From a virus, in the IMG/VR virus record IMGVR_UViG_3300023223_001973, positions 35,694-99,693 of that record: DNA of 64,000 nt. The stretch is one strand, 5' to 3'. Position numbers and translations under genes: made by a program. Below, piece after piece: positions 1 through 64,000 of this stretch (position 1 is its first letter; every line of letters begins with the position of its first letter). The notes beneath the pieces are model-generated. The model was given only the letters and a program-made list of their open reading frames with translations. It was not told where the DNA came from and searched no databases.

Positions 1-1
1 G

Positions 2-2683
2 CCTGAGGACTTCGACAAGGCGAAGCTGCGTATCTTGATCCTGTTTCTCTCCGCAGGCGAGACCCGCGCTGTCTCCTCGACTGACATTGTGCTGACCTCG
101 ATTGTTCAACAGCATCTGGGCGATCAAGCCTTTGTGGACGTGTGCTTCTTGCCCACGCAGCACAATGCTGAGGTCTTGGATAAGCTCAACCTTCCTTGGG
201 TCTTCGGTGGGTTGTCCCATCGCCACATCAACGAATTTGACATGGTGATTGTCTCCAATGCAATCATTGATGAGAAGATCAATATCTTCCCGCTGTTCCT
301 GAAGAGTGACTTCCCTCTATGGTCCACTGAGCGGTTTGATAAGGAACATCCTCTTGTCATGTTGGGTGGGCATGGTGCTTCTGAGGCTGAGCCTCTCTAT
401 GGGGTCTCTGCGGATGGTAAGAACCGTTGCATTCCCGATTGTACCTATACGGGGTTTGCTGAACGCTTCTTCCCAGATATGCTGAAGACTCTTCTGGCCA
501 TGCACACCGAGCAAAGCCTGAGGACCCGGGATAAGAAGGAGCTTGCCTTCGATCTGGTTAAGGATTATGAGAATATCTATATCCCCTGGGCCTATGATCA
601 CATCCTGGCGGAAGATAACTGGACGATTAAGGAGATCGTTCGGAACACCAAGCGGGTGCCTAAGCGTGTGAAGTTCGCTAAGGTCCTGCCTGAGGACTGT
701 GAGAACGTAGCAGGGTTTGAGAACAAGCTCCTGTACAGTCATGGGAACTATGATTCCAATGACATCCAGATCAGCTTTGGGTGCAGTGGTGGCTATGTTT
801 GCAGCTTCTGCCATGAGGGGAACCTACAAGCTTGGCGCGAGAAGTCTGTGGATAAGATCGTGAAGGAGATGCAGGCTGCTCGTAACAAGTCATTGTCCAG
901 TACTATCTCCTTCTATAGTTACAACACGAATTACCACACGCAGTACGAAGACATGATGAAGGCTGCGGCATCTATGTACCCGAAGATCTCAGCCATCGCT
1001 ATGCGTGCTGATGAGATCGCTGCCCGGCCCGACTACTTCAAAATGAACAAGTACCTGGGTCTCTCCCGGATAACTCTAGGCGTGGAAGGTGTCAGCGCCA
1101 GGCTCCGGGATGGCTACATGACCAAGGCTCTCAGTGAGCAGTCGATCTTTGAGGCTGCTAACGCCTGCTTTATGAACCGGTTTATGCAGGTTAAGCTGTT
1201 CTTCATCCTTGCAGGAGTGGAAGAGCAGCAGGACTGGGAGGAAGGCGTGAAGATGATTAAGACTCTGGTTCGTATGCGTGACGAGTCTGGGGCCAATACA
1301 CATCTTCGTGTATCCTTCTCCATTCTGTGCTACTATCCTGACACTTCCATTGCATGGGAGGAACGTAGGGCTGTTAAGCACACCATCGAGAAGGGGCGGA
1401 TCTCGTACTTTATTGAAGAGTGCAAGAAGATGGGTGTAGGAACCCGTTTCTCTTCGCGTGGCATGTCCACTGTCTTCCAGCAGTACAATCTGGATGTTGG
1501 TCGTCCTATGACGGCCATCTACGACCGTCTCTACAATGAGCAGGGGTTCATCTGGTACCGGAACGTACCGGACAGCATAGTTCATAGGCTTCTTGAGCTC
1601 TGTGAGGAATATGGTCTTCCCGACTATAAGAAGATCCTTGATCAGCGTCCCTATGACTGGATCTTCCCTTCTGACACTATCTTCGTCAAGAGTCGTCAGT
1701 TCTTGGTGAAGGCTGCTAAGAAGCTGAAGAACATGGAGCCTGTGATCTACTGTATGCCCACGCAGTCCAAGAATGAAGCACGTGGCTGTGACTCCTGCGG
1801 CCTGTGTAACACCAAGGAGCTGGTGGCTATTACGTCGGGTAGAGTGTCTCATGGGACGAATGTGCCTGTCGATGAGGTTATCCTGACTCTCGCCAAGAAC
1901 AAGCCTTATCATCGGTATCGGTTTGAGTTCAGGGTTCCTAAGGAGGCTGCGTTCCTGGTTAAGAGACCACTGGCTCATTATCACATTGCTAAGCTCCTGC
2001 CTGAGGAGTTCAAGCCAGAAGTGTACAGTGTGGGGTCTGATGGTGACCCGGGACGCTGGACAATCTGCAATGAGACTCCTTACTCCTTCCACGGTAAGTA
2101 CTTCTTCGACCTGTTGACGAAGGTGCCCATGCCAGAGCTTCCCATGGACAGGGATCTGGGACTGCTCAAGCTGAAGGGCATCCATGAGATTCCTCTCAAG
2201 TTTGCTCTCAAGCCCAATGACCTGGTGCTGTCGGTCATGTCAGTAAGGGGAGACTCCAGGCTGTATCAAGGTCTACGGAGTGGCTCTATCAGGTTCCCCT
2301 GGATGAAGAATGACTTCCCGCTGGAGTGGTCTCATGATGCCGGTACAGTTGACTTCAGTCTTGTGAAGGGTGAGATAGATAAGCTGCTTGTGGTGCATCC
2401 TATCCGCTCTAACATGGTGAAGTGGCTGAGCGATCTGACTGGGAAGAATTACATGGGAGCTTATAAGGATAACTTTATAAGCTTGGAGCATGTGACATAT
2501 ATGCGACCTGTTCCTGGATTTGGTTGTCGTCTCTGCACGTCAGATGCGTATATTGATCTGACAACTGGCAAACAGGTCTCCTTGTGCCCAGCTCATACCC
2601 AGTCCCTTGTCCTCAAGGCGCTTTCCAAGGGCAAGAAGGCTCCAGTGGTATCACCTGCGAAGGAGCTTATTCTACAGGCCTAA
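2..2683 (+). CDS. Radical SAM protein with B12-binding-like N-terminal region (5' end outside window)
   Basis: The reading frame is open from base 2, so the true start lies upstream and the TTG at 35 is internal. The first 150 or so residues look like the alpha/beta B12-binding-like domain found before many radical SAM domains (a V-M-L-G-G-H-G-A-S-E-A-E-P stretch). A cysteine cluster follows at about in-window residues 261, 267 and 270 (C-SGGYV-C-SF-C), then a TIM-barrel-like stretch. The spacing is CX5CX2C rather than the usual CX3CX2C. Two more Cys clusters lie near the C-terminus (GCDSCGLC, and GCRLC with a later CPAH). They may bind further metal or Fe-S. The substrate is unknown; RNA or protein modification is possible. 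The family call is fairly sure, the reaction is not. Confidence 0.75.
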   Translation, partial: PEDFDKAKLRILILFLSAGETRAVSSTDIVLTSIVQQHLGDQAFVDVCFLPTQHNAEVLDKLNLPWVFGGLSHRHINEFDMVIVSNAIIDEKINIFPLFLKSDFPLWSTERFDKEHPLVMLGGHGASEAEPLYGVSADGKNRCIPDCTYTGFAERFFPDMLKTLLAMHTEQSLRTRDKKELAFDLVKDYENIYIPWAYDHILAEDNWTIKEIVRNTKRVPKRVKFAKVLPEDCENVAGFENKLLYSHGNYDSNDIQISFGCSGGYVCSFCHEGNLQAWREKSVDKIVKEMQAARNKSLSSTISFYSYNTNYHTQYEDMMKAAASMYPKISAIAMRADEIAARPDYFKMNKYLGLSRITLGVEGVSARLRDGYMTKALSEQSIFEAANACFMNRFMQVKLFFILAGVEEQQDWEEGVKMIKTLVRMRDESGANTHLRVSFSILCYYPDTSIAWEERRAVKHTIEKGRISYFIEECKKMGVGTRFSSRGMSTVFQQYNLDVGRPMTAIYDRLYNEQGFIWYRNVPDSIVHRLLELCEEYGLPDYKKILDQRPYDWIFPSDTIFVKSRQFLVKAAKKLKNMEPVIYCMPTQSKNEARGCDSCGLCNTKELVAITSGRVSHGTNVPVDEVILTLAKNKPYHRYRFEFRVPKEAAFLVKRPLAHYHIAKLLPEEFKPEVYSVGSDGDPGRWTICNETPYSFHGKYFFDLLTKVPMPELPMDRDLGLLKLKGIHEIPLKFALKPNDLVLSVMSVRGDSRLYQGLRSGSIRFPWMKNDFPLEWSHDAGTVDFSLVKGEIDKLLVVHPIRSNMVKWLSDLTGKNYMGAYKDNFISLEHVTYMRPVPGFGCRLCTSDAYIDLTTGKQVSLCPAHTQSLVLKALSKGKKAPVVSPAKELILQA

Positions 2684-2699
2684 GTTATGAGGCCGCAGA

Positions 2700-3395
2700 G
2701 TGATAGGTCACGTTCAAGATCGTAGTCATTTTACACTGGATGACCGGTGGTCTCTCCATTTGAATAGAATGGGGATCACGAAGACTGGAATCTTCCGGGC
2801 TATTCCTCCTAAGAATAGTGATGGGGACTCCTTCTATGGGCAGCTCCTTCAGGAAGTACCTGAAGGGTATCTCATACCTGCTGTAGCCCACGTCTCCTAC
2901 CTTGGATTCCACTTCTGCCCTCTGGGTCTTCTCTTCAGAAATGTAGCAGATAAGGACTTCAAGATAGCATCCCGGTATAAGACCCGGGTGGCCTTCTATG
3001 TCTCCCAACGGTTTGAAGAGAATCTTAGTCAGTTCTGGTACGGTCGCCCTATCGTCCTGCTTGAGGGCCTGCTTGATGTGGAGGCCTTCGCCTACCTGAC
3101 CGATTATCCCTTCATTATGGGCTATCTGACATCACGAGTTAATGATGCTACAGCTGCCTTTATCTCAACTCTGACTGATAAGGTGCTTCTGGTGCCAGAT
3201 AATGACAGTGCTGGTCGTAGGAGTGTCTCCAAGTCTAAGGTATCCTTGAAGGCTTTTAACGTACAGTCCACGGTTCTGTCAACTCAGGCTAAGGATTTTG
3301 GTAATGTGTTGGAGAATCCAGACCAGGACGTATTAGCAGCAAAGGCAATTCTGTCTTGTTACGGTCAAGGAACCCAACTAGGAGGCACTGGATGA
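2700..3395 (+). CDS. Toprim-domain protein, DnaG-type primase catalytic half
   Basis: A 231-residue protein whose second half is a Toprim fold. The acidic motif is EGLLD at residues 122-126 and the metal-binding DNDSAGR is at 167-173, as in DnaG primases and Twinkle-type proteins. It has no zinc-binding (CHC2) domain. A separate CHC2-type protein is encoded at 63515-64000, so the primase may be split in two. The start is GTG at 2700, because an in-frame stop lies just upstream at 2688; the ribosome site is weak. It overlaps the next gene by an ATGA junction. It probably makes RNA primers for the DnaB-like helicase encoded at 61.3 kb. Confidence 0.75.
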   Translation: MIGHVQDRSHFTLDDRWSLHLNRMGITKTGIFRAIPPKNSDGDSFYGQLLQEVPEGYLIPAVAHVSYLGFHFCPLGLLFRNVADKDFKIASRYKTRVAFYVSQRFEENLSQFWYGRPIVLLEGLLDVEAFAYLTDYPFIMGYLTSRVNDATAAFISTLTDKVLLVPDNDSAGRRSVSKSKVSLKAFNVQSTVLSTQAKDFGNVLENPDQDVLAAKAILSCYGQGTQLGGTG

Positions 3396-4393
3396 TCTCT
3401 TCCATAGAACGGAATACTATTCTACAAGAGGCTGATCTTGAGCATAATGGACTGAGTCTGCTGGATAGTAATGCTTTGACTGTGGAGGTTCGGCAGGCTC
3501 CCGCCGAAGGTCGGAGACAGCCCCGCCGTGTGATTATGGTGCGTGATGCTGATGGTGAGTTACCGGCCACTACACGATTTAAGAGCAATATGCTGGCCAT
3601 AACAGGAATGACAGGTCGGCTCTTCAAGGAATTGCCTCTGGACCAGCTTAATCGTGATATTACGCATCAGTTACTTACACGGGCTCATAACATTGGTTAT
3701 GTCAAGGCTTCTATTGAGGATGAGATGGCTGCTGTTAGCATCTTCCCGATAGCGGATCGTGGGTATGTTCCTTATGGAACCATGATACCTGAGGGTGATT
3801 TGTCTTCCTTCACGGGGTCACCCCTCTTTGAGGACTCTGTCTCATTTATGACTATGGATAGAACTCTCGATCTAGGTGGGTCGCCCATCTTTATCGGTGT
3901 TCATGCCCGTGCCTCAAGTAATGGTATGGCTAAGACCAAGGTGCATCTTGGGTTTTATAGGACCCAATGCACCAACAGTGCCATCGATATAGGATTTGGT
4001 GGCTTTGATTTAAGGGAGCTTGATGCGTCCCTCTTCAGAAGTGCCCTTGGAGAGATGCAGGGTAGGCTTAATGAGTATACCCAATCTGTGGAGTCCTTCA
4101 TAGAAGGAGCTCAGCGTCTATCTATCTCAGATCAGGTCTTTAGGCAGAATGCCTTGGGCCAGCTGGCCATTCCAACCAAGATGAAGGATCTGGTAGAGTT
4201 ATCTGCTAGTACCCCGGATGTGGTAAGTGAGTTGCTTGAGCGGGCAGGTGTGGAGCATGTTCACAACCTGTGGGAGGCCTTTAATGTTCTTACTCATCTG
4301 AGTTCCTTGGCTCCTACGGTGTCTCAGAGAACGACTTATGCTGCTACATCACTGACCTGGGCTAAGAACCTGATGGGCATAGCTAGGAACTGA
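3392..4393 (+). CDS. Unknown protein, possibly DUF932-like
   Basis: The start is ATG at 3392, preceded by GGAGG at 3381-3385 and overlapping the upstream stop (ATGA). The 333-residue product has no clear catalytic motif. A segment with YRTQCTNSA and a C-terminal part rich in small helices (NLWEAFNVLTHLSSLA) loosely recalls DUF932, a family common in large phages and plasmids with no settled role. That resemblance is from memory and weak. The gene ends a cluster: a candidate promoter follows at 4437. Confidence 0.6.
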   Translation: MISSIERNTILQEADLEHNGLSLLDSNALTVEVRQAPAEGRRQPRRVIMVRDADGELPATTRFKSNMLAITGMTGRLFKELPLDQLNRDITHQLLTRAHNIGYVKASIEDEMAAVSIFPIADRGYVPYGTMIPEGDLSSFTGSPLFEDSVSFMTMDRTLDLGGSPIFIGVHARASSNGMAKTKVHLGFYRTQCTNSAIDIGFGGFDLRELDASLFRSALGEMQGRLNEYTQSVESFIEGAQRLSISDQVFRQNALGQLAIPTKMKDLVELSASTPDVVSELLERAGVEHVHNLWEAFNVLTHLSSLAPTVSQRTTYAATSLTWAKNLMGIARN

Positions 4394-4436
4394 GCTCTAC
4401 CCTGTCATAACATTTATTCATGGAGTACCTTCCATG

Positions 4437-4444
4437 CGTATTAT
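4437..4444 (+). promoter_or_regulatory. Candidate phage promoter box CGTATTAT (copy 1)
   Basis: This octamer lies in the 98-base gap before the DnaX gene, 48 bases before its GTG. The same octamer with a similar pyrimidine-rich left flank (TTCC) occurs at 16243, 16280 and 57188, each time between genes. No -35-like box is evident, so it would suit a phage-encoded or phage-modified sigma factor, as in T4 late promoters. It is a pattern-based call with no transcription data. Confidence 0.5.
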
Positions 4445-4491
4445 GGTTTTAGATGAGGATGTGGTGACAGAATTGGAAGGAACCTCCCACT

Positions 4492-5562
4492 GTGCTGACT
4501 ATCGATTACCGACCCAGAAGGTTCTCAGAGATAGTCGGTCAACGTGAACCAATCTCAGTTATGAGAGCTGTGGCTGACCAGCCTGATACAGCTCCCCGTG
4601 TCTATCTTTTCCAAGGAGGGCGTGGTCTAGGGAAGACTACGCTTTCTCGCGTGTTTTCTCGCGTTCTGTTGTGTGCTAACCCTGCTGGTGGTGATGCTTG
4701 TTTAGTCTGTGAGGCCTGCGTAGGATTCACTGATATTGGAACTCACTATCAGGAGTATGATGCAACCCAGGTTGGTAATGTTAAGTTTATGAGGGACCTG
4801 AGTGACCATCTTCGATTTACTGCTGTGGAAGGGTTTCGTGTTGTAGTTCTGGACGAGATTCAGTCAGCTTCCATTCAAGCTATGTCTGCTCTTCTCAAGT
4901 TGCTAGAGGAAGGACCTAAGAATACCTTCTTCCTCTTGTGTACCACCGACCCTGATAAGCTGCTTCAAACCATTCGCTCCCGATCTGTGGAGCTGAGTTT
5001 CTCACCTGTATCTGATACTGAGGTTCGTTCTCTCCTGGTAAGGATCGCTCAGGGTGAGAAGATGGATCTGCCTCAAGCTGTCCTTGATAGCATTGTCTCA
5101 TTCTCCTTTGGGTATGCGCGGGAAGCTGTAATGCGACTCGATGTGTACCTGAAGGTGCAAGACCCGGATAAGTTCTTAGGAATGATGTATATTCCTGAGA
5201 AGGATATTATTCAGATGTTTCTGGCTTTCAAGAGGGGTGATCAGGCAATATTTGAAGAATCTCTGAGCCGTCTTTCTGCTTATCCGATGGCTCATCTACG
5301 GAAGAGCTTTGAGGTATTTACCTTGAATGCAATGAAGGCTCTGGTGGACAATAAGGAGGCAAGTGTTGCCTATGTCCCTATTGTTGAGGCCTATGGAATA
5401 CAGCTCTATCAGGTATTGACTGTTCTGTCTCAAGGATGGGTGGTCAACTGTTTCCAGAGTGATACTATGTTTCAAGCCTTTACTTGGTTCCTATATAGCC
5501 AATTCTCTAAGGAGCAGACTGCCTCTGCTTCTAAGGAAGATGATCGGTTCAAAAAGGGTTAA
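4492..5562 (+). CDS. Clamp-loader ATPase subunit, DnaX (gamma/tau)-like
   Basis: An AAA+ protein of 356 residues that would load the sliding clamp for a replicative polymerase. It has Walker A GGRGLGKT at 42-49 and a zinc module with Cys 61, 70, 73 and 76 (C-x8-C-x2-C-x2-C, the spacing of bacterial DnaX). Walker B is VVVLDEIQ at 117-124, followed by CTTDPDKLL and an SRS arginine-finger motif at 163-165. The zinc module marks it as bacterial DnaX-type rather than T4 gp44-type. The start is GTG at 4492, with GGAAGG about 11 bases upstream and an in-frame stop at 4465. It overlaps the next gene by TAATG. No delta or sliding-clamp gene is seen in this window. Confidence 0.88.
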   Translation: MLTIDYRPRRFSEIVGQREPISVMRAVADQPDTAPRVYLFQGGRGLGKTTLSRVFSRVLLCANPAGGDACLVCEACVGFTDIGTHYQEYDATQVGNVKFMRDLSDHLRFTAVEGFRVVVLDEIQSASIQAMSALLKLLEEGPKNTFFLLCTTDPDKLLQTIRSRSVELSFSPVSDTEVRSLLVRIAQGEKMDLPQAVLDSIVSFSFGYAREAVMRLDVYLKVQDPDKFLGMMYIPEKDIIQMFLAFKRGDQAIFEESLSRLSAYPMAHLRKSFEVFTLNAMKALVDNKEASVAYVPIVEAYGIQLYQVLTVLSQGWVVNCFQSDTMFQAFTWFLYSQFSKEQTASASKEDDRFKKG

Positions 5563-6605
5563 TGTTGAAGGACTTTGCAACTTTGCAGGCTCTTCTGAGA
5601 GATGAAGAGTTTGACGCCAATGTGGTGTTAAAGGACATTGAGGATGTCTTATATGTCAATGCGTCCCGCATGCACCGGAGGTTGGACCGGGATCTCATTC
5701 TAGAGCTGCGCTCTGTTTACTTTGAAGATATCTGGACAATGGATAGACCCGTTGAGGAACCTCTCCGGTTTATACATTCCCATGCTAAGAGAGTAATCTA
5801 CGCCTCGACTCCTCGTCATGTCTCTCTAGATAGTCTTCCACCAGTGTTTGTTGCTACTACTCGGACTGAGAACCCCTGTGATATACTTGCCCCTGTCTTA
5901 GGTACGGCTCTACATCAGAAGATCAAGGATACCTATGAGGAGCTGGTCGGGCCAATTACTTATACGCAGGCAGCTGCTATTGCTGCCACCCAGAGTTATC
6001 TAGGTCAGATGATAGCTGGAGCCATGTTTAAGAGGATGGGTCAAGGTGTGACTGGATACGAACCAACCATTATTGCTGATGAGGATGAAGAGGTCTCCTG
6101 TTTGAACCTTTCAACACGGGAGAAGGAGGTTCTGATTGGTGTTATTTGTGCTAAGCTAGGTAAGAAGTGGGCACCCCCTGCCTATGTTTTAATGGGTGAT
6201 ACTTTTGTTCTCGCTCTGTTCTCATTCTTGGGTAGTGCGTTCGCCCCAGAACAGGAGGGCTACTTTCGTAATGTCTTCCTGAGTAGCAGGGTGTACTGTC
6301 ATCTCACCAAGTTATACCGAGAAAGAGGAAAGGAGAGTGCAGAGCGCGCATGTGGCAAGAGATTTGGACTTCGGAGGAGGGACGTCCAGAATAGGTTTGG
6401 TCACATAGTGCGACTGCTAAAACGCTATGACGCTTTCACAGCCACGTACTGTAGGCAGCTCTGGACAGACGCCGTCCATGCTGGAATTGTCAGCCGAGAT
6501 AGGAAGCGTCTGCGAGCAGCTAGTGAGAAGTCTCAGCAAGTTTCGGGATCTGAAGGAGAAGCGCGAAGCCCTGATGGAGAACATTCTGGAGAACCCAGCG
6601 ATTAA
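5562..6605 (+). CDS. Unknown protein with a possible C-terminal helix-turn-helix
   Basis: A 347-residue protein translationally coupled to the DnaX gene (TAATG at 5560-5564). No enzyme motif is visible. A segment near residues 260-290 (SAERACGKRFGLRRRDVQ) could form a helix-turn-helix and is rich in Arg. The last 45 residues are Ser/Glu/Gly-rich and lie in the long overlap with the following gene. Its place between a replication gene and the terminase is compatible with a regulator, but that is a guess. Confidence 0.7.
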   Translation: MLKDFATLQALLRDEEFDANVVLKDIEDVLYVNASRMHRRLDRDLILELRSVYFEDIWTMDRPVEEPLRFIHSHAKRVIYASTPRHVSLDSLPPVFVATTRTENPCDILAPVLGTALHQKIKDTYEELVGPITYTQAAAIAATQSYLGQMIAGAMFKRMGQGVTGYEPTIIADEDEEVSCLNLSTREKEVLIGVICAKLGKKWAPPAYVLMGDTFVLALFSFLGSAFAPEQEGYFRNVFLSSRVYCHLTKLYRERGKESAERACGKRFGLRRRDVQNRFGHIVRLLKRYDAFTATYCRQLWTDAVHAGIVSRDRKRLRAASEKSQQVSGSEGEARSPDGEHSGEPSD

Positions 6606-6879
6606 GGGGGATCCGGATAGGCCGGGATCGGGAGATCCAGCGCTTCAGTTGGAGGTCTGCATGAAACTACACAGGATGGAGATTGACACTGTGGAGTCTC
6701 TCCGGAAGATGATGGCTCAGTCGGACCTGGAGAAGTTCTTGAGGGCTCAGGGCCTGATGGAATTGGTGGGTGTTATGGGTCAGATGGGTCCTGAGGGTAT
6801 TGAAAGGGTTAAGCAGTTTTTGGCAGTATCTGGTAACTCCCCTGAAGTGGAGGGTGTAGGTGAGCGACCTCAGCTTTGA
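6478..6879 (+). CDS. Candidate small terminase subunit
   Basis: A protein of about 133 residues, mostly helical and coiled-coil-like (LVRSLSKFRDLKEKREALME). It lies directly upstream of the large terminase gene and overlaps it by 20 bases. Small size, helical content and position fit a small terminase, which recognises DNA and stimulates the large subunit. No DNA-binding motif is clear. The frame is open from an ATG at 6427, but I prefer the ATG at 6478 because the sequence before it looks like out-of-frame DNA. Either way it overlaps the upstream gene by at least 128 bases. Confidence 0.55.
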   Translation: MLELSAEIGSVCEQLVRSLSKFRDLKEKREALMENILENPAIKGDPDRPGSGDPALQLEVCMKLHRMEIDTVESLRKMMAQSDLEKFLRAQGLMELVGVMGQMGPEGIERVKQFLAVSGNSPEVEGVGERPQL

Positions 6880-8779
6880 ACACTTAGGGCCGGATGAGCA
6901 GGATCTTGTACGCGAGCTCATGCGGCTTCAAGATATAACTACCACTCGCTCGGCTGAGGTGGAGATAATACCTGTAGCCGAGTGGTTGAATAGTGACTAT
7001 CATGTAGGTGCTATTAAGGATCACATCTATCCCTTCTGGAAGGAAGAGATAAATGATATATTTGGTGATGGTATTGAGCTTAATTACAATGAGATAATTA
7101 TCACTGGGTCCTTGTCTACAGGTAAGAGTTGGGCGGCCCTAGTGGTGTGGCTACGTCTTCTTTATATCTTCTCTCACTTTGATAATCTGCCTCGTCTGCT
7201 AGGGTTGTATCCTGGCTCACGTGTCTTCATGGCTTATCTCTCTGTCTCCATCTCGGAGGCTGAGTTTACTGGGTTTGGTGACTTCCGGAATATGTTAGAT
7301 GCTACTCCTTACTTCAGGGATCAGTATAAGCGGAATATGAACAAGAGCTCAGTGTTGGAGTTGCCTAACGGTCTGAATATACTCTCAGGATCTGATGTGC
7401 TTCACTTTATTGGTCAGAACCTGTTCTCTGTGATCTTTGACGAAGCCAACTATGTTCGTAGAGGTGGTGGTAATCCTGGTGATGTTGATAAGGCCTTGAC
7501 CATCTACAAGGCTGCCCGTCTGAGAATTAGAACTCGTATGGCTAACTCTAAATCTATGCTTGCAGGTTTGAACATTCTAATCTCGTCTGTGACACATCAG
7601 TCTTCCGCGACAGAACAGATTATTGCGGACTCAAAGACTACATCTGAGACTAAGGTAATTGCTACCAAGGTGTATGAAGCTCGTCCGGCAGGGACCTATA
7701 AGCCTGAGAAGTTTATGTTCTTCGTGGGTAATGATCTTTACAGTCCGCGAGTGTTAGAGTCTCGGGATGACATGTTGACTCTGCTTCCTGAGACTGAGAG
7801 AGTGAAGATCCCACCTGGTGAGTTTACCTCTCCACAGGATGTGATGGGCTTTCTTCCTGAGGATATGAGGGATCTTATAGAGCTGGTTCCTGTTGACTTT
7901 CTAGTTGACTGCCGACGTTACCCTGAACAGGCTCTGATGGACATAATCGGCCACTCTGTGGCCGCTAAGCATAATTTCTTTAGGGATAGGGCCTCTTGGA
8001 ATGCCTGTGTAGAGCTGGGTAAGAAGCTGAATATGAGGCACCCGTTCTCACAGGAGTCAGTGACTGTCAGTGTGAAGGGTGATACCCTGCTCTCTGATTA
8101 CCTTGACCTGCCCTATCTCAAGCAGCTTATTGGAGAACAGCCACTCTTCATGGCCCTTGACCAATCTATCTCTGGTGACGCTACGGGTATGGCTGGTGCC
8201 TTTCCTCTCTTTATGCCTGATCTTGAGGAGTATATCATTGTCTTGGCCTTTGCTCTCCGGATTGTTCCTCCGGGCGGTGATGATGAGATCATGATTGAGA
8301 AGTGTAGGAAGCTGATACCTTATCTGAAGGGTAATGGCATCCGAGTACGCTTGGCCACCTATGACCAGTACCAGTCTCGGTCAAGTATCCAGCTGCTGAT
8401 GGTGCAGGGGATTAATGCTGAGTTATTCTCCGTTGATGCTAATGATGAGTGTTGGATGGAGGCTGCTAACCGAATATATCAGCGTCGTCTTGCCATGTAT
8501 GAGTACGCTCCTTTCCGTACGGAGTGGTTTAAGTTGATACATGATCGAGTGAGGCGTAAGATTGATCATCCCAAGGATGGGTCAAAGGACGTAGCGGATG
8601 CAGCAACGTCAGCCATTTTCCATGCCTGGATGTCTGTCGCTGAGAGAGAGGCCAGGAAGGGCAGCAATGACAGGATGAATGCAGTGCTCAGTGTTCTAAC
8701 CAAAATGGCTAAGCCTGATGAGTCTATGAAGTCCATAACCCAGTCCTTCTTTGGGGATGTTAAACAAATCAGTATTTAG
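6860..8779 (+). CDS. terL: Terminase large subunit (DNA-packaging ATPase and nuclease)
   Basis: A 639-residue motor that pumps DNA into the prohead and cuts it. The ATPase domain has Walker A GSLSTGKS at 83-90 and Walker B VIFDEA at 191-196. The C-terminal nuclease (RNase H-like) domain starts with MALDQSISGD near residue 431. A late acidic segment, KDVADAAT near 577, supplies a further metal-binding Asp. The GTG start at 6860 is supported by GGAGGG six bases upstream. Length and layout match large phage terminases, and the portal gene follows. Confidence 0.92.
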   Translation: MSDLSFEHLGPDEQDLVRELMRLQDITTTRSAEVEIIPVAEWLNSDYHVGAIKDHIYPFWKEEINDIFGDGIELNYNEIIITGSLSTGKSWAALVVWLRLLYIFSHFDNLPRLLGLYPGSRVFMAYLSVSISEAEFTGFGDFRNMLDATPYFRDQYKRNMNKSSVLELPNGLNILSGSDVLHFIGQNLFSVIFDEANYVRRGGGNPGDVDKALTIYKAARLRIRTRMANSKSMLAGLNILISSVTHQSSATEQIIADSKTTSETKVIATKVYEARPAGTYKPEKFMFFVGNDLYSPRVLESRDDMLTLLPETERVKIPPGEFTSPQDVMGFLPEDMRDLIELVPVDFLVDCRRYPEQALMDIIGHSVAAKHNFFRDRASWNACVELGKKLNMRHPFSQESVTVSVKGDTLLSDYLDLPYLKQLIGEQPLFMALDQSISGDATGMAGAFPLFMPDLEEYIIVLAFALRIVPPGGDDEIMIEKCRKLIPYLKGNGIRVRLATYDQYQSRSSIQLLMVQGINAELFSVDANDECWMEAANRIYQRRLAMYEYAPFRTEWFKLIHDRVRRKIDHPKDGSKDVADAATSAIFHAWMSVAEREARKGSNDRMNAVLSVLTKMAKPDESMKSITQSFFGDVKQISI

Positions 8780-8787
8780 GAGTTCTC

Positions 8788-10599
8788 ATGGCAGATGATT
8801 TCAAACTGTCGTTCAATCCCGCTAACCTTCTTCAGAAGATCTTTAGGCAGCCAGACGTTGTCAGAGCGGATGTTGTAACTGATAGGACTCCTTTGGGTCC
8901 TGGTGATGAACAGAGGTTAATGCGTTATGGCTTCTCAATGCAGGACCTTGGCTCTTTGGTGGCCAAAGAGACCCTGGTTAACTTTGAGCGTACGGCCCTC
9001 TATAGGGAGATTGATCGAGCTCTCCTATATCCGTTGATGAGTGCCGCTATGGAGCTCTATGCGGATGTGAGTACCAACTTCTCTCAGCTTCATAACTCTA
9101 CGGTCTGGGTAACAGGTGAGGGAAAGCATGCTAATGAAGTGACCAAGTTGTTTGAGAGGATTAACGTTGAGGAGCGCATCTTCGACTGGGCCTATAGTAC
9201 TGGGAGCTTTGGTGACTTGTTTGCCATAATTCACGCTCATCCTGGGCTTGGCATCCTCAGTGTTGAGGATGATGACCACCCTATTAACATCTCTCGTATT
9301 GACTATAATGGTCGCCTTGTTGGGTTCTTCGATACACCCTTTGGTCAGGCTAAAGCAGAGAGGGAGTTAAGACCTCCTTGGTCGATGGTTCACTTTCGTC
9401 TGCTTGGTGCTAAGCGCAAGCGGCCTATGTTTAATGATCCTCTGTATTCTGAATTCCGCACCGTCAGCATGATCGATCCTGATACCCGCCATATTACTGC
9501 TAGGTATGGTTCTTCTCTTCTTGGTAATGGTCTACCGACATACAAGCGTCTGCGCATGGCTGAGGACTCCTTACTCATAGCACGGCTGTCTAAGGGCCCT
9601 CTCCACTACGTTTATAAGGTGAAGGTGGAAGGTGATAATGCTCAGGCCATCGATGCCATCATGCAGAACTATGAGAACTTGCTTAAGAGGAGTAAGGCCA
9701 TTGATACCCAGCGGGGTGAGGCTGGTGGTCAAGCCAATTATGAGAACGTCTATGCTGCTCTTCCCAACGCTGAAGATGTGTTTCTGCCTGTCTGGGGTGA
9801 TGCTAAGAATGATCTTGTTATTGACAAGATGGGTGGCGAGACTGACATCAAGTGGATTAAGGATGTGGACGCTCTGAGGAGTCAGCTGGCTTGTGCTCTA
9901 CGTGTACCGCTTCAGTTGCTTGGTGGCTTTACGAGTGAGCTACCTGGATCTCTAGGTAGGAGTGCTATTGAGACTCTGGATATCCGGTTCGCTAGGTCTG
10001 CTCGTAGGTTACAGCGTGCTGTGATTGAGGGTTTATATCGTATAGCTCAGATTCACTTGTCCTATATGGGTCTATCTCCTGATACTAGGCACTTCGAGAT
10101 CCATATGGCTGAAACTTCCACGGCTGAGGAGGAAGAGCTCAAGGATGCCCTGGACAGGGGCGTTGACATCGTGGATCGCATGTATGAGATGACAATTAAG
10201 TTTCTGGGTGAGGAGATTGACAAGAAGGCTCTGTTGAACTATCTTAACCAGAAGATACTGAAGCTTAATGACTTTAATATTAATGACTTTATTGAGCAGA
10301 AGCCTACCGTATCGAAGGAGGGTCTGCCTCTTGAGACGGCTCCTCCTGATGCAGGTGAGTTGCCAGCAGAGGCTAGGCAGTATGCTAATGCCTTGCTTGA
10401 TACTATCTCTGAGCATAAGAATGGTAAGCAGAATGGTGGGCCGATGAAGGGCAAACACCGGGATGGTAGTTCGCAGTCTTCGGATCTTAAGGCCTATACC
10501 TATTATCAGAAGGGTCTATGGGAGAAGAGGTTTAAGGATCGTAAGGTGATGGTTACTGACTCTCGCGAGTCGGAAGGAGGAAGTGATGTCAACTCATGA
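8788..10599 (+). CDS. Portal protein, T4 gp20-like
   Basis: A 603-residue protein placed directly after the large terminase, with AGGAG before its ATG. Its segments (ALYREIDRALLYPLMSAAME, ATYGS/AYSTGSFGD, RVPLQLLGG with an SAIETLDIRFARSARRLQRA helix) match the general plan of T4-like portals. These form the dodecameric channel at one head vertex, nucleate head assembly and dock the terminase and neck. The C-terminal 80 residues are Gly/Lys/Ser-rich and probably flexible. The stop overlaps the next gene by 14 bases. Confidence 0.9.
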   Translation: MADDFKLSFNPANLLQKIFRQPDVVRADVVTDRTPLGPGDEQRLMRYGFSMQDLGSLVAKETLVNFERTALYREIDRALLYPLMSAAMELYADVSTNFSQLHNSTVWVTGEGKHANEVTKLFERINVEERIFDWAYSTGSFGDLFAIIHAHPGLGILSVEDDDHPINISRIDYNGRLVGFFDTPFGQAKAERELRPPWSMVHFRLLGAKRKRPMFNDPLYSEFRTVSMIDPDTRHITARYGSSLLGNGLPTYKRLRMAEDSLLIARLSKGPLHYVYKVKVEGDNAQAIDAIMQNYENLLKRSKAIDTQRGEAGGQANYENVYAALPNAEDVFLPVWGDAKNDLVIDKMGGETDIKWIKDVDALRSQLACALRVPLQLLGGFTSELPGSLGRSAIETLDIRFARSARRLQRAVIEGLYRIAQIHLSYMGLSPDTRHFEIHMAETSTAEEEELKDALDRGVDIVDRMYEMTIKFLGEEIDKKALLNYLNQKILKLNDFNINDFIEQKPTVSKEGLPLETAPPDAGELPAEARQYANALLDTISEHKNGKQNGGPMKGKHRDGSSQSSDLKAYTYYQKGLWEKRFKDRKVMVTDSRESEGGSDVNS

Positions 10600-10888
10600 T
10601 CAACTGCGTGAGGCTATGATTAACCGACTTACTGAGAACCAGTCAGGAGGATCAACATCTCCTAATACCCCACCCCCAGTTCCTATCCATGATCAACCTG
10701 TTGAGGAGTCCACTGAGGTACCTTCCGAGTCTAAGATCTTTGAGGGCATGGACCTGACCGAACTCCTTACCAGTCAGCTCAAAGATAGGGTTCCAACCAC
10801 AGGCATGTCACCAAGAGTCAGTGATGAGGTTCGTGAAACTGCTATTAAGAACTCTCAGATTGACTTAATCCGGACATTGAACCTGTGA
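10586..10888 (+). CDS. Small head-region protein of unknown function
   Basis: A protein of about 100 residues. ATG at 10586 has GGAGG ending at 10580, a better fit than the GTG at 10583. It has a Pro/Ser/Thr-rich middle (SPNTPPPVPIHDQPVEES) and helical ends. It lies where T4 has gp67 and gp68, small prohead-core proteins, so a core or scaffold helper role is possible. No sequence similarity is claimed. Confidence 0.65.
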   Translation: MSTHDQLREAMINRLTENQSGGSTSPNTPPPVPIHDQPVEESTEVPSESKIFEGMDLTELLTSQLKDRVPTTGMSPRVSDEVRETAIKNSQIDLIRTLNL

Positions 10889-11262
10889 ACCCGGAGCTGT
10901 TAAACCAGGTCACTTCTGCAGAGAAGTATTTCGAGAACACTCGGTATCATAGGGAGTTAACTGCTGTTCTTGATGCGTTTAAGCGCGAGGATGAGGCAGA
11001 ACTGAAGGTATCCCTTAGCAAGTTACCGACGTACTCCGAGCTACTGAAGACGTTGATTCGGAAGCTTAAAGGTAAGTCGGTGTACAGTACCTTGAAACGC
11101 TTGTCTACGGGGAATCCAAGGAGTAAGTGGGATGCGTTGAAGGGGCTTACTTCTCTGGCAACTCATGCCTGTATTGAGTGTGAGAGGGGGAGTACTGAGT
11201 ATCGCTTGGTTTTAGCTCATCTTTACGAGAAGATTGGTGCTAGTCTGTTTTCTAAGGAGTGA
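10885..11262 (+). CDS. Small helical head-region protein
   Basis: A 125-residue protein starting at GTG 10885 in a GTGA overlap with the upstream stop. It is Lys/Glu-rich and apparently all helical, with no recognisable domain. It sits between portal and protease genes, so a prohead-core role is the natural guess. Confidence 0.65.
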   Translation: MNPELLNQVTSAEKYFENTRYHRELTAVLDAFKREDEAELKVSLSKLPTYSELLKTLIRKLKGKSVYSTLKRLSTGNPRSKWDALKGLTSLATHACIECERGSTEYRLVLAHLYEKIGASLFSKE

Positions 11263-11264
11263 AC

Positions 11265-12962
11265 ATGCAGGGTGACTTTCAGTCTTATATGCGTGAACAG
11301 GAAAGTATTGTTCCTCTTCCTCTGAGGCACCCTGATGGGAATAAGGTCAGGCCAATAGGTCTGGATGAGGCTGAAGGTGATGAACCCCCTGAGGCTGGTA
11401 ATGATGAGAAGGAGTTCTTTGGGTCTAAGGGGCCGGACCAGAACTTTTACTTCACCCGTGATGGTGAGGACCTCGTCATTATTGATGCTGAAGGCATCAT
11501 CGTATTCTCTGCCGAGCAGCGTGATATTCCCACAGAAGACCTTGTCGATTTCCTGATCTCTGCTGCCCGTGACCTTGAATTGGACGCTGTGGCAATGGAG
11601 GTTCTCCAGCGTTATGATCTGCTTGCTCCTCGCAAGGATGAAGAGCAACCTGATGTTGTTACTCCTCCGCGCAGAGATACGGGTGCTGAGGAACCTGACT
11701 TGGGTTCCCAGGGGCCAACTGAACCTGTTGAAGATCCTCCGATGCCTGAATCTCGTGTGAACGAGATAAAGAAAGAAGATCACCCTTACTACGCTGTGGC
11801 TATGGACTTTGTTCAGAAGTTCAATGATCTTGGTATCTCCGTTGATGTGCCTGAGGATACTATAGAGTTAGCAGGCCCTGGTGAGGAGTATGATCCTCAT
11901 GATACTGAGTATGGTACAGTTCATGAAGAGTCTATAATGCTGTATCGTCCTTCGGATACAGGAAATGTTGCGGATTCTATTAACATCCAGAGTGATGGAA
12001 TGGTCCATAGCTTGGGTGACTTTGGTCAGTTTAATAAGCAGATGTCTGTTGAGGAAGTGGCTGTAATGCTTGACCAGCATCTGGCAAGGCTCAAGGGTCA
12101 GTCCACCACTGAGCCTGCTATGCCAGAGGGTAAGGTACCTACCCACGCTCAGGATGATGAGAAAACCAAGAAGTCTCTCCTTGAGGAAGGTGAGCCTGTT
12201 GCTCCCTCTGAGGAGACTGATCTTGAGGATGAGGTAAAGCCCACTGAGACTCTCCCGAAGGAGAAGCTGGATGACGTGCCTGCTAAAGGTGCTGAAGCTA
12301 CTCCGGGTGCTTCTACTTCGGGAACTGAGCCTGATGCTATTCCTGCAGAAGCCCCTGCTGTTGAGGAGCCTGCTGTTGAGGTTCCTGTTGAGGGGAAGCT
12401 TCCCACTCTTCCTGTTAAGTCGGAAGAGCAGTTGATTAATCAGCTTCGGGAGGAGTTCTTGGAAGAGGGTGATGCCAAGGGTCAGACCCACTATCAAGCT
12501 TCGAGGTCTCAGCAGCAGAACAAGAACTCAGCAGATGCATCGGCTACGTCGGCTTCTAAGTCTGGTGACACTCCTTCCAGTGATGCGATGTCTCAGTCTA
12601 AGACGTCGGCTTCCAAGTCACAGCAGCAGAATGCTAACTCATCCTCCGCTAAGACCTCTTCTGCTATGAATACAGGTGAGTCTGGTGGAACGGCTGCGCA
12701 TCCGGGTGGTAAGTCCAAGCAGCAGAATGCTAATGCACCGGCGGCTTCTGACACGGCGGCTTCGAGGACTGGTGATCAACCCCCGAGTGATGCACTGGCT
12801 CAGGGTGGAGTGAGGACTCCAAAGTCTGGTCAGCAGAATACCAACAAGAAGGACGCTCCTGCTACATCTTCTCAGCGTGCTTCCAGTGAGCGTAGGCGTC
12901 GTCTGCGCATGAGGACTGCAGTTGAGCGTAGGAAACGTCGGTTAGCGAGGGAAAGTAAGTAG
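11265..12962 (+). CDS. Low-complexity acidic virion or prohead-core protein with QQQN repeats
   Basis: ATG at 11265 follows AAGGAG with proper spacing; the GTG at 11259 would be too close to that site. The product has about 565 residues. The first half is acidic and contains PESRVNE at residues 161-167, one of the E-[SA]-R-[VI]-x-E motifs also found in the 19.9 and 26.8 kb proteins. Glu/Pro/Ala-rich sequence follows, then a Ser/Ala/Gln region with four copies of a (Q)QQN module, and a very basic tail (RRRRLRMRTAVERRKRRLAR). An acidic body with a basic tail suits an internal head or core protein that contacts DNA. The function is unproven. Confidence 0.75.
   Translation: MQGDFQSYMREQESIVPLPLRHPDGNKVRPIGLDEAEGDEPPEAGNDEKEFFGSKGPDQNFYFTRDGEDLVIIDAEGIIVFSAEQRDIPTEDLVDFLISAARDLELDAVAMEVLQRYDLLAPRKDEEQPDVVTPPRRDTGAEEPDLGSQGPTEPVEDPPMPESRVNEIKKEDHPYYAVAMDFVQKFNDLGISVDVPEDTIELAGPGEEYDPHDTEYGTVHEESIMLYRPSDTGNVADSINIQSDGMVHSLGDFGQFNKQMSVEEVAVMLDQHLARLKGQSTTEPAMPEGKVPTHAQDDEKTKKSLLEEGEPVAPSEETDLEDEVKPTETLPKEKLDDVPAKGAEATPGASTSGTEPDAIPAEAPAVEEPAVEVPVEGKLPTLPVKSEEQLINQLREEFLEEGDAKGQTHYQASRSQQQNKNSADASATSASKSGDTPSSDAMSQSKTSASKSQQQNANSSSAKTSSAMNTGESGGTAAHPGGKSKQQNANAPAASDTAASRTGDQPPSDALAQGGVRTPKSGQQNTNKKDAPATSSQRASSERRRRLRMRTAVERRKRRLARESK
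12505..12850 (+). repeat. Imperfect QQQN protein repeats
   Basis: The repeats are SQQQNKNS, SQQQNANSS, KQQNANAPA and GQQNTNKK, spaced about 35-40 codons apart in a Ser/Ala/Thr-rich background, within the gene at 11265-12962. Phrases such as SKSGDTPSSDA and SRTGDQPPSDA recur between them. This points to tandem duplication of a module of about 38 residues followed by divergence. Confidence 0.7.
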
Positions 12963-12990
12963 GTTCTTTCTGACTCTGTAGGAGAGTAAT

Positions 12991-14592
12991 ATGTTTCTTA
13001 ATGAACGGTTCCTGGTCAAGTCTGAACTTCTTGAGATGGAGACCAAGAACCTCCCTCAGGGTGTGCTTCTTCGTGTTACTTACCCCGTATGCAACATTGG
13101 GGAGAGGAACCACAACAACCGGATCTATGAGGTACAACTGTGGGAGCAAGTCCTGGCAGAGAAGGATCTAAAGGAGAAGCTTGCTGCTCGCACGCTCTTC
13201 GGTCATGCTGAGCACCCGGAAACCACAGCATCCAATGTGGAGAAGGTCTCCCATGTCATTACCAAGATGTGGCTGGATGAGGAGATTGGAAAGCTGAAGC
13301 AGACCTTCGAGGTCCTGGACACTCCTTATGGTCGTATTGTAGCCACTCTTCTGAATGCTAACTGTGGCCTGGGTTGCTCGACTCGTGCAGAGGGTGACCT
13401 GGAGGAGAAGGAAGACGACAAGGGCAAGTACCATCGCGTTATCCCTGAATCCTACCGCTATATTACTACAGACTTTACCGCTGATCCTTCTACGATTGGT
13501 GTATATCCCGAGAGTATTGAGAACCATCTGGTTAGTCAGGTTAAGGCTGGTATGGAAGCCAAGAAGATGGATCCAGCCTTTGCGTGTGCTCTGCTGGAGG
13601 GGATGAAGAGTAAGGATGCCAAGGTCCTCCTTGAGTCTATCAAGGAAATGCATGGTGGTGATGCACATTCTAAGCCTGCCTCAGACATGGAATCTCCACC
13701 TATGCCACCGGCAACCAATCCTGAAGCAGCTCTGGAAGCCATGTATACCTGTCCCAAGTGTGGCAAGGAAGCCATGTATGAGATCACCTCTGAGAAGATC
13801 AACTGCGAGTGTGGCTCCTTCATGAAGAAGAACGAGCAGTATGAGTCTCGCTTGGTCTTCGAGGACTTTGATGCTGCAGTGGCCTGGTTTACTGAGGCAT
13901 TTGCCAAGATTGCTGATGAGGAGCTTCAGGATAAGGTCAGGCAGGTTAAGGGTGCTCTGACTGAGAGCAGACCCTCTGCCATTTCCAAGCAGATGCGGTC
14001 ACTTCGTGGTCAACTTGCTGAGTCTAAGGCTGAACTCTCGGTCTTGGGTGAGATTGATGAGGAACGAGCCTCTGGTCTGATTGCTGCCATAAAGCAGGTT
14101 GCGGAATTAGAGGCACTCATGGCTACTGTGGAGTCCAAGTCCCATGAAGATAAGGAAGCTTTCGGAAGGAAGCTCATGAAGTCTCTTAAGGCTTCCATGA
14201 AGGAGAGACTTGCCACTGAAGCTACAAGCAGGCAGAAGTTAGAGGCTAAGTATAGTACAGTTTCTTCTGAGACTGGAACCTTAAGGGCAAAGATTGAGGA
14301 GCTTCAGGGGCAGGTAGCCACGCAGGCCAAAGCCCATAATCAGGAGCTTATCAAGAAGTACGCTCAGGTTACCGTGGAGAAGACAGGACTGAAGCTTTCG
14401 AAGCAGTTTCAAGCACTTCTTGAAAAGGCATCCTCGGAAACTGAAGTCGATAACATGCTTGATCGAGTCAGGGATGAAATAACTGAAGGGATGATACATT
14501 CTGCGATCCCTGCCCTGAAGGTTAAGCCTGATGCCTCGGAACCAAAGGATGTGATCTCGGAAAGTATTCACAGTGCTATGGAAGGTATGTAA
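12991..14592 (+). CDS. Prohead maturation protease fused to scaffold, with a zinc ribbon
   Basis: Residues 1-190 look like a T4 gp21-type prohead protease. They contain NHNNRIY at 40-46, a FGHAEHPE block with His 72 and 75, and CGLGCSTRAEG with the likely nucleophile Ser130. A four-cysteine zinc ribbon follows (Cys 254, 257, 272, 274). Residues 300-533 are a long charged coiled coil typical of a scaffold or core protein. In T4, protease (gp21) and scaffold (gp22) are separate genes; here they appear as one chain of 533 residues. The enzyme should trim capsid, core and cargo proteins after Glu. AGGAG precedes the ATG. Confidence 0.85.
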   Translation: MFLNERFLVKSELLEMETKNLPQGVLLRVTYPVCNIGERNHNNRIYEVQLWEQVLAEKDLKEKLAARTLFGHAEHPETTASNVEKVSHVITKMWLDEEIGKLKQTFEVLDTPYGRIVATLLNANCGLGCSTRAEGDLEEKEDDKGKYHRVIPESYRYITTDFTADPSTIGVYPESIENHLVSQVKAGMEAKKMDPAFACALLEGMKSKDAKVLLESIKEMHGGDAHSKPASDMESPPMPPATNPEAALEAMYTCPKCGKEAMYEITSEKINCECGSFMKKNEQYESRLVFEDFDAAVAWFTEAFAKIADEELQDKVRQVKGALTESRPSAISKQMRSLRGQLAESKAELSVLGEIDEERASGLIAAIKQVAELEALMATVESKSHEDKEAFGRKLMKSLKASMKERLATEATSRQKLEAKYSTVSSETGTLRAKIEELQGQVATQAKAHNQELIKKYAQVTVEKTGLKLSKQFQALLEKASSETEVDNMLDRVRDEITEGMIHSAIPALKVKPDASEPKDVISESIHSAMEGM

Positions 14593-14625
14593 ACTTTAAC
14601 TTCACTCTCTAAGGAGACGGGTACC

Positions 14626-16116
14626 ATGAAGAATAATAACGAAGCTATTGCGGCAGCAGTACAGAGTCGCATGGATGAGATGACGAACCGTCGTTCAGCT
14701 CTGGTTAATAGCTGGGCCAAGTACGTCAACGCCGTGGATACCTACGTCAAGGAGAAGCGGGGTAACTCCCTGTCGGACTGGGAGAAGATGAACATCGCCC
14801 AGTGTCTCGAAAACGCTCTTATTGAGGGTGGGCTTCGCCAGAATGCCCTGTTCGAGACGACCTTCGCCGACAACATCACCTTCCTGGGCATTCAGCTGCC
14901 CGTGATTGCTGCCTTGCTGCCGTCTCTCGTGCTGAACGAGATCGGCATGGTGCAGGCTCTGGATCGCCGGCAGGGTGCGGTGTTCTATCTGGACCTGCAG
15001 TATGGTACCACGAAGGGTAACGTGGCCTCCGGAACGGACATGATCAACGCCCAGACGGGCCATGATCGGACCACGCAGGGTCGGAGGTTTGCTACGAACC
15101 GAATCAATCAAGAAGCCCTCGGCACTGGTGACGGATCGACGGCCACCTTCGCCGGGACTCTGGACTTCAAGCCCGTGAGAGTAGATGGTGACGTCACAGT
15201 GCTTCCTGATGGCGCCATTTCGATCACTGATGGTCTTGAGACCTTCACGGACTCCACGGGGAGTGGGACGCTCACTGGCGACCTTGGTGGCACGGGTACC
15301 ATCACATACGCCACAGGCGTGTTCAGCGTCACCTTTAACACCGCTCCTGTGTTGGCTGCCGTTGTCTCCGCGTCCTACCGCTTCAACATGGATCGGGATA
15401 CGACCGGGATCGGTGAGGTCAACGTCTCGATGCGGTCCGAGAATATTACCGCTGAGGACTTCAAGCTGCGGGCAAACTTCTCCCTGGGTGCAGCCATTGA
15501 CCTGGAGAAGGCACATGGGCTGAAGTTGGAGTCCGAGCTGGTCAAGTTCCTGGGTGGAGAGATCAAGTTCGAGATTGACCACTTGGGTATCGACGTGATC
15601 AGGGAAGCTGCGGAAGGGGCCAATGCAGCCACGGCGGTGGGTACCTGGACCGCTACCCCGACCGATGGACAGGAATGGCTCTGGAAGAAGTACGAGTTCA
15701 ACGACCAGATCGAAAAGGGCTCGAACTTCATCTTCGCCAAGACGTTGCGCGGGATGGCGACCTTCATCCTATGCGGAAACAACGTGGCGCGGGTATGCAA
15801 GCAGCTGACCCCGCACTTCAAGGCAGCCCCGGGTCTGGACAAGCAGAAGCCCACGGGCCCGATGGTTATCGGCACACTCGACGGCCGCACCGTGGTTCAG
15901 GACCCCTTCCTCCCGATCAACCGGTACTACCTGGGATTCAAGGGTGACAGTTACCTGTTCTCCGGCTTCATATATGCCCCATACATTCCGCTGTTCGCAA
16001 CCCCCACCCTGGTAACCGCTGACACCCTTGCCCAGAAGGGCTTCTTCAGTGCTGCCGGCTTCAAGATGATTAATGAAGGTCTGTACAACTTCGGCGATAT
16101 CGCAGGCCTGCTCTAA
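14626..16116 (+). CDS. Major capsid protein, T4 gp23-like
   Basis: A 496-residue coat protein. Its position after the protease-scaffold, its length and segments such as FLGIQLPVIAALLPSLVLNE and VYGTTKGNV-type loops fit gp23-like HK97-fold capsids. Residues 65-67 are L-I-E followed by GG, a plausible protease site; T4 gp23 is cut after residue 65. Residues 165-251 form an inserted Ig-like domain (GTGDGST to SASY) that also occurs in the baseplate protein at 40.3 kb. Codons favour C- and G-ending forms more than the neighbours do, as expected for a very highly expressed gene. AAGGAG lies before the ATG, and a strong terminator follows. Confidence 0.9.
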   Translation: MKNNNEAIAAAVQSRMDEMTNRRSALVNSWAKYVNAVDTYVKEKRGNSLSDWEKMNIAQCLENALIEGGLRQNALFETTFADNITFLGIQLPVIAALLPSLVLNEIGMVQALDRRQGAVFYLDLQYGTTKGNVASGTDMINAQTGHDRTTQGRRFATNRINQEALGTGDGSTATFAGTLDFKPVRVDGDVTVLPDGAISITDGLETFTDSTGSGTLTGDLGGTGTITYATGVFSVTFNTAPVLAAVVSASYRFNMDRDTTGIGEVNVSMRSENITAEDFKLRANFSLGAAIDLEKAHGLKLESELVKFLGGEIKFEIDHLGIDVIREAAEGANAATAVGTWTATPTDGQEWLWKKYEFNDQIEKGSNFIFAKTLRGMATFILCGNNVARVCKQLTPHFKAAPGLDKQKPTGPMVIGTLDGRTVVQDPFLPINRYYLGFKGDSYLFSGFIYAPYIPLFATPTLVTADTLAQKGFFSAAGFKMINEGLYNFGDIAGLL

Positions 16117-16142
16117 ATCACGAAGCATACAAAGTTGCTAAG

Positions 16143-16182
16143 GAAGGGGGAGGACCTAAAATCCTTCCCCTTCTTTCGTTTT
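16143..16182 (+). terminator. Rho-independent terminator after the capsid gene
   Basis: Bases 16143-16154 pair with 16162-16173 in a 12-bp stem with one G-T wobble and a 7-base loop (CCTAAAA). A T-rich tract (TTTCGTTTT) follows. It ends the head operon and insulates the next unit. Confidence 0.9.
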
Positions 16183-16242
16183 AATTAAGTCACTTGGCTC
16201 GTACCTGGCATTAATTAGGCTTCTTGAGTAGACCACTCCCTC

Positions 16243-16250
16243 CGTATTAT
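16243..16250 (+). promoter_or_regulatory. Candidate phage promoter box CGTATTAT (copy 2)
   Basis: The first of two copies in the 210-base gap between the capsid terminator and the SAP-domain gene, preceded by CTCCCTC and followed by ATC. TTAATTA occurs twice upstream (16181 and 16211). The rest of the gap shows no ORF or RNA-like structure. Confidence 0.55.
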
Positions 16251-16279
16251 ATCTTCTACTTCAGACAAGGCATTCCTCG

Positions 16280-16287
16280 CGTATTAT
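16280..16287 (+). promoter_or_regulatory. Candidate phage promoter box CGTATTAT (copy 3)
   Basis: The second copy in the same gap, 37 bases after copy 2, preceded by TTCCTCG and 40 bases before the ATG at 16327. The pair suggests tandem promoters driving the neck and cargo genes. Confidence 0.55.
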
Positions 16288-16326
16288 CTTGAGATGCATT
16301 ATCTTTCCACTTGAAAGGAGGTTGGC

Positions 16327-16770
16327 ATGATCACTGAACGTATGGTTTGTTCTTCTAACATGAAGCTTGGTGCTAACAAGAAGGTCTATGACCTTAAGGC
16401 TCATGTTCCTCAGGAAGTTGAGTTTGCTGATAAGGCTGAGCTGGATGCTCTTAAGGCTGTAATACCCGGGTTTACGGTCGCTCCTATCGCTCCTGCTGGC
16501 CCTGGTGTTGAGAACTTGTCGGCTCCTGCCACTCCTCCTGCACCACCCCCGGTTCCTACAACTATTCCTCCTACTCCTCAGCCTCCTGAAGAGGTAGATG
16601 ATTCCAAGGACCCACGTCTTCCCAGTGACACCGGTGGCGAGGTTAAGCTGCTGACTGGGTTGAAGTCGATGAAGAAGGCTGAGCTGATCAAGCTCTGTAC
16701 AGATAAGGGGTTGGATTCCAAGGGAACTAAACCTGAACTGGTCGAGAGGCTCGAAGCTTTGCAGCTCTAA
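16327..16770 (+). CDS. SAP-domain protein
   Basis: A 147-residue protein with AAAGGAGG before its ATG. It has three parts: an N-terminal 45 residues, a Pro-rich linker (PPAPPPVPTTIPPTPQPP), and a C-terminal SAP-like helix-turn-helix at about 110-147 (SMKKAELIKLCTDKGL, then GTKPELVERL). SAP domains bind DNA in many proteins. The gene heads the unit after the capsid terminator, so the product may be a capsid-associated or DNA-binding virion protein. Confidence 0.75.
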   Translation: MITERMVCSSNMKLGANKKVYDLKAHVPQEVEFADKAELDALKAVIPGFTVAPIAPAGPGVENLSAPATPPAPPPVPTTIPPTPQPPEEVDDSKDPRLPSDTGGEVKLLTGLKSMKKAELIKLCTDKGLDSKGTKPELVERLEALQL

Positions 16771-16785
16771 ATTCCTGGGGTAAAC

Positions 16786-17820
16786 ATGACTCTGCTAGAG
16801 ATCCAGCGGTGGCTGGCTCGTGAGTTTGATCCGATTAAGCTAGCTACCCCTGGTGAGACAATTGAGCAGCACGTTCTGAATGCGGTCCGCTATTGGAATA
16901 ACCATTCCGCTTATCGTTTCATTCGCATGTATAATGCGACTACGGCACGTGACCCTAATAATCCTAATACCTTCGGTACAAGGATACAGATCTCCTCTCA
17001 GTATAAGCATGTGGCTCAGGTGTTCCCTGCCTCTGATACTGAGTTTGTCTTTAGGTCGCATCCCCTTTGGACTCTCCTTGGATTTACCATAGTTGATAAT
17101 GTCACTTCGGATCTTATCCTCCTGGGTGAGACCTATCGGAACTATCGCTACTATATTGGTGAAGATTTCAAGTGGCAGTTCGAGCCTGAATTTGATCCTG
17201 CTGTGGGTGGTTTCCTCTATCTTCATCAGCTGCCTATAGATTCCAACAGAGTTGCAGTAGTGGGTTCAAGAAGGATTGTTCTCTCAACGACTGCTGCTAT
17301 TCTAACGGGTAATCGATCTACTTTTACTCAGAGGGCAGGTGATACGATCAAGATTATTGCTGACGGTGTCGTATTTGATGACATTGACATGAATGTAGCC
17401 ACTGTGTCCGAAGTAGCAGTCAATATTAATGGTGCCGCAGGCCAGACTATAGCTACTTTGAATGTTAATGGATTCCTGGTTCTTACTTCCCTTGCCCAGG
17501 GCTATAATGCGACTATGCAGATCCTGGATGGCACTAATAGCAATGGTGGTGAGGCCAATAAGTTGTATGCTGGTATTCCTCAGTTTATTGATGGTATTGG
17601 TGATGCTGACATTGTGGATCAGTATATTCTGGACTTCCTTCTGTATTATTCTAAGGCTCTTCTTCAGCAGGCTGAGGGGCGTCTGCTTCGGAAAGGTGAC
17701 ATCATTGGTGCTAAGAATGATGGTGATACCATGATGAAGGAAGGTAAGCAAGAGCAGACAGAGCTGGAGAAGAGGTTGTCCTATGAAGGTAGGTGGCTCG
17801 CGTTAACCCGGAAGGGGTAG
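16786..17820 (+). CDS. Candidate neck or head-completion protein
   Basis: A 344-residue protein. The N-terminus (MTLLEIQRWL, then HVLNAVRYWNNHSAYRF) and the helical C-terminus (ALLQQAEGRLLRKGDIIGAK) resemble structural proteins found after the capsid gene in large myoviruses. The middle, about 170-260, is beta-rich and looks like an inserted Ig-like domain (AVNINGAAGQTIATLNVNG). I infer a head-tail connection role from position; exact T4 equivalence is unclear. A weak GGGG site precedes the ATG. Confidence 0.65.
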   Translation: MTLLEIQRWLAREFDPIKLATPGETIEQHVLNAVRYWNNHSAYRFIRMYNATTARDPNNPNTFGTRIQISSQYKHVAQVFPASDTEFVFRSHPLWTLLGFTIVDNVTSDLILLGETYRNYRYYIGEDFKWQFEPEFDPAVGGFLYLHQLPIDSNRVAVVGSRRIVLSTTAAILTGNRSTFTQRAGDTIKIIADGVVFDDIDMNVATVSEVAVNINGAAGQTIATLNVNGFLVLTSLAQGYNATMQILDGTNSNGGEANKLYAGIPQFIDGIGDADIVDQYILDFLLYYSKALLQQAEGRLLRKGDIIGAKNDGDTMMKEGKQEQTELEKRLSYEGRWLALTRKG

Positions 17821-17822
17821 CA

Positions 17823-18620
17823 ATGAGCCGGGAACTGCTAGAAGTCACTCTAGATGCTCTCCTTAAGCAGCAGAGTTCTATTACACAGGCCTTTCCCCAG
17901 TTTTATGATAGGGTTAAGGCTATTGCTCGTAAGGGCGGAGTGCGACTGAAGGAGTTGAGACCTGATGGTGTATGGCGTTTCTCTTGCCAGTCAGGGACTA
18001 AACAAAATGTACGGTATGATGTCTTTGTTAGGTTCTCTGGGATCGGTAGGGCTATCGAGCAGGCTGCCTCTGATGCTCAGTATTGGAAGAAGGATAAGTC
18101 TGGCCTGAATGCCACGGCTCTAGCCAATGATGTTATCTACAACTCCGACATCCAAACCTACTGCGAGTGTCCCGCGGATCTATACTGGGCCCACCAGTAT
18201 ACTCGATCTAAGTCCACTTTTAATGCCAAGTACACGCTCGACATTACCCAAGCTCCGTCCAGAAACAATGTTGCTCAGAGAGGGGCCTTCTGTAAGCACA
18301 CCCAGCTGGTCATCGATGTCCTCCCGATGTACCATAGCTCGGTGGCTAAGTATCTTAAAGACCACTACGCCAAGGAGATGAAGGCTGCTGAGGATGTTAA
18401 TCGAACTGCGATTACTGGAAAGGAACCTGAAAAGAAGATCATAGTTCCTGGCGAGGTGAAGCCTAAGCCTGGGAAGAGGATTATTACTCCTACGGAAGAA
18501 CCTGAAGAGGAACCCGAGGAGAAGAAACCTAAGGAAGAGCCTGAGAAGGAGCCGGAAGAAGACGAGGAAGAGGAGACTGAGGAAGAGCCTGAAGACGAGG
18601 AAGAGGAGAATAAAAAGTGA
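17823..18620 (+). CDS. Virion protein with a SWIM-like zinc motif and acidic tail
   Basis: ATG at 17823 follows AAGGGG and comes right after the upstream stop. The core has C-x-C at residues 114-116 (CEC) and C-x-H at 157-159 (CKH), the CxC-x(n)-CxH arrangement of SWIM zinc fingers. A beta-rich part (WRFSCQSGTKQNVRYDVFVR) precedes it. The last 65 residues are Glu/Pro/Lys repeats (EEPEEEPEEKKPKEEPE). The role is unknown; it could bind DNA or a virion partner. It ends in a GTGA overlap with the next gene. Confidence 0.7.
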   Translation: MSRELLEVTLDALLKQQSSITQAFPQFYDRVKAIARKGGVRLKELRPDGVWRFSCQSGTKQNVRYDVFVRFSGIGRAIEQAASDAQYWKKDKSGLNATALANDVIYNSDIQTYCECPADLYWAHQYTRSKSTFNAKYTLDITQAPSRNNVAQRGAFCKHTQLVIDVLPMYHSSVAKYLKDHYAKEMKAAEDVNRTAITGKEPEKKIIVPGEVKPKPGKRIITPTEEPEEEPEEKKPKEEPEKEPEEDEEEETEEEPEDEEEENKK

Positions 18621-19537
18621 ATGTTCCTGACCTGACCAATCGCATCATTAATGAGACGACGTTTGCTGATGCTATTGCCTTCCTCCCATCCCACCTTCCT
18701 GATATGAAGAAGGCTATTCTGCCTCTGACCAAGGATAAGAAGAAATGGAAGATAGAGATCCTTGAGCAGGACCTTGATACTTATTATGTCAAGTTTGAGG
18801 ACCGCCTGGCAGTCTCTGTCAAGAAGAGGTATATGGAGCACTTCATGAGGAACATATTTGGTTCCCGTGCTCCTGTTATCCAGCACATAATGGAGGTTGA
18901 CCTGTCATTATCTCTCTCGGAGGCTGTAGAGGACACTATTAAGGATGAGATGAAGCGTCTGAAGAGGGTGTTGAAGGGTCTGCCTAGGCGTAATCCTTAC
19001 CGTCAGAGTGTTGTGAATTTTGCTGCCTTTAAACAGTACTTGGGGCCTAATCTTCAGGATATAACAGGTGCTGAAGTTCTCATCAATCTCAATCAGTATG
19101 ACCAGGATGTTGACAACCTTCTGACAGCTGTGAAGAGGGAGTACAACGATGACTTGGGTCAACTCCAGTTGCTGATTCAGGCCATGGAGCAGTCCCGACC
19201 TGTCGGGCAGTTCCCCATCTTTGACCGGTATACCACATTTATGGGTGCAACACTACGCCGTCCTGACCCAGACGTAGAGTTGGAGTATCAGGTCGGTGTG
19301 TTTATGACCCAAGTACCGTTTGAGTCTGTCACTGCCAGTGATGATGAGTTCCTTGAAGAGTTAGATGATGCTTTGGTCAAGACTAGTGGGATGAAAGCTT
19401 ACCCCCGGGGTAAGAACTTTACTGGTGGGTTCTTCGTGAGTTTAGCTGATGAGATAATGGACGCTGAAGAAGAGGAGGAGCCTGCTGCTCCCCCTGAAGA
19501 GGAGGACGAAGATGGCGACGGCGAAGAAAGCCCTTGA
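18617..19537 (+). CDS. Unknown structural protein with acidic tail
   Basis: A 306-residue protein. GTG at 18617 overlaps the previous stop; the nearby ATG at 18621 is in a frame that closes at once. Helical, charged segments (DEMKRLKRVLKGLPRR) sit between beta-like stretches. The C-terminus is an acidic Glu/Pro/Asp tail like those of its neighbours. No family is recognised. Neck or tail-terminator candidates are expected hereabouts. Confidence 0.65.
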   Translation: MNVPDLTNRIINETTFADAIAFLPSHLPDMKKAILPLTKDKKKWKIEILEQDLDTYYVKFEDRLAVSVKKRYMEHFMRNIFGSRAPVIQHIMEVDLSLSLSEAVEDTIKDEMKRLKRVLKGLPRRNPYRQSVVNFAAFKQYLGPNLQDITGAEVLINLNQYDQDVDNLLTAVKREYNDDLGQLQLLIQAMEQSRPVGQFPIFDRYTTFMGATLRRPDPDVELEYQVGVFMTQVPFESVTASDDEFLEELDDALVKTSGMKAYPRGKNFTGGFFVSLADEIMDAEEEEEPAAPPEEEDEDGDGEESP

Positions 19538-19937
19538 GGTTTATAAGGCTCTTCTCAGGGTCTTTGGTGATTATGCAGACGATGTCCCTGCCACTGGTGT
19601 TGATCGTTATTTTAACATGGCAGTGGAGAAGGGTCAGTCTGTCATTCCTCGGGATGAGAAGGCTCTTCAGATCCTACATTCTATCCTCTGTCAGGGGGAT
19701 CATACCTCAGCTTACAGGACCTCAGCCTTGCTGAATATGCGGTTTGCTGACCTTGCTGCTAACTATAGCCCTGTCTATGTGGATGGTGAGCATCAGGGTG
19801 AGGCCTACTGGAAGAAGGGTGATGATCTCTATGACAGGGTACAGGCGTTGTTGAATTTCGAGGGGCCGAAAGGGTCATGGACTGACGCTGAAGGTAAAAA
19901 CGTTACGGTTCAGATCCCTCCCCCTAAGGAGGAGTAA
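19512..19937 (+). CDS. Small protein of unknown function
   Basis: A 141-residue protein with GAGGA before its ATG, overlapping the upstream gene by 26 bases. It is mostly helical (ALEVYKALLRVFGDYADDV) with a C-terminal beta-like piece. No motif is recognised. It immediately precedes the 1330-residue cargo candidate. Confidence 0.65.
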   Translation: MATAKKALEVYKALLRVFGDYADDVPATGVDRYFNMAVEKGQSVIPRDEKALQILHSILCQGDHTSAYRTSALLNMRFADLAANYSPVYVDGEHQGEAYWKKGDDLYDRVQALLNFEGPKGSWTDAEGKNVTVQIPPPKEE

Positions 19938-19939
19938 GG

Positions 19940-22900
19940 ATGGATGCAGCTACTTCGCTTGAAGGTTTGCTTCAGGGGCTCATGACTGAGCTTGAAACGC
20001 AGGATCTCCACCCTGTTGCTGTTGTAGAGCAGGATGACATGGATCTTCCGCGGGATGCTCTTCCTGATGAGGAAGAGGAGCCTGAAGAGGATGATATTCC
20101 TGTTCCTGAAGAGCCAGAGGAGCTTGCTCCCGAGCTTCCTGAGATCACAGATGCCCTCGCCCAGGAGTTCTACGAGAAGTTAGAGGTACCCGATACCATC
20201 GAAGTCTCTGCTCTTAAGTCGGGCATGGAGGCTGAGCTTGAGCATTGGGAGACCTCTGGTGAGAGCATGGAAGTGGTTGCCCGCATTGCTGTTGATCACT
20301 TGCTTGAGTCTCCTACCTACTATGAAGCTCTGGCTGCTATGATAGCTGACCTTGAGGCTGAGCAGGGCCCGACCGATCCTGAAGAGCCTCTTGAAGAGCC
20401 AGAGGAACCTGTTGAAGAACCTGAAGAGGAAGAGGAGGAGCCTACTGAGTCTCGTGTTCAAGAGCAGGCTGGTTCTAAGTATGCTATGGGTGAAGTGGGG
20501 GAGTGGGATGCTATTAGTGTTAACCTGACTTCTGACCGGTTGGAGTTTACTTCTCATGATGAGAGTGAGGGTCCTGAGGGTTATGACTTCACGATGAAAA
20601 AGGAAGGGAACGAGTGGGTGGTTGATAGGGAGGAGACTTCTTATAATGTTCAAGGCAGTCATGTTCTTTGGCTTATAGCTAGTGGGTATAAGGATTGGGA
20701 TGAGGCAGGGGAGAAGGCTCCAAAGCGGGATGAGGATGTCCGTATTCCTGATGCTAAGATGTTCGATGCTGTGAAGCAGATGGCAGAGGAAGAGGCAGCC
20801 TCTCTTACTTTGGGATCTTCTGAGGGACCTGAAGAGGCCCGTATTCGTGAGCAGGCCGAGGGTGAGTCTGAGAATGTGTTAGGGCTCGAATGGAAGTACC
20901 CGAAGCCTGTTGCCCGCGTGGATCAGCTTGTCGCAGAGTATGGTCAGCCTCAGACTGTGGCTGATGATCGGGTAATCTGGACTGAAGGCATTGAACCCTT
21001 TAGCGAGATTAGGGTTGTTGATGAGGAGATACCTCATGATAAGCCCAAGCCTCATGCTGACTATCTTTATGCCTCCATGCCTTATAATGTTCCTGAGGAT
21101 AAGGTGGCTGACGTTGAGAAGATCAGTAAGTCGGTAATGTATGATCCTCTCAAGCAGGTCATTACAGCTCGCTGTGATAACATGGCTGCCAATGTTACAA
21201 GCCTGTATCTTGCCCAGCAGATAGCTGATGGTGAGATGACTGCTGATGAAGCCTCTGAGCAGTATGGTGACACCATTATGAAGGCTATGGAGGATGAGGC
21301 ACTGGTTCAGGACATGAAGGGCAAGCTCAAGCCTATGATGGGTGAACTACCTCCTGAGGATGGTGAGCCTGAAGAACGTATCGTGAATCCCATGATTGGT
21401 GCTAATGAGGCTAAGGGTGCCGTCAAGGGCCTTGCCAAGAAGGCTGGCCGCTCTGTTAAGAAGGCTGAGGAGATCTGGAAGTCCGTCAAGAAGGACTATC
21501 TCACGCGCAACAAGAAGACCGAAGATGAGATGACTGATCGTGACTGGGAGAAGGTTACTGGAGCAGTCAAGCACTCTCTCGGTCTTAAGGCTGGTGAGTC
21601 TCGTGTAAGTGAAGACAAGGGCTGGATTGCGTTTGGGAAGAACCATAATGAGTATGTCCTCCTAAGTGAGGATAGGGAGCAGTTCTGGGCTGGTAATGAG
21701 AAGGGCTGGACCAAGACCTATGAAGAGGCTAAGGTATTCTCCTCTCAAGAGGAGGCTGAGAAGGCTGCTAAGTCACTAGGCCTTGATCCCTATGAGTCTC
21801 GCGATAAGGAGTCCCGTGCTGATGAACTCCAGTCTGGTATGTTTATTGAGGGCCATGAGGGTGATGACATTAAGGAGCCCGACATTCCCAGGGATTTTGA
21901 TGAGGAAGAGTTTGAGGCCTGGCAAGAGGCTGGTGGTACCTCTCTAGCTGATCTTTCCTTAGAACAGCAGAAGAAGCTGTTTCAGGAGGAAGATTCTGGG
22001 GGACCCCCCGCTGACGAGACTAAGGGACGCGGATTTGGCTCTTCAGGAGTCTCTCGTGAGGAGGAGATGAAGGCTGAGGGAGCAGTCATGGATGCTGGTA
22101 TCAAGTATGATACCAAGAATTATGACATCGCTAATGGTCGCCTTGAGTTTGCACAGTCTTTACCTGGTCGAGGAGCTTCAGCTGATGTTGTCGCTGTCTG
22201 GGACCTGAAGGCTCATAAGCTTATTGACATGGAGGAAGGTAGAGTTCCTAATGTTACAGCTCCTGAGGCTGACAAGATTAAGGACCTTCGTGAACAGGGT
22301 TATATGCCTTTAGCCAAGGGTCTTACGCAAGAGGATGCTGATAATATGGCCAAGGTGAAGGATGGTGTGGTCTCTCCTGATCCTGAGAACCCTGAGAAGT
22401 TTATGGTCCTGGTTAAGGAATCTCTGTGGGAGGAAACCCCTTCTGAGGAAGGTCCTCCTAAGGAGGATAATGGTCCCCGTATTGAGTTCCGTAGTGAGGC
22501 TGAGGAGGATCTCTGGGATACTGAGCTGCTGGGTCAGATCTCGGATGGGGCTTATGAGAACTATCGTGGATCTCATTATCGGCACTGGGATCAGCTTCCT
22601 ACAAGGGTTAACCCTGATCTACGTCGTCCGCGGGTGGTTAACAGTCAGTATAAGAATTACTTCCCATTTCATAAGGACCTGATGGATGCCGTTGGTCCGC
22701 GGATGTTGAAGATTGTCAGGCGGACCATGCCTGAGGCTACTTCGGAGGATCTCCGCAAGATGCTGGTTCATATCAGCAATGCTGTGAGATACCCCGTTCG
22801 TGAGGTTAGAGAATCGATGCGTGAAGGATTGACCACTACTCCTAATGATGTTGCTAAGTCCGGTGGTGGTACCTTTGCCAAGAAGGGTGAGACTGTCCAA

Positions 22901-23932
22901 GCTGAGAGGATCTCTGATGAGTCTGGTGGCACGACATTGATCCTGACCAACCCTGAAGAGGGTACTCGTGAGATCCTCCAGTTTGAGTCTGAGCAGGCTA
23001 TGTCAGATGCTGGCTGGAAGGTAGAGGAGACCAAGATGAATGAGGAAGGCATTATACCTCCTGTGAAGCAAGGTAAGGACGAACCTCATCCTATCAAGGA
23101 TCCCATTGCATCCGATGTGGATACCTTGAAGGATAAGGACATGGAGGATGAGCGTGTGAAGCCTGCTGAGATGGACTTTGATGAGCAGGGTAAAATGTAT
23201 ATGGATGCTGTCCTCAGCACAGAGGGTTTGCCTGGCGCTGGACCGTCCGGTCAGGAAGGTACAACTGAATCTATGGAAGAGGCAGACGTACCTAAAGTAG
23301 CACTGCCTCGCGGGTTCCCAAAGTTGGATCAGGACACTTGGGAGAAGGCTGTTGCCTCGCTGCACAAGCGAGGTACCTTGAAGAAAGGTGATAAATACAA
23401 TTATGCAGCTCTTATAGCTGTGTATAGGAATATGGAGGCTAAGGCTGAGAGAGAAACAATGACGCCTACTAAGGAATTCCGGGATCTTCATGGGTTACTC
23501 TCTGGTTTAGGAGGTCCTGTGAATGAGCAGGGTAACTTCGCTGTTGCTCGTCCTGATGATATTGGGACTACTGAGGTTAGGGGAGATACATACTATCAGA
23601 CCTATGGTGGACCGGGTGGTAGTGAGCCTCCCATTCCTGAGTGGCTTCCCTCGGCTGTTGTCGAGCAGTTCAAACAAGCTTGGACGGATGAGTTTAAGGC
23701 CCAGGCTGAGGCAGAAGCTGGGGAGGGTGAGGACCTTGACGATGTGATGTTTAACATGTCTCAGACTACTTATGATGACGCCTCTGGGTTCCTTGTTGTG
23801 GGACCAAGTATGTCTGAGGATTTCTCAGGTGTTGATCACTGGACAGTGGGCCCCTTCAAGGCTCAGGTTAAGCTGCCTGGCTCTGAGGAAGAGTCAGCTG
23901 TTGAGGTTTGGGGTGGTATCTCTGGGGTGTAG
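19940..23932 (+). CDS. Giant multidomain candidate head-cargo protein with internal protease sites
   Basis: A 1330-residue acidic protein. The N-terminus (SLEGLLQGLMTELE) resembles the short leaders of the following genes. Glu/Pro linkers separate at least four globular parts. Three copies of E-[SA]-R-[VI]-x-E stand at the part boundaries: ESRVQE at 170-175, EARIRE at 299-304, ESRVSE at 553-558. Later parts include a segment with LLGQISDGAYEN and HW, a type I associate with phage proteins of unknown function, and a helical GFPKLDQDTWEKAV block. A gp21-type protease cuts after (L/I)-x-E, so these may be processing sites releasing several proteins. The enzyme activity of the parts is unknown. 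Confidence 0.75.
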   Translation: MDAATSLEGLLQGLMTELETQDLHPVAVVEQDDMDLPRDALPDEEEEPEEDDIPVPEEPEELAPELPEITDALAQEFYEKLEVPDTIEVSALKSGMEAELEHWETSGESMEVVARIAVDHLLESPTYYEALAAMIADLEAEQGPTDPEEPLEEPEEPVEEPEEEEEEPTESRVQEQAGSKYAMGEVGEWDAISVNLTSDRLEFTSHDESEGPEGYDFTMKKEGNEWVVDREETSYNVQGSHVLWLIASGYKDWDEAGEKAPKRDEDVRIPDAKMFDAVKQMAEEEAASLTLGSSEGPEEARIREQAEGESENVLGLEWKYPKPVARVDQLVAEYGQPQTVADDRVIWTEGIEPFSEIRVVDEEIPHDKPKPHADYLYASMPYNVPEDKVADVEKISKSVMYDPLKQVITARCDNMAANVTSLYLAQQIADGEMTADEASEQYGDTIMKAMEDEALVQDMKGKLKPMMGELPPEDGEPEERIVNPMIGANEAKGAVKGLAKKAGRSVKKAEEIWKSVKKDYLTRNKKTEDEMTDRDWEKVTGAVKHSLGLKAGESRVSEDKGWIAFGKNHNEYVLLSEDREQFWAGNEKGWTKTYEEAKVFSSQEEAEKAAKSLGLDPYESRDKESRADELQSGMFIEGHEGDDIKEPDIPRDFDEEEFEAWQEAGGTSLADLSLEQQKKLFQEEDSGGPPADETKGRGFGSSGVSREEEMKAEGAVMDAGIKYDTKNYDIANGRLEFAQSLPGRGASADVVAVWDLKAHKLIDMEEGRVPNVTAPEADKIKDLREQGYMPLAKGLTQEDADNMAKVKDGVVSPDPENPEKFMVLVKESLWEETPSEEGPPKEDNGPRIEFRSEAEEDLWDTELLGQISDGAYENYRGSHYRHWDQLPTRVNPDLRRPRVVNSQYKNYFPFHKDLMDAVGPRMLKIVRRTMPEATSEDLRKMLVHISNAVRYPVREVRESMREGLTTTPNDVAKSGGGTFAKKGETVQAERISDESGGTTLILTNPEEGTREILQFESEQAMSDAGWKVEETKMNEEGIIPPVKQGKDEPHPIKDPIASDVDTLKDKDMEDERVKPAEMDFDEQGKMYMDAVLSTEGLPGAGPSGQEGTTESMEEADVPKVALPRGFPKLDQDTWEKAVASLHKRGTLKKGDKYNYAALIAVYRNMEAKAERETMTPTKEFRDLHGLLSGLGGPVNEQGNFAVARPDDIGTTEVRGDTYYQTYGGPGGSEPPIPEWLPSAVVEQFKQAWTDEFKAQAEAEAGEGEDLDDVMFNMSQTTYDDASGFLVVGPSMSEDFSGVDHWTVGPFKAQVKLPGSEEESAVEVWGGISGV

Positions 23933-23934
23933 TT

Positions 23935-24813
23935 ATGGAAGAGTTTGAGCCCCTCTTTAACTTTCTAATGGAAGGAAACGTCGGACCTCTCATTGAGCAG
24001 GAACCTGCCACTGGGATGAAGCAGGACCGTCTTCCACGTGAGGAGGCTCTCAAGCGCTTCGACCTTGTGAAGGCCACTCTTGTTGAGTTGGGGATTGACG
24101 CTGATGCCATAGAACCTGGTGGCTCCATACGACGGGGTAAGGACACTGTTGGTGATCTTGATGTTGGCATCTTCGACTATGACAAGATAAGCAAAGGATT
24201 CTACAGCCGGTTTGTTGAGACTATGAAGGCTAAGGGTCATGAGGTTACGCCTAAGACCTTGGGAGCCTCTCAGACCTCTCTTCTCATTGATGGGTTTCTG
24301 GTTGAGCTGAAGAAGTTCCCTACGGAGTCTTACGGTGCGGCCATGATCTTTATTACGGGTCCTGGCCAGTACAACCTTGACATGAGGGGCTGGGCTAAGG
24401 GTAAGGGCTACAAGCTGAATCGCTATGGTCTCTTTGATGCTGCCTCTGGTAAGATGTATCCCTCCGACAAGGAGGAAGGGATCTACAAGCAGTTGGGCAT
24501 CCCTTATGAGCAACCTAGTGCAAGGCTTAAGTTTAGTCCTCCACGTGAGGAGAGACCTGCAGACCCGAAGCCTGATGAGACTCAGATACCTGAAGAGCTC
24601 TGGAACAAGGTCCCTGATGACGTTAAGGCTAAGCTGAAAGACTTCGATGTTCCTGCCGTTGATGAGAACGGGATTCGACTGGGCAAGGACTTCCTCTGGA
24701 ACAAGAAGGTCAGGCAGAGGTACCATATCACATACTCCCAGGCGAAGAGGTCTGGTCAGGAGATGAAACCCAAGTTTGAGCTTCCTGCGGAGTTCAAGCT
24801 GGATCGCTATTAG
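23935..24813 (+). CDS. Family-X DNA polymerase-like nucleotidyltransferase with capsid-targeting leader
   Basis: A 292-residue protein. The palm has GGSIRRGK at 62-69 and GDLD at 73-76. The C-terminal half follows bacterial PolX: ESYGAA, FITGPGQYN, then KLNRYGLF near 160 and EEGIYKQLGIPYEQPSAR. These enzymes fill short gaps during base-excision repair. The third metal ligand, normally Asp in VDL, appears as Glu124 (VEL). The first 21 residues (MEEFEPLFNFLMEGNVGPLIE) resemble the leaders of the next genes, with L-x-E at 11-13 and 19-21. The ATG at 23935 sits just after the upstream stop. I infer a polymerase packaged in the head. Confidence 0.85.
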   Translation: MEEFEPLFNFLMEGNVGPLIEQEPATGMKQDRLPREEALKRFDLVKATLVELGIDADAIEPGGSIRRGKDTVGDLDVGIFDYDKISKGFYSRFVETMKAKGHEVTPKTLGASQTSLLIDGFLVELKKFPTESYGAAMIFITGPGQYNLDMRGWAKGKGYKLNRYGLFDAASGKMYPSDKEEGIYKQLGIPYEQPSARLKFSPPREERPADPKPDETQIPEELWNKVPDDVKAKLKDFDVPAVDENGIRLGKDFLWNKKVRQRYHITYSQAKRSGQEMKPKFELPAEFKLDRY

Positions 24814-24821
24814 GAGAGGTT

Positions 24822-25127
24822 ATGTCCTTTGAAGAGATTTATGAGAAGGTAGAGGAAGCTCGACCTACTCAGGCTGACTATGAGAGATTCCAGCAGGAGT
24901 ATAAAACTTTTCTTGATGGATCTGGCCTAGATGGTGACATCAATAATGTCGCTGATGAGGTATTTTATGAGATATGGCCGGTCTCTGAGGAGGAAGAAGG
25001 AAAAGCTGTAGACTTTCTTCAGAGGCTTGCTTCTAAGTATAAAATGCGGTATAGCCACTATGGTACGAAGGGTGATGGACAGTTTCATAACCATTATGTA
25101 GCATGGGACTTACAGTGGATGGTTTGA
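24822..25127 (+). CDS. Small candidate head-cargo protein A
   Basis: A 101-residue protein with AGGAGAGG before its ATG. The leader MSFEEIYEKVEE ends in V-E-E at residue 12 and nearly matches those of the next two genes. The remaining 89 residues are acidic and mixed helix/strand, with an aromatic C-terminus (HNHYVAWDLQWMV). No family is recognised. If the leader is removed, the mature protein starts at Ala13. Confidence 0.7.
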   Translation: MSFEEIYEKVEEARPTQADYERFQQEYKTFLDGSGLDGDINNVADEVFYEIWPVSEEEEGKAVDFLQRLASKYKMRYSHYGTKGDGQFHNHYVAWDLQWMV

Positions 25128-25139
25128 TAGGAGGTTGTT

Positions 25140-25706
25140 ATGGAGTTTGGTGATATCTTCGAGAAGGTGAACGAGGTTAAGATCAACGAGGGTTGGGAAG
25201 CCTACCCACTTCCTAAAACTCTAGAAGATCTAATGTATACCCTTAAGGGTATGAAAGTGGGTGAGTATGCTATTACTGATGTGGTGAAGAATAAGGGTGG
25301 AGAGGGTGTTACCATTACTGGTGAATGGGGTCCGGAGAAGGTTGATTTGTACCCTTGGGGTCCTAATGCTCTTGAGCTCAGTCTTTCTGGTGATATTTAC
25401 GAAGAGGGTGAGTATCCTGCTTCCCCAGAAAGGGGTCCTAGACTCAACCAGGATGCTAGTCTTTTTCAGGAAATGTTTGACGATATGAGGAACTTTGATG
25501 TTATTGATCAGACTAACTCTGATGTCTCTGTTGACAATATTGAGCGGCTTGGGTTTGGTGAGTATAAGACTGGTGAGGATGAAGCTGGTGAACCTGAGTA
25601 TACTATTCCTGTTGAGGTTCTTCAGAAGAGAATGGAAGAGGCCGACACTGGAGTTACTGAAGAGGCTGTATTAGATTTCATTGATGATCTTTTGACTTCT
25701 AGGTAG
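25140..25706 (+). CDS. Small candidate head-cargo protein B
   Basis: A 188-residue protein with AGGAGG before its ATG. The leader MEFGDIFEKVNE ends in V-N-E at residue 12. The body is acidic, with a beta-rich first half (GVTITGEWGPEKVDLYPWG) and a helical C-terminus (EEAVLDFIDDLL). No known domain. Confidence 0.72.
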   Translation: MEFGDIFEKVNEVKINEGWEAYPLPKTLEDLMYTLKGMKVGEYAITDVVKNKGGEGVTITGEWGPEKVDLYPWGPNALELSLSGDIYEEGEYPASPERGPRLNQDASLFQEMFDDMRNFDVIDQTNSDVSVDNIERLGFGEYKTGEDEAGEPEYTIPVEVLQKRMEEADTGVTEEAVLDFIDDLLTSR

Positions 25707-25714
25707 GATCAACT

Positions 25715-26269
25715 GTGTACTTTGATGAAATCTTCGACAAGGTGAATGAAGACTCTAATTACGTCTACACCGCTCAGGTAGACCTTGGCACCAATCGTAA
25801 AGGCTATCAGCAAATGGGCCCATACACTGTGCCTGAAGGGAAAACCTTTGCTGGTGATAATTATCCATCTGAGCAGGACTATATTGCTGATCTTATAGCA
25901 AAGGGTTATGATGAGACTGGGCAACTGAGGAATGTTACTGATCCTCGTTATAGTGTTCAATATGAGGCTCAAGTGAATGAGACTAACATGATAGGCTTCG
26001 CAGCTGGCACTCTCCCTCTTAAGGTTACTCAGGAGCAAGAGACAAGGGAGGTATGGACCTGTCCTCATTGTGATAAGGAAATTCAAGAGAAGACTCTCTT
26101 CTGCGAGGACTTGGATTCTAAGGAATACACTCATAGTCCTTGTAAAGGAAAGGTTTCTCTACCACAGACCACGGAGGGTGAGGATGATATTACTCGCTTC
26201 CTAAGTGGCAAGGATAGTCATGGCCAGGGTGAGGATGTATCCTTTTATGCTATGACCCCGAGAGGTTGA
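25715..26269 (+). CDS. Candidate head-cargo protein C with zinc ribbon
   Basis: A 184-residue protein starting at GTG 25715 with AGGTAGGA upstream. The leader MYFDEIFDKVNE ends in V-N-E at residue 12. A cysteine motif in the C-terminal half (WTCPHCDKEI, then FCED and SPCKGK) suggests a zinc ribbon. The N-terminal part has TAQVDLGTNRKGYQQMGPYT. The function is unknown. Confidence 0.72.
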   Translation: MYFDEIFDKVNEDSNYVYTAQVDLGTNRKGYQQMGPYTVPEGKTFAGDNYPSEQDYIADLIAKGYDETGQLRNVTDPRYSVQYEAQVNETNMIGFAAGTLPLKVTQEQETREVWTCPHCDKEIQEKTLFCEDLDSKEYTHSPCKGKVSLPQTTEGEDDITRFLSGKDSHGQGEDVSFYAMTPRG

Positions 26270-26270
26270 T

Positions 26271-26552
26271 GTGTTTGGTGAGCTATATGAAGCAATTTTA
26301 GAGAAGCGTGGAACTGGAAAGAGGGCTCGTGTCCCTGGTATACTAGATGTACCAAGGGGTAGATCTGCCTTTAGTATGGGGATTGGTCATTATGTGAAGT
26401 TGGCCAAGCAGCATGGTAAGTCGAAGATCCTGAGTGCTCTCAAGAACCTGGAGCAGCTGAATAAGATACCGTTTCCTAAGTCTTCAGCTGCTGCGAATAA
26501 ACTGATTAACCGGCTTACAGCCTCTTCCAAGTGGAAGAAGCTCAAGAGGTAA
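26271..26552 (+). CDS. Small basic candidate head-cargo protein D
   Basis: A 93-residue protein starting at GTG 26271, with AGAGG five bases upstream; the overlapping ATG at 26269 opens a frame that soon stops. The leader MFGELYEAILE ends in I-L-E at residue 11. Unlike its acidic neighbours the body is basic (KRGTGKRARVPG, SKWKKLKR at the end), so it could bind DNA. No family is recognised. Confidence 0.7.
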   Translation: MFGELYEAILEKRGTGKRARVPGILDVPRGRSAFSMGIGHYVKLAKQHGKSKILSALKNLEQLNKIPFPKSSAAANKLINRLTASSKWKKLKR

Positions 26553-26553
26553 T

Positions 26554-26826
26554 ATGTTTCACGGCCTGTTTGAACGTTTGAGTGAGGATCAAGAGCACGG
26601 CCGCGTTCTCCTCATTAAGATGAATGAAGAGGGTTATGAGTCTCTGATGCCTATGCTACAGCATCTAGAGAATGCTGGCAACGTTGGACACTCTCTATCT
26701 GTGGAAATGGATGATGACAAGTATGGGTGGGATGGTGACGGTAATGCTAGGATCTTGGGAATTATTGACTTAACTGCTGAAGAGGTCAAAGCGGCTTCTG
26801 AAGCTGAGCCTGTTGAAGGAGAGTAA
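26554..26826 (+). CDS. Small acidic candidate head-cargo protein E
   Basis: A 90-residue protein with AAGAGG before its ATG. The leader MFHGLFERLSE ends in L-S-E at residue 11. The body looks alpha/beta (GRVLLIKMNEEGYESLMPML, then a strand and ILGIIDL), with an acidic tail. Strong negative charge could allow DNA mimicry, but this is speculation. Confidence 0.7.
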   Translation: MFHGLFERLSEDQEHGRVLLIKMNEEGYESLMPMLQHLENAGNVGHSLSVEMDDDKYGWDGDGNARILGIIDLTAEEVKAASEAEPVEGE

Positions 26827-26827
26827 G

Positions 26828-28114
26828 ATGTCGGACAAGAATCCTAACCTTGGTTTCCAGGGCTTGCTTGAGTCCATGAATGCTGTGGAGCTCAATGAAG
26901 AGACTCTCCCTGTGGAAGAGGCCCGTATTAATGAAGTCTTAACTTCTGATGAGCGGAAAGCTATTAATGATTGGCTTGAGCCTTATGACGCTCGGTTGAT
27001 GCCGCATGACTCCTCCGCTGAAGATGATGTGATGATCTCAACTAAGCGTCTTGAGAGTCCTGAGCAGTTTTCTAAGCTCCAGAGTGAGGCTGCGAAACGC
27101 TGGCCTCGCTTTGAATGGGATCAGGGTGGAGATTTCTTAGTGGGTAATGTGAAGGAATCCCGCGTTGATGAGGCTGTCCGTCAGCGTCGTAAGTGGTATC
27201 CTGATGGTACTGTTGAGGAAGAGATTGAGTGGGATGAGGACCACCATATGGCTGCTATGGCTGATGGTGCTAAGCTCCCTGAGAGTCTCGTGAAGGAGAA
27301 CGCTGAGGAGCTGATCGCCAAGTTCGTCCAGTCCGAGCATAAGAAGGACAAGGATCGTTATACCGTTGAGTATGGTGGTCAAACCTACACTGGCGAGAGT
27401 GTTGATGATCTCATCGAGCAGCTGACCTCTAAGGGTCCTGACGAGTCCAAGGTGGAGGAGAATGAGGAATATGATCCTAAGCAAACTCGGGGGGCAAATG
27501 CCGCTAATTGGATTAGGAACCGTTCTCGCGAGACAGGTGGGTGGGTCAATATCCCTTGGGGTGAAGGTGTTCGCTTTGGTTTGACCGATGTTGTTAAGGA
27601 TCAGGTTCCTGAGGGGGAGAAGATTGTTGGTGATCCTTCACAAGAGTGGATTCTTAATCAACCAGATGCTGAGTATGGTGATTATATGTATGAGCCTCCT
27701 CAGACTTTAACAGGGATTTATCTTCCTTATTTGGATGATTTTCAGGGAGATCCTTCTTTTGAGGAGATGATGACTGCCTTGAAAAGGGCAAATGAGAGTC
27801 AGGTAATTGAGCAAGGACCAGGAAGGAGGGGTGGCCCTGGGAGCACTCCTATAGTTCAGGTACCATTTGGTGCTGGTAGTGGCCCTGGAAGGAAAGATGG
27901 TCTGTTGTCGATCTCTGTTGTTAATGACGCTGATCCTCCTGAGTCCTGGCAATGGAACCTGAACATTTTGGTATCTACTGGCGATAGTGTTGAGTTGACG
28001 GGCGTGACTCCGGATTCGATTGAGACATTGATGATTCAGCTTGGACAGGCTAAGGATGAGCTTGCTAAGCAGCCTCCCTTTAAGGACAAGGACGAGTCTC
28101 TCGACTATGCTTAA
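26828..28114 (+). CDS. Multidomain acidic candidate head-cargo protein with internal protease sites
   Basis: A 428-residue protein. ATG at 26828 has AAGGAG six bases upstream. The N-terminus (GFQGLLESMNAVELNE) is a variant of the leader. The protein carries four copies of the E-[SA]-[RKQ]-[VI]-x-E motif: EARINE at 31-36, ESRVDE at 110-115, ESKVEE at 206-211 and ESQVIE at 323-328. They divide it into about five blocks of roughly 75-115 residues. This suggests a polyprotein cut by the head protease. No block has a recognised fold. Confidence 0.75.
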   Translation: MSDKNPNLGFQGLLESMNAVELNEETLPVEEARINEVLTSDERKAINDWLEPYDARLMPHDSSAEDDVMISTKRLESPEQFSKLQSEAAKRWPRFEWDQGGDFLVGNVKESRVDEAVRQRRKWYPDGTVEEEIEWDEDHHMAAMADGAKLPESLVKENAEELIAKFVQSEHKKDKDRYTVEYGGQTYTGESVDDLIEQLTSKGPDESKVEENEEYDPKQTRGANAANWIRNRSRETGGWVNIPWGEGVRFGLTDVVKDQVPEGEKIVGDPSQEWILNQPDAEYGDYMYEPPQTLTGIYLPYLDDFQGDPSFEEMMTALKRANESQVIEQGPGRRGGPGSTPIVQVPFGAGSGPGRKDGLLSISVVNDADPPESWQWNLNILVSTGDSVELTGVTPDSIETLMIQLGQAKDELAKQPPFKDKDESLDYA

Positions 28115-28538
28115 AGATCTTCTCGAAAGACTGACTGAGCAGGAGGAGCCTGTACAAGAACATCTCCCCAAGGCTTGGGGTATTCTATACGCCAACCCCA
28201 ATCCTGATGACTCTCGCAAGCAGTGCCTTAACTGTATAATGTGGTCTAGGGACAACCGTTGCAGCATTCATGAGTCTGATGAGGAGACTACAGAGGATCA
28301 CACCTGTGGGTACCATGTATATGGTAATCCCATGGAGGAGAGGATGGTCCATGAGGGTATGGATGCTGTAACTCCAGACCTGTCTGGCCTTGAACTCATT
28401 CCTGGTGGTACCAGCTGCGACATCTGTGAGTACTATGTGGAGGACTCTTCAACATGCCGTGTGGCTGTTGGAGATGATGGCAAACACTTGCAGGTAGCCC
28501 CCAAGGGTTGTTGTGCACGATGGGATGCTAAGGAGTAG
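28107..28538 (+). CDS. Candidate head-cargo protein with two tandem four-cysteine modules
   Basis: ATG at 28107 overlaps the upstream gene by 8 bases. The leader MLKDLLERLTE ends in L-T-E at residue 11. Two modules follow: C-x2-C-x8-C-x14-C (CLNCIMWSRDNRC to TCGYHV) and C-x2-C-x9-C-x16-C (CDICEYYVEDSSTC to GCCARW). Repeated spacing with aromatic residues after the second Cys suggests zinc or an iron-sulfur cluster of HiPIP-like type. About 143 residues. It is the last gene of the leader-bearing run. Confidence 0.72.
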   Translation: MLKDLLERLTEQEEPVQEHLPKAWGILYANPNPDDSRKQCLNCIMWSRDNRCSIHESDEETTEDHTCGYHVYGNPMEERMVHEGMDAVTPDLSGLELIPGGTSCDICEYYVEDSSTCRVAVGDDGKHLQVAPKGCCARWDAKE

Positions 28539-28540
28539 TA

Positions 28541-29005
28541 GTGTCACGTCTTATCCCACAACAGACCATTGATACCCTTCGCCAGTACTCTACCATCGCG
28601 GTAGACTTGTATGGCATTGACTGCGATCTCTTCATTCCTAAGACTGAGCACCTGGAGATGCAGGAGGAGCTTGATATCTATGATGAGAAACCTGCAGGTG
28701 ATGATGGACTGAAGTATGACTACCACCAGACGACCGTCTATATTGATTGGGCACCCAATATCTATAGGCTTCGTGCCCTTGGCATCTTTGTTGAGGATCA
28801 GAAGCCTATTCTGGCCTGGTTCGACCCTCAGCTTATAGTCCCCAGGAAGTCATACTTCCGGATTAAGCTTGAGTTCCTTCCTAAGGATAGGTTCGCTACT
28901 AATGAGTTTGAGGTTGTAGAGAATGTTATTAAGGCATTGCATGATGCCAGTGTCGTCAATGCCTGGCTGATTGCCCCACGCCGCAAAGAAAAGACCAATC
29001 CGTAG
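28541..29005 (+). CDS. Conserved-looking virion protein, neck or tail region
   Basis: A 154-residue protein starting at GTG 28541 with AGGAG upstream. It has no leader motif, so the cargo run ends before it. It is beta-rich (AVDLYGIDCDLFIPK, SYFRIKLEFLP). Position before the sheath region suggests a head-tail joining protein. No family is recognised. Confidence 0.65.
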   Translation: MSRLIPQQTIDTLRQYSTIAVDLYGIDCDLFIPKTEHLEMQEELDIYDEKPAGDDGLKYDYHQTTVYIDWAPNIYRLRALGIFVEDQKPILAWFDPQLIVPRKSYFRIKLEFLPKDRFATNEFEVVENVIKALHDASVVNAWLIAPRRKEKTNP

Positions 29006-29006
29006 A

Positions 29007-29035
29007 TCACCAACCCAGACAGTCTAGACTGGTGA
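29007..29035. repeat. Inverted repeat with 12-bp palindrome
   Basis: TCACCA at 29007-29012 pairs with TGGTGA at 29030-29035, and CAGTCTAGACTG at 29020-29031 is a perfect palindrome. It lies in the 89-base gap before the nucleotidyltransferase gene. There is no T tract, so it is not a clear terminator. It could be an RNA processing or operator site. Confidence 0.4.
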
Positions 29036-29094
29036 ATTAGGTAAGGATGCATTCAGCTTCTGAGCCTATGTTCTCCTGATAAGGTGTCTGAACT

Positions 29095-30171
29095 GTGACC
29101 GGTCTGCTTGAAAAGCCTCTTCGTTATCATCAGCTTGATCCAGGCAATGTTGTGGCTTTGGATCGAACTTATGTTGTGATGAATGAGGTCGATGGGAGCA
29201 AGATTCTTGTGTCCGCATCAGGCCCTGTCTTGAGGCTAGCCCCAAACGGGTGTCTCTATCGCGGCTCTGAGGTGATTGATCTGGATGAGTCCGCGGTCAG
29301 TTTTCCTCGTCCTACGCTGTCTCCCCTAGTCTGGGACAAGATGGATGATGGCGTCTATGAGCTTAAGCCTGATGTTCGTGGTTCTATTATGAAGAGGCTT
29401 GAGGCCTATCCAGGCTTTAACCTAGTGGATGCCGCTGAGGAGATCCATATTGTAGGAAGTATCGGAACCAACCAGTATGATGATGACTCCGATATTGATG
29501 TCCACGTGGTACCCCGCCTTGATGCCCTTCCTGATAATATGTCTCCTGAAGACTGGGTTACTGATGTTAAGCGCTTTAACCGAGTGGGTTTAACCCATAT
29601 TGGAGACCATCCTATTGAGCTGTATCTTCAGCTTGATAAGAGTCAGGACTTCCTGTCAGATGCTGTCTACGATTTTGATGACAGTGTTTGGAGGGTAGGA
29701 CCTCTTCTTCAGCCTCTGGACTTTGATCCATTTGAGGCTTATGGAGAGGCATATGACTCTATCAAGGAACTGGCTAGGGATACTGATGTTGCTCTTGGTG
29801 AACTGAAGCGTGATGTCATCGATTACCAGGTTGTGCGTGCTGCTATCTTCGAACTCCCACCTGAATATCATTCTAAGCTGCGTGATCGTCTTCAACAGAA
29901 GCTTGATGAGGTAGAGGCGAGTATTGATGAACTCCTGAAGGACAAGAAGGAGTGGATCGAGATGCGTCGTAATGCTTCCAAGCCTCTTACCAAGTCGCAG
30001 GCTATCCAGGATGTGGAGCTGGTCAGGAATTGGAAGGATAAGAATGCAAGGTTTAAGTTCCTGGTTCGCTTCGGCTATGTTAAGCTCATTACTGAGCTTG
30101 AACGCATGATTGAGGACAAAGAGCTGGATGACAGTGAGATAGGTGCTATCCAGCATTTAGTGGGGGTGTAA
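29095..30171 (+). CDS. Nucleotidyltransferase-fold protein
   Basis: A 358-residue protein starting at GTG 29095 with AAGGTG upstream. Near residues 122-140 it has VGSIGTNQYDDDSDIDVHVV, the G-S-x(n)-D-x-D signature of the polymerase-beta-type nucleotidyltransferase superfamily. The C-terminal half is a long charged helix region (LQQKLDEVEASIDELLKDKK). The substrate is unknown: a tRNA, protein or small-molecule transferase, or a toxin-like enzyme, are all possible. It has no cargo-type leader. Confidence 0.75.
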   Translation: MTGLLEKPLRYHQLDPGNVVALDRTYVVMNEVDGSKILVSASGPVLRLAPNGCLYRGSEVIDLDESAVSFPRPTLSPLVWDKMDDGVYELKPDVRGSIMKRLEAYPGFNLVDAAEEIHIVGSIGTNQYDDDSDIDVHVVPRLDALPDNMSPEDWVTDVKRFNRVGLTHIGDHPIELYLQLDKSQDFLSDAVYDFDDSVWRVGPLLQPLDFDPFEAYGEAYDSIKELARDTDVALGELKRDVIDYQVVRAAIFELPPEYHSKLRDRLQQKLDEVEASIDELLKDKKEWIEMRRNASKPLTKSQAIQDVELVRNWKDKNARFKFLVRFGYVKLITELERMIEDKELDDSEIGAIQHLVGV

Positions 30172-30172
30172 C

Positions 30173-30451
30173 ATGGGTGTCAAGGTTACCAAGATGATCA
30201 ACACCAGCCGGCATACGTTGCCTATTATCTTGAAAGGAGGGGAAGCCGTGCAAGTTCCTCCCCGTGGTCAACTGGAGAATGTGGAAGTGGAAAACCTTGA
30301 GAAGAACGAGAAATACTTCCGAGTGCAGCGTGATCTGTCGGAAGTGGGACGGACTCCGCCTCCTGCTCCGTTACAGAACTTGACTGAGGTAGGCAGGAAA
30401 CCACCTCCGGGGGCTAAGCCTGCTCGGAAACGGCGCCGCTTAGACGGTTAG
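30173..30451 (+). CDS. Small Pro- and Arg-rich protein
   Basis: A 92-residue protein whose ATG follows the upstream stop with a GGGGGTG site. It has two near-copies of a short phrase (LSEVGRTPPPAP and LTEVGRKPPPGA) and a basic end (KPARKRRRL). It may be a minor virion protein. No family is recognised. Confidence 0.6.
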   Translation: MGVKVTKMINTSRHTLPIILKGGEAVQVPPRGQLENVEVENLEKNEKYFRVQRDLSEVGRTPPPAPLQNLTEVGRKPPPGAKPARKRRRLDG

Positions 30452-30458
30452 GAGAGGC

Positions 30459-31091
30459 ATGATCGGCCTTACAGATGTAGCAATGGGCCTGTCACTTCTT
30501 AACCGTTTTAAGGATGTAGTGCCGGGTCTGTCTATGGTTAATAGGGACATCGTCTTTGCACCAGAAGACGTTGCTCTACGTGTTCATGCTGAGAGAGTAG
30601 GGGAGGATAACCTTGAGTTCTTGAGCTACTGGCGTGAGGGGACTACGTTCAGCTGGAAGAGGAATCAGTCGGTAGCCGCTAACAAGGGGCTGTTCACTCA
30701 TGTGGAGGATGGAGTCTTCAAAGGATTGTTGGCAGTACCTGTAGACCTGCGTTATCGTGTAGTTTACTGGACCAACAAGAAACGCAGTGCCAATGACTTT
30801 TTCAAGCAATACCTGTTCTGGGTACATGATAATCCTGAGTTATCCTTTAAGATCTTTAAGCAGGAGATTGAGAACTGCCTGGACATGCACTTTGAGGACC
30901 CTACAGAACAGGTCACGGACTGGTTTAAGGACTCTCGCTACTATACAGTTCGTGCTGATATCATGATTGATGGTTACGTGGTGAAGGATACCAGAGACTT
31001 CCAGGTTACCAAAGTTATACTCACTGCTTTCTTAACAGGGGTAGGTGAGGATGTGCAGGCCTTTGTGAGAACGATAACCGAAGGACCCTAG
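30459..31091 (+). CDS. Candidate tail-completion or sheath-terminator protein
   Basis: A 210-residue protein with AGGAGAGG before its ATG, immediately upstream of the tail sheath gene. It is mixed alpha/beta (LRYRVVYWTNKKRSANDFFK, RYYTVRADIMIDGYVV). In T4-like phages the gene before the sheath cluster often encodes a neck or tail terminator (gp15-type). That is inferred from position only. Confidence 0.6.
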   Translation: MIGLTDVAMGLSLLNRFKDVVPGLSMVNRDIVFAPEDVALRVHAERVGEDNLEFLSYWREGTTFSWKRNQSVAANKGLFTHVEDGVFKGLLAVPVDLRYRVVYWTNKKRSANDFFKQYLFWVHDNPELSFKIFKQEIENCLDMHFEDPTEQVTDWFKDSRYYTVRADIMIDGYVVKDTRDFQVTKVILTAFLTGVGEDVQAFVRTITEGP

Positions 31092-31109
31092 TTTTAGGAG
31101 GTATGACCA

Positions 31110-32672
31110 ATGGGTTTCTACGTATCACCTGGCGTGTTTACAAGAGAGATTGACCTTAGTGACATTGTTCCTAATGTTGCTACGTCAATCATGGCTCTCG
31201 TCGGTGCGCCTAACAGAGGCAACATTGATGAGCCTGTCCTCATCACCAACCTGGAGCAGTTCTACCGGGAGTATGGTGAGCCGGTGGTAGGAAACTACTT
31301 TGGTTATGCAGGCCTTGGTTATCTGACTCATGGTCAGCAGCTCCAAGCTATGCGTGTGGTCAATGGTGCACTGGTTGGTGGTCTTGAGATCAAGGAGGCT
31401 GGCTCCTCTCAGGATAATGCTGCCTTTGTTGTTGGCGAGGCTGACCCCACGACTCATTCCTTCGGTCTGGATGGTCTTTTAGCTATCTTCGCCAAGGACC
31501 CTGGGGTCTGGAATAATGGCCTCAAGATTATCTTGGACAATATCGATACCACGGAGCATACCTTTGACATCTCGGTGTTTGAGGTCAATGTTGACAACGT
31601 GGATGTGCTGAAGGAGAAGTTTACGGGATGCTCCCGTCAGACCAAGTTGGATGGGTTTGGCATCCAGGCCTTTGTCGAGGAGCGGGTTAACGAGTTCAGC
31701 AATTATATCCGGGTGCTGGACAATACCGCCGAGGTTGACACCATCGATCCAAAGGAGCAGGCTACCGCACTGGCTATGGCTGGTGGTACCAACGGTGCTG
31801 CCGTAACGGACGGCATCGTGAACATAGGATGGGATCAGTTTGCCAACCCTGAAGTAATCAACATCAATCTGTTGGTAAGTGGTGTGGCTCCGACGGTGGC
31901 TATCTCTAACAAGATGATTGCCCTTGCTGAGTCCCGGCTGGATTCTATAGCCCTCCTGGATATACCACTTACTGATAATACTGTGACAGAGATGACGACT
32001 TACCGCAGTACCACCCTTAATGCAAATACCAGCTATGCTGCCCTGTACAGTCACTGGATCAAGATATTTGACCAGTGGAATGATCAGGTGGTCACTATTC
32101 CATCTACAGGCTTCGTGGCAGGGCAGTTTGCCTTCAATGACTTCATCAGGGACCCCTGGTTTGCGGCTGCTGGATTCAACAGAGGTCGCTTGAATGTCCA
32201 GGGTGTGAATGTGGTCTTCTCGGAGGGTGACCGTAACACGCTCTATCCTGTTCAGATCAATCCCATCCAGTCCTTTAAGGGTGAGGGTATTGTGATTTGG
32301 GGAACCAGGACTCTCCAGGTCAAGCAGTCTGCTCTCAGCCAGATCAGTATTCGACGGATGCTGATTACTATTGAGAAGTCTGTATCCACGGCTCTCAAGT
32401 TCTTCGTCTTCGAGCCTAACGATGATGCAACTCGCCTGCGGATTACCTCGATGGTTGAGGAGTTCTTAGAAGTGGTCTTGCAGCGTCGTGGTCTGGAGGA
32501 GTTCTCGGTGGTCTGTGATGAGACCAATAATACTCCTGCTGTGAGGGAGAGGGGTGAGCTGCTTGTTGATGTGTTCATCAAGCCTGTCTTCCCTGCAGAG
32601 TTCATTCAGCTCAGTATGATCATCACCCGTCTTGGTGCAAGCTTCGAAGAGACACTTGCTCTGGGAGCATAG
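31110..32672 (+). CDS. Contractile tail sheath protein
   Basis: A 520-residue protein with TTAGGAGG before its ATG. The start MGFYVSPGVFTREIDLS and the following ALVGAPNRGNIDEPVLITN are typical of myophage sheaths. The C-terminal domain (NDATRLRITSMVEEFLEVV, then GELLVDVFIKPVFPAEFIQL) matches the conserved sheath core that wraps the tube. The sheath contracts to drive the tube into the host. The tube gene follows. Confidence 0.93.
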   Translation: MGFYVSPGVFTREIDLSDIVPNVATSIMALVGAPNRGNIDEPVLITNLEQFYREYGEPVVGNYFGYAGLGYLTHGQQLQAMRVVNGALVGGLEIKEAGSSQDNAAFVVGEADPTTHSFGLDGLLAIFAKDPGVWNNGLKIILDNIDTTEHTFDISVFEVNVDNVDVLKEKFTGCSRQTKLDGFGIQAFVEERVNEFSNYIRVLDNTAEVDTIDPKEQATALAMAGGTNGAAVTDGIVNIGWDQFANPEVININLLVSGVAPTVAISNKMIALAESRLDSIALLDIPLTDNTVTEMTTYRSTTLNANTSYAALYSHWIKIFDQWNDQVVTIPSTGFVAGQFAFNDFIRDPWFAAAGFNRGRLNVQGVNVVFSEGDRNTLYPVQINPIQSFKGEGIVIWGTRTLQVKQSALSQISIRRMLITIEKSVSTALKFFVFEPNDDATRLRITSMVEEFLEVVLQRRGLEEFSVVCDETNNTPAVRERGELLVDVFIKPVFPAEFIQLSMIITRLGASFEETLALGA

Positions 32673-32702
32673 TTTATCTTTGACGAGTAATGGAGGTCTG
32701 TC

Positions 32703-33257
32703 ATGGGTAGAATGTCAGTTCAGACTCTTAAGGCTAACCTGCAGAACCCTGCCAGGATCTATCTATGGGAGATGTTCATTCCTATCGTTCCTGGTGGTGG
32801 TGACATTGATGCTCTGCGGACTCGCTGCCAGACTTCCGTCATTCCCGGGGTATCAAGTGGAAATATCCACATTGACTACAAGGGCACGGGAGGGTTCAAT
32901 GTGCCTGGTAGACTCCGGTTCCCGCAGACGATTACTCTTGAGTTCCTTGAGGGGGAAGATAGTAAAATCTTCGATACCATCAACAGCTGGCGTCAGCTGA
33001 TCACAGATCACCTCCTTGGTGTTGGTGAACCTGATGTTGTCGTGAAGGTTCCCATGTATCTGAAGCTCATTACCAAGCAGGATACAGAGTGGAATGGTAC
33101 TCTGTTCCAAGGTGCCTGGCCACAGGACCGGGCTGATGTCCCTCTAAATTACACCACAGATGCGGAGGTCAGGTTCTCGGTTACCTTCCAGTATGACTTG
33201 TGGACTCCGATATCCACAGCGGCCGGGGCAGATCAGGTCTCGCGTCTCGTCGTTTAA
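32703..33257 (+). CDS. Tail tube protein, T4 gp19-like
   Basis: A 184-residue protein with TGGAGG before its ATG, directly after the sheath as in T4. LQNPARIYLWEMFIPIV, PGVSSGNIHIDYKG and TLEFLEGEDSKIFDTINSW match the gp19-type tube fold. It stacks in hexamers to form the inner tube. Confidence 0.88.
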   Translation: MGRMSVQTLKANLQNPARIYLWEMFIPIVPGGGDIDALRTRCQTSVIPGVSSGNIHIDYKGTGGFNVPGRLRFPQTITLEFLEGEDSKIFDTINSWRQLITDHLLGVGEPDVVVKVPMYLKLITKQDTEWNGTLFQGAWPQDRADVPLNYTTDAEVRFSVTFQYDLWTPISTAAGADQVSRLVV

Positions 33258-33275
33258 GAGACATTGGGAGACTTG

Positions 33276-33935
33276 ATGGCCACACTTAGGTCATTATTAG
33301 GTTTAAGTCTGACAGCTAACCTCCAGAGGAACTACCTCTGGGAGGTTACCATGCCTGCCCTCGATCCTCGGGGGAATGCAAGGGCACAACAGGCCTCGTC
33401 AGCGTCTATAGCCACAGCCCTCTTACCTGGTGTCCAAGGTATTCGGCTTGATCCTGGATCTGAATCTAGCAAATATCAGACTCCTCAGACAGCTGAAGAA
33501 GTGAGTATAAGATGTGCCACCGTGGGTGTAGGGGATTATAGGTTTGATGTCCAACCATATCGAATTGGACCTGTTCACCTTAAGTTTGCAGGTCTAGGTA
33601 CCATAGACGTACTTAGATTAACATTCCGTGAGAATGAAGTGGGGATAGTTCGTGGCTACTTTAATGAGTGGCTGAACCAGATGGTTAATGGTGATGGCCT
33701 CTATAGTGAGAAGAATCATTATTCTCGTACGATATCTATTCAACTGCTTAATGTACGAGGTCAGAGGGAGCTACGTCTTGATTGTAGAGGTTGCTTCCCG
33801 CTTGGAAAGCCTAGATTCGACTTAAGCTTTTCTGAAGACAACTATGTTATCCATAGGATAGACTTCGCTGTGGATCGAATTGATCATCAGGAAGCCGAGG
33901 GCTTCCGGTTATTTAGGGCACAGGGAATTCTCTAA
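33276..33935 (+). CDS. Second tube-like protein (tube initiator or baseplate-tube junction candidate)
   Basis: ATG at 33276 with GGGAGA upstream; the in-frame TTG at 33264 lacks a site. The 219-residue protein repeats the plan of the tube protein: NLQRNYLWEVTMPAL near the start, a central LRLTFRENE with a helix, then VRGQRELRLDCRGCFP in the region matching the tube's last strands. It is probably a gp19-fold paralogue forming the first or last ring of the tube (gp54/gp48-like role). Confidence 0.7.
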   Translation: MATLRSLLGLSLTANLQRNYLWEVTMPALDPRGNARAQQASSASIATALLPGVQGIRLDPGSESSKYQTPQTAEEVSIRCATVGVGDYRFDVQPYRIGPVHLKFAGLGTIDVLRLTFRENEVGIVRGYFNEWLNQMVNGDGLYSEKNHYSRTISIQLLNVRGQRELRLDCRGCFPLGKPRFDLSFSEDNYVIHRIDFAVDRIDHQEAEGFRLFRAQGIL

Positions 33936-33951
33936 GTGAAAGGAATGTAAG

Positions 33952-34752
33952 ATGGAGAATGAGGACACTTTCCTCGAGTTGGAGCTGCCTTCTAAGCTGT
34001 TACCCTATCGAGACCTGAAAGTAACCAAGATTGAGGCACGGGTGATGAGGGGGTCAGATGAGAAGATTCTGGCTGAGATGACCTCGGATAACATCGAGCG
34101 TCAGACTCTTACCTTATTGACCCGAATCATACGAGGAATTGATCCTGCTGAGTTAACGCTTGGTGATCGTCTGGTGTGCATGCTCTGGAACACTATTAAC
34201 TCTTATACCAAGGACTATCCGATTGATGGTGCCATGTGTGCTCACTGTCTTAAGAAGAGTGATGGCATCATACTGGACTTACAGGAGCTGGAGACGGTAG
34301 ACCTCCCTGATGACTACCTTGAGCCGTTCCCTGTGGAGTTGCCAGTTTGTGGTCAGAAGGTTATGATGCGGAGCTATCGAATCAAGGATGAGCTCCAGTT
34401 CAATCGGTATGAGAAGAATGCTACGGCTGAGCAGGATGATATCTGGCTCTATAAGCTGGCTCTCAGCATTGTTGATGATAAGACAGTATGGGATAGGGTG
34501 GAGTGGCTGAAGACACAGTCTACTAAGGATCTTGCTATGATGAGGGCCTTTCATGAGAAGTACTCTCATGGAGTGAAGCTTATCTCTAAGTTCACCTGTA
34601 CTCATTGTGAGGAGGAATCTCCGACGGAGGTTCCCTTTCGTCCCCAGTTATTTATTCCGGATGGTGCCACTGTTGCCAGATCTGTTGGAGCGGAACTTCG
34701 CCCTAATGTACCATCTAAAGATCCCAATCCAGTACCTGGAGCAGTTGGATAG
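33952..34752 (+). CDS. Candidate tape-measure chaperone or gp26-like protein with zinc motifs
   Basis: A 266-residue protein with AAAGGAA before its ATG. Paired CxxC motifs (MCAHCLKK near residue 95 and TCTHCEEE near 219) could hold zinc, and the interdomain text (LDLQELETVDLPDDY) resembles T4 gp26-family proteins. It sits directly before the tape-measure gene, where tail assembly chaperones lie. The final part overlaps another open frame (34607-34837) that may be reached by ribosomal frameshifting. Confidence 0.65.
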   Translation: MENEDTFLELELPSKLLPYRDLKVTKIEARVMRGSDEKILAEMTSDNIERQTLTLLTRIIRGIDPAELTLGDRLVCMLWNTINSYTKDYPIDGAMCAHCLKKSDGIILDLQELETVDLPDDYLEPFPVELPVCGQKVMMRSYRIKDELQFNRYEKNATAEQDDIWLYKLALSIVDDKTVWDRVEWLKTQSTKDLAMMRAFHEKYSHGVKLISKFTCTHCEEESPTEVPFRPQLFIPDGATVARSVGAELRPNVPSKDPNPVPGAVG

Positions 34753-34837
34753 GTCGGAGCTGGCTTGGTACTACAATCGGCTTCATAGGCAGAAGCAGGA
34801 TGAGAAGGAGGCCTCGGATCCTCCTGGAGATTTTTAG
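34706..34837 (+). CDS. C-terminal extension frame, possible frameshift product of the chaperone gene
   Basis: This frame is +1 relative to the upstream gene and overlaps its last 47 bases from ATG 34706; the open frame itself starts earlier, near 34607. It encodes MYHLKIPIQYLEQLDRSE, then LAWYYNRLHRQKQ, a convincing helical sequence. The ATG has no good ribosome site (GGAG is about 17 bases away). A +1 slip, for example at CCC-AAT near 34722-34727, would fuse it to the upstream protein. Tape-measure chaperones of many tailed phages use frameshifting. Alternatively it is a separate short gene. Confidence 0.5.
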   Translation: MYHLKIPIQYLEQLDRSELAWYYNRLHRQKQDEKEASDPPGDF

Positions 34838-34840
34838 TTA

Positions 34841-36904
34841 ATGGCTAAGTTCTTCGACTTTGACGCTGCTGATGTTCTCAAGACAGTCCAACGGGCTGCT
34901 CGGCGGGGTGGAATCGATCCCGATAGTGATATTGGGCGTGCTGTTAAGTTGCTTGCCATTAAGATAGATCATGAGTATGTTCCCTTTCTAAGGGGAATGG
35001 ATGCTATCTACAAACGTCGAAGAGGGCAGGCTGAAATACAACAGCGCTTAGCTGAGACTATTAAGGCAGCCGCTGCTGCCTCCTTTGGTCTGCATGGGAT
35101 TGCAGCTGGTAACATTGACAATGAGGTAATAGCGAAGACCTTTGATCAGATATTTGCTCTTGAAGGGAATATGACTTATCTCTTCGAGACTGGGATGTCT
35201 GATATTCTGCTTCGTCAGAGGATGGAGGCAGTACAAGCCTCGACTGGGGTTGATCCGCATAATCTACGAGAAGCACTCAATACGTTTCGTCAGTATGCAG
35301 CTAAAGCTGCACCTCCTCCTATAGGGCGACGTGCTGCTGCAGGCGCATTCAGGTTAGCTGGGGCTGCGGGGAGAGGTCTTGGGCCTGCTGGAGCGACAGG
35401 GCTTAAGGCTGCTGCGCTTGGAGCTTTAGGTCCCTTCGCAGGATTTGGCATAGCTGCTGGGGCTGGTCTTCGAGGTTTGTTTAAGCGGATGAGAGGTGGA
35501 GGAGCACCCCCTGATGGTCAGCCTCCAGCTCCCGCAGGAGGCCTTGGAAGTCCATTTGGTGGTGCTATGCAGCCAATTTCTGCTATGGCTGGAGGTATGG
35601 GTGCAACTGTGCCTACTGATTCACCTGCTAGGAAGATGTTCGCTCGCCTGCCTGGTGGGATGCATCCTGGTGTGGGTATTCTAGTCCAGTTTTATAGTCG
35701 GTATGCTCATCGGACTAGGTATCTTAGAGACCTATTAAAGGCTACCAAGAAGGGTGCTACGGCTGCTGCAGCTGGTGGTGGATCTCTTTCGTCTCTTCTG
35801 GGAATAGGTGTTGCTGGCGGTGCTGCTAGAGGTCTATTAGGTAATATTGCTAGACTTCTACCAATACTGGCTCCTGTGGCAGGTGTTGGTATTGGTGCCT
35901 TCCAAGCGTGGCAGGCACAGTCTAAAGGCCAGGAATGGCTCGGTACTGACCAACCAAACATAAAGCAGCGTATAGCCCTTGGTGTGGGAGGCTTCTTCGG
36001 AGGGACAAGTCCTGGCATTGGTGAGGGTGGTACTTGGTCTGCCTTGTTAGCTGGATTGGGGGTGGGTGCACTTAAGGGATTCTTGATAGGTGCACCGTTC
36101 GGTCCTGTTGGCATGGTAGTAGGGGCCGTTCTGGGTCTTGTATTCGCTGCCATTGGTGGTAAACGCATTACTCAGGCAACGGACTGGTTGATTGATCAGA
36201 GTTTCAAGGGGTGGGTCTGGATCTCTGATAAAGTTTCAATAGCCTGGGAATGGTGGGGCAAGCAGTTTGAGGTTGTTAAGGAATGGGCCTTTAAGACTAC
36301 AATGCGGTTGATTACCTGGTTTAGCGATGTTCATGATAATACTGTAATATTCTGGGCAGATGCTCTTATCTCAATTGGTGATTGGTTGAGCATGTGGAAA
36401 GATGAGATGATTGGTGGTTTCAAGGTAGCTTGGGGCCTTCTCGTGCAATTGCCTGTAGATGTTGTAACCTGGTTTGCTACAGGGAGTCCTGCAGCTAAGA
36501 AGCGTATTGAGGAGAATCTTGCGCTTGTCTTCGATGCTTTCACCGGGTTTATAAGTCAAGCTTGGCTACTGATAAAGGGTTGGGCTAGGGATTCTATTAA
36601 GTTCTTAAAGAGCAAGCTGGATCCACGGAACTGGTTTACAGATGAAGGTGGGGATGTAGCTAGCGCTGGTCCTGCGATTGGGCTTCCTTCTGAGGGTGCA
36701 GCTGGATCTGCTACAGGAGAAGCGCCTATAGCTCCTGTTCAATCTTCAACAGCTAGGGACTTTGGTTCTAGGATTCATGCTGAGTTGAGGGAGATGAATC
36801 GACGTGAAGGTCAAGCTCGAACTGTTGCTCCAGAGAGGATACGTCAGCCTATGGGATATGGCGCTGATCCTGTTCTGGATTCCTTGAACGTTGTATCAAG
36901 CTAA
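34841..36904 (+). CDS. Tape-measure protein
   Basis: A 687-residue protein following the chaperone candidate. The N-terminal half is helical and charged. From about 165 it is Ala/Gly-rich, with hydrophobic segments (LLPILAPVAGVGIGAF, then PVGMVVGAVLGLVFAAIG near 421-440) that could insert in the host membrane. A Trp-rich part follows (WVWISDKVSIAWEWWGKQF). Length sets tail length in this class, so the tail should be modest. The position between chaperone and baseplate genes and the composition fit well. T4 gp29 is the functional counterpart. Confidence 0.82.
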   Translation: MAKFFDFDAADVLKTVQRAARRGGIDPDSDIGRAVKLLAIKIDHEYVPFLRGMDAIYKRRRGQAEIQQRLAETIKAAAAASFGLHGIAAGNIDNEVIAKTFDQIFALEGNMTYLFETGMSDILLRQRMEAVQASTGVDPHNLREALNTFRQYAAKAAPPPIGRRAAAGAFRLAGAAGRGLGPAGATGLKAAALGALGPFAGFGIAAGAGLRGLFKRMRGGGAPPDGQPPAPAGGLGSPFGGAMQPISAMAGGMGATVPTDSPARKMFARLPGGMHPGVGILVQFYSRYAHRTRYLRDLLKATKKGATAAAAGGGSLSSLLGIGVAGGAARGLLGNIARLLPILAPVAGVGIGAFQAWQAQSKGQEWLGTDQPNIKQRIALGVGGFFGGTSPGIGEGGTWSALLAGLGVGALKGFLIGAPFGPVGMVVGAVLGLVFAAIGGKRITQATDWLIDQSFKGWVWISDKVSIAWEWWGKQFEVVKEWAFKTTMRLITWFSDVHDNTVIFWADALISIGDWLSMWKDEMIGGFKVAWGLLVQLPVDVVTWFATGSPAAKKRIEENLALVFDAFTGFISQAWLLIKGWARDSIKFLKSKLDPRNWFTDEGGDVASAGPAIGLPSEGAAGSATGEAPIAPVQSSTARDFGSRIHAELREMNRREGQARTVAPERIRQPMGYGADPVLDSLNVVSS

Positions 36905-36913
36905 GGATATATT

Positions 36914-37735
36914 ATGACTATACGTGGGCCACTAACACAGGGTAGAAAACCTTCTGGCTCTGAGGGGCAAAGGATTACCTTTCAGGGTGGTACAGGTGAT
37001 GTCAAACAAGGTGAAATCCCTGCACGGCTAGGATTCAAGGATTTCCCCTTTGCGAAAACACCCTACATAGTTACTATATTCTCACGTCTTTTGAATACTA
37101 CTGTGTATGCCTTCTTGCAGGAGGATATCCAGTTCCGAGTGGACTCTAACTGGGCTACGATGGTTCCTAGCATAACCACTTCACCTGTAGGAGAGCTTAT
37201 CAATCTTGTAGCTCAGGCTGCTTCCTCTGGTCGGTTCTCTCTTGTGAATAAGATGACTTCTCGCCGGTATTGGAAGGGTTCAACTCCCATTACTCTGAAC
37301 CTGAACTTACGCTTTGAGGCTCTTGAGGATGCACGTACGGAGGTTCACCTTCCTTGTATGGCACTTCAGCAGATGGCCTCTCCTTCTGATGCTAAGGGTA
37401 ATTTCCTGGCTCCTCCAGGACCGAGTCCCTTTAAGTTCTTTCCTAGTGAGAAGGTGCCTGGTGGATCGAAGACTGTCCTCGCTGCTCAGGAGAGGCTTAC
37501 TCAGATTTCCAAGTTTGTGACAGCTGGGGCGGATACGTTAACATGCCAGATAGGCAGGGCCCTGACGTTTAACAACGTTATCTTGAAGTCTGTTGGTATT
37601 AGGATGGCACCACGGATGAATGCTGCTGGATTCCCTGTAGCGGCCGTGGCTGACGTTGTTATAGAAACATATGAAGTCCTTACTAAGGATGCCTTGCGTG
37701 TCGTCTATAATGAATCACCTAAGAGTGTGAGATGA
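36914..37735 (+). CDS. Baseplate-tube junction protein (gp48/gp54-like role)
   Basis: A 273-residue protein with AAGGA six bases before its ATG. It is beta-rich with a central segment (TPITLNLNLRFEALEDARTE) and C-terminal VVIETYEVLTKD. Proteins with this layout lie just after the tape measure in many myophages and cap the tube at the baseplate. The stop overlaps the next ATG (ATGA). Confidence 0.6.
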   Translation: MTIRGPLTQGRKPSGSEGQRITFQGGTGDVKQGEIPARLGFKDFPFAKTPYIVTIFSRLLNTTVYAFLQEDIQFRVDSNWATMVPSITTSPVGELINLVAQAASSGRFSLVNKMTSRRYWKGSTPITLNLNLRFEALEDARTEVHLPCMALQQMASPSDAKGNFLAPPGPSPFKFFPSEKVPGGSKTVLAAQERLTQISKFVTAGADTLTCQIGRALTFNNVILKSVGIRMAPRMNAAGFPVAAVADVVIETYEVLTKDALRVVYNESPKSVR

Positions 37736-38043
37736 ATAGGAATCTGTTCTTTAGCATTGTAACCGTTGATGGGGTCCAAGAGTTGGATCTAATGGATGAG
37801 GCATTGGATGGGTTTAAGCTGGAGATCAAGCGGCAGGTTGAGTTCTACCGTGTTACTGATGCAGACCTTGTTAGACCTGATTTTATATCCTTTAAGTTCT
37901 ATGGGAACGAGAGGTTCTGGTGGATTATTATGGTTATCAACGATATTATTGATATTAGAGCTGATCTGGTTGCAGGAATGTTGTTACAAATCCCTGATGT
38001 ACTGGATATCTATGATTACTTTAAGAAGAAACGGAAGCGTTAG
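37732..38043 (+). CDS. Baseplate wedge protein, T4 gp53-like
   Basis: A 103-residue protein, translationally coupled (ATGA). Its core YGNERFWWIIMVINDIID, followed by a LQIPDVLDIYDY strand, matches the gp53/LysM-like tail family, which bridges the baseplate hub and wedges. The ending is basic (KKKRKR). Confidence 0.75.
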   Translation: MNRNLFFSIVTVDGVQELDLMDEALDGFKLEIKRQVEFYRVTDADLVRPDFISFKFYGNERFWWIIMVINDIIDIRADLVAGMLLQIPDVLDIYDYFKKKRKR

Positions 38044-38046
38044 TCT

Positions 38047-39291
38047 ATGCCAGAATCAGATGCACAACGTAGGCAGATTAAGCGTGGGGTTGAGGGCAAC
38101 TATGCTCTGAGGCTCAAGCTAGGGGAGTCAACGATACCATCGACTCCTCCTGAGATGCAATGGGTGGAGGTGTCTGCGGGCATTGACCGATTCTTACCAT
38201 CGATTGACATGTCTGTTCAAGATGCTTTTGGGATTATTACACATCTTGTCCCTGCTGATAGGCAGACCAATAATGTAACGGTTGGGCTAGGTGACCAAGA
38301 GTATGTGGAGATGAAGTTTGACCTCTATAGGAGGAAGTCTCAGGCTGAGAATGTGATTCAGTCTTATTGGTCTCCGATAGGGTTGCTTCAGGTGCCTGGC
38401 CTGTTTACCCCTTCTCGTGTGCGGACGTTTAGGCAGAGTGGTGCTGCCTTGACTGTGAAGGCTGTGATTGAGAAGATTGCCGAAGAGATGGACTTGGACC
38501 ATGACGTTTCTCCGGACTTGAACTTTATTATTGAGAATCTGTATCAGCCAAGTGTTCCTAATCATCTGTTTCTACGCTATCTTAGCACACGGTTGAAGGG
38601 CTTTTCGGGGACTTTGGCCTTTTACTGCTTTGTTATTCCAACACAGAGGAAGCCCAAGTTGATATTTCTGGGCATAGAGGAGCTACTCCGGGCTGCTCCC
38701 TCTGTAAGGTTTGTCTATAATGATTCTCCTATTAGAGACCTGTCACCAGCTTATAACCTTCAGGTGATGGACAACTATGCTTTCTTTCGTACACGGGGCA
38801 CCGCTGGGTTTGATTACGGTTTCTTCGACTGGGATAAAGGTTCTTTTGAGACAGTTCAGAAGACGCTCTCTGATATCAATGTAGAAAGTTTATCTCGGTT
38901 CTACCTGGTGGATCAGAATGACTCTGAGACTGATTTCTATAGTATCAGACGGTACGGAAGGACGAATGAGTTCCAGGATAAGCTTGGTGATTTTGAGGGG
39001 CAGGCTCTTAATACTTATCTTAAGCGTCTAAATAACCTGGTACAGATTTGGATTGATACTGATGGTGATGCTACCATCTGGCCGGGACAAGTGGTGAATA
39101 TTTACTTTCCTTCTGGTCAGGAGGAAGCTAAGATATTAGCCTTCCAGTATAGTGGGTCTTGGCTGGTGTCTAGGGTTGTTCATCATTGGCAGTCTACTTA
39201 TCACACGAGGCTCCTGCTTATCAGACCTGGTGTTGACACCTCTGAGGAGACGACACTGGTGAGACCTAACTTTGTCTATACGAGGGGCTAA
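38047..39291 (+). CDS. Baseplate hub protein, gp27/gpD-like
   Basis: A 414-residue protein. The central domain opens with VYNDSPIRDLSPAYNLQV, and the C-terminal part (WPGQVVNIYFPSG, SGSWLVSRVVHHWQSTYHT) is typical of late-control-D or VgrG-N-like hub proteins. These form the trimeric hub that carries the spike. The next gene is the spike candidate, the usual order. Confidence 0.8.
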   Translation: MPESDAQRRQIKRGVEGNYALRLKLGESTIPSTPPEMQWVEVSAGIDRFLPSIDMSVQDAFGIITHLVPADRQTNNVTVGLGDQEYVEMKFDLYRRKSQAENVIQSYWSPIGLLQVPGLFTPSRVRTFRQSGAALTVKAVIEKIAEEMDLDHDVSPDLNFIIENLYQPSVPNHLFLRYLSTRLKGFSGTLAFYCFVIPTQRKPKLIFLGIEELLRAAPSVRFVYNDSPIRDLSPAYNLQVMDNYAFFRTRGTAGFDYGFFDWDKGSFETVQKTLSDINVESLSRFYLVDQNDSETDFYSIRRYGRTNEFQDKLGDFEGQALNTYLKRLNNLVQIWIDTDGDATIWPGQVVNIYFPSGQEEAKILAFQYSGSWLVSRVVHHWQSTYHTRLLLIRPGVDTSEETTLVRPNFVYTRG

Positions 39292-39292
39292 C

Positions 39293-39943
39293 GTGGAGGA
39301 AGGGTTAGAAGAGAGACAAAAGCTTGGGGACCTGAATGGGTTCTACCGGGGCGTTGTTGTGGACACTGCAGACCCGAAGAAGAAGGGTCGTGTCCGTGTA
39401 AGAGTCTTCGCTGTGATGGAGGAGTTGACTGATACTGATAAAGACTCTATACCTTGGGCGGTGCCTGCACAAGGTCTTACCTCTGGTGGAGCTGGTATAG
39501 GCTTTGGGGTCTTCTCTGTTCCACAAGTGGACTCTTTTGTCTTTGTATTCTTTGAAGCTGGTGATCCGTTCCAGCCTGTGTATTTTGCTGAAGCTACTGA
39601 TGGGGTGCACGGTCAACCAACCTTTAAGGATACAAATTACCCCGATAGAAGGGGCTTCCGTCTCAAGAATGGAGTAGAGTTCTTCGTTGATGAGGTAAAT
39701 GATCTCATCAAGTTGACCCACCCTTCTGGGACGGAAGTCACTATTGATGAAAGTGGTAAGGTAGCCATTAAGTCAACCCAAGTGGAGATAGGTTCAGCCT
39801 CTTTTAAGAAGTTGGTGAATGAGGCCTTTCAAGCTGTGTATAATAGTCATACGCATGTTGCACCTGGTGGGGGTGGGCCTACTTCTGCACCATCGGTACT
39901 GATAACGCCGAGTGAGTTGACACAGGAAACTAAGGCTAGTTAG
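39293..39943 (+). CDS. Baseplate spike protein with OB-fold, gp5/gpV-like
   Basis: GTG at 39293 with GAGGGG upstream, one base after the hub's stop. FYRGVVVDTADPKKKGRVRVRVF begins a canonical OB-fold of gpV and gp5-type spikes, and SFVFVFFEAGDPFQPVYFAEAT continues it. A short beta-helix-like repeat region follows (VTIDESGKVAIKSTQVEIGS), ending with HTHVAPGGGG, a metal-binding-like tip. No lysozyme domain is present, unlike T4 gp5. About 216 residues. Confidence 0.85.
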   Translation: MEEGLEERQKLGDLNGFYRGVVVDTADPKKKGRVRVRVFAVMEELTDTDKDSIPWAVPAQGLTSGGAGIGFGVFSVPQVDSFVFVFFEAGDPFQPVYFAEATDGVHGQPTFKDTNYPDRRGFRLKNGVEFFVDEVNDLIKLTHPSGTEVTIDESGKVAIKSTQVEIGSASFKKLVNEAFQAVYNSHTHVAPGGGGPTSAPSVLITPSELTQETKAS

Positions 39944-39951
39944 AGGTTCTT

Positions 39952-40332
39952 ATGGCAGAACAACTTCAATGGAGTGATCTTGACCGCCAGTTTAACCTTG
40001 ATGGTAAGGGTGACATCAAGGTTGCACGTAATACTGAAGCGGTTCGTCAGTCCATTCTAAACATAATGGAGACCCTGTTAGGGCAGCGTGTGATGTTGGT
40101 ATCCTTTGCCTCTACTGCCGGTATTAATCTGTTTGAGCCTCTGGATGAGCTATTGCGCTATCAGTTTGCTGTTGAGATCAAGGATACAGTGGAGAAGTGG
40201 GATGACAGGGTCTCAGTGCAGGAGGTTATCTTCAATCCTGATCCTGAGCATGGGTTTGCTGATGTGACTGTTAGATTTGCCATTGTTGGCTACTCTCAGA
40301 TATTCGCAGCTGAAAAGAGGTTTTTACAATGA
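39952..40332 (+). CDS. Baseplate wedge protein, gp25-like
   Basis: A 126-residue protein with AGAGGTT before its ATG. The pattern NTEAVRQSILNIMETLLGQR, then DTVEKWDDRVSVQEVIFNPD, is characteristic of the gp25 family (also P2 gpW), which anchors the first sheath ring to the baseplate. The stop overlaps the next ATG (ATGA). Confidence 0.9.
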   Translation: MAEQLQWSDLDRQFNLDGKGDIKVARNTEAVRQSILNIMETLLGQRVMLVSFASTAGINLFEPLDELLRYQFAVEIKDTVEKWDDRVSVQEVIFNPDPEHGFADVTVRFAIVGYSQIFAAEKRFLQ

Positions 40333-42011
40333 GCCCACTGAACTTTGTTGAGACTGACTTTGACGAGCTGGTAAAGCAGTTGCAGGACATCGTCAAGGAC
40401 AAGGATACCTGGAAGGACATCTTCTCTTCTGGGACGGGGCAGATGCTCATTGAGTTGTTCTCCTTCGTTAGCGAAATGCTAATGTTCTATATTGAGCGTA
40501 GAGCTCAGGAGTCTTATCTTGACACTGCCCAGCTCAGAAGCTCAGTAGTTAACCTGGTTAAGCTAATCAACTATCAACCTAAGAGGAATGTATCAGCAGT
40601 TGGTGATGTTCAGTTTACGCTGGCTGCTGCCCATACTGAGAATATCTTTATTAGTAAGTTCACGAACCTTGAGTCTGCCGCGGGTGTTCCTTACCTGACT
40701 AATGAAGAGGGTGTTATCTCTGCGGGGACCTTGCAGGTAACTTTGGAAGCTATCCAAGGTGAAAGGATCACAGCCAACTTCACAGGTGATGGTACGATTA
40801 ATCAGTCCGTGCTGGTGAATGATAAAGAGGTTGAGAACACTGAAATTGATGTCTTTGTTGATAGTATCAAGTGGACCTCTGTTACTAGCTTTGTAAGGTC
40901 TACGGGCACGGATCAGCATTATAAGATTGAGGCTGGACTGGATGGGACGATTACTATCCAGTTTGGTGATGGTCAGTTTGGTGCTGTTCCTGGTAATACT
41001 CTACAGATTCAGGTTCAGTATATCCGCTCTAAGGGTGACGCTGGTAATGTCTTCTCTGATACGGGTGTGGTCACTTCTATCGTGGATACCATTCTAGATG
41101 CTCTGAATGCTCCTGTAACTGACATCTCTGTAAACAACACTTCCAAGTTCTTGAGTGGGGATGATGCTGAGAGTATTGATGAAATCAAGTTTGAGGCTCC
41201 TCGTGTCTTCGCAACGGGTGATAGGGCTGTTACCAGAGCTGACTATATTGCTATTCTTGAGAACCAACCTGGTGTAGTGTCAGCTAACGTCTTTGGTGAG
41301 AATGAGTTGAATCCACCTGACATAACCAAGTTCAACCTTGTCCGTATCCTCCTGGTGCTGGCGAACTATGCCTTTCCAGATACAGCCTTTAAGCTTGACC
41401 TTCAGGACTTCTTGCTGACTAAGGCTCAGATTACTGTGCACTATGAGTTCGTAGACCCCACTATTATTGATGTAGTAGCTATCGATGTGGCTACGGTCCC
41501 TCTTGACCAGTCTTTATCTGCGGTGGATGCTGCTATTAAGGCAGTGCTTGATGCTCAGTTCCTCCTTGGTACTGTTACCATTGCCTCTCCTATTAGGTTC
41601 TCTGATGTGAGTCGTGCTATTGATGAGATTGTGGGTGTGGATTTTCATACTCTCAGACTTCGCATCCGGCAGACTCTAGGTACTGGTGATGGATCAACGA
41701 ACCTTTACACTGGCACCTTGTTTCTTACTCCTACTGAGGACTTTGTTCAAGTCTTCCAGGACACTACTCTGGTGGCTGAGGATGATGGGCTAGGGAATCT
41801 TACTGAAGTGGCAGGTTCTGGGGTGACAGGTACTATAAACTATGTGACCCGGGTCATATCAGTGACGTTCTCTATTGCACCCCCTCTGACGACAACTGTC
41901 TTTGCCCGTTACAAGATGAATCCTGGAGACGGGTCTGACGACCTGATTGTGGCACGGGATATGATCCTTCGATTGGTTACTAAGGAAATAACGGTAGGCT
42001 TTGTATCATGA
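40329..42011 (+). CDS. Baseplate wedge protein, gp6/gpJ-like, with an Ig-like insert
   Basis: A 560-residue protein. The N-terminal helical part (GQMLIELFSFVSEMLMFYIE, SYLDTAQLRSSVVNLVKL) and middle (EAPRVFATGDRAVTRADY) are hallmarks of the J-like wedge family. Residues about 450-532 are an Ig-like domain (GTGDGST to VFARY) homologous to that inserted in the capsid protein. It is followed by the gpI-like gene in an ATGA overlap. Confidence 0.88.
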   Translation: MSPLNFVETDFDELVKQLQDIVKDKDTWKDIFSSGTGQMLIELFSFVSEMLMFYIERRAQESYLDTAQLRSSVVNLVKLINYQPKRNVSAVGDVQFTLAAAHTENIFISKFTNLESAAGVPYLTNEEGVISAGTLQVTLEAIQGERITANFTGDGTINQSVLVNDKEVENTEIDVFVDSIKWTSVTSFVRSTGTDQHYKIEAGLDGTITIQFGDGQFGAVPGNTLQIQVQYIRSKGDAGNVFSDTGVVTSIVDTILDALNAPVTDISVNNTSKFLSGDDAESIDEIKFEAPRVFATGDRAVTRADYIAILENQPGVVSANVFGENELNPPDITKFNLVRILLVLANYAFPDTAFKLDLQDFLLTKAQITVHYEFVDPTIIDVVAIDVATVPLDQSLSAVDAAIKAVLDAQFLLGTVTIASPIRFSDVSRAIDEIVGVDFHTLRLRIRQTLGTGDGSTNLYTGTLFLTPTEDFVQVFQDTTLVAEDDGLGNLTEVAGSGVTGTINYVTRVISVTFSIAPPLTTTVFARYKMNPGDGSDDLIVARDMILRLVTKEITVGFVS

Positions 42012-43126
42012 ACTGGGAAACTGACCTTCCTCTTCTGCTTCCTGAATCATACCGCCAAGAACAGCGGGTAAGGGAACTCTTCGAGGCTATCGGGGAGTGG
42101 ATAGATACCTTTCCTCAGACTAAGGCAACCGAGTTAATTGAGTTGGTCAGTCCTCTGACTGTACCCTTAGAATTCAAGCAGTTATTGTCTGACCTGATAG
42201 GGTTCCAGATCAGTACTTTTGATGATCCGGCTGAGTTCCAGATACGCAGGCAGATGCAGGAAGCAGTTGAGTGGTATAAGCTAAAAGGTACCTATGTTGC
42301 TATAGAAATAGTAATCTTCTCTACGGGTCTGTCTGTAACTGTATTTGACAAGTATACCATCGACTATGTGAACTTTATTCGTACCCCCTGGTTTGTCAGT
42401 GGCATTGGTATCGACCCTGTCCCACCTGGCTTCTTTAAGTCAGCCCACTTCGACCTTGATTTTAACTTGTCGTTCTTCTTTGGGGCCTCTCCTACATGGT
42501 ATTTGGTGAATGAGCCTAAGTTTACTGAGATAGCCCGCAGGGTTGAGGAGTTTCGACCTGCAAATACTGTTCCACATTTTGTGATGGCTCTTAGTCCTAT
42601 TACGGATCAACAGAAGGATATTCTTAAGTCCTTATCTTATGAGTTAGCATTCCCATTAGATGCAAGCTTAGAGACTTCTTTAGCTTTTACTATACCTGAA
42701 TCTCAAATTAGCACCATAGTAACAAATCTATGGGTGTCTGCTAACCAAACGTTTGATATAGGACTGCTCCTTGATGACTCTCTGCTCCTTGATATAAGCC
42801 CTTCCGGGTTTCTTGCCAGTGTTACTAATTTTAAGGTGGGGATTGGGCGTCGTGGATCAACTCCCCGATCTTCTTTTACTGATCTTGAGACACCCGTCTT
42901 TTCCGCTACTCTTACTAGTAAAGCAATCTTTGCTGATAGGGTGGAGATTGAGTTTGTTGTACCGACAGGAGTGTCGATACCGACAGGAGTCACAGAGTGG
43001 GGTCTATTTAATAGTGTTCTGTCAGAGATGTATGTTGTCGGTACCCATCCATTTATCTTTAAGGACACTATTGCTGAGATACGTTATAGTGTCACAATCT
43101 TCTTTGATGATCAGGTTAGGCCGTAG
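42008..43126 (+). CDS. Baseplate protein, P2 gpI-like
   Basis: A 372-residue protein. The opening LLLPESYRQEQRVRELFEAI and the segment EWYKLKGTYVAIEIVIFSTG are typical of the tail protein I family, which links baseplate wedges to fibres. The C-terminal part is beta-rich (VEIEFVVPTGVSIPTGVTEW). Fibre genes follow directly. Confidence 0.8.
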   Translation: MNWETDLPLLLPESYRQEQRVRELFEAIGEWIDTFPQTKATELIELVSPLTVPLEFKQLLSDLIGFQISTFDDPAEFQIRRQMQEAVEWYKLKGTYVAIEIVIFSTGLSVTVFDKYTIDYVNFIRTPWFVSGIGIDPVPPGFFKSAHFDLDFNLSFFFGASPTWYLVNEPKFTEIARRVEEFRPANTVPHFVMALSPITDQQKDILKSLSYELAFPLDASLETSLAFTIPESQISTIVTNLWVSANQTFDIGLLLDDSLLLDISPSGFLASVTNFKVGIGRRGSTPRSSFTDLETPVFSATLTSKAIFADRVEIEFVVPTGVSIPTGVTEWGLFNSVLSEMYVVGTHPFIFKDTIAEIRYSVTIFFDDQVRP

Positions 43127-43138
43127 GAGGAGAGACCA

Positions 43139-45184
43139 GTGTCAACTGCTGTAGATAAAGGGACCCAGGATATCCAGTTCTCTTTCAAGGACCCGTTGAA
43201 CTCATCGGAGTTTGACTTGCGGAACAAGGATATCATTTCTCCCGGCATGTATAAGGGCGGGTTCCTGACTAAGGTCACTGACGCATCCGTGACTGTCTCT
43301 CCTGTTCGGATTGAGATTGATGATGGGACCAATCAGGTTCGCATGCAGAATGTCCTTGCTGTAGCAGTTACTGTAAGCTCTGCTGCTCCCTTTGTAATCC
43401 TGCGTTGGACTTATAATCCAGTGGTATCCTGGTTTGTTGACTTTCTGGCTGTGGCCGAGTCTGCAATCACGGCTACCGATCTAATAGTTGGTGAGGCTTT
43501 GTACTCGGGTCCCACTCTTACTGGATTCTCTTACGCCAGACGCTCGGTGCCTTGGTCTGCAAATGAGCAGCTTAAGGTAGTTCCTTTAGAAACCCCTGTT
43601 ATGAAGGTTCACATTAATGGTGGATTTTATCGTGATGGTGGGGTGAATACGAGGATCCAGGATCAGGACTCTAATACTATAGTTGCCCCTGTGACCTTTC
43701 CGCGAATTGACCTTGTGTTGGTTAACCGTTTTAACACGATTGAGATCTTAGCAGGTGCTGAGGCTGCAACTCCTGTAGCCAAGAACCCTGGTAATGCAAC
43801 GGTGTTAGCAGAGCTTCATCTTAAGATAACTACTATAGCTATCAATGAGATTGAGATTAGAGACGCACGAGCCTTCGCTTCGGGTCCTGTGAAGGTTAAG
43901 TGGATAATGCTCCACCCTGATCGGGGTACTTTGAATGCACAGTTGGCTGTTATTACGGCAGGTGATCGGTACTATCTCGCACCTGGCACCTATACTTTGG
44001 GTGCTAACCTGACCATAACTCAGGATGATGTTGAGCTTCAGGGTGCTGGAGAAGACGAGGTTACCATTAATACAGGAGCCTTTAACCTGGCCTTCTCAGG
44101 TGATCTGTGTTCAGCGACAGACCTATCTATCGATAACTCTGCAGGCCTCGTGGGTCTGGCTGGTGCTGATCGAGTAGAACGAGTTACAATCATTGATGCT
44201 GGTACCACAGGCTTTAGTGATTGTCACAACATGTATTCTCCTACGGTTACCTTAGCGGGGACTAATGGTTTCCTGAACTGCACCAATATTATCAATCCCA
44301 CAGTTGGTGGAGGGGTTCCTACACCGTTCTCAGGCACAGACTCTGTCATTGATACCAATGGCATGGAGGCTTCCTTTGCAGCTGTTAATCCTAGCGTTGA
44401 TAACCCGTTCCTTACTCAGCAGTTGGCGATCTTTAACTTAGATGCTGATTATGGTATTGTAGACTCGCATAGTGTTAGGATTAACAGTGGCTCTATTATT
44501 CAGTTGTTCGATACTGTTCCTACGGGGGCTCCTACAAAGGCTATCTTGGCTAAGCCTAGTTCTCTCATAACTGTAGATCTTGATGCTAGTGGGGCTAACG
44601 GTTTAGACACAGGAATCCCTGCTGTTACCACTTGGTATAATTTATTCCTAATAGGGGATACCACTGGGGTAGCTGCTTTGGCCGGTCTACTGTCCCTGAG
44701 TGCTACAGCACCAACTCTACCTGGGACTTATGATGTGTTCCGTAGAATAGGTTCTGTGCGTTGTGATTCTTTAGGTCCTACAGTTGTTCTTGAGGCTTAC
44801 AACAAGAATGGTAAATTGTACTATCTGGAGGAGCATGTATTCAGGACTACGGACCCTGGAACTTCATTTACGGCAGTGCATCCTACGTCACCAAGTAACT
44901 TCATTCCACCTACCTCTAAGAGAGGCATATTCGGGATACTTGTAGATGAGGGCACTGGATCTGTTGACTCAGCATTTGCTGCACACCCGGATGTGATAAC
45001 GACTGGAGGAGCAGGAAAACAAATAGCAGGTTCTGGAACAGCATTCCCTGCTGGTGTCTCGATGTTGGATACTAACGAGTATGAGTGTGATCTTGATTCC
45101 AGCCAGGATATTGCATTAAAGAGCACTTCGGGGGTCTTTGATAACCAGCGCCATTGGGTCATTGGTTATATAGAATCATTGTAG
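43139..45184 (+). CDS. Tail fibre or spike with beta-helix region
   Basis: A 681-residue protein starting at GTG 43139 with GGAGGAGAG upstream. The N-terminal part probably attaches to the baseplate. Around residues 280-400 (ITAGDRYYLAPGTYTLGANL, then VELQGAGEDEVTIN) the sequence turns into a right-handed parallel beta-helix of the pectate-lyase type. The C-terminal segment (GVSMLDTNEYECDLDSSQDI) looks like a tip. Probably a host-recognition or polysaccharide-binding fibre. No active site is identified. Confidence 0.75.
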   Translation: MSTAVDKGTQDIQFSFKDPLNSSEFDLRNKDIISPGMYKGGFLTKVTDASVTVSPVRIEIDDGTNQVRMQNVLAVAVTVSSAAPFVILRWTYNPVVSWFVDFLAVAESAITATDLIVGEALYSGPTLTGFSYARRSVPWSANEQLKVVPLETPVMKVHINGGFYRDGGVNTRIQDQDSNTIVAPVTFPRIDLVLVNRFNTIEILAGAEAATPVAKNPGNATVLAELHLKITTIAINEIEIRDARAFASGPVKVKWIMLHPDRGTLNAQLAVITAGDRYYLAPGTYTLGANLTITQDDVELQGAGEDEVTINTGAFNLAFSGDLCSATDLSIDNSAGLVGLAGADRVERVTIIDAGTTGFSDCHNMYSPTVTLAGTNGFLNCTNIINPTVGGGVPTPFSGTDSVIDTNGMEASFAAVNPSVDNPFLTQQLAIFNLDADYGIVDSHSVRINSGSIIQLFDTVPTGAPTKAILAKPSSLITVDLDASGANGLDTGIPAVTTWYNLFLIGDTTGVAALAGLLSLSATAPTLPGTYDVFRRIGSVRCDSLGPTVVLEAYNKNGKLYYLEEHVFRTTDPGTSFTAVHPTSPSNFIPPTSKRGIFGILVDEGTGSVDSAFAAHPDVITTGGAGKQIAGSGTAFPAGVSMLDTNEYECDLDSSQDIALKSTSGVFDNQRHWVIGYIESL

Positions 45185-45193
45185 GGAGTCCTT

Positions 45194-45580
45194 GTGCCTG
45201 TTGATCAGATTATAGTACCCATTAACTTCAACCTGCGTGGACCGCAGATTGATCCTATTACGTTGAAGGCAGGACAGGATCGCGCAATTCTCTTCCAACT
45301 CCGACAGGAGGATGGTACTAAATTAGATTGCTCTAGTTGTGTCTACTCTATGACAGTAAAGATCTCTCCCTTCCTTAAACGTATAATATTAGCCTTCTCT
45401 GGACCGGATTTTGACATTACTGATGAGGAGGATGGTGATGTTGTTCTGAATATAAGTGGCTCTCTCCTGGATATAGAGCCTAGGGCTTACTTTGCTGAGC
45501 TTCAGGTGACATTTCCGGTTGAGGGTGTGTTTAAGTCCAAGACCTTTGGATTCACCGTGCTAGCGGCTCTTACTGCTTGA
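45194..45580 (+). CDS. Small beta-sandwich baseplate or fibre accessory protein (BppU-N-like)
   Basis: A 128-residue protein starting at GTG 45194 with GGGAG upstream. QDRAILFQLRQEDGTKLDCS, later DGDVVLNISGSLLDIEPRAY, then YFAELQV and a final FGFTVLAALTA resemble the N-terminal domain of BppU-like baseplate proteins. The protein at 55060 has the same plan. Confidence 0.6.
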   Translation: MPVDQIIVPINFNLRGPQIDPITLKAGQDRAILFQLRQEDGTKLDCSSCVYSMTVKISPFLKRIILAFSGPDFDITDEEDGDVVLNISGSLLDIEPRAYFAELQVTFPVEGVFKSKTFGFTVLAALTA

Positions 45581-45602
45581 GATTAGATGAGGGGATAACC
45601 TG

Positions 45603-47639
45603 ATGGCTCCTTTAGTAGAGAGTTACCCGGAAACACTTGCGACATTTGATCAAAAGAAAGATGTTACTCCTCCTCCCGTTGGTAAAGAGGATGAGCACGT
45701 CGGTGCTACCGATACTAATATACGTACTGACCCATTGTCTGCTATAGCACGTGCACTGAGGGTTCAGGCTGTCATTACAGCTATTACTGGACCTGCTGAA
45801 GCTATTGATAAAAAGGTTGTTCGGTTTACGGGAGTAATTACGAGTGGGTTGCCTGTAGCGACAGCCGTTCTTACAACAGAATTGGATAGACTCTTTTCCG
45901 TTTCTAGGGAGAGGCTAACCAAGGGCGGGACTTCGACTGGTACTGCTGCTGGTACAGGTTTTTTCGGTAACCAAAGTGGTTTAATTACGGGATCCTTCGC
46001 TGTAGACCAGTTGTATGGGTTGTCGTCTGATGGGAGTCTTGTTTCTTATGTATCAGGAGCCCTTCCACCTATTGCTCGAGGACTTTCTTCTACGACTGCT
46101 TATCTTGACCTTAGTGGTCGTGTTCGTACTGATAATGTCACGGTCAGGTTTAATAATTCTGGACAGCTTGTTGCCATAGGTGGCGGTGAGTATGGGGATG
46201 GTGGAGAATCTAAGGGCACAAACCGTACTCTTGGGCAAAACGATGCCTTTAGCTTTGGGTTAAAAACTAATAACATCGTTCGGGTACATATCCAGAGTGG
46301 TGGTAATGTTGGTGTCGGTCCTGCCTTTACTGCGCCTGACGAACTCTTTCATATATCCCAGGCTGTTGACGATGGTGATGTTGCCTTCCTGATTGAAAAC
46401 TCTCAAGCAAATGCAGATACGAACGAGACGGTTAGCTTAAAGTTTGGATTCGGTGGCGTCAATGATGCTGCACGTATCCGGGTGGTAAAGCAAGCTGATT
46501 TCACTGTTAGTGGTAATGAAACTGCTTCTCTGGAATTCATGATAGCGAATGCTGGAGTTCAAAATACGCAGATGAAGCTGCATGGAGGTAGAGGGCTATT
46601 TATTGGTGAGCCCGGTGCAGCTTTTGAACCGACTGTGCCACAAGCTCCATTTCATGTAGGAGCAGAGATAGATGTAGCGATTAGCGGCAACACAGTTGCC
46701 CTCTTCGGTGCTCAGTCTGGCGTTACTTACCTAACTGTAGCGGGCAATACTGAAACTCGAATTCAGTTTGGAGATACGGTTAATGGGGTGGATAGAGCGC
46801 ACATAAAGTGGCAACGGTCGTCGGGACTTCGGCTGGTAAATCTAGGCCCTGGTGGGACTTCTCAAATCTTCCTGAATGAAAATTCTCTTGGTATTGAGAT
46901 GTCATTCCCGGCGGGCGGTAGTGTACATATAACTGATGGAGGATCAGGAAATGCTCCTGGTGCCGACACAAGGTTGACTGTTGGTTCAAATAGTGGCACT
47001 AATAATATAGTTATAGCTGCGGGAAGTACGCAAGTTGCTGGCCTCCTTTTCAGTACGGCCGGTGACGAGGATAGGGGCAGTATTGAATACGATAATCCAG
47101 ATAACGCTATGTTTATTACTGTGGCTACGGTTGAGGCTATAAGAATAGATTCCAGCCAGAACGTAGGTATAGGAGATTTCAGCTCTAATACAATAGACGA
47201 AGAATTCCATATTGCAAGAGCCGTTGATGATGGCGATGTTGGTTTCCTGATTGAGAATAGTCAGGCTAATGCGGACACGAATGAGACAGTAAGTCTGAAC
47301 TTCGGCTTTGGTGGTGTGAATACGGCAGCTAGAGTCCAGATCGGTAAGGCTGGCATCTTCACGACGTCCGCTACTGAAGAATCCTTTATGAAGTTTGAGG
47401 TTAGTGCGGGGGCTGGTGGGCTTACTGAAGTTCTGCGACTTGAGGGTGAAGAGAGTGGTGTGGGTAAGTTTGCCTTCTTTGCTGCATCCCCTACGGCACT
47501 GCAAACTGGGTTCACTCTCTTTGGAAATCTTACGACTGTACGCACTTTGGATGCAGATGCCACGACGCTTGCAGAAGTAGCTGATGTTCTTGGAACATTG
47601 GTTGAGGATCTTAAGTCTAAGAACCTTATTAGTGCATAG
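45603..47639 (+). CDS. Tail fibre protein with an internal repeat
   Basis: A 678-residue protein. A module appears twice: near residues 246-310 (FHISQAVDDGDVAFLIENSQ) and 533-600 (FHIARAVDDGDVGFLIENSQ). Each has a beta-strand repeat typical of phage fibre shafts (SSQNVGIGDFS). The C-terminal LADADATTLAEVADVLGT-like helix could drive trimerisation. It lacks a recognisable intramolecular chaperone (S74) signature. A host-range role is likely. Confidence 0.75.
   Translation: MAPLVESYPETLATFDQKKDVTPPPVGKEDEHVGATDTNIRTDPLSAIARALRVQAVITAITGPAEAIDKKVVRFTGVITSGLPVATAVLTTELDRLFSVSRERLTKGGTSTGTAAGTGFFGNQSGLITGSFAVDQLYGLSSDGSLVSYVSGALPPIARGLSSTTAYLDLSGRVRTDNVTVRFNNSGQLVAIGGGEYGDGGESKGTNRTLGQNDAFSFGLKTNNIVRVHIQSGGNVGVGPAFTAPDELFHISQAVDDGDVAFLIENSQANADTNETVSLKFGFGGVNDAARIRVVKQADFTVSGNETASLEFMIANAGVQNTQMKLHGGRGLFIGEPGAAFEPTVPQAPFHVGAEIDVAISGNTVALFGAQSGVTYLTVAGNTETRIQFGDTVNGVDRAHIKWQRSSGLRLVNLGPGGTSQIFLNENSLGIEMSFPAGGSVHITDGGSGNAPGADTRLTVGSNSGTNNIVIAAGSTQVAGLLFSTAGDEDRGSIEYDNPDNAMFITVATVEAIRIDSSQNVGIGDFSSNTIDEEFHIARAVDDGDVGFLIENSQANADTNETVSLNFGFGGVNTAARVQIGKAGIFTTSATEESFMKFEVSAGAGGLTEVLRLEGEESGVGKFAFFAASPTALQTGFTLFGNLTTVRTLDADATTLAEVADVLGTLVEDLKSKNLISA
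46338..47405 (+). repeat. Two-copy fibre module
   Basis: The copies run about 46338-46545 and 47199-47405, about 860 bases apart. The encoded core AVDDGDVxFLIENSQANADT and the following NETVSLxFGFGGVN are nearly identical, while the codons differ at many third positions. Confidence 0.75.
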
Positions 47640-47648
47640 GAGAATGTA

Positions 47649-47981
47649 ATGGGACTACAGAAGACGAAGAGGTCGAAGCACGGTCATTCTAGCAACTACT
47701 GGAACATCAGTGTAAACAACCAATCTAGAATGGCTGAGAAGGTTGGCGTAGTCACTTTGTGTCTCTACAAGGATCGAGCCGCATACATTGCGGGAGACGA
47801 CATTACAGAGTCGTATGGAATGATCTGTGAAGGTGATGACTGGGATGATAACCTGGCCCCGAGAGTGTTGGAAGCTGTGGGGGTTAATCCGAGGAAGAAG
47901 CTGTATCCGTGGGTTAAGGCTAATGCAACCGCTCAGATCGGATTCAACTTGTCAGATGCGGTGGATATTGACCCTGACTAA
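47649..47981 (+). CDS. Small protein of unknown function
   Basis: A 110-residue protein with AGGAG before its ATG. The N-terminus is basic (LQKTKRSKHGHSS), the rest alpha/beta. It sits after a fibre gene, so it could be a fibre chaperone or accessory. No family is recognised. Confidence 0.6.
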   Translation: MGLQKTKRSKHGHSSNYWNISVNNQSRMAEKVGVVTLCLYKDRAAYIAGDDITESYGMICEGDDWDDNLAPRVLEAVGVNPRKKLYPWVKANATAQIGFNLSDAVDIDPD

Positions 47982-48013
47982 TATCGTGGAGTTCACTTAA
48001 TAGGGAGGTAGGC

Positions 48014-48553
48014 ATGAGTAAGGAGAAGAAGAAGTCGAAGGGGACGAAGTATAAGCGGTTCTCGTTGGATGAACGTCAGTGTGTGATGTTACTGGCCTTT
48101 CTGAGACAGTGTGAGCATGATGACGCTAAAGACGAGGTTGCTTATGGCATTGTGCAGACCTTGGAGGGCCTGGGGGAGAAGGTAGAGGGGGATGAGGAAG
48201 TTAAGGATGGAGAGTATAGGTATGAAGACGGAGCTGATGTGGTCATATCCGTCGAGGCACATGAGTATCTTCCTACCAGGTGGCGTCAGTGTAAACCTAT
48301 CGGGCTTATGCTTTCGACGTGGATAGGCCTTAAGAAGGCTGTCGCGAATGCCGAGACAGTCTACGACAAAAAGCTGTCGGAGGAGGGCTGGAAACAAGTA
48401 GACGACTTGTGGTTTCCCGGCGACGGTAGTGGTGATTCTGGAGACGATGAGGTCAGTGCTCCTGAGGAAGTGGAAGAGGACTCAGTGGAGGCGCCGGCAG
48501 AAGGTGAAGAGGCGCCGGCAGAAGAACCCGTTCTTGCAGCTGTAGATGATTAG
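48014..48553 (+). CDS. Unknown protein with acidic tail
   Basis: A 179-residue protein with GGGAGG before its ATG. The first 135 residues are charged and mixed. The last 45 are Glu/Ala/Pro-rich, with a short DNA repeat (a 16-base stretch starting GAGGCGCCGG, twice near 48488 and 48509). Codon use shifts here to more GCG, GGC and CCG than in the flanking genes. Confidence 0.6.
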   Translation: MSKEKKKSKGTKYKRFSLDERQCVMLLAFLRQCEHDDAKDEVAYGIVQTLEGLGEKVEGDEEVKDGEYRYEDGADVVISVEAHEYLPTRWRQCKPIGLMLSTWIGLKKAVANAETVYDKKLSEEGWKQVDDLWFPGDGSGDSGDDEVSAPEEVEEDSVEAPAEGEEAPAEEPVLAAVDD

Positions 48554-48586
48554 ACGTTCGGGTCAATGCCAGGATAGGAATTTAAG

Positions 48587-48919
48587 ATGACACTTGTAGA
48601 AGGCGATCGAAGCTTCCGTTCTGAAGGTTCCGGCGCTGGACCTGATGGTGCGCTTACTCGTGACCAGAAGATGACTAATGCCACAAACGGGGTTCGGCGT
48701 GGCTTCATGAACATACATGGCGCAATACACATGTTCCTTAAGGAGATTGAGGAGTCTGTTCGCGATGCCCCAGGTACGCCACAGGAAGTTTATGATGGGC
48801 TAGGAGTGGACGATGCAGCTGAGGCAGCGATTGTCGGTCCGATACTGCGGGATATTATTAACAGGCCGCTCAGTCGGCATTCGACATGGACGGAGGATGC
48901 TACCTGGAACGGTCTCTAA
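48587..48919 (+). CDS. Small helical protein of unknown function
   Basis: A 110-residue protein with AGGATAGGA upstream of its ATG. It has helical segments (NIHGAIHMFLKEIEESVRD) and an otherwise charged, flexible N-terminus. It overlaps the next ATG (TAATG). No family is recognised. Confidence 0.55.
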   Translation: MTLVEGDRSFRSEGSGAGPDGALTRDQKMTNATNGVRRGFMNIHGAIHMFLKEIEESVRDAPGTPQEVYDGLGVDDAAEAAIVGPILRDIINRPLSRHSTWTEDATWNGL

Positions 48920-49353
48920 TGGCTGAACCGCCCAGGACCTTTGACTCGCTTGATCAAGCGTTGGAGGATGCTAGGAAGGGTGCACGTGACCCTGGCGAGT
49001 TCATATATTTTCAACTCGGTAAATGGACAGGCGTACGTGGTCAGCGCATGTTCGTTTCAAACATTAAGAACAATCGGATTACGTTCGTAGATGAAGGCCA
49101 GGAGTTGACCGTCCGAGAGAAGAGGATTCTCGAAGATAGCAAGGGCAAGCCTCCTAAGTGCCTGCGCCTCCTGTCAAGATCAGCCCGGCTGAAGGATATT
49201 GAGGACAAGAAATCGCAGGACAAGAAAATCAAGGAGAAGGAACGACGGTTACTTCGGGGCGTTGATAAGACGAGTGGTGGCGAACCCCGTGAAATTGTAG
49301 TTAGCTGTACTGCCGCGTGGGGTGGAAGGAAGCGGAAAAGTAAGGGACGATAA
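48919..49353 (+). CDS. Small basic protein of unknown function
   Basis: ATG at 48919 overlaps the upstream stop (TAATG). The product has about 144 residues. FIYFQLGKWTGVRGQRMFVS and NRITFVDEGQEL form a beta-like core; the C-terminal half is very basic (KKSQDKKIKEKERRLLRG). No family is recognised. It also overlaps the next gene by TAATG. Confidence 0.55.
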   Translation: MAEPPRTFDSLDQALEDARKGARDPGEFIYFQLGKWTGVRGQRMFVSNIKNNRITFVDEGQELTVREKRILEDSKGKPPKCLRLLSRSARLKDIEDKKSQDKKIKEKERRLLRGVDKTSGGEPREIVVSCTAAWGGRKRKSKGR

Positions 49354-50684
49354 TGGCTGACAAACTTCCCAGGGCGATTGGTACAGACGATACAGACGGA
49401 AACACTGGTGCCGCTACCATGGAGATTGCGGCGGGGGTGTTGACGGCCAGTGCAGGATTGGAGGACGAGGTCGGCGTGGGCAAGGTTATTACCTGGACTA
49501 CTACAGGGCCGGTGCTCCACATGTCCGTTATTGTTAGCCGGACAAGTGCTACTCAATTTAATGTTGAAGATGTGGCTGGCGGTGCTTCGGATACCGCGAC
49601 TGCTGGGCAGTCGTTTGCTATCTATATTCCCTATCAGTCTCTTGCCTTTGCGAATTCGCAAGCTGAGAATGCTAATATACCGGAGCCTAGTGAGAATGAC
49701 ATCAACCCCAGTAAGGGTATGGTTGCTGCTGACACGCAGGTGGATTTCCCGTGTTATGCGGGCGGCGCCGTTACCACCGACGCGGGCACTGGTGGATGGA
49801 CGGCTGATGCGACTCATTTCCTAGCGTTCTTTACTCCGATACAGTTAACGGAGGTTGGTGTAACGCAGCGTCATAACGGAACGCTTCAGGCGGCGAGCGT
49901 TGCGTTCCGGATTGAAACAACGAACGAATCTGATTCCGCTATTCAGCCACATACAGATTTCTCTCAGTACGTTGGTCTGCAAATTGTGATCAACGAAGAC
50001 ACGAATGAACGAAGCGCGATTGCGACGACCTTTGGTCCCGGTGACGGCATTACGTATTCCCATAACATCCTGAAGGGTGTTTATACTGGCACCGGCTCTG
50101 GTAATGGTATTTTCATCAACCAAGCCCCGGATGCTCTTATATTCAATAATATTATTTACGACTTCTCGCTGGAGGGGGTTAAGTCGCACGGGTCCGGTTC
50201 CGATTTCACGGTTGCCTACAACAACACTGTAATCAACTGCGATGTTGGATTTATAGTTAGCGGCAGCGGGAAGATGTTACTTAAGAATAACATCACACAG
50301 GACTGCGCGAGCGGTTGCTACATAGCGAACTTCAGCGCCGTGTTTGAGATCGGCAGTACTAACAACCTTGCCGATGATAGTACCGCAGATGACGCTGCTG
50401 AGAATATGGTGAACGGCGTTGACGATATAACCTTAACCTTTACCAACAAGGCAGGTGATGACTTCAGCCTGGCAGCTGTTGATACTGATGCCATTGACGG
50501 AGGGGCTGATCTGTCGGCTGATGCGCTTATAGCCATTTCGGATGATGTAATCGGCACGTCAAGACCGCAGGGATCTGCTTTTGATATAGGAGCATTTGAA
50601 CTAATCTCAGGCGCTTCCGGATCTGCTACTAGTAGGAGAAGGTTGAAGTCTTTGGTCCATGGGGCCTTGACAGGAGCAGCGTAG
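49353..50684 (+). CDS. Parallel beta-helix protein, candidate tail spike
   Basis: A 443-residue protein. The central part (ITYSHNILKGVYTGTGSGNG, then DALIFNNIIYDFSLEGV and FTVAYNNTVINCDVGFIVSG) has the Asn-rich rungs of a right-handed parallel beta-helix. Such folds are common in spikes that bind or cut polysaccharides. Its codon use is richer in GCG, GGC and CGG codons than the neighbours, suggesting separate origin. The end is basic (SRRRLKSLVHG). Confidence 0.7.
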   Translation: MADKLPRAIGTDDTDGNTGAATMEIAAGVLTASAGLEDEVGVGKVITWTTTGPVLHMSVIVSRTSATQFNVEDVAGGASDTATAGQSFAIYIPYQSLAFANSQAENANIPEPSENDINPSKGMVAADTQVDFPCYAGGAVTTDAGTGGWTADATHFLAFFTPIQLTEVGVTQRHNGTLQAASVAFRIETTNESDSAIQPHTDFSQYVGLQIVINEDTNERSAIATTFGPGDGITYSHNILKGVYTGTGSGNGIFINQAPDALIFNNIIYDFSLEGVKSHGSGSDFTVAYNNTVINCDVGFIVSGSGKMLLKNNITQDCASGCYIANFSAVFEIGSTNNLADDSTADDAAENMVNGVDDITLTFTNKAGDDFSLAAVDTDAIDGGADLSADALIAISDDVIGTSRPQGSAFDIGAFELISGASGSATSRRRLKSLVHGALTGAA

Positions 50685-53600
50685 ATGTATCTTGGTGATT
50701 ACAAAGAAGATGATAGTCTTTTCTTTGCCTGGAGTACCAACGACAAGGATGGTGCTTCAATCACTCGTGCAACTGATGGAACCATTAGCGTCTATAGGAA
50801 TGCTGCTGATGCCCAGTCTACGGCTGGAATCACGGATGCCGAGGACTTTGATGGTCTCACCGGTATTCATATGTGTACGATTGATCTCAGCTCTGATTCA
50901 TTCTACTCTGTACAAGGCGACTATTCTGTAGTACTCTCTGCGGCCACGATAGATGGCGAGACTGTAAACGCTGTCCTGGCCACCTTCTCCATTGAGAACC
51001 GTATTGCCGGGGGTCGTGGACTTGCCTCTCAGGCTCGGATTGATGCTCTGGGATTTGTTTCAGGTATTGTTGATGATTCCGGGGCCTTAGTTAGTAGCTT
51101 TATCTCTGATCTGACTGAGGTTACAGATGATCACTTTAATGACTTGGTCATTATCTTTACGACTGGTGTTCTCCTTGGTCAGGCTCGTAGGATCTCTGAC
51201 TACAATGGTACTACAAAAGTTATTTCTGTAACACCTGACCTTACGGATGCCCCTGACTTTAATGATACCTTTGTTATAGCTTCTGCTTCCTTCTTGCAGG
51301 TGATTGCTGAGAGTTTGGGTACTCAGGCTAAGGCTGATGTTAATGCCGAAGTTGACACTGCCTTGATTGATCTTGGACTTGACCACCTGCTATCTGCCTC
51401 TGTTGCGGGTGCGGATGTCGCGGATAACTCTATATTCGCTAGAATGGTCTCCTCCGCTGGAACAGCAGATTGGGATACCTTTGTCAACACGACTGACAGT
51501 CTCCAAGCTATTAGGGATCGTGGTGACGCAGCTTGGATAACTGCTGTTCCTCCCACTGCCGCTGCTATAGCTGATGCTGTTTGGGATGAGGCACGAGCGG
51601 GTCATGTGGCAGCAGGTTCCTTCGGCGCAGGTGTTCTTGTTGAGGATGTTAATGCTGCTGGACTGGCCAGCATTAACGCCGAGGTTGACACAGCCTTGGT
51701 TGATATAGGATTGGATCACCTGGTATTTGCCGCAGTTGTAGGTGCTGACATAACAGACAATTCTATTATAGCCCGGATGGTATCATCCGCTGCAACAGCC
51801 GACTGGGATACCTTCGTCAACACCACGGACTCTTTGCAAGCAATACGCGATCGTGGTGATACAGCCTGGACTACAGCCGCCGCTGGTCCCACCGCAGCTG
51901 CTATTGCGGATGCTGTATGGGATGAAGCTCGTGCTGGACATGTGGCTGGAGGCTCCTTCGGTGAGGGGGTTGCATCCGTTCAGGGTAGCGTCACAGGGTC
52001 CGTGGCCTCTGTCACTGGTGCCGTTGGATCTGTGGCAGGTAACGTCGATGGCAATGTGACTGGGTCCGTTGGATCTCTCGCTGCTCAGGCTAAGTTGGAT
52101 GTTAACGCTGAAGTTGATACGGCTCTGTCTGATATTGGATTGGACCATCTGCTTTCCGCAGCAGTTGTTGGAGCCGATGTTACCGATGACTCTGTATTCG
52201 CTCGGTTGGTGTCTTCTGCTGCTACTGCTGATTGGGATACGTTTGTCAATACTACCGATTCTTTACAGGCTATCAGGGACCGCGGCGATGTTGCTTGGAT
52301 CACGGCAGCTGCCGGTCCGACTGCCGCTGCTATCGCTGACGCAGTCTGGGATGAAGCCAAGGCTGACCATACGGGTGCTACGACCTTTGGCGATCTTGGC
52401 AATAAGATTGACCAGGTGCTGTCTACGACTGAGAGTAACATCCGTGGTGCGGATAGTGATGATCTTAAGACCATCTCTGACCAGGTGGATGGTATTCAGA
52501 CTACTGTTGATGGTATCTCGAATGTTACCCGCCTGTCTTGTGCGTTGCCCAAGTTCATGCAGAGACCTCCTGCGGGGAACACTGCGGTTCTCGTTAGGAT
52601 TGCTCTTAAGGATCTTGATGGTAATATGGAGGACCCAGACCTTAATGATCTGGCCCTTAAGGTCTACAACTCTGCCGACGTGTCCCGGAATGCTCAGCTC
52701 TTCAAGGATCAGGCTCTTACCACTGTGCTTGACAACTCGCTATACCCGTCATACAAGAAGACCGAGAGGGTTAGTGTTGGGGTTTATGAGTTCTACTATA
52801 AGGTTGAGTCTGTAGCCACTGAGGAAGAGCTTACCCTTGAGTTTACCTGGGTGGAGCTGTCTACACCCCTTATTGAGTTCAAGAGTACTCAGATCCTGGA
52901 TGCCACGAACGACATTAACGCTATCAAGGCTAAGACCGACTTACTTGACTTCACGGGAGTTGGTGGTCGCTTAGTTGCTGATTCTGAAGCCATCTCGAAT
53001 AGTGTTGCGGCAGCAGACTCCGTTGAAGCTAACATTGGTAATCTGGATGCTGCAATAACCACGAGAGCAACACCTGCACAGGTCAACACTGAAGTTGATA
53101 CTGCTCTTGTTGATATTGGTCTTGACCATCTGCTCTCCACATCGGTAGCAGGGGCTGATGTCACTGATAACTCTATCTTCGCCCGGCTCGCTTCTAAGGC
53201 TGCGACTGCGGATTGGGATACCTTTGTTAATACAGATGATTCTCTTGAAGCTATCCGTGACAGAGGAGATGCGGCGTGGACCTCCGCTGCGGCGGGGCCA
53301 TCTGCTGCTGACATCGCGGATGCTGTCTGGGACGAGTTACGGTCAGGACATGTCATTGCAGGCTCGTTTGGTCAGGGTGTTGCTTCTGTCCAGGGTAGTG
53401 TGACGGGTAGCGTTGCTTCCGTTACGGGCGCGGTGGGTTCTGTGGCCGGTAATGTTGACGGTAATGTGACAGGATCTATAGGTTCGCTTGCCGCACAGGC
53501 TAAGTTGGATGTCAATGCTGAGGTTGATACAGCCTTGGTTGATATTGGCTTAGATCACTTGATCTCGGCTGCGGTCGCTGGTGCTGATGTTACTGATGAC

Positions 53601-54854
53601 TCTATAATCGCTCAGCTTGTATCTAAGGCAGCCACTGCCGACTGGGATACCTTTGTTAATACTACTGATTCTCTTGAGGCTATAAGGGATAGGGGTGACG
53701 TTGCCTGGATTACTGCTGCAGCAGGACCGACAGCCGCAGTAATTGCAGATGCTGTTTGGGACGAGGCAAGAGCAGGCCATGTCGCTGCTGGTTCCTTCGG
53801 AGAAGGTGTTGCTTCAGTTCAGGGTAGTGTGACGGGATCAGTCGCCTCTGTAACGGGTGCTGTTGGATCGGTTACCGGTGCTGTTGGCTCAGTTGCTGGA
53901 AATGTTGATGGTAATGTTACCGGTTCAATCGGTAGCCTTGCTGCGCAGGCTAAACTTGATGTTAATGCTGAAGTTGATACAGCCCTAACCGACATTGGTC
54001 TGGATCATCTGTTGTCAGCTGCCGTGGTTGGTGCCGATGTTACCGATAACTCCATCTTCGCACGGTTAGCATCCAGCGCCGCGACCGCTGACTGGGATAC
54101 CTTCGTCAATACGACCGAGTCCTTGCAGGCTATTCGAGATAGAGGGGATGTAGCCTGGATAACTGCCATTCCACCAACTGTTGGGGCGATTGCAGATGCC
54201 GTCTGGGATGAGGTTCTTGCTGGGCATTTGACAGCTGGAACCACTGGTAAGGCGCTTGATGATGCTAAGGATGCGGCTGATGCTGCAACCATTGCTGATG
54301 CTGTCTGGGATGAGGCCATGTCAGGGCACACGACTCTGGGCACCTTTGGTCAGTCCTTACAGAAGATCAGTTTTGGTACTGCTCAGGCTGGTGCGATCGG
54401 GTCGATTACTCTGGCTGCTTCATCAAGTGCCTTAGATGACTTCTTCAATAATGGTCTTATATGTATCACTGCTGGTGTGGGTGTTGGTCAGGCACGCAGG
54501 ATACTAGACTATGATGGCACTACTAAGGTGGTCACTGTTGCTAACAACTGGGTGACTGCTCCTGATGATACTACTGAGTATCTGATTATACCTCAGGCTG
54601 AGGTACAGGCAGATGTTACTCAGACTGACATTGATAACATTGTGGCCGCTGTCTTCTCCGAGACTGGGATAACTTCTTCTGGCACCAGGACCTTCCGTCA
54701 GTTAGTTAACATCCTGTTCGCCATTGCCTCTGGACGTTGGTTGCGTCGAAGTGCAACCTCTAATCTGTATGATATCTTTGATGAAGATGGTTCGACATTG
54801 CTCTTGACACTACAGCAGCTCTCTGCAACTGAGTATAGGACAATCTTCCCATGA
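50685..54854 (+). CDS. Very long tail fibre built of six repeats
   Basis: A 1389-residue protein. Six modules begin with (V/I)N-x-EVDTAL-x-D-x-GLDHL and continue through WDTFVN and ADAVWDE. A full unit is 143 residues (units 2 and 4). A non-repeat block of about 220 residues splits units 3 and 4 (LSCALPKFMQRPPAGNTAVL). A second module flanks the array, once near residues 143-200 (GVLLGQARRISDYNGTTKV) and once near 1260-1305 (GVGVGQARRILDYDGTTKV). This is an extended host-recognition fibre. It overlaps the next gene by ATGA. Confidence 0.85.
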   Translation: MYLGDYKEDDSLFFAWSTNDKDGASITRATDGTISVYRNAADAQSTAGITDAEDFDGLTGIHMCTIDLSSDSFYSVQGDYSVVLSAATIDGETVNAVLATFSIENRIAGGRGLASQARIDALGFVSGIVDDSGALVSSFISDLTEVTDDHFNDLVIIFTTGVLLGQARRISDYNGTTKVISVTPDLTDAPDFNDTFVIASASFLQVIAESLGTQAKADVNAEVDTALIDLGLDHLLSASVAGADVADNSIFARMVSSAGTADWDTFVNTTDSLQAIRDRGDAAWITAVPPTAAAIADAVWDEARAGHVAAGSFGAGVLVEDVNAAGLASINAEVDTALVDIGLDHLVFAAVVGADITDNSIIARMVSSAATADWDTFVNTTDSLQAIRDRGDTAWTTAAAGPTAAAIADAVWDEARAGHVAGGSFGEGVASVQGSVTGSVASVTGAVGSVAGNVDGNVTGSVGSLAAQAKLDVNAEVDTALSDIGLDHLLSAAVVGADVTDDSVFARLVSSAATADWDTFVNTTDSLQAIRDRGDVAWITAAAGPTAAAIADAVWDEAKADHTGATTFGDLGNKIDQVLSTTESNIRGADSDDLKTISDQVDGIQTTVDGISNVTRLSCALPKFMQRPPAGNTAVLVRIALKDLDGNMEDPDLNDLALKVYNSADVSRNAQLFKDQALTTVLDNSLYPSYKKTERVSVGVYEFYYKVESVATEEELTLEFTWVELSTPLIEFKSTQILDATNDINAIKAKTDLLDFTGVGGRLVADSEAISNSVAAADSVEANIGNLDAAITTRATPAQVNTEVDTALVDIGLDHLLSTSVAGADVTDNSIFARLASKAATADWDTFVNTDDSLEAIRDRGDAAWTSAAAGPSAADIADAVWDELRSGHVIAGSFGQGVASVQGSVTGSVASVTGAVGSVAGNVDGNVTGSIGSLAAQAKLDVNAEVDTALVDIGLDHLISAAVAGADVTDDSIIAQLVSKAATADWDTFVNTTDSLEAIRDRGDVAWITAAAGPTAAVIADAVWDEARAGHVAAGSFGEGVASVQGSVTGSVASVTGAVGSVTGAVGSVAGNVDGNVTGSIGSLAAQAKLDVNAEVDTALTDIGLDHLLSAAVVGADVTDNSIFARLASSAATADWDTFVNTTESLQAIRDRGDVAWITAIPPTVGAIADAVWDEVLAGHLTAGTTGKALDDAKDAADAATIADAVWDEAMSGHTTLGTFGQSLQKISFGTAQAGAIGSITLAASSSALDDFFNNGLICITAGVGVGQARRILDYDGTTKVVTVANNWVTAPDDTTEYLIIPQAEVQADVTQTDIDNIVAAVFSETGITSSGTRTFRQLVNILFAIASGRWLRRSATSNLYDIFDEDGSTLLLTLQQLSATEYRTIFP
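51339..54350 (+). repeat. Six-unit coding repeat array
   Basis: Units start at 51339, 51672, 52101, 53082, 53511 and 53961. Units 2 and 4 span 429 bases each; unit 5 spans 450 because of an extra in-frame copy of a 7-codon SVTGAVG-type module. Protein identity between units is high but codons differ at many synonymous sites. Confidence 0.85.
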
Positions 54855-55051
54855 CTCTGCTGAATAGGTTGAGGACCTTTGGTAGGTGGCCTCAGACAGG
54901 AGATAGGCTTGTACGGTTGAGGACCTTTGGTAGGTTTCCTCTCTCTGCTTCTCAAGAGATCTTTATTCGAGTTAAGGGTCTAGCCATGTCTGTAAGGGTA
55001 AAGGTGCAGAAGTTGTTAATACGTGTTAAAGGAAGGCGTATAAGGTCTTAG
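54851..55051 (+). CDS. Small basic repetitive protein
   Basis: A 66-residue, Arg/Lys-rich protein coupled to the fibre gene by ATGA. It repeats RLRTFGR twice (encoded by a perfect 21-base direct repeat at 54867 and 54915) and IRVKG twice. No family is recognised. It could be a fibre accessory. Confidence 0.5.
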   Translation: MTLLNRLRTFGRWPQTGDRLVRLRTFGRFPLSASQEIFIRVKGLAMSVRVKVQKLLIRVKGRRIRS

Positions 55052-55059
55052 GAGTAGTT

Positions 55060-55395
55060 GTGATAGACATACATCTTAAGTCAGGTGAAGCTTTCCCGAT
55101 TGAGTTTACCTTTGTGGACTCTGAAGGTGATCTTGTGGATGTTACTGAAGGTGCCTTCACCTTTACGATTAAAGAGGATGAGTTCGCTACTATCAATGAG
55201 GTTGAGATTGTTGATTCGGACCCTGCCTGGAATAAGGTTGATGTAGCAGACGGTAAGGTCATTCTTAGCCTTAGTAGTGCAAACCTGACACTGCCCCGTG
55301 GTAAACATAATGGAGAATGTAAGGTTGTTTTGGGAGTTAACGTGTTGAAATCAGAGTCAATCCGCTTCTGGGTTGGCACAGCGCTTTCAGCGTAG
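55060..55395 (+). CDS. Small beta-sandwich accessory protein, paralogue-like to 45194-45580
   Basis: A 111-residue protein starting at GTG 55060 with AGGAG upstream. LKSGEAFPIEFTFVDSEGDLV, then DGKVILSLSSANLTLPRGKH and a final SESIRFWVGTALSA follow the plan of the protein at 45194. It is probably a fibre or baseplate accessory of the BppU-N type. Confidence 0.6.
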   Translation: MIDIHLKSGEAFPIEFTFVDSEGDLVDVTEGAFTFTIKEDEFATINEVEIVDSDPAWNKVDVADGKVILSLSSANLTLPRGKHNGECKVVLGVNVLKSESIRFWVGTALSA

Positions 55396-55404
55396 GAGAA
55401 GGTT

Positions 55405-55824
55405 ATGCCGACTTATTTGAATTCTACTGCCGCTCGGGTTACTATTGGTGTTTTGACAATTGAGCCCGGACTGACCGCGGAATCCGATGTGTACATTCTC
55501 GCTAGTGAGTTACCTGCTGGCGTTACACTTCAATCTGATAGTCCTTTCTATAACGATGTGGTACTGTCCCAGCGTGTGGATGGTGGTGGTTCTCTTTCTA
55601 TTCCTGAGACTGTTGGATCTCAGTCTGTAAGGGGTGTTAAGGTTACCATCTTCTGTGTATCAGGCCAGTTTACTGTTACCTGGAACTCAGTCAGTAACGT
55701 ACCTGCAATTAACCTTGAGGCTGGGCAACAGATTGGAAGGGTCTTCCGTGATAGGGTGATAAAGTCTATTGAATTCAATGAGCTTGATGCTGGCATCCTC
55801 TCCGTGCTGGTTGTACGCCTTTAG
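55405..55824 (+). CDS. Small beta-rich virion protein
   Basis: A 139-residue protein with AGGAGAAGG before its ATG. It is beta-rich (AARVTIGVLTIEPGLTAESD, GVKVTIFCVSGQFTVTWNS), resembling small head-decoration or fibre-tip proteins. Its position after the fibres favours a fibre accessory. Confidence 0.6.
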   Translation: MPTYLNSTAARVTIGVLTIEPGLTAESDVYILASELPAGVTLQSDSPFYNDVVLSQRVDGGGSLSIPETVGSQSVRGVKVTIFCVSGQFTVTWNSVSNVPAINLEAGQQIGRVFRDRVIKSIEFNELDAGILSVLVVRL

Positions 55825-55852
55825 ATCTTTTCTCAGCTAGGAGGATACTTGC

Positions 55853-56104
55853 ATGGAAACAGTGATGCACGCAAAGGAGTGGTTCGAGTATGGCATTTTG
55901 GGTGTGATAGCCCTGTCCTTTGTCGCCTATGTGTGGTGGAATGCCAGGAACACCGCCAAGGTGCTGGACAAGAAGGATGAGTATATTATCAGGCTAAACG
56001 ACAAGCGTGAAGAGACTGCTGAGAAGTTCCAGAAGACTGTGGATGAGTTGACTCAGCAGATTAAAGACTTGTTGCAGATGCTTGACAGGAGGACTCCGAC
56101 ATGA
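55853..56104 (+). CDS. Membrane-anchored coiled-coil protein, inner spanin candidate
   Basis: An 83-residue protein with TAGGAGG before its ATG. One transmembrane segment (YGILGVIALSFVAYVWW, residues 13-29) is followed by a charged coiled coil (LNDKREETAEKFQKTVDEL). This is the layout of an Rz-type i-spanin, which bridges to an outer-membrane lipoprotein; one is encoded at 56849. It is shorter than typical i-spanins, so a holin-associated role is an alternative. It overlaps the next gene by ATGA. Confidence 0.6.
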   Translation: METVMHAKEWFEYGILGVIALSFVAYVWWNARNTAKVLDKKDEYIIRLNDKREETAEKFQKTVDELTQQIKDLLQMLDRRTPT

Positions 56105-56328
56105 AGATCTTCCAGTACTTGACTGGCCGGATCAAGGAGAAGAACCCCCCAGAGGATAAGGCATTGCAGGCTGAGGGTGCAGCCTTGGATACCTTTAACC
56201 GGGCATCATCGGATGCTAAGAAGAGGCAGACCGATATAGATGCCTTGAAGGTGAGGGTCAAGAAGAATGGGAAGCCTGACATCCTGAGTAATGGCGAGGA
56301 TGTAGGTGGTGAAGTATCACGCGTATAA
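56101..56328 (+). CDS. Small protein in the lysis region
   Basis: A 75-residue charged, helical protein coupled to the upstream gene by ATGA. No transmembrane segment and no known motif. Its role in lysis or structure is unknown. Confidence 0.55.
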   Translation: MKIFQYLTGRIKEKNPPEDKALQAEGAALDTFNRASSDAKKRQTDIDALKVRVKKNGKPDILSNGEDVGGEVSRV

Positions 56329-56367
56329 AAGTTCTACTCTGAAGGTTTCCCACTCTGGAGGAATTAC

Positions 56368-56667
56368 ATGGATATCACCAATATCTTTGGTGCTGCTGGT
56401 GGAGCAGCTATTCTGCTCACTGGTTTACTGGCTGCCTTACGTAAGGCTGGTGTTCCCACGAGGTTCATCCCTCTGATAGGTCTCACCCTGGGTGCAATCC
56501 TTGGTATCGTGGTATCTTCAACCGGATTGGTACCTGATCTGGCACTCTGGCAGGCTATTGTCTCTGGGGTTGCTGTTGCAGGAACCAGTGGTGGTGTCGT
56601 CTATGCTGTTCCGAAGGAACTGTTCAAGGAGTCCCCAAAAGTCCTACACCTTAAGAAGGAAGACTGA
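56368..56667 (+). CDS. Holin
   Basis: A 99-residue protein with TGGAGG before its ATG. Hydrophobic segments (AAGGAAILLTGLLAAL, FIPLIGLTLGAILGIVVSS and an AIVSGVAVAGTSGGVVYA stretch) suggest two or three membrane spans, with a charged C-terminus (KVLHLKKED). This fits a holin that makes inner-membrane holes at lysis. The next gene overlaps (TGATG). Confidence 0.75.
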   Translation: MDITNIFGAAGGAAILLTGLLAALRKAGVPTRFIPLIGLTLGAILGIVVSSTGLVPDLALWQAIVSGVAVAGTSGGVVYAVPKELFKESPKVLHLKKED

Positions 56668-56852
56668 TGGGTTGGGGCGATGCTATCTCCAGTGTTCCTA
56701 AGATCTTCTTGAAGCTCTGGGATCACTTCGCTAAGAAGAGGAAGGAAAAGAAGGAAGCACTGGTTGAGGCTAAGAAGAAAGTGGACGAAGGGGTGGAAGA
56801 GAGGGATCCATCGAAGATTACTGAAGGGTTTGATGAGGCGAACCGAGAATGA
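56667..56852 (+). CDS. Small charged helical protein
   Basis: A 61-residue protein coupled to the holin by TGATG. It is highly charged (KKRKEKKEALVEAKKKVDEG) with no membrane span. It overlaps the lipoprotein gene by ATGA. It may modulate lysis, but nothing in the sequence proves it. Confidence 0.55.
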   Translation: MGWGDAISSVPKIFLKLWDHFAKKRKEKKEALVEAKKKVDEGVEERDPSKITEGFDEANRE

Positions 56853-57076
56853 GATATCTTGCTCTTCTTCTGCTTCTGGTTTCTGCTGGCTGCCTATCCT
56901 CTGGTCCTACCGTTCTACATCCGATAGAAAAAGCTGATATCTTCAGCGTAATGAAGGGAGAGAAGATAACCCGAGCTGATGGCTCAGTGCTTATTGTTGA
57001 AAAGAATGGGTGGTTTCTCTCTGACTTCTACGTGAAAGCTGTAATGGATGCTAAGATCCGTGCTAAAACCAAATAG
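56849..57076 (+). CDS. Small lipoprotein, outer spanin candidate
   Basis: A 75-residue protein. The N-terminus MRYLALLLLLVSAGC is a signal peptide ending in a lipobox-like V-S-A-G-C, with Cys15 as the lipid site. The mature part is about 60 residues. It may pair with the protein at 55853 to fuse inner and outer membranes. It closes the lysis cassette; a terminator follows. Confidence 0.7.
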   Translation: MRYLALLLLLVSAGCLSSGPTVLHPIEKADIFSVMKGEKITRADGSVLIVEKNGWFLSDFYVKAVMDAKIRAKTK

Positions 57077-57130
57077 TTGATCGCTACAGTTCCTTTTTGG
57101 CCCCTCCAAAAGAGGACTGGTGCTGATCCG

Positions 57131-57169
57131 AGCCCCGGGGGTTCTCTTCTCCCCTTGGGGCTTGTTTTA
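57131..57169 (+). terminator. Rho-independent terminator after the lysis cassette
   Basis: AGCCCC at 57131 pairs with GGGGCT near 57156-57161, with an inner GGGG/CCCC pairing, then TTGTTTTATT. It ends the late structural and lysis unit. Confidence 0.85.
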
Positions 57170-57187
57170 TTAGTATGGATTCTCATA

Positions 57188-57195
57188 CGTATTAT
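57188..57195 (+). promoter_or_regulatory. Candidate phage promoter box CGTATTAT (copy 4)
   Basis: The octamer follows the terminator and lies 22 bases before the ATG at 57210, preceded by TCTCATA and followed by ATC as in copy 2. The transcript leader would be very short. The AGGTG ribosome site is at 57199-57203. Confidence 0.5.
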
Positions 57196-57209
57196 ATCAG
57201 GTGATTATG

Positions 57210-57686
57210 ATGCTCGACAAGGTAGGAATTGGTGAAGCTATTACTTTTAATAGTGCTGCCCCCTGTGACACCTGCAAGGCTCCTGAAGAGGAGTCTACCG
57301 AGCACAAGTCACCTTTCCACTGTAAGGGGTGTGGTGCTCTCCACTTTCCTCTCCAATATACAGGTGACAAGGTTGCTATTTGGCCTATTGATCCACCTGA
57401 TATGGTTGGTGACATCTGGATACCCGAGACTGCCCGTGAACCTAAGTACCTGGGCATTGTCCTCAATGTGGGTCCTGGCTACTATGTCAATGTAGCTAAA
57501 CCTTACCAGACTCCTAAGTATAAGTTCCGTGCTCCTAGTACGATGCTGGAGCCTAATACCGTGGTTGTTTTTGATGAGACTGTTCCATTCAAGATGGAGG
57601 TACGTGGTCTTGATGGCAAGATGCATTACATCACGCTGATGGGTGCTATGGATGTCATTATGTTCTGGGAAGAGATTGATGCCTAA
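57210..57686 (+). CDS. GroES-like co-chaperonin with N-terminal zinc ribbon
   Basis: A protein of about 158 residues. Residues 50-158 follow the cpn10 plan: TGDKVAIWPIDPP, a mobile-loop-like MVGDIWIPETARE, YLGIVLNVGPG, then TVVVFDET and YITLMGAMDVIMF. Such proteins cap GroEL; T4 gp31 and RB49 CocO are phage examples that help fold the capsid protein. The N-terminus adds Cys 19, 22, 38 and 41, a zinc-ribbon pattern not typical of GroES. Starts at GTG 57201 or ATG 57207 are possible, but AGGTG at 57199-57203 favours ATG 57210. Confidence 0.7.
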   Translation: MLDKVGIGEAITFNSAAPCDTCKAPEEESTEHKSPFHCKGCGALHFPLQYTGDKVAIWPIDPPDMVGDIWIPETAREPKYLGIVLNVGPGYYVNVAKPYQTPKYKFRAPSTMLEPNTVVVFDETVPFKMEVRGLDGKMHYITLMGAMDVIMFWEEIDA

Positions 57687-57933
57687 CTTTCGAGAGATGA
57701 CTGCGGATGACCATGTGAAATATTATGCTGCCACGATAGCTGGTGGTGTGATGGCCAACTCTCGGTGGGATAACCCTACGGATAATATGCTACGTGAGCG
57801 TGTAGCAGATGCTATTGTGGATATGGCTTGGGAACTGCACAAGGCATTGAATCGTCGTGCTGGGGGTGAGAAGCCACAAGTGTCGGTTGACTCTGGCGAA
57901 CCTGACCATCTTGGTTGGGGAGACGCCCAATGA
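57679..57933 (+). CDS. Small helical protein of unknown function
   Basis: ATG at 57679 with GGGAAGAG upstream; it overlaps the upstream gene by 8 bases. About 84 residues (FREMTADDHVKYYAATIAGG, then ERVADAIVDMAWELHKALNR). It looks like a small helical protein. No family is recognised. Confidence 0.6.
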   Translation: MPNFREMTADDHVKYYAATIAGGVMANSRWDNPTDNMLRERVADAIVDMAWELHKALNRRAGGEKPQVSVDSGEPDHLGWGDAQ

Positions 57934-58271
57934 CTCTTGAAGAAGACATCAAGAAGCTGGCTGCCCATAAGGATCCTACTCCCGAAGAGCGTCGCAAGGT
58001 GATGTTAGCATTGGTTGCTCGGGAGATTGCAATAGTGGGTGAGTGGATGGTCATGGAGGGTGTTCCCACTTTGGGGCCTGGAATGTCTATCAAGCTTCTG
58101 GAAATTGTTGATGAGATGATGAAGAAAGTAGACAATTTACCTACTCCTGAGACTAAAGAAATGGTAGTGAAGTATGCTGGCATCATTCGTATGACTGCTG
58201 TACTGTTGGGCAGCGCTTCCGGAGCTGTTATTGCACAGTTGGCTGATGTCTTGGGGAAGAAGGATGCCTGA
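57930..58271 (+). CDS. Small helical protein of unknown function
   Basis: ATG at 57930 in an ATGA overlap, with TTGGGGAGA upstream. About 113 residues, largely helical (EEDIKKLAAHKDPTPEERRK, LLEIVDEMMKKVDNL). The C-terminus is hydrophobic (AVLLGSASGAVIAQLADVLG) and may be membrane-associated or a helical bundle. No family is recognised. Confidence 0.6.
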   Translation: MTLEEDIKKLAAHKDPTPEERRKVMLALVAREIAIVGEWMVMEGVPTLGPGMSIKLLEIVDEMMKKVDNLPTPETKEMVVKYAGIIRMTAVLLGSASGAVIAQLADVLGKKDA

Positions 58272-58443
58272 GGAAACTAAGAAGCAAGAGAAGTGTCTTC
58301 ACTGTGGTGAAGAGATTACTACTGAGAACCAGATGTTTACTTGCATCGACTGTGAGACAGATGGTTGTCCGAAGTGTATCATGCCTCATGGTATAGGTAC
58401 TAAGTGCGACCTCTGTATGCAGACATGGGACGATGATGAGTGA
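58264..58443 (+). CDS. Small zinc-finger protein
   Basis: ATG at 58264 with GGGAAGAAGG upstream. About 59 residues containing CLHCGEEI, CIDCETDGCPKC and CDLC, so up to eight Cys for one or two zinc sites (ribbon or treble-clef-like). It ends by overlapping the nuclease gene. It may be a small nucleic-acid or protein adaptor. Confidence 0.65.
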   Translation: MPEETKKQEKCLHCGEEITTENQMFTCIDCETDGCPKCIMPHGIGTKCDLCMQTWDDDE

Positions 58444-59344
58444 TATTGTCATAGTGGACTTCTCTTGGCTGTTCTATCGTTCCTTCCATGCCTTTCAGGA
58501 CCTGGAGTACAAGCGTGGGAATTGGATAATCAAGACTGGTGGCATGTTCGGCTGCCTCCGTGAATTGAAGTATGCCTATGACAAGTTTCAATGTATGATC
58601 CTGGTTGCCATTGAGCCCCCCGACAATACAGCAAGGACTAGTCTATTTGAGGAATACAAGGCTGATAGGGACCGTCCTGATGATATAAGTGTCTGTTGGG
58701 ATGATACTATCAAGGCTGCTGCCCTGTTCCCCTTCGTGAAGATTGTCTCTGCTAAAGCTGGTGAGGCTGATGATGTTATCTATTCTCTGGCCCAACAGTG
58801 CATCCCTCACTGTGATCGTGTCCTACTTAAGGCCAATGATAATGACCTGCTTCAGATTGGTGAGTTTGAAGAAGCTCAGTCTAAGGTGCATTTCCTCGGT
58901 AGTAAGAACAGCCTGATCTCTATCACTGACAAATCCCAGAAGGCATTCCCTGATGTGACCGGCAGAAGTCTGGCTATGTTCCGGTCTATCTGTGGTGACA
59001 AGTCTGACAATCTGGATGGTCCTATTCAGAGGTTTCCCAAGCGTGTAGCCTCGATAATAGCGGAGAAGTTCGAGACTCCTGGTCAGTGTGTTTCTCTGAT
59101 GGGTGACATGAGCCCTGTTATGCTGGCTCGTCACTTCGGGAATGATAAGACTGCGCACAAGTATCTGGCTCTACTGTTGCAGAAGTTTACCATCTGGGAC
59201 CGTAACTACCAGATCATGAAGTTGCGACCTGTTGAGGTTATCTATCCTGAGATTGATCATATCCTGGTAGGCGACCTTGTTGAGATGTATGGTATGATCT
59301 CCATGTCGCGTATGTTAAGTAATGATCCTAACCCCTCTTCTTGA
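58433..59344 (+). CDS. 5'-3' exonuclease or RNase H, FEN-like
   Basis: A 303-residue protein. The FEN signature is spread along it: IVIVDFSWLFYRSF with Asp9, YKADRDRP at 75-82, GEADD at 110-114, KANDND at 133-138 and CGDKSDN at 187-193. This matches T4 RNase H and T5 exonuclease, which remove RNA primers and 5' flaps. ATG 58433 or 58436 may be used. It overlaps its neighbours on both sides. Confidence 0.88.
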   Translation: MMSDIVIVDFSWLFYRSFHAFQDLEYKRGNWIIKTGGMFGCLRELKYAYDKFQCMILVAIEPPDNTARTSLFEEYKADRDRPDDISVCWDDTIKAAALFPFVKIVSAKAGEADDVIYSLAQQCIPHCDRVLLKANDNDLLQIGEFEEAQSKVHFLGSKNSLISITDKSQKAFPDVTGRSLAMFRSICGDKSDNLDGPIQRFPKRVASIIAEKFETPGQCVSLMGDMSPVMLARHFGNDKTAHKYLALLLQKFTIWDRNYQIMKLRPVEVIYPEIDHILVGDLVEMYGMISMSRMLSNDPNPSS

Positions 59345-60746
59345 TTATCAGCAAGCCTGTGTAACTGAAGCCCTGAAGATGAAGCGACTTATCCTCGCTT
59401 TGGACACAGGCTCCGGTAAGACTCTGGCTGCTTTGGCTATAATAGAGGAACTCCGCAATAGATATGGTGTTAACGACGTCGTAGTCTCCTGCCCTAAGAG
59501 TGGTCTACCAACCTGGCGTAGTGAGATACCTAAGCATACCGACTTCTCTTACTCTATCGGTGAGTACAACCCCCGGGTTACCATCAAGGTTCTTCAAGAG
59601 ACTAAGCTGTACAAGGTTCTCCCCGAGCTTAGAGCTCAACCTTCCTGCCTGATTGTGGATGAGAGTCACTTCATGTGCTCACCCACTTCTCTGAAGGCTG
59701 CTCAGTTCCGTGGTGGCATGGTTAAGAAGGGTAATCAAGAGCTAGTCCTTAATAACACCATGGGTACCTTTAACTACAATTATGGCATGACTGCCACTCC
59801 CATGATGAACCACATTGAGGATCTCTACTACCAGGTAGAGTCCTACTTCCCTGGGTACTTTGGTCCTCTTCCACACTTCGTGAATCGTTATACTGAGGGA
59901 GAGGTCAAGCGTGTTGGCGTTCGTGGTGGTGGCTCTCGCATGATACGAGAAGTGACTGGTTTCTGTAACCTGGGTGAGCTGAACATGAGGTTACGACCTG
60001 TCATGTTCCGTCATGCCATGCAGTACCCTGTCAAGTTTTTCTTCAAGTTTGTTGATCCACCTCTCAATGAGTGGTCTCTCTATCTTCGAACTGGTCAGGG
60101 TATCCTTCGTGATCATGAACGGAACTTTGTCGGTAGGCTTCCGGATCTCCAACGTGTGGCTAATGGATCCTCTGATGAAGAGGGTAATTATAGAAGAGAT
60201 CCTAAGCTGTCCTGTAAGGAGCAGCTTCTGACTGATGGTCTGAATTATATTGTAGATCACCACCATGGTTGTGTAGTGTTCACGTCCTCTCTGGATACTC
60301 ACAAGCGCTTCCGCGATAGGATAGCAACCAAGGTTAGAGCTGAGAAGTGCTGGTTCATGACGGGTGCAACTGACGACCATCAAAGGGATCACATTGCCCG
60401 CAACTTCGGACCCAATGACGTTCTCTTCGCCACTGGAGTAGGCGGTGTATCCCTGAACCTTCAGGCTGTTAACAATGTCATCTTCTACGATATCCCGTGG
60501 TCTGTTGGCAAGGTGATGCAGTATCTGGGAAGGGTAACCCGCACTGACTCCACATTTGATAGTATGAATGTGATCTTCCTTGGCGTACAGCGTACTATAG
60601 ATGAGTACAAGTTGGCGCTGGTCTCAAGCAACCTGCATGTGCTCCGATCCATCCTTTCAGGGTTTGGGTTTGTTGAGGCGTATTTTACTATGGTGAAGAA
60701 GGCTGCTATTATCCAGATGAGGAGGTCTCTGCTGTGGGGGAAGTAG
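59322..60746 (+). CDS. SNF2/UvsW-like superfamily 2 helicase
   Basis: A 474-residue protein. Motif I is DTGSGKT at 28-34 and motif II VDESH at 112-116. A GMTATPM block lies near 155 and the C-terminal RecA-like domain has QYLGRVTRTDS near 400. The insert after motif III is long. SNF2/UvsW-type enzymes move along DNA in recombination and fork repair. It overlaps the exonuclease gene by 23 bases, and a zinc-motif protein and the replicative helicase follow. Confidence 0.88.
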   Translation: MILTPLLDYQQACVTEALKMKRLILALDTGSGKTLAALAIIEELRNRYGVNDVVVSCPKSGLPTWRSEIPKHTDFSYSIGEYNPRVTIKVLQETKLYKVLPELRAQPSCLIVDESHFMCSPTSLKAAQFRGGMVKKGNQELVLNNTMGTFNYNYGMTATPMMNHIEDLYYQVESYFPGYFGPLPHFVNRYTEGEVKRVGVRGGGSRMIREVTGFCNLGELNMRLRPVMFRHAMQYPVKFFFKFVDPPLNEWSLYLRTGQGILRDHERNFVGRLPDLQRVANGSSDEEGNYRRDPKLSCKEQLLTDGLNYIVDHHHGCVVFTSSLDTHKRFRDRIATKVRAEKCWFMTGATDDHQRDHIARNFGPNDVLFATGVGGVSLNLQAVNNVIFYDIPWSVGKVMQYLGRVTRTDSTFDSMNVIFLGVQRTIDEYKLALVSSNLHVLRSILSGFGFVEAYFTMVKKAAIIQMRRSLLWGK

Positions 60747-61315
60747 AATCCAAGGATTGCCCTGTCTGTAAGGGCACCAATTATACCATCAAGGATGGTG
60801 TTAAGGAGGCCTGTATCTGTGTTAGGATGAGGCGTCTGGCTATCTATTTCCCTGCTGTGACTGAGGCCTTAGCTGCTCCTGCTCAGACTCGTGAAGCGAT
60901 CCTGGCTATGGAGTTTAAGCCTCTGACCTATTGTCATATTCAGAGAGGATTGTCTGAGCGTGAATCTCATCTGTTCAAGCTGGCCTACCTCTTATCTCTG
61001 GACTGTCCTCATTATCGAGAGTTCAATGTATATGAGCTTATCGAGATCTATCTGCGTCAGCATCCTGACTTCGACAGTCTGTTCAAGATTAGTTTCCCTG
61101 CTACCATCCTGACTGAAGGATATAACGAGTTCCCCAACGTCCGTCAGAATGATGCTATTCTCCAGTACCTTGACATCGTGAAGCGTCAGCGTGGAACGGT
61201 ACTTTTCCTGTCACGCAAACGAGAGTCAGACCCCGTACTGTTGGAGTACTTCGAGAGGAATGACTGGCAGATCATGGATCTGACTAGGGGAAGAGGTGGT
61301 GCCCGTGCCGTTTAA
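60734..61315 (+). CDS. Zinc-motif protein between helicases, possible helicase loader
   Basis: A 193-residue protein. GTG at 60734 has GGAGG at 60721-60725. CPVCKGTNYTIKDGVKEACIC gives a CxxC...CxC motif at the N-terminus, like that of helicase-loader proteins, but no P-loop is present, unlike AAA+ loaders. The C-terminus (GTVLFLSRKRESDPVLL) is alpha/beta. Its position directly before the DnaB-like gene suggests a loader or primosome role; this is inference. Confidence 0.6.
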   Translation: MGEVESKDCPVCKGTNYTIKDGVKEACICVRMRRLAIYFPAVTEALAAPAQTREAILAMEFKPLTYCHIQRGLSERESHLFKLAYLLSLDCPHYREFNVYELIEIYLRQHPDFDSLFKISFPATILTEGYNEFPNVRQNDAILQYLDIVKRQRGTVLFLSRKRESDPVLLEYFERNDWQIMDLTRGRGGARAV

Positions 61316-62678
61316 CATTAATGACTCTTCTAGCAGGCTTGAGGCCATTACCTGTGTCCTTCTCAATGAGGCCTTCCCTCATACGGACAGGTTGGATCTT
61401 TATAAGTTGATGCATCAGAGTGAGATGTTCTTTGAGTTCATGCCCTACTGTGTTCAAGATGAGTTCCTGTCACCAGAGTCCCTGGCTGCTACTGGTGTCC
61501 TTAAATATGGTTTCCACCCTGATGCTGTAGCCCGAGTGATGGATGGTAGAGCTGCCTTCCGTGTTGAGTTGGAGTTACGTAAGAAGACATTTACCAGCCA
61601 GCGACTGATCGAGATAGCCCAAGGTGCAGATGGTAAGACCACCGCTGATATGCGTGCTCAGATAGATGAAGTAGCATCCACTCTCCAGGTCCGTTCTACC
61701 CGGGGTCATATGGTCTCTGGTGATGAGGCTTACCAGAAGATTATTGATAAGCCTTTGGGTATACTGACTGGTGCCAAGTCTCTTGATGATGTCCTTTCTG
61801 GACTGATGTATGGAACCATGGCAGTGGTGTTCGGGTTCGTGTCCGCTGGTAAGTCCACTTTCCTGCTGAACTGCATGTATCAGGCCATTACCCGCGGGTT
61901 CAATGTCTGCTTCATGACTCTGGAGGTAACAAGGGAGTTGATGCATCACCAGTTGTTATCTCTGCACTCCTTCCGAGCAGCCGAGAAGTTGAAGGGTGAC
62001 CCTGTTCCATACTTGGACATTATCAAGGGTAAGTTAAATGATAAGCAGAGGGAATATATCTTCGGCACTGTTGAGTCTGACTTGAATGGCCAATCGGGGA
62101 AGTTTACTTTTGCTGAGATTGACGACGTGGAGGATTTCTCTTATGCTGGGCTCAAGTCTTACCTGGATAGTTTACCGTTCTTCTCAGATGTAGTGGTCCT
62201 TGACTACGCTCAGAAGCTGTTGCCCTACCTGAAGGGCGGTCGAGATCCGAATATGGTGCAGGCCCGAATGGTGTCGGACTTCACGCACTTGGCTGTAGGA
62301 ACTGGCAAAGAAGACGCTCGTATTGTGTTAATGGGTGCACAAGCTAATCGCGAGGGACACAAGGAAGCTGAAGAAGCTAAGGGAATGTACAACATCCGGG
62401 CTATTGCCAACATTAATTCATTGGAGAGGGATGCTTATTACTGTATATCCCTGTTCACTGATGATGACCTGCGTAGGTCACAGGAGACCAAGATCTGTCT
62501 ACTCAAGAATAAGTCTGGTCCTCTGATACCTGAGCCTGTTGTGGTCCCGTTTGATCCTCGGTTCTATGCCATTGGGAATGACATTCAGGGGTATGAGGCC
62601 AATGTTACTGCATCCGACTTGGGTAGTATTATGGGTGGTAGTTTCGACCTTGGTGCCATGCTTGGAGGTACCGGATGA
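61296..62678 (+). CDS. Replicative DNA helicase, DnaB-like
   Basis: A 460-residue RecA-fold helicase. Walker A is GFVSAGKST near residue 181. Walker B-type VVVLDYAQ lies near 300, and VLMGAQANREGHKEAEEAKG near 345 matches the motif 3/4 region of DnaB family proteins. The N-terminal region is helical and mixed. GTG 61296 is the longest start; GTGs at 61299 and 61305 are alternatives. It would unwind the fork with the primase halves encoded at 63515 and 2700. Confidence 0.88.
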   Translation: MVPVPFNINDSSSRLEAITCVLLNEAFPHTDRLDLYKLMHQSEMFFEFMPYCVQDEFLSPESLAATGVLKYGFHPDAVARVMDGRAAFRVELELRKKTFTSQRLIEIAQGADGKTTADMRAQIDEVASTLQVRSTRGHMVSGDEAYQKIIDKPLGILTGAKSLDDVLSGLMYGTMAVVFGFVSAGKSTFLLNCMYQAITRGFNVCFMTLEVTRELMHHQLLSLHSFRAAEKLKGDPVPYLDIIKGKLNDKQREYIFGTVESDLNGQSGKFTFAEIDDVEDFSYAGLKSYLDSLPFFSDVVVLDYAQKLLPYLKGGRDPNMVQARMVSDFTHLAVGTGKEDARIVLMGAQANREGHKEAEEAKGMYNIRAIANINSLERDAYYCISLFTDDDLRRSQETKICLLKNKSGPLIPEPVVVPFDPRFYAIGNDIQGYEANVTASDLGSIMGGSFDLGAMLGGTG

Positions 62679-62872
62679 GTTCTGTTCCTTCTAATTCTAT
62701 CTGTGCAGCTATTGGATGTAATAGAACTGCTGTAGTGGCCATTACTCAAGATTTACCTACTAACTCTGTCATGGTCTTTTATCTATGTGAGTATCATGTT
62801 GGCAAGATGAGGAATGACAAACTTTTATCAGAGAAAATAAAGCTGCATGGGTTAGATTCTAAGGACAGTTGA
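62675..62872 (+). CDS. Small Cys/His protein
   Basis: A 65-residue protein overlapping the helicase by ATGA. CAAIGC and later CEYH give a possible C-x4-C...C-x2-H zinc site. No family is recognised. Confidence 0.55.
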   Translation: MSSVPSNSICAAIGCNRTAVVAITQDLPTNSVMVFYLCEYHVGKMRNDKLLSEKIKLHGLDSKDS

Positions 62873-62873
62873 C

Positions 62874-63125
62874 ATGGCTAAGAAACAGCTGACTCCTGGT
62901 GAGCTGGCATACAAATACAGTTGTGGTGACACAAAAAAGTTTATGCAGTCCCTTGAGAAGGACATGAAGGCCTATGGCAGCCAGTGTGCTATCTCTGTGT
63001 TGGAATCAGCAGTGGAGGATGTGTTGAAGTTGCCTGCCACTGACTCCAGAAGTCTCGTTCTTGTGATGCTGCGGCGTGTGATTGGTGCCTTGGAACGTGA
63101 AGCTAAGGGAGAATCTAATGGATAG
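62874..63125 (+). CDS. Small helical protein
   Basis: An 83-residue protein one base after the previous stop. It is helical (DTKKFMQSLEKDMKAYG, LESAVEDVLKLPATDSR). No family is recognised. Confidence 0.6.
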   Translation: MAKKQLTPGELAYKYSCGDTKKFMQSLEKDMKAYGSQCAISVLESAVEDVLKLPATDSRSLVLVMLRRVIGALEREAKGESNG

Positions 63126-63531
63126 TCAGCTTCTTAAGGATTTATATGAGCTTCGCGGTATTGAGGAACCTTGTAGAACCTGCAGTGGTTTTGGTGTAAG
63201 GGGTTATGCCAATACCTCTACATGGATGCATGGTATTGGTGGTCAGGCGATAACTCGAGATATCTGTGATAAATGTTGGGGTAGTGGTGATTCAAATCGT
63301 ACTTGGACTGACCTGCGTAAGCTGAACTCACAGATACGTTTACTAAAGGCTGAAAGAGATAAGGCATACATGGGTGGTCTGGAGCAAGCCTGTAAAGCGA
63401 TATGTTACTATTGTAGATCTCATGGTATTCCTGTTGAGATCGGGCATATGTTGTGGGCTCATGATTGTGGTGCCTGTAAAGCAGGTGCTATCCGCCATCT
63501 CATGAAGGAAGTGCATGCCACGACAGGATAA
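63118..63531 (+). CDS. DnaJ-type zinc-finger protein
   Basis: ATG at 63118, overlapping the previous gene by 8 bases. About 137 residues. CRTCSGFGVRG and CDKCWGSGD are two CxxCxGxG-type repeats as in the DnaJ zinc domain, and CYYCR and CGACK add four more Cys. There is no J-domain. It may be a zinc adaptor for replication or folding. It lies directly before the primase zinc gene. Confidence 0.7.
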   Translation: MDSQLLKDLYELRGIEEPCRTCSGFGVRGYANTSTWMHGIGGQAITRDICDKCWGSGDSNRTWTDLRKLNSQIRLLKAERDKAYMGGLEQACKAICYYCRSHGIPVEIGHMLWAHDCGACKAGAIRHLMKEVHATTG

Positions 63532-64000
63532 ACAACTCCAAAGACAGCGTGCCCGCATCCGTTACTTTGTGAACGAGAAGATGCAGGTTCAGACTCTTCT
63601 GCGTCAGATGTTCCAGATTGACATTGACTCTGGACTTACCTTCCGTTGTCCCTTTCACGATGATAACCGGAAGTCAGCCAAGCTGTTTGATGACAACGCC
63701 TTCTGGTGCTTTGCCTGCCAGGTCCAGTATACCCCGTATCGCATGCTCCGTCAGGCTGGTTACGACCTGGACCAGATAGCAGCCCACATCCCTCCTGACT
63801 TCAGGCCTGACCTATCCTCTGAGATAGAGCGTAAGGAGAGGTTGGAGAGACTAAAGCTGGTAGCCTTCAATCTCAGGGCACAACATATTAAGCATGGTGA
63901 TCTGAAGAAACTCAATGAGGCATGGGTTGCTGAGTTTTGTAAGACTGAAGTCCTGTCAGAGCAAGACGCAGATGTTACTCCATCAGAGACAGTGAACTAA
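63515..64000 (+). CDS. Stand-alone primase zinc-binding protein (CHC2-like)
   Basis: A 161-residue protein, ending in TAA on the last bases of the window. Residues 45-68 (CPFH ... CFAC) form a CHC2/CHCC zinc site as in DnaG primases, which recognises the template start site. The catalytic Toprim half is absent and is found as a separate gene at 2700. AAGGAAG precedes the ATG at 63515. A basic N-terminus and helical C-terminus surround the finger. Confidence 0.8.
   Translation: MPRQDKQLQRQRARIRYFVNEKMQVQTLLRQMFQIDIDSGLTFRCPFHDDNRKSAKLFDDNAFWCFACQVQYTPYRMLRQAGYDLDQIAAHIPPDFRPDLSSEIERKERLERLKLVAFNLRAQHIKHGDLKKLNEAWVAEFCKTEVLSEQDADVTPSETVN

Follow-up and report, generated by a model that had tools for sequence, protein, structure and literature searches.

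The co-chaperonin gene and its surroundings

The window, by which we mean the whole stretch of 64,000 nucleotides analysed here, comes from a virus record of 99,693 bases, which encodes a T4-type tail sheath, a baseplate wedge, a portal and a head maturation protease. It carries a gene for a phage co-chaperonin, referred to below as the lid protein, in which a four-cysteine ribbon precedes a domain of the Cpn10 (GroES) family. The features considered in this study are as follows:

14626-16116, plus strand: gene of the gp23-type major capsid protein, the candidate client (496 aa; Pfam Gp23, E 3.6e-39; PHROG major head protein, E 1.6e-36)
57129-57173, plus strand: intrinsic terminator (13-pair stem at 57129-57164, then UUUUAUU), which closes the lysis-like unit upstream
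57199-57203, plus strand: Shine-Dalgarno-like sequence AGGTG, 6 nt 5' of the ATG at 57210 (from the sequence)
57210-57686, plus strand: ribbon-Cpn10 co-chaperonin gene (158 aa; assigned by profile-profile comparison, fold and orthologues)
57264-57350, plus strand: four-Cys ribbon, residues 19-47 (knuckle 1, C19-C22; knuckle 2, hairpin PFHCKGCGALHFP at residues 35-47)
57351-57674, plus strand: Cpn10 (GroES-fold) domain, residues 48-155
57387-57452, plus strand: mobile-loop region, residues 60-81 (22 residues), with IWI (69-71) in the GroEL-binding position according to alignments
57480-57557, plus strand: roof-loop region of 26 residues (91-116), which exceeds that of every other Cpn10 in the comparison
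57679-57933, plus strand: following gene, coding for 84 aa that matched no family; its start overlaps the end of the lid gene by 8 nt

The lid gene is a real gene. Its ORF is open from 57210 to 57686, with two adjacent ATG codons at 57207 and 57210. Reading of the sequence revealed no further in-frame ATG, GTG or TTG upstream of residue 65, which means that no later start could omit the ribbon. The possibility that the ribbon is an artefact of a wrongly assigned start was thus rejected, all the more since in two relatives that share it (G054 and G055, see below) good ribosome-binding sites are located 5' of the ribbon.

In this phage the lid gene follows lysis-like genes, among them a holin-like gene (56368-56667), and lies away from the packaging and capsid genes. 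An earlier note on this DNA, made from the sequence alone, had placed it at the start of a new transcription unit, behind a terminator and a candidate promoter. The terminator was borne out: its hairpin (57129-57164) has a predicted folding energy of -24.2 kcal/mol (z -2.69), equalled by 2 of 200 shuffled sequences, and it had been missed by a pattern scan because of its 10-nt loop. The promoter found no such confirmation, since a scan over 16 kb listed no sigma-70-type site on the plus strand between 57080 and 57210, and the total of 18 matches per 16 kb was that expected by chance (17.8); this leaves room for a promoter of a phage-specific type. Within this region the highest-scoring sigma-70-type site (10/12, including the TG) is on the minus strand at 57220-57191, where it spans the lid gene's start and faces the opposite way.

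Relatives of the lid protein and its assignment to the Cpn10 family

Single-sequence searches with the lid protein retrieved nothing from named phages, viral contigs or bacterial genomes, and no PHROG. With phmmer a chloroplast Cpn23 chain was matched at E 0.009, and the score against the Pfam Cpn10 profile (PF00166) was 15.9 bits, i.e. under the cut-off of 21.1. Relatives were reached by way of the tail sheath, then of the relative P0002 (which retrieved nothing from bacterial genomes in a single-sequence search), the family alignment and the capsid. The tail-sheath step left 80 loci, of which 50 went into the record searches; two of the 50 records matched, one being G004 and the other G020, whose plain Cpn10 gave a weak match. 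Scanning with the helicase encoded downstream yielded no relatives. The relatives are encoded by G004, G051 (of which G052 is a near-copy), G053, G054 and G055; the six records of the family, the window's own among them, may all be fragments. Three relatives score above the Pfam cut-off (22.3, 23.0 and 81.2 bits), those from G051, G054 and G055.

In profile-profile comparison with 58 viral Cpn10s, the five-member family alignment matched over the whole domain with a probability of 97.9% (E 5.3e-13, score 76), whereas 40 column-shuffled controls gave at most a probability of 4.3, an E of 0.0094 and a score of 20.5. The lid protein is a Cpn10: the evidence for this is weak when taken directly and strong when taken through the relatives. 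In a tree of 55 Cpn10 domains, the family's six members group together as a single clade (support 100/97).

Structure prediction pointed the same way. An AlphaFold model built from a 40-row alignment had a pLDDT of 81.8 and a pTM of 0.73; it leans on generic Cpn10 rows, since an earlier attempt with only four sequences gave a poor model (pLDDT 37.8), which was set aside. In a Foldseek search with the 40-row model, ranks 1-33 were all occupied by Cpn10, GroES or gp31 chains. Residues 47-155 of the model aligned with GroES at Z 10.6 (91 residues, rmsd 2.6), compared with Z 5.7 for the best chain of any other family, while two gp31 chains gave Z 8.2 and 7.3. Among these structural matches no ribbon fold was listed, which carries no weight either way. 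By sequence, gp31 was matched at E 0.68 with a broad profile and was unlisted with the family profile. The Cpn10 plan that the earlier note had recognised from residue 50 onwards therefore stands (from about residue 47-50), and the structure prediction which it proposed as a check returned a GroES barrel.

The four-cysteine ribbon

The only cysteines of the lid protein (positions 19, 22, 38 and 41) form the pattern CxxC-x15-CxxC. Chance was rejected as their origin: a pattern of this type arose in 52 of 200,000 permutations of the lid residues, and the four-Cys set recurs at the same position in G054 and G055, phages whose capsids resemble that of the present one (identities of 54 and 59%). 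The corresponding sequences are CDTC...PFHCKGCGALHFP in the window, CPEC...PFYCTMCNALKFP in G054 and CLVC...PFRCKECGAIKFP in G055. The description of the protein as a co-chaperonin with an added zinc ribbon is supported, and the relatives that carry the ribbon strengthen it.

Across the six family members, all four cysteines are present in the window (G000), G054 and G055, and none of the four in G004, G053 and G051. Such joint gain or loss is as expected of one metal site, and the extension probably holds zinc. No match of the lid protein to Pfam Zn_ribbon_8 was found at E up to 10. Model confidence increases along the ribbon (mean pLDDT of 56, 70, 84 and 90 for residues 11-20, 21-30, 31-40 and 41-50, respectively), so that knuckle 1 is modelled with low confidence (about 56-70) and knuckle 2 with a pLDDT of 84-90.

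The members without a ribbon keep the hairpin motif PFH...FP (PFHVRGKVRFP in G004 and G053, PFHDEQGNVHFP in G051), which indicates that the hairpin of knuckle 2 belongs to the whole family. The absence of the ribbon from the G004 relative follows from the choice of its start: a long mechanical ORF overlaps queD and was rejected, and the ATG after it was taken. The starts in G053 and G051 were likewise placed at the ATG giving the same start of the protein.

The ribbon may have been gained once, or gained and then lost; the retention of the hairpin in the ribbonless members favours loss. In a larger tree, ribbon members fall on both sides of the base of the family, which corresponds to an early gain and one loss, at a weak fork (99/70) with long branches flagged; in a smaller tree the six-member clade is recovered (100/99) with an unresolved base.

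The idea that fusion to a ribbon is a general habit of viral Cpn10s was rejected, as a survey based on simple Cys patterns found such a fusion, among the best 80 of 91 loci, only in the query's own record. A match in L154 was discarded because the upstream stretch reached by the match is ridden with stop codons.

Gene neighbourhood and variants of the lid in related phages

In G004, G051 and G053 the lid gene is located between queD (confirmed by Pfam for G051, assigned by likeness for G004 and G053) and a gene of 220-251 aa; in these three records and in G055 it lies directly 5' of the same type of gene. The gene after that one in G004 is large-terminase-like (PHROG E 0.00096) and, from its position, the gene following the lid gene in the relatives would be the small terminase.

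This fixed site beside packaging-like genes, together with the strong divergence from Cpn10, might reflect a Cpn10-fold protein that has departed from GroEL and serves as a head or packaging factor binding phage proteins or DNA; ribbons of this kind are common in DNA- and protein-binding proteins. Besides its ribbonless family member, G004 encodes a second, far more canonical Cpn10 (P0003, 67-68 bits), which could do the folding. We nevertheless regard such a departure as quite unlikely, because the mobile loop of the lid protein keeps its length and has a hydrophobic triplet (by alignment, IWI at 69-71) in the GroEL-binding place, and because the G055 lid continues into another Cpn10 domain in the same chain, which suggests a joint lid.

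The G055 protein is a ribbon-Cpn10-Cpn10 tandem in one chain (L203:1201-1938, minus strand), comparable to plant Cpn20 with a ribbon added in front. Plant Cpn20 likewise has two Cpn10 domains per chain, and Cpn20/Cpn23 chains match twice; the window lid differs from both in being single-domain. By capsid, G055 is the nearest relative.

P0003 resembles the window lid in having a ribbon in frame before its Cpn10 domain, but it falls outside the family clade and its ribbon is a different one (CC...CxxC). A strong ribosome-binding site (AAGGAGGAG) precedes an internal ATG at the domain border (L111:4001-4474), and from this arrangement the gene may produce a long and a short, ribbon-free, form of the lid. 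The gene located just 5' of P0003 also codes for a double-CxxC protein.

GroEL was found in none of the four records tested, the window's record included; this is a weak absence, as is the lack of a second Cpn10, because the records may be fragments. The partner of the lid would then be the GroEL of the host. That the phage protein is a decoy, binding host GroEL to slow host folding, appears very improbable. A ribbon or a long roof could hinder the release of clients, though nothing direct speaks for this; the linkage to packaging-like genes in the relatives suggests a role in morphogenesis, and the phage lids gp31 and CocO are reported to be able to replace GroES (PMC3012670).

Several other observations were made in these records. 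The capsid gene of G004 (28440-31324, in L089) is seemingly split by about 1.4 kb with a 305-aa ORF, possibly a homing-endonuclease insert. In G051 a long ORF downstream of the lid gene, at the place expected for a large terminase (L094:11368-14649), carries an intein (PF14890, 86 bits) and, with it, an HNH domain. Two ORFs beside the lid gene of G054 (both within L204:1845-3226) were noted by eye only: one begins like a type IV prepilin, and the other looks SPFH/prohibitin-like.

The capsid protein and the comparison with gp31

The gp23-like capsid protein to which the earlier note had linked the lid is present in the window, as listed above; the extra Ig domain ascribed to it was not detected by Pfam at E up to 1. 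With its 496 aa it is similar in size to the T4 capsid protein, which depends on gp31. Directly 3' of the capsid gene, at 16327-16770, a SAP-domain protein is encoded (Pfam 38.3 bits).

The earlier note had proposed that the lid may be fitted to the capsid protein, in the role that gp31 plays for gp23; a gp31 in the strict sense would be a capsid-specialised lid which provides a larger or more open folding cage. It is reported that gp23 is folded efficiently by gp31 only, and not by GroES (PMC3012670), and that the mobile loop of gp31 is longer than that of GroES (22 vs 16 as counted in that paper) while roof loops are missing, features that are credited for the larger cage (PMC6318259). The T4-like genome with its Gp23 capsid, the fold match to gp31 and the packaging-like neighbours of the gene in the relatives are consistent with this proposal.

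The loops are not. The mobile loop of the window lid is of ordinary length (22 residues, compared with 22-24 in 35 other viral Cpn10s counted alike), and its roof region is long (26 residues, against 15-17 in the same 35 proteins). The other family members have 16-18 residues in the roof and 23-31 in the mobile loop, and it is the ribbonless relatives and G055 (mobile loops of 27 and 31 residues) that a gp31-type lid would fit better. Since gp31 is also so poorly matched by sequence, a gp31 proper is in our opinion possible but rather unlikely.

A gp31-like role is another matter. It is made plausible by the Gp23 capsid, by the lack of a detected GroEL and by the position of the relatives' gene beside packaging-like genes. 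The analogy is thus plausible for the role but does not extend to the traits by which gp31 stands out: as the lid is without the loop adaptations of gp31, its action on the capsid would have to work differently.

Proposed function of the lid protein

Taken together, we consider it probable (about 70%) that the lid protein is a phage-encoded, ribbon-bearing GroEL lid of a T4-like myovirus, with the ribbon docking a client or partner protein. We infer that a ring of lid subunits would cap the host GroEL and assist the folding of large phage proteins; the foremost candidate client is the gp23-type capsid protein. In the model, the second ribbon knuckle would run straight into the first barrel strand of each subunit, and the ring would accordingly carry more than one ribbon (seven in the case of a GroES-like heptamer). 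Most likely these ribbons, presumably zinc-bound, would serve to dock a client or partner and also make the N-terminal edge of the ring more rigid; docking is the simplest role for them.

In summary, the window encodes a phage co-chaperonin whose N-terminal ribbon is conserved in some of its relatives. With GroES/Cpn10 (PF00166) the window lid shares homology over the whole domain, the barrel fold and a mobile loop with a hydrophobic triplet; it differs in (i) the N-terminal four-Cys ribbon, (ii) the 26-residue roof and (iii) a score under the Pfam cut-off. With T4 gp31 and RB49 CocO it has in common that it is a phage lid of a T4-like phage with a Gp23 capsid, with a fold similarity of Z 7.3-8.2. 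Its loops are opposite to those of gp31, as the mobile loop is not longer and a roof is present, and the passages on gp31 that were consulted mention no ribbon. Another GroES with an added metal-binding part is HspA of Helicobacter pylori; this part is C-terminal and linked to nickel, whereas that of the window lid is N-terminal and of the CxxC type.

Lids encoded by phages illustrate how the chamber of GroEL can be adapted to a single demanding client. In gp31 this is believed to depend on the length of the loop and on the open roof, in place of which the window lid has a ribbon and an extended roof. Having these and lacking the features of gp31, it constitutes a natural test of what a lid contributes beyond chamber volume.

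Ribbon genes next to groES in jumbo phages

Ribbon and lid are also kept together in RaK2-like jumbo phages, where they are encoded by two genes. We examined 18 hand-picked viral groES loci, taken mostly from 33 and 60 matching records, with one (G020) from IMG/VR. A stand-alone zinc-ribbon gene was present directly 5' of groES in all ten RaK2-like loci (phages BF, GAP32, XbC2, CBB, RaK2, PBECO4, Munch, XaC1, Kaldavass and Hallingskeid; loci L103, L104, L105, L108, L191-L195 and L199), whereas in the other eight viral loci no ribbon gene was found within 500 nt of groES. The ribbon of phage BF (P0006) passes the Pfam Zn_ribbon_8 cut-off (38.7 bits vs 34.4) and resembles FmdB-like PHROGs, and the gene of PBECO4 is annotated as a zinc ribbon. 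Apart from the separate genes, these phages differ from the window in the Zn_ribbon_8/FmdB type of their ribbon and in a different Cpn10 branch. Two GroES-like genes in one phage have been reported for CBB (PMC5259590).

These gene pairs bear on a further reading, that of a redox-switched lid. The reduced ribbon would hold zinc, and oxidation would free the metal and expose a surface that binds clients, which are then passed to GroEL. By analogy, precedents could be Ruc (Rv0991c), presumably a Zn_ribbon_8 member, or Hsp33. This is a serious rival, since the four-Cys ribbon of Ruc is reported to bind one zinc and oxidation to turn the protein into a holdase, encoded near GroES/GroEL in some phyla (PMC7448276). 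The pairing in the jumbo phages and the Zn_ribbon_8 match of the BF protein are in line with it. According to the same report, however, Ruc needs a disordered tail for its activity (PMC7448276), while in the window lid the ribbon joins a folded barrel, with residues 1-20 of low confidence, and gives no Zn_ribbon_8 match; we therefore hold a redox switch to be unlikely, if not by a wide measure, and prefer a ribbon that docks a client or partner on the GroEL lid.

The coupling of a ribbon to a lid was observed in three forms: (i) as an obligate fusion (window, G054 and G055), (ii) as a fusion with an internal start (G004) and (iii) as a gene pair (RaK2-like jumbo phages). It is tempting, though speculative, to propose that phages repeatedly coupled a zinc ribbon to a GroEL lid, making a metal- or redox-gated device for client delivery. 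Among the matches listed for the open-licence literature we found no paper on a phage GroES or co-chaperonin with a zinc ribbon, and no description of metal- or redox-gated control of the lid for GroES. The jumbo-phage pairs offer culturable phages for a direct test of this link. The ribbon gene of Hallingskeid (L195:993-1193) is unannotated.
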